From assembly GCA_002221725.1 (NCBI GenBank), contig NJFT01000394.1:1-17926 (forward strand): a stretch of DNA of 17,926 bases. Reading direction: 5' to 3'. Source of the DNA: Scedosporium boydii. Taxonomy: Eukaryota > Ascomycota > Sordariomycetes > Microascales > Microascaceae. Shown here in pieces: positions 1 through 17,926 of this stretch; position 1 is the stretch's first letter; the number at the start of each line of letters is the position of its first letter. The position numbers and the translations under genes were made by a program. The notes under the pieces were generated by a model. The model had not been told where the DNA came from and searched no databases. It worked only from the letters and a program-made list of their open reading frames with translations.

Positions 1-704
1 TCCTGTATTGTGGTGACTAGAAGTGTGGAAATAATCCATGATTGAAGTTGGATGGGCTGAAATGGCGATGTGGTTTTGGGGGGGGGCCGAATGTGGGGGG
101 GGGCCGGAAGTGGGGTGGGCAACTTATCACGTACTCATGGCGGGCTTTGCTAGACAAGCTCCATTCCGACATAGTAATATATGGTGATCTAGTCAATGCC
201 TCTGATGTAGGTGGTACTGTTTCAGCATCCCCTCCCACATGTGCTTGGAATGGCTTCGAGTGGAGGTACAACCCTGGTCATATTTCAGTTCAAAGAGCCA
301 ATCCTTCACTTCAATTATGGTGCTGTGTGTACGGATGACTTCAACTCTGAGGTGGTATTGGGAAGTGAGTGGCCGTTTTGGTCGGGGCGCCTCGACAGGC
401 TTACAGGTTTCTGATGATACTGGTCGTGGGATGGAGTTCAACGAGAAGCTTAAAGCAAGTCATTAGTGGCTGCACGCGCGAAGTGATACGCCAATCATAT
501 GTCCTACTCCGGACTTGTGCTGTATATTGATCCCTCTTTTCCGCGCTAAAGTCGCCCTCGTTGTGAATCTCGTAACGCAACAGAAGTGGAACTCGGGCGT
601 TTGTAAGTAAGAATCTAGAGGGTTAAGAGGAATACTATTATATCTGATTGATGTCTTCCAGTTAGGCTGCCCTGGTTTACATGCATGCCGAGCTGTTATT
701 CAAA
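1..704. other. non-coding flank, no supported gene
   Basis: Several overlapping frames of 65-100 codons stay open here on both strands, but none has a recognisable motif, a convincing start context or splice signals, and they overlap one another. The right part is the 3' flank of the amidohydrolase, whose stop lies at 705. The only structured element is the G-run cluster at 78-119, listed separately. Confidence 0.6.
78..119 (+). other. G-run cluster, potential G-quadruplex
   Basis: Four G runs lie on the plus strand: nine G at 78-86, nine at 95-103, four at 112-115 and three at 117-119. The loops are 8, 8 and 1 nt. The first two runs share a 17-nt spacing and similar following bases (CCGAATGT and CCGGAAGT), so they may be a small tandem duplication. 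The pattern fits a G-quadruplex-forming tract; a role is not shown. Confidence 0.5.
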
Positions 705-2093
705 TCACCAGCGCTCTCTGTCGATTGTGACGGGCCAGGTTTTCAGTGAGCTAAACGCTACATGTCCATCCTTCACCACAGCAAGCACGGTATTCTTATC
801 ATCCAAAGCTGTAATTTCGTCCAGAGGGTTCTTATTCAAGACAATCATATCAGCCAAGAATCCTTCCTTGATCTGCCCAAGCTCTTTCTCCCGCCGGAAG
901 AGTTTGGCGTTGTTGGTGGTCGCAGTGCGAAGAATCTGTGCTGGCGTCTGCACTTGAGCTCGGAGGGTGAACTCTTTGAGCTGGAACTGGTGCATACCGG
1001 CGATCAGGTCTGAGCCAAAACAGATTTCCACGCCTGCTTCGGTCGCAACCTTCAGGGCGTTTAACCCCGAGGCCAGCACTGCCTTGTTCTTGGCCGTACA
1101 CACTTCATTCAGGAACTGATCGTAGGGCGGCAAAGTCATAGCGTAGCTTGTAACCAAGGTGGGAGTGAAGGTAATGCCTTTCTCGACCATGAGCTCAGCA
1201 GTCTCCCGGTCAAGGAAATTTCCGTGCTCGATGCCAAGGACACCATTTTTAATCATGTGGCGCATCGCGCGGACCGTGTAAGCGTGGGCAGTGACATAGG
1301 TGTCGAAGCTGGCCGCAGTTTTCGTGATGGCCTGGATCTCTTCGTCAAGGAACTGCTGGTGACCAAGATTATCGAGCCGGCTGGCGACGCCGCCGCCGCC
1401 CATAATCTTGATGAAGTCGGCACCCTTGCGAATTTCGTCGCGAACCGCAACCGAACACTCGGTCACGCCGTCGCAGAGCCGCCCAATCCCGGGCCTATGT
1501 CCGGCGCAACATTTTAATGTGGGATCCTCGTCGGAGAAGAACGGGCGCTGGTCGCCATGTCCTCCCGTCTGAGAGAGCGCATGGCCGGAGATGAGTAGTC
1601 GCGGCCCGGTGATCAGCCATTCGTTGATGGCTTCTTTCAGCGATATATCGGCGCCACCACAGTCACGGGCGGTGGTAAATCCTCTCCGAAGCATTTCTCC
1701 GGCGAGGAAGGTGGAGCGAAAGTTGTTCATCGACGCTGGAATGTTCTTGTATGTACCTCGGAGATCTGCCTCACCGGGCGTCGCAGTGACGTGTACATGG
1801 GCATCCAGAAGGCCAGGGCACAAAAATTTGCCCTCTAGATCAATGACGGTTACGTCTTCTTGGGAGTCAACGCCATCTGAGACGCTCGCACCCACCAAAA
1901 CGCTCTTGATGCGGCCACCCACGGCGACAATTGTTGCAGGTTCGAGAACTTGGGCTTCTAAGGGATCAATCAATTTTGCATTGATGATTCTGAATGGCTT
2001 GTGAGTTGGTAGGACCCAAGGCTTGTCTCCAACAATCCCGTGGGGGGGACTGGAGGACTGAGGTGTTCTGTCAGGCATGGAAACCTGCGTCAT
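705..2093 (-). CDS. metal-dependent amidohydrolase (ochratoxinase/imidazolonepropionase-like)
   Basis: A single-exon protein of 462 residues, which is full length for the superfamily. After a leader of about 30 residues comes the small beta-sandwich part (near residues 33-90), then PGLLDAHVHVT with the HxH metal ligands H99 and H101 opening the TIM barrel. Further likely ligands are K229 in FIKIMGGGG (the lysine expected to be carboxylated and to bridge two metals), H270 in VTAHA, H290 in IEHGN and D362 in FGSD. The spacings K-H 41 and H-H 20 agree with those I remember for Aspergillus ochratoxinase, so a cytosolic binuclear-metal amidase or peptidase of that group is likely; the substrate is unknown. 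No signal peptide is evident. The C-terminal GQIKEGFLADMIVL segment is the usual return to the beta-sandwich. M1 is taken as the start, but M6 (at 2078) is possible. The gene is transcribed away from the permease at 2569, with 475 bp between the two starts, which suggests shared control. Confidence 0.9.
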   Translation of the reverse strand: MTQVSMPDRTPQSSSPPHGIVGDKPWVLPTHKPFRIINAKLIDPLEAQVLEPATIVAVGGRIKSVLVGASVSDGVDSQEDVTVIDLEGKFLCPGLLDAHVHVTATPGEADLRGTYKNIPASMNNFRSTFLAGEMLRRGFTTARDCGGADISLKEAINEWLITGPRLLISGHALSQTGGHGDQRPFFSDEDPTLKCCAGHRPGIGRLCDGVTECSVAVRDEIRKGADFIKIMGGGGVASRLDNLGHQQFLDEEIQAITKTAASFDTYVTAHAYTVRAMRHMIKNGVLGIEHGNFLDRETAELMVEKGITFTPTLVTSYAMTLPPYDQFLNEVCTAKNKAVLASGLNALKVATEAGVEICFGSDLIAGMHQFQLKEFTLRAQVQTPAQILRTATTNNAKLFRREKELGQIKEGFLADMIVLNKNPLDEITALDDKNTVLAVVKDGHVAFSSLKTWPVTIDRERW

Positions 2094-2568
2094 CGTTAAA
2101 ACGCGACTTTGGTGATTCGAAAACTTTTCGGATTATGGTGACGCGTAGTATGAAGGCTTGATAACAATAACGAGACTTTTCTTGGAAGTCGTAGTGATTC
2201 CAGATTGATGTAAACAACTGATTTCTGGACATTTCGAGAGATTTTTATTATCGGGAATTCGCCCGAGATCGGTCTTCGCAGCATAAACTGGTATATTCTA
2301 CTCGGGTACATGCACCCGGATATTTGTGTGCTATTCTCGGCTCCGGATCCGACCTTACTTCCCAAGATAGCAGCTGGAACATACCAACGACCCACCAGGA
2401 AACAGGACGATGATCTTAGCACGAAATTGATTCCTGGGATAATCTATAAAATAAAAACTTTCCCTTCTGGTTCCATCAGGTTAATCCAGGTTCAGAAAAC
2501 CAGCTGAGGCAGTCACCAATTTTGCTCCATCGGCAAGCGAATCCATCCCGCAGTAGTCAAGGAATAAT
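2094..2568. promoter_or_regulatory. divergent promoter between amidohydrolase and permease
   Basis: This 475-bp gap separates two divergent start codons. A TATA-like stretch (CTATAAAATA, about 2444-2453) lies about 115 bp before the permease start. Three matches to the fungal GATA-factor consensus HGATAR are visible: TGATAA at 2159-2164, TTATCG (CGATAA on the minus strand) at 2248-2253 and AGATAG at 2365-2370. Permeases of the allantoate group are often under nitrogen control through GATA factors, so these sites are plausible, but six-base matches occur often by chance. An open minus-strand frame at 2096-2422 is treated as leader or promoter sequence. Confidence 0.5.
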
Positions 2569-4288
2569 ATGGCCGAGAACTTGGAAAAAGTGGCCTCTAA
2601 GAAGACCAGCCTAGAGGTTGACAATGCGGTCGAAAGCACCCCAGCCTACACGCCCGAGGAAGAGGGCGAGGTCTTGAAAAAGATAGATCGCGTGGTTCTC
2701 CCACTGATGTGCTTCGTCCAGTTCTTCTCCTGTAAGCTTGACCTAGCTCCCCGAATTCCCGAGACGGTAAAGACGTTGGTATCGCTAACAGTCAAAAAAG
2801 ACCTAGACAAACAATGTAAGCTTCCCATGGACTCGATGGTGGGCCAAGACGACTAACTGAAGGGAGGAAAAAAAGCTATAGGATATGCTGCAATCTTTGA
2901 TCTCGCGGCTGATCTCAAGATGAGCAGCTACGAGTATTCTTGGTCTGTCAGTTCCTTCTATTTCGGCCAACTTGTCGCCGAGTATATTTTCATCTACATC
3001 ATGAGCCGAGTCCAAACCGCGCGGTTCGTCGGAATTACAGTGTAAGAAAGACCTTCTCTATGCAACCAGTAGCAAAATGGATCACTAATCTTGGCGACCG
3101 GTAGGATATGCTGGGGTATCATCGCAGGCTGCTTGGCGGCACCATCCAACTTTGGTGGCTTCACAGCTGTTCGCTTCATGCTGGGCTTCACTGAGGGAGG
3201 CGTCTCTCCTGCCTTCGTCGTCATTACAAGCTCATGGTACAAGAAGTCGGAGCAGCCTTTCCGGGTTGCCACATGGGTCACCTGCAACGGCCTCGCACAG
3301 ATCCTCGGCGGTCTACTCATGTACGGCGTCGGCCTCTCGCCGCACTCGGGAATTGCTAGCTGGAGAGTTATGTTCCTCGTTTGTGGCGGTGGTACACTGC
3401 TGGCTGGCGGCTTGTTCTTGTTCCTGATGCCTGTCGCGCCCGGAACCGCTTGGTTTCTCAACGAACGTCAGCGCGAAATCGCGGCTCAGAGATTAGCCGA
3501 GGAGCGTATCTCAAGGGAGCAAACCACTTTCATAAAGTCCCAACTGTGGGAGGCTATTCTCGATGTCCGCGTGTGGCTCCTGATTCTCGGCGCATTTTTC
3601 AATACTCTGGCATCGCCTGTCATCAAGGTTTGGCTCTAATCCCATCTCCGGAATATATCTTTGTGTGTATTATCCACTCCAAGCTCACATCCTCTAATAG
3701 TTCGCTTCCCTGGTCATCAACGGATTTGGCTGGTCCAAGCTTAACACCATGCTTGTCGGTCTCCCTGCTGGTGTTCTGCAGATCATACTCATCTGGACCG
3801 TCGCGATGGGTATCCGCTTTACCAAGATGCCGAGATGCTTCTGGGGTATCATTGCCTCAATTCCTCCCCTCGTCGGAAACATATGTCTCGCTACACTCCC
3901 AATGTCTTCCAAATGGGGAGTTGTTGTGTGCACTTGGCTAGCCACTGTGCTCTCGCCAACAATGGTAGTGCTTCTTAGCTTGATCTCGTCAAACTTCAAG
4001 GGCAACACCAAAAAGTCAGCCACTAGCAACGGATACTTCATCTTATATGCTGCGGCCGCAATTGCAGGACCCCAGTTATGGACCCACGGACCTAGATACA
4101 TGGAAGGAATCATCACCGATCTTGTTTCTATTGGGGCTGTCATTGTGATTTTCATCCTCTTCGGTATTTCGGCATCGTATGAGAATCGTCGCCGAGACCG
4201 CGAGAGTGAGAACACCGACACCACCGATCAGCCCGGAGACACAGACATGACAGACAAGCAGGATAAGAGCTTTCGATACACTATATAA
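2569..4288 (+). CDS. MFS permease, allantoate/anion:cation symporter (Dal5-like) family
   Basis: Proposed exons are 2569-2731, 2801-2815, 2876-3041, 3105-3627 and 3701-4288, giving 484 residues, close to the usual 480-520 of the family. The cytoplasmic N-terminus leads into the first membrane segment (LMCFVQFFSYLDKQS); this family motif is restored only if intron 1 uses the acceptor at 2799-2800, leaving a 15-nt exon 2. The earlier AG at 2790-2791 would insert three extra residues. Further family marks are the RFMLGFTEGG loop near residues 130-140, an ASWR segment, a long central loop with FLNERQREIA, GWSKLNTMLVGLPAGVLQ, and NGYFILYAAAAIAGPQLW in the second half. Introns are 69, 60, 63 and 73 nt with good donors and branch sites (ACTAAC in intron 2, CACTAAT in intron 3). 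It should sit in the plasma membrane and import a small organic anion such as a ureide, vitamin or carboxylate; the substrate cannot be told. The head-to-head amidohydrolase suggests a joint uptake and hydrolysis role. Confidence 0.9.
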
Positions 4289-4672
4289 AAATCTGCCTAG
4301 CTACAGGGGCTGTAAGCTGTGCGTGGCGCCATGATCAGTTTGTCGGAACTGAGGAAAGGATTACCATGTGCTTCTTAGTGAGCATAGGCAAATAACATAG
4401 GTAGCTCGCCGATATCTGGGAGCCACTGAAGGCTATATTATGGACTAAATAGACATTTCTACAAAGTATTGCAACAATACGATGGCGCTATAAACTAGGT
4501 TACGATCATCAGTGCGGAATAATCTGGAAACGCCAGCGCGACGGACCGCGAGGCCGTGATTTCGTTGCTTGAGGAGAAAAATCAGAAGTAGTGGAACTTG
4601 ATAGGGATGAATGTGAAGCGATATGGAAGCGTGTAAGGCGTTCGCACTTCCGGCTTTCTAATTCTACCATCC
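4289..4672. other. 3' flank of the permease, no gene seen
   Basis: No open frame or splice pattern is supported. Mixed-composition non-coding sequence leads up to the duplicated gene-end fragment at 4673. Confidence 0.6.
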
Positions 4673-4753
4673 TAGTATTGGCCGGTTGTCGATTTTTAAG
4701 AAACGTTCAACACAGTGAAGATCATCAGCGGAAAGAAGAAACCTTTATAGATT
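4673..4753 (+). pseudogene. duplicated 3' end of the MCT-like transporter gene
   Basis: This 81-bp segment repeats the far right end of the window (17845-17926). The first 50 bases are identical, followed by a few substitutions and a one-base length difference. It covers the last 14 codons of the MCT-like transporter (ending KKRSTQ), the TGA stop and about 35 bp of 3' flank. Upstream of 4673 no transporter sequence can be recognised, so it is a 5'-truncated gene relic rather than a second gene. Orientation is the same as the intact gene. It may come from segmental duplication, recombination or loss of a former tandem copy. Confidence 0.85.
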
Positions 4754-5188
4754 AACATGAAAAAACGAGCGTTAATTCACGATGATATGAGCAACTCTGT
4801 AGGATATCTTTCTTTATCGTGATAATCGGAAAGATGGGAACGTGGTCATAGTATCCCGGACTATTCAATCCACAGTTCTTGACGGAGGAGGTCTTGAGTT
4901 ACCTGGTTCCGACACTACTGGCTTGGCAGAGGGCTGTATATCGTACAATATTGTACTGCATAGACGAAAATTTCTGAGTGGATTTACAGAAGACCAATGA
5001 TGTCTTAAAAACATATAGAACGAACGTTCCTAGTTATAATGTCATATGGACCTTATAGTTCTATATTATTATATTTAAGGTTCGATTCTACTTATAAACT
5101 AAGTATAGATAGGATATAGATAGATAAAAAGCTAAAAGAGCTAAAAGACTATACTTCTATAAGTAAAACTTAAGGTCTTTCTCTTTAT

Positions 5189-5790
5189 CTACTGAGATGG
5201 AGAAAGAGGTGACTGCAGTGGAATTGGTATAGTTCTCTCATGGGCCGCAGGGCAGGGCGGAAGAACTTTCTTCCTTTGCGATGATATTTTCTTCTTCTAG
5301 AAGAAATTCTTCTTCTTCTTCTTCTTCATCAAGTTACTCAAGTTTCTCAAGTTTCAGAAGCTCTTCCTAATCATTAGTTTAATCAATTCAATTGACTCTT
5401 TTTCAGTCAGTTCCCATAGTTCTTGTCTGGCACTGTGTACAGACAGTTCTTCTATTATTTTATGTATGAAAGTGTCCTCTATTTGACCATTTCACCACTT
5501 CTTGGCTTCCCTTTATTTGGAAGCCTTCTTCTCATCTGATGTGGCCCTATTCCGACTGATCTTCATTATTGGTGACGTCCTGCTGCTTGTTCCGGCTTGA
5601 CACATGTCACAGGGTGCTCCTTTGAGCACTGGAATGATTCTTTTCTTCTTTTCTTCTTTTCTGATCTACTTATCAGTTATTTCTGACGTCTTATTTCACT
5701 ATTCCTGCCAGAAGAACTGTAGCACTTCTTGCAGGAACTATTCTTGACCATTTAACTACTTACTTCTTTCTTCTTTTCTTATTTCTTATA
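5189..5790 (-). pseudogene. decayed reading frame inside the AT-rich block
   Basis: One minus-strand frame stays coherent for about 200 codons but is interrupted by roughly eight stops. Its open stretches look like protein: a lysine/glutamate-rich run followed by GAPCDMCQAGTSSR, with a CxxC pair near 5600-5611; then a stretch of about 45 codons including HKIIEELSVHSARQELWEL; then a lysine run encoded by the (TTC)7 tract; then PPCPAAHERTIPIPLQSPL. The CxxC pair could be part of a zinc-binding domain. I do not recognise the family. All stops are TAA, TAG or TGA in positions compatible with C-to-T change. It is most likely the coding part of a repeat killed by mutation. Confidence 0.45.
5307..5327 (+). 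repeat. (TTC)7 microsatellite
   Basis: Seven perfect TTC units, preceded by the perfect 14-bp palindrome TTCTTCTAGAAGAA. On the minus strand they fall in the decayed reading frame as a lysine run. Confidence 0.8.
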
Positions 5791-5825
5791 GTGTAAACGG
5801 GTAGGCTGCACTGCCCCGTTTCACT
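5790..5825. repeat. inverted repeat at edge of the AT-rich tract
   Basis: AAACGGG (5795-5801) pairs with CCCGTTT (5815-5821), and AGTG (5790-5793) with CACT (5822-5825), with one bulged base and a 13-nt loop. It sits where the pyrimidine-rich decayed coding part meets the extreme AT tract, so it may mark a former element or gene border. A second hairpin (CCTGC-AGAAG pairing with CTTCT-GCAGG, with one mismatch) lies about 80 bp to the left. Confidence 0.45.
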
Positions 5826-6230
5826 ACTACTTACTTTTAATTCTAATATAAGAAATAGATAAAACTATAATATTTTATTAAGTCTTTTACAGCCTTATTA
5901 CTTTAATTTTTAAAAAATAGTAAATAATATTAAATATTAAAAAACTTTAAATAAATAAGTTTTATTAATATTTAATAAATAAATTTAAAATCTAGCCTCT
6001 AGCTACTAATAAATTTAATAATCTTTATATAATTATTATATTCTTCTTAAAATATATTATTTTAAATTTAATTATATTATTTATTATAATAAATATAGTC
6101 TTACTAAAAAAAATAAATAAATTAATATTTATATTATTAAAGATATATTATATATATTATACTTATAAGCTTTAGTTAGAAGAAAAACTATAATGGTAGT
6201 AAAGTTAATAACTACTAGCTGTGTATTTCC

Positions 6231-6639
6231 TCGGTGGTAGTAAGGTTTGTCATTATCTTTATAAATGAACGTATTGGCAACATTGCCAAGCTGGACGGAC
6301 ATGTTGTATAAGGCTGCCGAGACAGATCGGGCTGGACCAGGGCCGGGATTAGAAAAATCGCCGAAGGGTTACGACACTATGATCTAGTCTATATTTGAGT
6401 TCGAAGAAACTAGACAGTTCTCGGCTGGCAGGTGGAATACGATCAAACCTTGCAATGACAATGGGTAAAATAGGGGCTAAAATATGAAAGCTTTAATTAA
6501 ATACGGATCGTCTGCTTGTGACTGGAACAACGTCAAATTCCCTTTAATAGAAACATCAATCAGTCGGTCATAATAGGACCTCTGTGTTAAGTTACAGCTG
6601 CTTCTACCTCTATCGTTACAACGGAGATACGACTATCAA
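6231..6639. other. right flank of the AT-rich block; one 40-codon ORF
   Basis: Base composition returns to normal. A 40-codon frame starts with ATG at 6265 and reads NVLATLPSWTDMLYKAAETD near its start, which looks protein-like, but there is no matching exon or motif around it. It may be a fragment of a lost gene. Nothing else is supported. Confidence 0.3.
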
Positions 6640-7720
6640 ATGCGGATGGCATCTCACGGTCCTTTATCCCTCCCGGAGCTCCGATCCTCCAAGCACACCC
6701 TCACTCCCTCCGAGATGTATAGTAGGAAAGACGAAGAGCGCTGGGAAAATTCCACTACTTCCCTAAGCTTCCCCCAGAGCTCCGCACCACTATATGGGAG
6801 ATGGCTGTACGCCCTGGGAAGATAAAAGGTGTCTATTACTTCTCTCTATTTAAAAGTATTAGCAAGAGCCTGCTCATAGACCTGGCGGTCACTAACTACC
6901 AGTTAGTAAATATGAGAAAAAGTCCTAAAAGTTTCTTCTTGATATCAAGTATAAAGCTGCTGCTCCGAGAGTTCCTACTTATAGAAACAATATCAATATC
7001 TCTGAGCATTTATGGTTTAAAGGTAACCAGTCTCTCTACACATAGGATGTAGGTCTTTTCAATACATGTCGGGAGTCTAGCCAGGTCATCTGTAAGGCTA
7101 TTAAGCCGAGTCTGGATCTTGAGGAAGGTGGATGGGTGATTGAGGCGCGGCATAATGGAGAACTGGTGTACCTCCGAGTCAACAATTGGGACCTGTTTTG
7201 GTTTGAGCTCGAGCAGGAGGATATTGAGGCGTCTATGTCCATTTGATGGCGTGTGCTCCTTTCCCAGCCCACTTTCAGCCGCTTTACGCACATCCCATGT
7301 CATATTGCCTTTGAATTCGATCTAAGCTGGGCCGCTTCTCTCCCGGAAGACGGAGAACCTTTCTACCTACACCAGGAACCTAGCCCTCGTGGCATCGTCA
7401 CTCGTGCCTTTGAAGCATGGTATCGCCACCGGCTTCCTCTCGACACTAGAATCTGGATTATTGACCGAAGTATGCAGTTGAGCAGAGAGCCAGAGATACT
7501 ACGCTACTCTCCTTTTGTTTTCTCTGATTTACAGCATATATACGTTGACGTCAACAGCTGGGATATCTTAGGTGATAATATTAGGAAGAGGAAGAGGGAA
7601 AGAGACACAGCATTTTGCCTATGTAAGAGGCTTGAGAGTTGGAAAGAGACTATTCATGGGGCGCGGGTATCCAGCTGTCTCGGTGTTTTGGCCTGCATGT
7701 CCACAGAAGAGCATAATTGA
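6640..7720 (+). pseudogene. broken 2EXR-domain-like gene
   Basis: A protein of roughly 350 residues can be followed across three frames. The N-terminus begins near 6640-6646 (MASHGPLSLPEL). A frameshift near 6748 leads into FPKLPPELRTTIWEMAVRPG at 6759, the hallmark of fungal 2EXR proteins. A second shift between about 6835 and 6885 leads into the frame that continues to 7720, containing NTCRESSQVIC (the family's CRESR-like motif), FEFDLSWAASLPEDGEPF and LPLDTRIWIIDRS. That last frame has four stops, TAA 6893, TAA 6926, TAG 7043 and TGA 7244, all in register. TAA, TAG and TGA could come from CAA, CAG and CGA by C-to-T change, like the neighbouring AT-rich block. Only the C-terminal part (after 7244) is open for 150 codons. 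A real intron could hide one of the stops but not all. The cellular role of 2EXR proteins is unknown. Confidence 0.75.
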
Positions 7721-8346
7721 GTGAGGATGCGCCATCCAGACACCTTTCCCACGAGGTAGATGGAAAGTAGTTTACGCGGATAAATATGCTTAGAGGGGAG
7801 TATAGGTTTCCGTATGACCCCGTCCTCCGTTGTACGTCTCTCATCTTGAATCTTAAGTGCCTCGCCCACTCCACAAATAGCGTGAGAACTGAGGAGAAGC
7901 GAACAATTCACATCTGTCCTGTATTCATTCGCTCAGAAATAGCCAACATCTGCTAGCTAAAGTCCTTGCATGTGACCGGGAGATATGCAAGCCGCGATCC
8001 TGAGGTAGGTGCATTGGGTTAGTGTAGTCTCTCGAAATCCAGGAAGTCACTAAGAAACTTCCATCTATCAGTGGAAGGAACTTTGCATCATTAATGTCAT
8101 AATGCGTCATTGCCGAACAAGTCTGACTGTATTATCAATTGCAATTAAAAACTTTAACTCCTTGTGAGATAGCCCCTTCCCATTAACATTCATTGCCTTC
8201 TCTTAGAAACATTAGGATGGGCCACGCGGCGCGCTTTTAACAGTTCGTTCCTTCTCGATCAATGAGTTCAAACTAAACACCTGCTCGTCATCTGCGATTT
8301 CCCTGGACTTTGGTTAGCATCGTAGTTCTACCGCCCAGTCGATTCA
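7721..8346. promoter_or_regulatory. upstream region of the microexon gene
   Basis: No coding frame is supported between the broken 2EXR gene and the microexon gene. The last 250 bp probably hold the promoter and 5' leader of the gene starting at 8347, with AT-rich words (AATTAAAAACTTTAA, near 8144-8158) and a TTTTAACAG element near 8235-8243, but no clear TATA box. Confidence 0.35.
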
Positions 8347-9564
8347 ATGGAAGACGTGAGTACTGATTCAAAGTCATTTCCGGTGTCCTTTATGCTCACA
8401 TCGCGGAACAATAGCAGACCAGCCAGACCGACATGCTCCCCTCAGTGCCCCCGACCACCCTTCCTCGCCCGAAGGTAGGCCCATCTCGACATGAACATAG
8501 GTTTTTGGTTTTGTCAGTAGACATGCACCTGACTGACGAAGTACTTTTGTCCATAGCCCGGAACCCCCGAAGTATACCAGTCACGTTTCCCTCTTGACTC
8601 CCAGATCTAGTGCCAACAAACGCTTGCCCCTTCCTAATTAGTGGCATGAAGACCAGGCCAGAGTATTACCTTCCTCAGCCATACCGGATTATATTGTGCT
8701 CCAATATCAAGCTCACGAACCATTCATTTAGAAAAGCATGAAAAGGGCCGAGGTGACAGCTTCCGTTTTGTGACTGTACATCGTTTGATTTAGGAGTCAA
8801 CAATGACAAGCATATAATGTTATAGATTAAAATACGGAAGAGGAGTGTAAGTTGTGCCGCCGCCGCATTATTCTCTATAACCGATTCCCTTCTCTTAAAT
8901 ACTAATACTCAATTTAGAACCTTCGAACCAGAATTGAGGTAAATCTATACATTCTGCCTCCTTGTTTTATGTTTCGATGCTGACCTGATTCTTGCGAAGT
9001 GCGCACGACGATCGTTGGATGTAAGTATCCATGTCTCTAAGGCCACATTCCTACTGCTTGGAATTTCGATGCTGACCTGCTTGGCCCGCCCTAAAGCGCC
9101 TTCAGTTCAGTTTGGTCGTAAGTATTTGTCCTGGTTGTCGCTCTATTTATTCAAAACTGTAGTTGAAGGGAGCAAGATTTTTTGACTAACACTCGTTGAA
9201 GAGTACCGAGCAAGAGCTGGACGTAAGGTTGCCTACAATACAGATTCCCTATTAGGCCAAGGCTGACTTTCCGCCGGCCTAACAGGATTTTATCAAAAGA
9301 GTGGTTGTAGGCGCTAGAACCACTTGATACATTTGTATTCACACTATATGCGATACTGACATCGCGGTATATGAAGGACCACAGGAAGTCGGCAAAGGCA
9401 AGTGCTGGGTCCTCTATAAGGGAAACACATAGCGGTGACTGCATAGGTTAGCTGACATTTGGGGTCTTGATAGGACTTCGTGAACAAGGCGTAAGTATTA
9501 CGTTCCTCGGGCACTGCTACCGCTCCGTCTTTCCATGACGCCTATTTCTAGCGTGAATGGCTAA
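8347..9564 (+). CDS. 99-aa coiled-coil protein built from 21-nt heptad microexons
   Basis: Proposed exons: 8347-8355, 8418-8474, 8557-8571, 8642-8662, 8732-8752, 8826-8846, 8918-8938, 9000-9020, 9097-9117, 9202-9222, 9286-9306, 9377-9397, 9474-9490, 9552-9564. Together they make exactly 300 nt, ATG to TAA, with no internal stop. Exons 4-12 are each 21 nt and phase 0, so each encodes seven residues. The 13 introns are 61-84 nt with fungal donors (mostly GTAAGT-like; intron 12 uses GCAAGT), CTGAC/CTAAT-type branch sites in most, and AG acceptors. Residues 4-27 are proline-rich (SVPPTTLPRPK, PGTPE); residues 28-97 form ten heptads. Residues 6 and 2 of successive heptads act as core positions a and d: the 2/6 pairs are H/A, S/A, K/R, L/I, A/L, L/L, T/L, F/V, H/A and F/A, so the middle is the strongest coiled coil. 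There is no signal peptide or membrane segment. Exon 11 (DFIKRVV) and exons 13-14 (DFVNKAV) resemble each other. Intron 1 has a tandem acceptor (ATAGCAG). I do not recognise the family; an adaptor or oligomerisation role is inference. Confidence 0.85.
8972..9079 (+). repeat. 16-bp repeat shared by introns 7 and 8 of the microexon gene
   Basis: TTTCGATGCTGACCTG occurs at 8972-8987 in intron 7 and again at 9064-9079 in intron 8, 92 bp apart, close to one exon-plus-intron unit. It includes the branch site CTGAC. This suggests that exon-intron units were copied in tandem. Confidence 0.75.
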
Positions 9565-10053
9565 TAGGAATAGAACCTTTGACGGCTCCATTTGGATCTG
9601 GGACGGCGATGTTGTTCCTTCTTCTCTTGGTGCGCTCCCAAGGCGAGCTTCAGGATACATCTTGTTGGGATTGCGTCAGACAAGATGATAGATTAGGGGT
9701 TCTCCGTCATTTACACTACAGGCATATAAGATTGAGATATTGAAAGTCGCGATTATCCCAAGGACTTATGGTATTAAAAACTATCTATCCTTCATATGAA
9801 GGATTCCAGTGTCTTTGGACAGGTTGCTTGTCTGCATGGAATGTCACATCACTGGGCAACATTATTAAAACGTCAGCCCTGCGGCCGAGAGAGGATTATC
9901 CGGAGCGCTAGAGCTCACATCAATTACCTGGCTCTAGAAAGCCCATAGTCACCCACAGCACCACTGATCTGTCGGTTCTAAACTATTAGCTGTCTGGCAA
10001 AGCCAGTTAGCCAGAAGCTAGTCCAGGTTGTCATTGTCCTCCATGCTAGTTTA
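9565..10053. other. 3' flank of the microexon gene
   Basis: No frame or splice chain is supported. It contains the perfect palindrome at 9787-9804 and a short hairpin, CTGGC-AAA-GCCAG, at 9994-10006. Confidence 0.5.
9787..9804. repeat. perfect 18-bp palindrome
   Basis: ATCCTTCATATGAAGGAT equals its own reverse complement. It lies about 220 bp past the stop of the microexon gene. It could be a protein-binding site or a transcript hairpin; no function is shown. A shorter perfect palindrome, TGATGATATCATCA, lies at 10069-10082. Confidence 0.7.
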
Positions 10054-10257
10054 CTATTTTGTCGCATTTGATGATATCATCATTTGACAGCTATAAATAA
10101 CGCCACGGGTCGCCGCCGAGTGGGAGACAGCCGCCGAAGTCAATTGAGCCCAGTCATAGGTAGGTACAATCTCGGCATCAGCATCGGGAACCGACAACTC
10201 AGATGTTGCCTCGGAAATATCTCCTGGTGCAGCTCCGATCACGCAAGGCTCGGCCAT
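10054..10257 (-). CDS. uncertain small ORF, 67 codons
   Basis: From the ATG at 10255-10257 the minus strand is open to a stop at 10054. The protein is acidic in its first half (GDISEATSELSVPDADAEIV) and then serine/alanine-rich. No domain, signal peptide or splice extension is seen, and there is no clear promoter. It may be a chance frame. Confidence 0.25.
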   Translation of the reverse strand: MAEPCVIGAAPGDISEATSELSVPDADAEIVPTYDWAQLTSAAVSHSAATRGVIYSCQMMISSNATK

Positions 10258-11257
10258 TCTCAAGATCAGAAAACTTGTTGATTTTACAGAATGGGCATTT
10301 CGGTCGTAAGGTCAGATGCGCGTCATCTTCGTATGGAAGCGACGGCAGACTGCCGGCCTTGGCCGTTGCCACCCCGTGGCATGCCCTACGTGCTTGAGTG
10401 GGTGTTGTTGCCCATGGTCGAAGCCGCCCCGACCCCGATTACGGGTGCCTGGCTAGGCTTGAGCGGAATGTGACATTGGGGAGCGGGGGACTCTGCAGAT
10501 TGGCCAAAGGACCGACATTCCGCCGCTGCCAGAGCGGATGTTGCCCAATGGTGGATGCAAGATGGCCTTGCATCGAGCTTCGGTGCCCAGAAAAGCGCAC
10601 CAGATGTTCAAGGAGCCACCTCTAATGTGACCCGCGGGCTTACAAGCGTCACTAGCGCCAACAGCCACTGGGTTGACTTACCAGGCAGATCCATGAAGTT
10701 GCCCTCCACCCCCTGTGCGAGCGGCACAGCCCGGATCGATCCAAGCCTGCATCAACACCACCTCACCAGCTCCCGGTCGACCCGATGCGCGGATATGATA
10801 TAGTGGCAATCCTCCGAACTTGCCATCAGCTCTACCTGAACTGGCCTTCCAATATCCCACATACTAATCGCCCCCCTCCCCTCTTTTCCCGACCGGACGC
10901 ATCTCATCCTGCATGAATCAAGAGGCCTCATTATTTTACTCGGCAGACGCACTATTACGTTCTCAATTATTTGCCACGTCAGGATGGATCTGGCGGGTGA
11001 AGAGGGCGTATTAGGCGATGGTCTTTATTGATGTGCTGCCGGTTTTTCTTGGTGTCCGTCCTGTGAGCCAACAGCGATTTAGACAAAGAAAAGAGGATGT
11101 CTCCGTCTAGAAACTGGCATTTTCAGGCCACGCCCACTATTCGCTACACAGCCATACTTTAACCAGCCGATCACTCGAGAATCATCTTCCTTCACCCAGC
11201 AGTTCTCAGTCGACCTGCCTCCACCTCTTCTCGCCAGCCCTACGTAGGGCACCTTTT
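10258..11257. other. intergenic, locally GC-rich, no supported gene
   Basis: 10290-10760 is richer in G and C than its flanks and contains several overlapping open frames of 60-82 codons on both strands, none with a recognisable motif. CGGCAG-A-CTGCCG at 10343-10355 is an inverted CGG/CCG pair of the kind zinc-cluster factors can bind. The right end is the 3' flank of the secreted-protein gene. Confidence 0.4.
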
Positions 11258-11905
11258 TCACCAGTTGCAGGCAATCTCCTCGTCAGGGCGCCAAATGAAA
11301 CGGTCCACGATATTTCCGCAGCCTCCCAAGGCGACCCCACCCATTCTGTAGCATTTCTTGACGCCATTGTCCTTCCAGATGCGGTGGGCGCGTCTGTTGG
11401 GAGGATCTACACAGATTGACTGGGGGCGATTGCAAGCAGTCAAGTCGTAGCATCCACCGGCGTCCGGTCCGCCCGAGCCAATCTTCTTGCGATAACACTT
11501 GTCGCAGTCGTTGATGCGCATATCCTGGTCCATCCAGAACAAGGTGGTGGGGGGAGCGCCCCCCACGCCTGGCTGCGGGATCGCGATCCAGGTGAAGACC
11601 GTGTCGAAACCTTTGTTGTAGTCGGGGCATGTGCCTTGATCACAAGCCCCGGACATAATCGTGACGCCGGCCGAGTTCGCGGGGGTCGCAGGAGCCTCCT
11701 CGGCTACTTCTAATCCGTACTGGATCCTCAACTCGTTGATCAGGTCCGTGTTGTTGCTGATGTCGATGGAACCTTCGGGGAAGACGGGTGGGGTGAAGTC
11801 ATCAACGGGTGCAGGGTCTCCGGAGGAAGAAGATGCGGAAGCGAGGGGAGAGGCCTGGACGGAGCCGATTAAGACCAGAAGAAAAGCCTTTTGGATAGAA
11901 ACCAT
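11258..11905 (-). CDS. small secreted protein with ten cysteines
   Basis: An intronless protein of 215 residues if started at the ATG at 11903-11905, chosen because its context is CACCATGG and a classic signal peptide follows at once (QKAFLLVLIGSVQA, then likely cleavage before SPLAS). An ATG 39 nt upstream would add 13 residues before the signal. After an acidic, proline/serine-rich stretch to about residue 80 comes a compact domain with cysteines at 88, 93, 134, 137, 152, 158, 165, 185, 196 and 213: ten residues, enough for five disulphides. Motifs include ACDQGTCPDYN, NDCDKCY, GGCYDLTACN, GGCGN and the terminal ACNW. One NNT glycosylation site is near residue 51. Similar uncharacterised secreted proteins occur in many filamentous fungi, as far as I recall; the function (effector-like, wall or extracellular) is not known. 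Confidence 0.85.
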   Translation of the reverse strand: MVSIQKAFLLVLIGSVQASPLASASSSSGDPAPVDDFTPPVFPEGSIDISNNTDLINELRIQYGLEVAEEAPATPANSAGVTIMSGACDQGTCPDYNKGFDTVFTWIAIPQPGVGGAPPTTLFWMDQDMRINDCDKCYRKKIGSGGPDAGGCYDLTACNRPQSICVDPPNRRAHRIWKDNGVKKCYRMGGVALGGCGNIVDRFIWRPDEEIACNW

Positions 11906-12052
11906 GGTGAAGGCTGGCTTGACGAACGGAAGAGTGGATAGCAATTGGCAATGTGTAAGAGGGTTAAGGATCGAAACAATAAGTGCTGGAGCTCGATGCT
12001 TGATGGCGTTGCTGGCCGTGAACTAAACGAGGCGGAAGGAGGAGCTTGAAGC

Positions 12053-12062
12053 TTTATATATA
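12053..12062 (-). promoter_or_regulatory. TATA box of the secreted-protein gene
   Basis: Read on the minus strand this is TATATATAAA, about 150 bp upstream of the preferred start at 11905, leaving a plausible leader of about 120 nt. Confidence 0.6.
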
Positions 12063-12159
12063 GTTTTAGCAGGGACAATCGGGATGTAGATATGCTGCCT
12101 ATGCTGTTGATCATCGCCCTCTTCACAGACATTATACGAAAAATCCTACGAGCAGGATT

Positions 12160-12716
12160 TCAATAGTTCCATGATCTTGGGTCCTGGCCAAATAGACCAA
12201 CCCCCCAACGTGGGACACCCCTAATTGCCTCACCATGAACCTGACCTTGCTGATCTACCAACGCATACAAGTACTTGGAAGGGAACATTTCAGGATTAGT
12301 GATAATGGTACCCTCTATCGCAGCCGAGTTAGCCGACACCTGAGAAGTTGTTGGGAAAGCAGGGATCAGTGACCTCCCTCTTACAGAGTCGCATTCTCCA
12401 GAAATGCTGGCGTCAACGATACAACATGAAGATCGCAGCCTCCTGAGTTGCCCCCACACAACCGGGATTAACCGTCCTCGATTGGAGAATTTGAGTAATC
12501 TTACCTGTGCTGCGCTGGGTGATTGATGAGGCGAAATGGAATACGTCGTGACATTGAATGCCCTCTTCTGGACAGAAGGGAGCGTTCCTTACGTGCGTTA
12601 GCTCGAAAATGTAACACGGCGAGGCACATCAAAGGAATTGGTCGTATGCAGGTGAGCGTGTGGCGACAGAGTGACATACAAGGATGCAGTCTGTACGGCG
12701 CAGCACGATTCTTCAC
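12160..12716 (-). CDS. uncertain two-exon ORF
   Basis: ATG at 12716; exon 1 to 12505; a 62-nt intron 12504-12443 (GTAAGA donor, CTCAG acceptor); exon 2 from 12442 to the stop at 12160, 164 codons in phase. The C-terminal part is the more protein-like (FPSKYLYALVDQQGQVHGEA, then RWGVGLFGQDPRSW). Exon 1 is arginine- and cysteine-rich and may be a chance frame. A second possible intron of 45 nt (12392-12348) would keep the frame. No family is recognised. Confidence 0.25.
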
Positions 12717-12886
12717 GACTCGACGACCTTGCTCCGCTGGAGGGTTACATTACTGTGCCGACCTACCCCGGTGCTGCATGGAAATGGCTCTTTCAGTTGT
12801 ATGAAGCTATTTCTCCGTCCTTTTGGGATCTCGATATTGACGGCTTGCATGCGAAGGATTGGCTTTTTGTGATACGAGGCTTATAG
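12671..12886 (+). CDS. uncertain open frame, possible exon
   Basis: An open stretch of about 70 codons without a good ATG at its start, reading EGYITVPTYPGAAWKWLFQL and then SPSFWDLDIDGLHAKDW. Composition is protein-like, but it lacks a start and overlaps other candidates. It could be an exon of an unresolved gene or a gene remnant. Confidence 0.2.
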   Translation: MTYKDAVCTAQHDSSRLDDLAPLEGYITVPTYPGAAWKWLFQLYEAISPSFWDLDIDGLHAKDWLFVIRGL

Positions 12887-13129
12887 GGCTGATGGATCTA
12901 TTTCTATGGGCGGGGGAACAGGCGCGAAGCCAAGAACTCTCTCGGGAATTTGGCCGTAAGTGTTGGTGGCTGCTGACTCGCGACAACTGTTCGAGTTCTT
13001 GTCACGGAGTAAGCTGATATCATAGCAAGTAGAGCTAGTACTATGAGACTCGTGAGCACTTGTAGCCTTTATTCGCTGCTGTTTCTGGTGCTGAGAGTGA
13101 AGATCATCGAAGATATTTGACAGAAGCAT
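12881..13129 (-). CDS. uncertain small ORF, 82 aa
   Basis: Starts at ATG 13129 and reads MLLSNIFDDLHSQHQKQQ, then a serine/threonine-rich middle, then YGQIPERVLGFAPVPPPIEI before the stop. It has no signal peptide or known domain. The plus strand over the same bases has a plausible 70-nt intron (12956-13025), so the coding strand is unsettled. Confidence 0.3.
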   Translation of the reverse strand: MLLSNIFDDLHSQHQKQQRIKATSAHESHSTSSTCYDISLLRDKNSNSCRESAATNTYGQIPERVLGFAPVPPPIEIDPSAL

Positions 13130-13140
13130 GACACGATGAA

Positions 13141-14149
13141 GCTTCCTTGTGTTGTCAGCATCGGCTTTGGCACCTAGTCAAGATCGGACCCAACGATTAT
13201 CACTGCCTTCTTCGCCGAGCCATCAATCCAGGAATTCCTTGTTTCCTACTACAACCCCTCCTCCCCCTACCGCGCAACCTGAACTACGGCAGATTTATCC
13301 TCGAATTGGAGGTCTTTAATATTCATTGATGGCCCCACCTAGGCAGGTCCAAAGCGGCTCATCAGGGCTATGAGAGCCCTTGGAGAAGTGCGTTGCCTAA
13401 ACCTCCTGTCAATCGAGAGAGGACGGATTATGCTAGATATTAATCGGGGCGATGCAAGGTTTCAAGTTCAGCCCGATTTCCAACAAGAATAAATTTTAAT
13501 GCGCGTTGCCGGCTCCAGGCCATTTCCCTCTTCTTCATCCATATCCCCCTCCCATCAAACCCCATTAGCTCTACTGAGCCCCAACCTAAGATGCTGACGC
13601 TTTCGGGCATCGTTTCTATTCCAGGCCGATTGCCCTTCTTGGAACAAAAAATTGAACCGTCCAATGGCTATAATAGAGGCCAAGTTTCTGCCCCTGACAG
13701 TTCCCGGCCCTCTACACATCGATAGCCCGTCAATACACCAAGTAGTCATACCTTCTGGCCTTGGAAAAGATGCCTTTGCTGTCACATCACAGGGCCGCTA
13801 GAGGGCGCCAGTAGGACGAGTGGGGCTCCGGGGCGTCTCAGAAGGTGTCAAAATGGATAAGTGGCATTGAATTTGGCACGGGAATCCGGATCGATCCGGC
13901 CAAGGAAGAACTTTTCACCCCTATTCTGACCTTGATGAGTACACACATCTGTATCCCTCTAATCGGATGTTGGATATAGTCCAACAGAAGAACAGAGCCA
14001 ACACAGAACAGCAATTGATCACGATAGGGTGGGCAGAGACTGACACCAGGTTAAGTAGTGAATGCCTACATAGTTAAGACGAGTCTTTTCCTAGCTAAGG
14101 AATAAGCAAGAAAGAAGAGCTAAGACCTACAGATCAGGGCGAGGCCAAT
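13141..14149. other. gene-poor stretch
   Basis: Only frames of 60-76 codons without motifs occur here (for example 13440-13664 and 13555-13785 on the minus strand, which overlap each other). No splice chain or RNA gene could be identified. Confidence 0.5.
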
Positions 14150-14265
14150 GTTTCTAATATTTTCTTAGTTATTATATTTTAATTTACATATAATAATTTA
14201 CGTTATTTTATGGGATTTTTCTATTATATTTTACAACAGGATGCTAATAGTCAAGCAATTGGGGC
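14150..14265. other. small AT-rich patch, possible repeat relic
   Basis: A short tract of almost pure A and T, like a reduced version of the block at 5840-6210, bordered by purine-rich sequence such as AGCAAGAAAGAAGAGCTAAG. It may be the remains of another mutated repeat, but no ends or coding traces are visible. Confidence 0.35.
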
Positions 14266-16228
14266 TCTATGGATAAAATTTACGAAGGCTAAGAGAGCTG
14301 AAGGAAAAGAACAGTGGACCTCGGCATGAAGGAAAGGAACGATGCTAGCTGCTTTAAGGACTTGTAGAGGGTTATAGGAGAGCCATGATGGAGGATATGT
14401 AAGACTAACCTAAACAATAAGAAATAAGAGAGGGATTAGTGATTCGTGATGGTGATATTCTAATATCTACACCTGTCATTGGCTCTACTTGTTCCGCTGT
14501 TTCCTTGACTCTCTGACGTGGCCACCTTTACAACTGCATTTTATAGGAGCACCAACAAGGAAAGATACTTTATTAGCCTTTCTCCTCGGACCACTAGACT
14601 AGAAATATTTAAAATGCTCTTGTGCATTGTGCTAGATAAACTACTTCCTAAACTACGACCGAAGGCGATAGTCAGGCTTCAATATATTTCGTCTTGGGGT
14701 TGTTGAACCCTGGCGATCTTGTCAATTTCACCATGGACCCAAAAGTGCTACTTAGGTATTCCGGCAAGTCACATGGAAAGAGCCGCACGTTCCACCTTTC
14801 TTACACATATAAGAGTAGGGTTGTTACAACAGATGAGGTAGGAGGAATTCAGGAAGACAGGCGGAACGACGGGACGCATTCGACTTAGGGTGCTCAGTGG
14901 TGTCCCTAGTCTACGAGAGCTATTTCGCAGAGTCATTACTTATTTTCATTTCATTTTTCAATACTATGCTTCTTATTACTTTACTTCTATTTCCTTCTAG
15001 TGGTGCTATGCGACGCTGTTCCCCACTGATCGTCACATTCCCTCCAACCATGCGAGGTTGCTACGACTGTTTTGTGACCATTGTACTTGCTCCGACTTCT
15101 GCTTATTCGACGAGAGCGGGCTATGCACTACGAATCTTGGGTTGTGCTGCCCAGCCCTGCGGCTGTTCCAGCCACGGGCCTTTTTTGATCCACCATCGGG
15201 GGTTGTGAGGTTGGGTTAGGTACAAGCGTGGGGGGCAGCTGGTTGAACTTTTCCTAAAGCGGGCGCTAATATCCGCGTTACTATCCGGTGCCGGACCCTG
15301 GGCAAGGATGAAGGGAGCCAATTCGGAATGGAATGCCCAGACAGGTTGGGCCTTCCACACATTATTGCCTCCTCAGGAGACTACAATGGAGAAAGCGGGT
15401 TCCAGAGTTGCAATATAGATTTGGTAGTTTTCGTCTACAAAGTGAAGTGAGATACGCTGCCAGCTTACCAATTTCGTCCCTAACCAACTCGCCCTCATAT
15501 GACGACGCAGTTCCGGTTTGAGTGGGTAGCGAGTCTAGGCGGGTCCGTTGTTCGTAAACATGGACCTATTGATGACCCGTTCACTGATCTGCCGCGCTTG
15601 ACAGGCATTGATAGGCATTGAGAGGCATTCTCCAAAAATCCCCAAAAACTCCGGTTGGTTCGGACTGAACTTTTGTCCGCGTGGCACGGAACCCGGACTT
15701 CAAACGTTGGCTGATGCCTCGGAAGCATGCGAACAGCCAGTAGAAGTGCCGGCATCGACATCTGTCGTTCGAGACTGTGGGTCCTCAAAGCTGGGCCGAA
15801 CAGTGGATCACCGCGGAACGCTGCGTCGGGACGCAAGGCCGAGAAGGCTGGAAAATTCCGTCATGGTGAAATCGAGCCCACTGTGGGGAAGAGAGAAGAG
15901 ATAAGGCCATTTAGATAACTCTATTGTTGCCTGGTGTGGACCCGGATGGGCGATCCCCGTGGAAATGGCGTTGAAATGGGGAACTCATCGCGCTCTTGAA
16001 TGTTGGTCTCGATCGGCTATCCGCGGCGCGGCAAACATCGGCTTTTCTGGTCTTAGACCGACCTTTACGAAGCCCAGCACTTCAACACAAGGAATTTCAT
16101 CAACGTGCTATCAAGCTAGGGAGGATATGCGGTCCGATGGAGACGGTGAAAGAATTTTCTGTCATAAATTGGCCGATAAATCATAGTAGCGTTGATATGA
16201 CGAAAGGGTCGAAATCGACTAGTGCGGG
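14266..16228. other. intergenic and upstream region of the MCT-like gene
   Basis: Several frames of 60-113 codons are open, none convincing. A near-palindrome, GATATT-CT-AATATC, lies at 14454-14467. The last kilobase is the likely promoter region of the transporter at 16335 and holds several CGG/CCG words (for example ACGGAACCCGG near 15688) that could serve zinc-cluster regulators; this is suggestive only. Confidence 0.4.
15603..15630 (+). repeat. 10-bp tandem repeat, three copies
   Basis: AGGCATTG, AGGCATTG and AGGCATTC start at 15603, 15613 and 15623, a 10-bp period equal to about one helical turn, about 700 bp upstream of the transporter start. Confidence 0.65.
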
Positions 16229-16235
16229 TATATAT
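16229..16235 (+). promoter_or_regulatory. TATA box of the MCT-like gene
   Basis: TATATAT, about 100 bp upstream of the ATG at 16335, in a suitable position for a core promoter. Confidence 0.5.
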
Positions 16236-16334
16236 CATGGAGCCCTTAACCATGAGGATTATGGCTTTTAAGAGTGTGGCAATCGCAGCCAAACTGTTAG
16301 AACTAGGAATCTTCGATCGCCAGAAGGGACAACC

Positions 16335-17890
16335 ATGTCGATGACGACGGTAATAACGAGCCCGGCGCGGGCTACCACAATAACCTCACACCAGGCTAAG
16401 ATCTTCAATGAAGGATCCGTCACACAGCGCGAGTTCAACAGTAGTACAGAATCCTCACCGAGAGGGTCTATCAAAGACGATCCCATCCTAGAAGCATCGC
16501 GTCTAGCCGATCTCGAAGCACCCGATGGAGGCCGCGGCTGGGTTGTCGTCTTGGGGTGTTCGATACTGACGTACTGGTTTATCGGCACAAGCTACAGTTG
16601 GGGAGTCATCCAGAGCGCACTAGTGGAAGATGGTATAGCATCGGCGGCATCTCTCTCCTTTGTCGGCTCGGTGGCTACCTCCTTAGTCTCAGCCTTAGCT
16701 CTCATCACTGCTAAAATAAGCGGGAAGCTTGGTTCGCGATATACGTGTATGATAGGTATCACGATGCTGGGATTGGGTGAGATCCTCGCGGGATTCACGA
16801 CCCATGCTGTCGGTGGCCTGTTTGCAACTGCGGGGGTAGTCTTTGGAATAGGGAATGGCCTCTTGTTTATGGTAAGCCTTGCTCTAGACCGATACCATCC
16901 CTAGATATGTACAGCAAAGAACGCATGACTGACCTAATAATAAGACCGCATCCGTCGCACCTGCTCAATGGTTTTCGAAGAAGCGTGGCCTAGCCAATGG
17001 CATCGTATTTGCAGCTGGTGGCCTCGGAGGCGCAGTTACGAGCCTTGCCATGGGTTCTCTCGTCGACAACGTCGGTCCCGCATGGACCTTCCGCATTCTC
17101 GGTTTCCTCATCCTCGGCACCGGACTTCCCGCTGCTTGGCTCGTCCAGGAACGCCGGAAACCCCCGAGCCGATCCATAGATTGGGGAATCTTCCGAAATG
17201 TCAACTTCTGTCTTCTCTTCGCCGCCGGCGCCATCGGCTCCTTCCCTCTGCTCGTCCCACCTTTCTTCATACCGCTCTACAGCCGCTCCCTTGGGATGGA
17301 GATGAAGATCGGCGCGTTGCTGGTGGCGGGGTTTAACTTCGCCTCGGCCGTGGGGAGGATTCTGTCGGGAGTGCTGAGCGACAGGTTTGGAGCGGTTAAC
17401 ACGCTCCTGTCGGCACTGATGCTCAATGCGCTGACCATACTGATTTTGTGGCCCTTGTCAACCTCGGCAGCGAGTTTGATTGCTTTCGTTATCATCAATG
17501 GCGCATCGAGCGGCGCGTTCTTTTCGGCGATGCCAACAACAGTGGGAAATGTTTTTGGCTCCAACAGGGTGGCCACGGCAATGGGTTTCGTTGTCACAGG
17601 CTGGGTTGGAGGATTCACAATGGTAAGTGTCGCTTTTGAAAGGATTCCAACGTTGTCTTTAGTGTTCGCCATGCTAATGACTCTATTACCGAAAGGGTGC
17701 TCCGATCGCGGGTTATATGCTCGACGCCTTTGGCGGAAGAGAAGCTGGTTTCCAACCATATCGTCCAGCAATTTTCTGGGCTGGAGCGATGGCTCTCGTT
17801 AGCTCGGTGTTGATCGGGATTATGCGGTTGAGGCTGGGTCCGATTAGTATTGGCCGGTTGTCGATTTTTAAGAAACGTTCAACACAGTGA
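16335..17890 (+). CDS. MFS transporter, monocarboxylate-transporter-like family
   Basis: Exons 16335-16871, 16945-17622 and 17696-17890 give 469 residues. Both introns (73 nt each) are phase 0 with GTAAG donors; intron 2 has a GCTAATGA branch site. A cytoplasmic N-terminus of about 62 residues leads to PDGGRGWVVVLGC at 63-75, the family signature at the first membrane segment; the usual second aromatic residue (PDGGWGW) is arginine here. QWFSKKRGLANGI, a central cytoplasmic loop (WLVQERRKPPSRS), GRILSGVLSDRFG and FGSNRVATAMGF follow as in SLC16-like fungal permeases. About 12 membrane segments are expected. It likely moves a monocarboxylate or related compound across the plasma or vacuolar membrane; the substrate is unknown. 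The start ATG has context ACAACCATGTC, and a TATA box lies about 100 bp upstream. The last codons and 3' flank recur at 4673. Confidence 0.9.
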
Positions 17891-17926
17891 AGATTACCAG
17901 CGGAAAGAAGAAAATGTCAATAGATT
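17845..17926 (+). repeat. intact copy of the gene-end duplication
   Basis: The last codons, stop and 3' flank of the MCT-like gene, matching 4673-4753. The window ends inside the similarity (both copies still share TAGATT), so the true right border is not visible. Confidence 0.85.

Follow-up and report, generated by a model that had tools for sequence, protein, structure and literature searches.

A candidate intron-dense gene of Scedosporium boydii with nine consecutive 21-nt exons, each encoding one predicted coiled-coil heptad

Runs of very short exons that coincide with a protein repeat are best described in the tails of the chicken BG proteins, members of the butyrophilin family. In the excerpts cited here, these tails are encoded by many consecutive 21-nt exons, each specifying one heptad of a predicted coiled coil, with hydrophobic residues at fixed positions per exon and a number of units that varies among genes (PMC5938342, PMC4046983). 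The BG heptad exons come after an Ig-V domain and a membrane span, have a split codon and a core at codons 4 and 7, and a few of them are 18 or 24 nt long, as far as the quoted part of that account goes (PMC5938342). Among fungi, the nank genes (NACHT-ANK) of Tuber melanosporum carry tens of in-frame microexons according to the extracts used (PMC3689799, PMC10197012, PMC4986451). A functional microexon was also reported in Trichoderma virens Xlr2; in the portion cited, its authors state that none had been described earlier in filamentous fungi, and schistosome microexons are mentioned (PMC11121469). In the same extracts, the nank microexons measure one codon (3 nt) and serve to diversify a large receptor through alternative splicing, and Xlr2 has a single switch exon in a transcription factor of a filamentous ascomycete. 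A Pyrenophora genome paper uses the term only for an aligner option, and the word also occurs in a paper on Phanerochaete P450s. Schistosome micro-exon genes contain runs of short symmetric exons, of mixed lengths and with mostly secreted products; to our knowledge they have no heptad unit.

Here we describe a candidate gene on Scedosporium boydii contig NJFT01000394.1, the whole of which (17.9 kb) was analysed and is referred to as the window. Like chicken BG, it has runs of 21-nt one-heptad exons, together with coiled-coil periodicity and fixed core positions per exon that are known here from sequence alone. Unlike BG, its array exons are all in phase 0 with no split codon, the core lies near residues 2 and 6, and there is no Ig-V or transmembrane exon; we infer that the two arrangements arose independently. 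It differs from nank in its 21-nt exons, its product of 99 residues and the lack of a Pfam domain above cut-off, from Xlr2 in being an array of exons and not a single switch exon, and it resembles the schistosome genes in its run of short symmetric exons. The sequence-only reading knew of no described fungal family with this layout. No fungal array of heptad exons was found among the papers listed from open-licence PubMed Central, so that part stood within this scope, but the layout itself is known from chicken BG. If true, the present case would be an independent fungal origin of the exon-equals-heptad design, in organisms that have short introns and in which single genes can be deleted. The question of whether exons mirror protein units would then become testable heptad by heptad, across copies and sister species.

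All 14 exons of the proposed gene were found again at the borders first read from the sequence (Table 1). Joined, they give a CDS of 300 nt that is open from ATG to TAA and encodes 99 residues, with exon lengths of 9, 57, 15, nine times 21, 17 and 13 nt; exons 4 to 12 are the nine 21-nt exons, all in phase 0. The 13 introns are 61–84 nt long and all bounded by GT or GC and AG, with a GC donor occurring once. A branch site of the form CTGAC or CTAAY is present in 9 of the 13, and in the intron preceding exon 4 just 8 nt separate the branch site from the acceptor. The intron upstream of exon 14 contains no branch site in any of the forms tried. The donors of exons 3 and 4 are weak. If exon 13 is extended to 9494, it becomes a 21-nt exon ending in TAA. 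With its 300 coding bases split into 14 pieces, a gene of this kind would probably escape standard predictors.

Table 1. Coordinates of the array gene, its internal repeat and related features (positions in the window unless a locus or contig is named)
Feature	Position	Strand	Description
Exon 1	8347..8355	+	9 nt, MED, donor gtgagt; C4 exon 1 also 9 nt, ATGGAGACA followed by gtgagc
Exon 2	8418..8474	+	57 nt, Pro-rich, ends RPK; start in length-free parse 8415
Exon 3	8557..8571	+	15 nt, PGTPE; C4 exon 3 likewise 15 nt
Exon 4	8642..8662	+	21 nt, WHEDQAR; weak donor gtatta
Exon 5	8732..8752	+	21 nt, KSMKRAE; found in list check and length-free parse
Exon 6	8826..8846	+	21 nt, IKIRKRS; parse-supported; C4 counterpart
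Exon 7	8918..8938	+	21 nt, NLRTRIE; decayed copy on C252, 18/21 nt identical
Exon 8	9000..9020	+	21 nt, CARRSLD; C4 counterpart without AG at that border
Exon 9	9097..9117	+	21 nt, RLQFSLV; C4 counterpart shares TAAAG acceptor
Exon 10	9202..9222	+	21 nt, STEQELD; C4 counterpart shares gtaagg donor
Exon 11	9286..9306	+	21 nt, DFIKRVV; letter similarity to C4 last exon undetectable
Exon 12	9377..9397	+	21 nt, DHRKSAK; GC donor
Exon 13	9474..9490	+	17 nt, DFVNKA/; parse-supported
Exon 14	9552..9564	+	13 nt, VNG and stop; length-free parse uses acceptor 9574
Repeat pair	8972-8990 / 9064-9082	+	introns 7 and 8, 19 nt at 95%, spacing 92
Broken 2EXR relative	6735..7711	+	two frames, two stops; intact 457-residue relative precedes C4 array
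C252 relic	L011 4852-4964 = C252:44351-44463		exon 7 region; acceptor TAG changed to TAT

We consider this probably a genuine fungal gene, rich in introns, whose product would be a small intracellular protein predicted to oligomerise as a coiled coil, with one heptad per microexon. The exon chain, its statistical excess, a collinear diverged copy and a register test with preset positions were observed directly. In the product, a short Pro-rich head would lead into a coiled coil of about ten heptads. Nine of these would each come from one of the consecutive 21-nt exons, in a common register and with exon residues 2 and 6 at or near the core. The introns are short enough that they could be removed by intron definition, and the tiny exons would therefore be no obstacle to splicing. 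The protein would act by oligomerising through its coil. Because the units are all in phase 0 and are whole heptads, gain, loss or skipping of an exon would alter the length of the coil while keeping frame and register.

The length of the chain was compared with that of chains arising elsewhere. Stop-free 21-nt exons joined by introns of 50–100 nt were counted at three levels of splice-site strictness. In the window, the longest chain had 9, 8 and 8 exons at the three levels on the plus strand and 3, 2 and 1 on the minus strand. Background loci from the same genome (20 of 10 kb and 8 of 3 kb, giving 28 loci, 224 kb and 56 strands) reached a maximum of 4, 3 and 2, or 5, 4 and 2 when all six tested exon lengths were considered, while 500 dinucleotide shuffles of the 1.3-kb region per level reached 3, 2 and 2. 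A chance origin of the 21-nt chain was rejected on the contrast of nine exons with at most 4 in the background and at most 3 in the shuffles, which bears out the earlier statement that chance cannot easily give nine equal exons.

At the loosest setting (introns of 45–110 nt, without a site-quality test), splice-like sites do run together. Single 21-nt candidates are common there (108 on the plus strand of the window), chains of 21-nt exons extend to 6 on the minus strand, and elsewhere in the window 30-nt exons form a chain of nine. Once donor and branch quality were required, the 30-nt chain shrank to a single exon (three on the minus strand) and the 21-nt chain still had 8 exons. The single candidates and the 30-nt chain are what could be said for a chance run of such sites; against it stand the background and shuffle controls, the first-AG parse described next and the collinear second copy, and we regard its probability as negligible.

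The exons were also parsed with no term for exon length, using hand-set generic site models untrained on this genome. When the acceptor was taken as the first AG after the branch site, exons 5 to 12 were recovered exactly, giving eight consecutive 21-nt exons among 13, and this result was stable for minimum branch distances of 6, 8 or 10 nt and for all penalties tried. The same parse moved the start of exon 2 and the last acceptor (Table 1) and shortened exon 4 to 15 nt, dropping it at penalty 8; it is at exons 4 and 14 that the window model is therefore uncertain. Without the first-AG rule, 21 nt was obtained for 4 of 13 exons (4 of 12 at the highest penalty), since AAG, the acceptor at four of the sites, was outscored by later YAGs. 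Support from the parse depends on the first-AG rule and on the hand-set site models. Exon 4 is the weakest exon in the window, and the same 21-nt border recurs in the C4 copy, where 13 of 21 nt are identical in the exon encoding WHQEMAA and the donor is strong (gtaagt).

The strongest support for the putative array gene is this diverged copy. With the 2EXR piece of the window as a protein query, three near relatives were found in the genome, at C4, C46 and C408. When their flanks were scanned, only that of C4 contained four 21-nt exons in a chain under the strictest criteria, against a background maximum of 2. The 6.5-kb C4 locus (L040) contains an intact 457-residue 2EXR gene (PF20150), then the array, then HSP90 on the opposite strand; among the best 120 of 7,999 matches scored, this HSP90 was 100% identical over 615 residues to a Scedosporium apiospermum protein and 96% identical to that of Lomentospora prolificans. 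The C4 model has exons of 9 nt (MET), 42 nt (ending RPK, as does its counterpart in the window) and 15 nt, followed by six of 21 nt and a long open last exon. The six, each bounded by AG and GT, encode WHQEMAA, EARRKAQ, AKLLDAG, KVEKRVR, SLQEDRN and SLRSQAK. At the place of exon 8 there is a matching stretch, GMRAKLK, which has no AG at its start and would therefore be either skipped or altered.

The global alignment of the window with C4 scored 456.5, whereas none of 100 block shuffles scored above 208. In BLASTN, the top three pieces (E 5e-9, 1e-6 and 6e-4) were collinear from exon 2 to intron 10. Five of the ten same-number intron pairs (introns 2, 3, 4, 5 and 10) scored 2 to 13, where unlike pairs reached at most −1; the remaining five were not above unlike pairs. 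Three small blocks between the end of 2EXR and the start of the array were also common to both loci (E 0.001–0.011), and an ancestral block of 2EXR gene and array may have been copied within the genome. Downstream of intron 10 no similarity between window and C4 was found, with exon 11 at or below control and an empty BLAST result; the last exon of C4 can therefore be equated with exons 11–14 by position only. The first-AG length-free parse of C4 gave 21 nt for 4 of 10 exons (5 of 9 at penalty 8) and picked different donors for exons 5 and 7; conservation of exon length between the copies therefore rests on homology and available sites. By eye, two more donor-like sites (gtaagt) were seen 5′ of the C4 ATG, at L040 1805–2006, a hint of short spliced exons in its 5′ leader.

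The periodicity of the product was examined in both copies. A shared hydrophobic pattern at positions 2 and 6 of the heptads had been proposed. In the window, position 6 is hydrophobic in 8 of the 9 heptads and position 2 in only 4 of the 9. Of 20,000 permutations, 28 attained the best 3-4 placement contrast of the window heptads (best of seven placements) and 139 attained the 3.5-residue moment. When positions 2 and 6 were chosen in advance for the six C4 microexons, 26 of 20,000 permutations attained the contrast, and this placement was the best of the seven; the contrast weakened to 242 of 20,000 for nine C4 heptads, three of them from the unsplit exon. In the six clean window/C4 exon pairs, second codon positions were identical at 21/42 and the other two positions at 13/42 and 11/42 (21/42 versus 24/84, one-sided p 0.016). 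The chain excess, the length-free parse, these register tests and the C4 copy all support the proposal that the exon unit is the heptad unit.

Except at exon 4, the exon letters of the window and C4 are not more alike than those of unlike pairs. Over the six exons, identity was 7.5/21 against a control of 6.3, while the introns gave 11.3 versus 6.0 on the acceptor side and 8.2 versus 5.4 on the donor side. These values are suggestive of exons that evolve faster than their own introns between the copies, for six exons. In the window/C252 pair, instead, the exon (18/21) is conserved like its flanks (41/53 and 37/43).

Two further interpretations draw on this pattern. In one, genuine exons make up a transcript that is noncoding or whose frame is unimportant, and 21 nt reflects a spacing constraint of splicing; exon letters at chance level bar exon 4, with intron ends alike, are as it would predict. 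We think it very unlikely, given that the hydrophobic register is kept in both copies, that second codon positions are the best conserved, and that each of the exon lengths 9, 15 and 21 is divisible by three. The other holds that the array is a counterpart of the BG tail under diversifying pressure, the block being duplicated, the heptad exons outpacing the introns with register and borders fixed, and exon number or splicing tuning coil pairing as in recognition or partner choice. The greater divergence of exons than of introns between the copies hints at diversifying selection in these six exons; as a whole we rate this proposal as rather improbable.

A coding signal is consistent with the probable protein-coding gene. 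The synonymous codon score of the spliced CDS was 14.2 bits over 95 codons, like that of the 39 training ORFs, and the introns scored negative; the nine microexons alone gave little signal, 3.5 bits over 61 codons, close to the 2.9 of one antisense frame. Exons 1–3 encode 27 Pro-rich residues, and inspection by eye showed neither a signal peptide nor a membrane span in the array protein. Neither array protein matched Pfam above cut-off (best HEPN_Apea, E 0.024, for the window; CCDC106, E 0.007, for C4). In a PDB sequence search the window protein gave five weak matches, the best (E 0.018) in a region of CFAP43 that we take to be coiled coil. A single-sequence search of 5.8 billion proteins found no candidate sharing enough words with the window protein, and a paired search with the window and C4 proteins, of a kind that misses distant relatives, returned 224 candidates and none at E ≤10. 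The window contained no tRNA (scan with bacterial code) and no Rfam match at the gathering score.

A third, decayed fragment of the array was found on C252, where 82 nt around exon 7 are 82% identical by BLAST; the stretch aligned beyond this match (Table 1) is not relied on. No significant 2EXR match was present in the 9.9 kb around it. Searching the whole genome (42.9 Mb, 442 contigs) with the array DNA, the relic, both flanks and the C4 array listed no array copy other than those in the window, on C4 and on C252. With the last exon of C4 as a protein query, one insignificant match was obtained (E 0.32). Since the search with C4 DNA omitted even the window array, copies this diverged escape such a search.

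The relic bears on a reading in which the window array is a former gene, now decaying, that makes no protein in this strain and has splice signals and frame still mostly intact. The lost acceptor on C252, the broken 2EXR relative next to the window array, with its two frames and two stops, and the weak donors of exons 3 and 4 would all agree with decay. Countering these, 99 codons are stop-free, 13 of 13 introns run from GT or GC to AG and the heptad register of the window is intact, and we judge a decaying gene unlikely.

How the heptad exons arose was addressed through similarities within the array. The best self-match, between introns 7 and 8 (Table 1), was equalled in one of 300 shuffles. 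Exons 8 and 9 are alike at their ends, donors included, at a spacing of 97, which is the exon spacing. A further match joins window intron 7 to the C4 intron that precedes exon 9 (E 0.016), and exons 4 and 13 with their donors have 30 nt in common at 77% (BLAST E 0.015). The mean similarity among the nine exons was reached by 175 of 5,000 codon shuffles. The suggestion that the coil grew one heptad-exon at a time finds partial backing in the intron 7/8 and exon 4/13 repeats, while the weak similarity among the nine exons speaks against it. We take the intron 7/8 repeat as a sign of a duplicated unit; together the data suggest one or two old duplicated units and do not demonstrate the origin of all heptad exons by this route.

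It is also conceivable, though we lean away from it, that introns were inserted at the heptad borders of an existing coil, or were lost in C4; such an origin would be compatible with the main reading of a real heptad-exon gene. Most units are little alike, and C4 has one open exon after exon 10, matched to exons 11–13 by position only, as insertion or loss would allow; set against this are the likeness of introns 7 and 8 and of the exon 8 and 9 ends at unit spacing, and that of the ends of exons 4 and 13. The C4 heptads after exon 10, if they do correspond, are unsplit, which would fit 3′ intron loss via a reverse-transcribed message. Loss of adjacent 3′ introns in this way is an established type of event. 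Introner-type proliferation produces near-identical introns at many genome sites; here, by contrast, the array DNA matched only itself and one relic, and the C4 array only itself (both lower bounds). A short branch-to-acceptor pattern showed no excess across the genome, with 60 matches versus 87 in the reversed control.

In the window, an amidohydrolase and an MFS transporter lie to the left of the array, with the broken 2EXR relative directly upstream, and a 215-codon ORF followed by a second MFS gene lies to the right. PF20150 has at least 31 matches in the genome, of which four (window, C4, C46 and C408) were checked for an adjacent array. The relatives at C46 and C408 have none within 1.5 kb on either side, and with two of the four checked loci lacking an array, the pairing of a 2EXR gene with the array in two copies is a lead only. 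By eye, the 215-codon ORF (11258–11905, minus strand) begins with a hydrophobic stretch and contains several cysteines; it has no significant Pfam match, and its product is possibly secreted. Positions 5000–6200, upstream of the 2EXR remnant, appear strongly AT-rich by eye. An exact 45-nt direct repeat occurs at 4678–4722 and 17850–17894, 13 kb apart, one copy lying immediately beyond the final ORF of the MFS gene on the right and the other beyond the MFS gene on the left.
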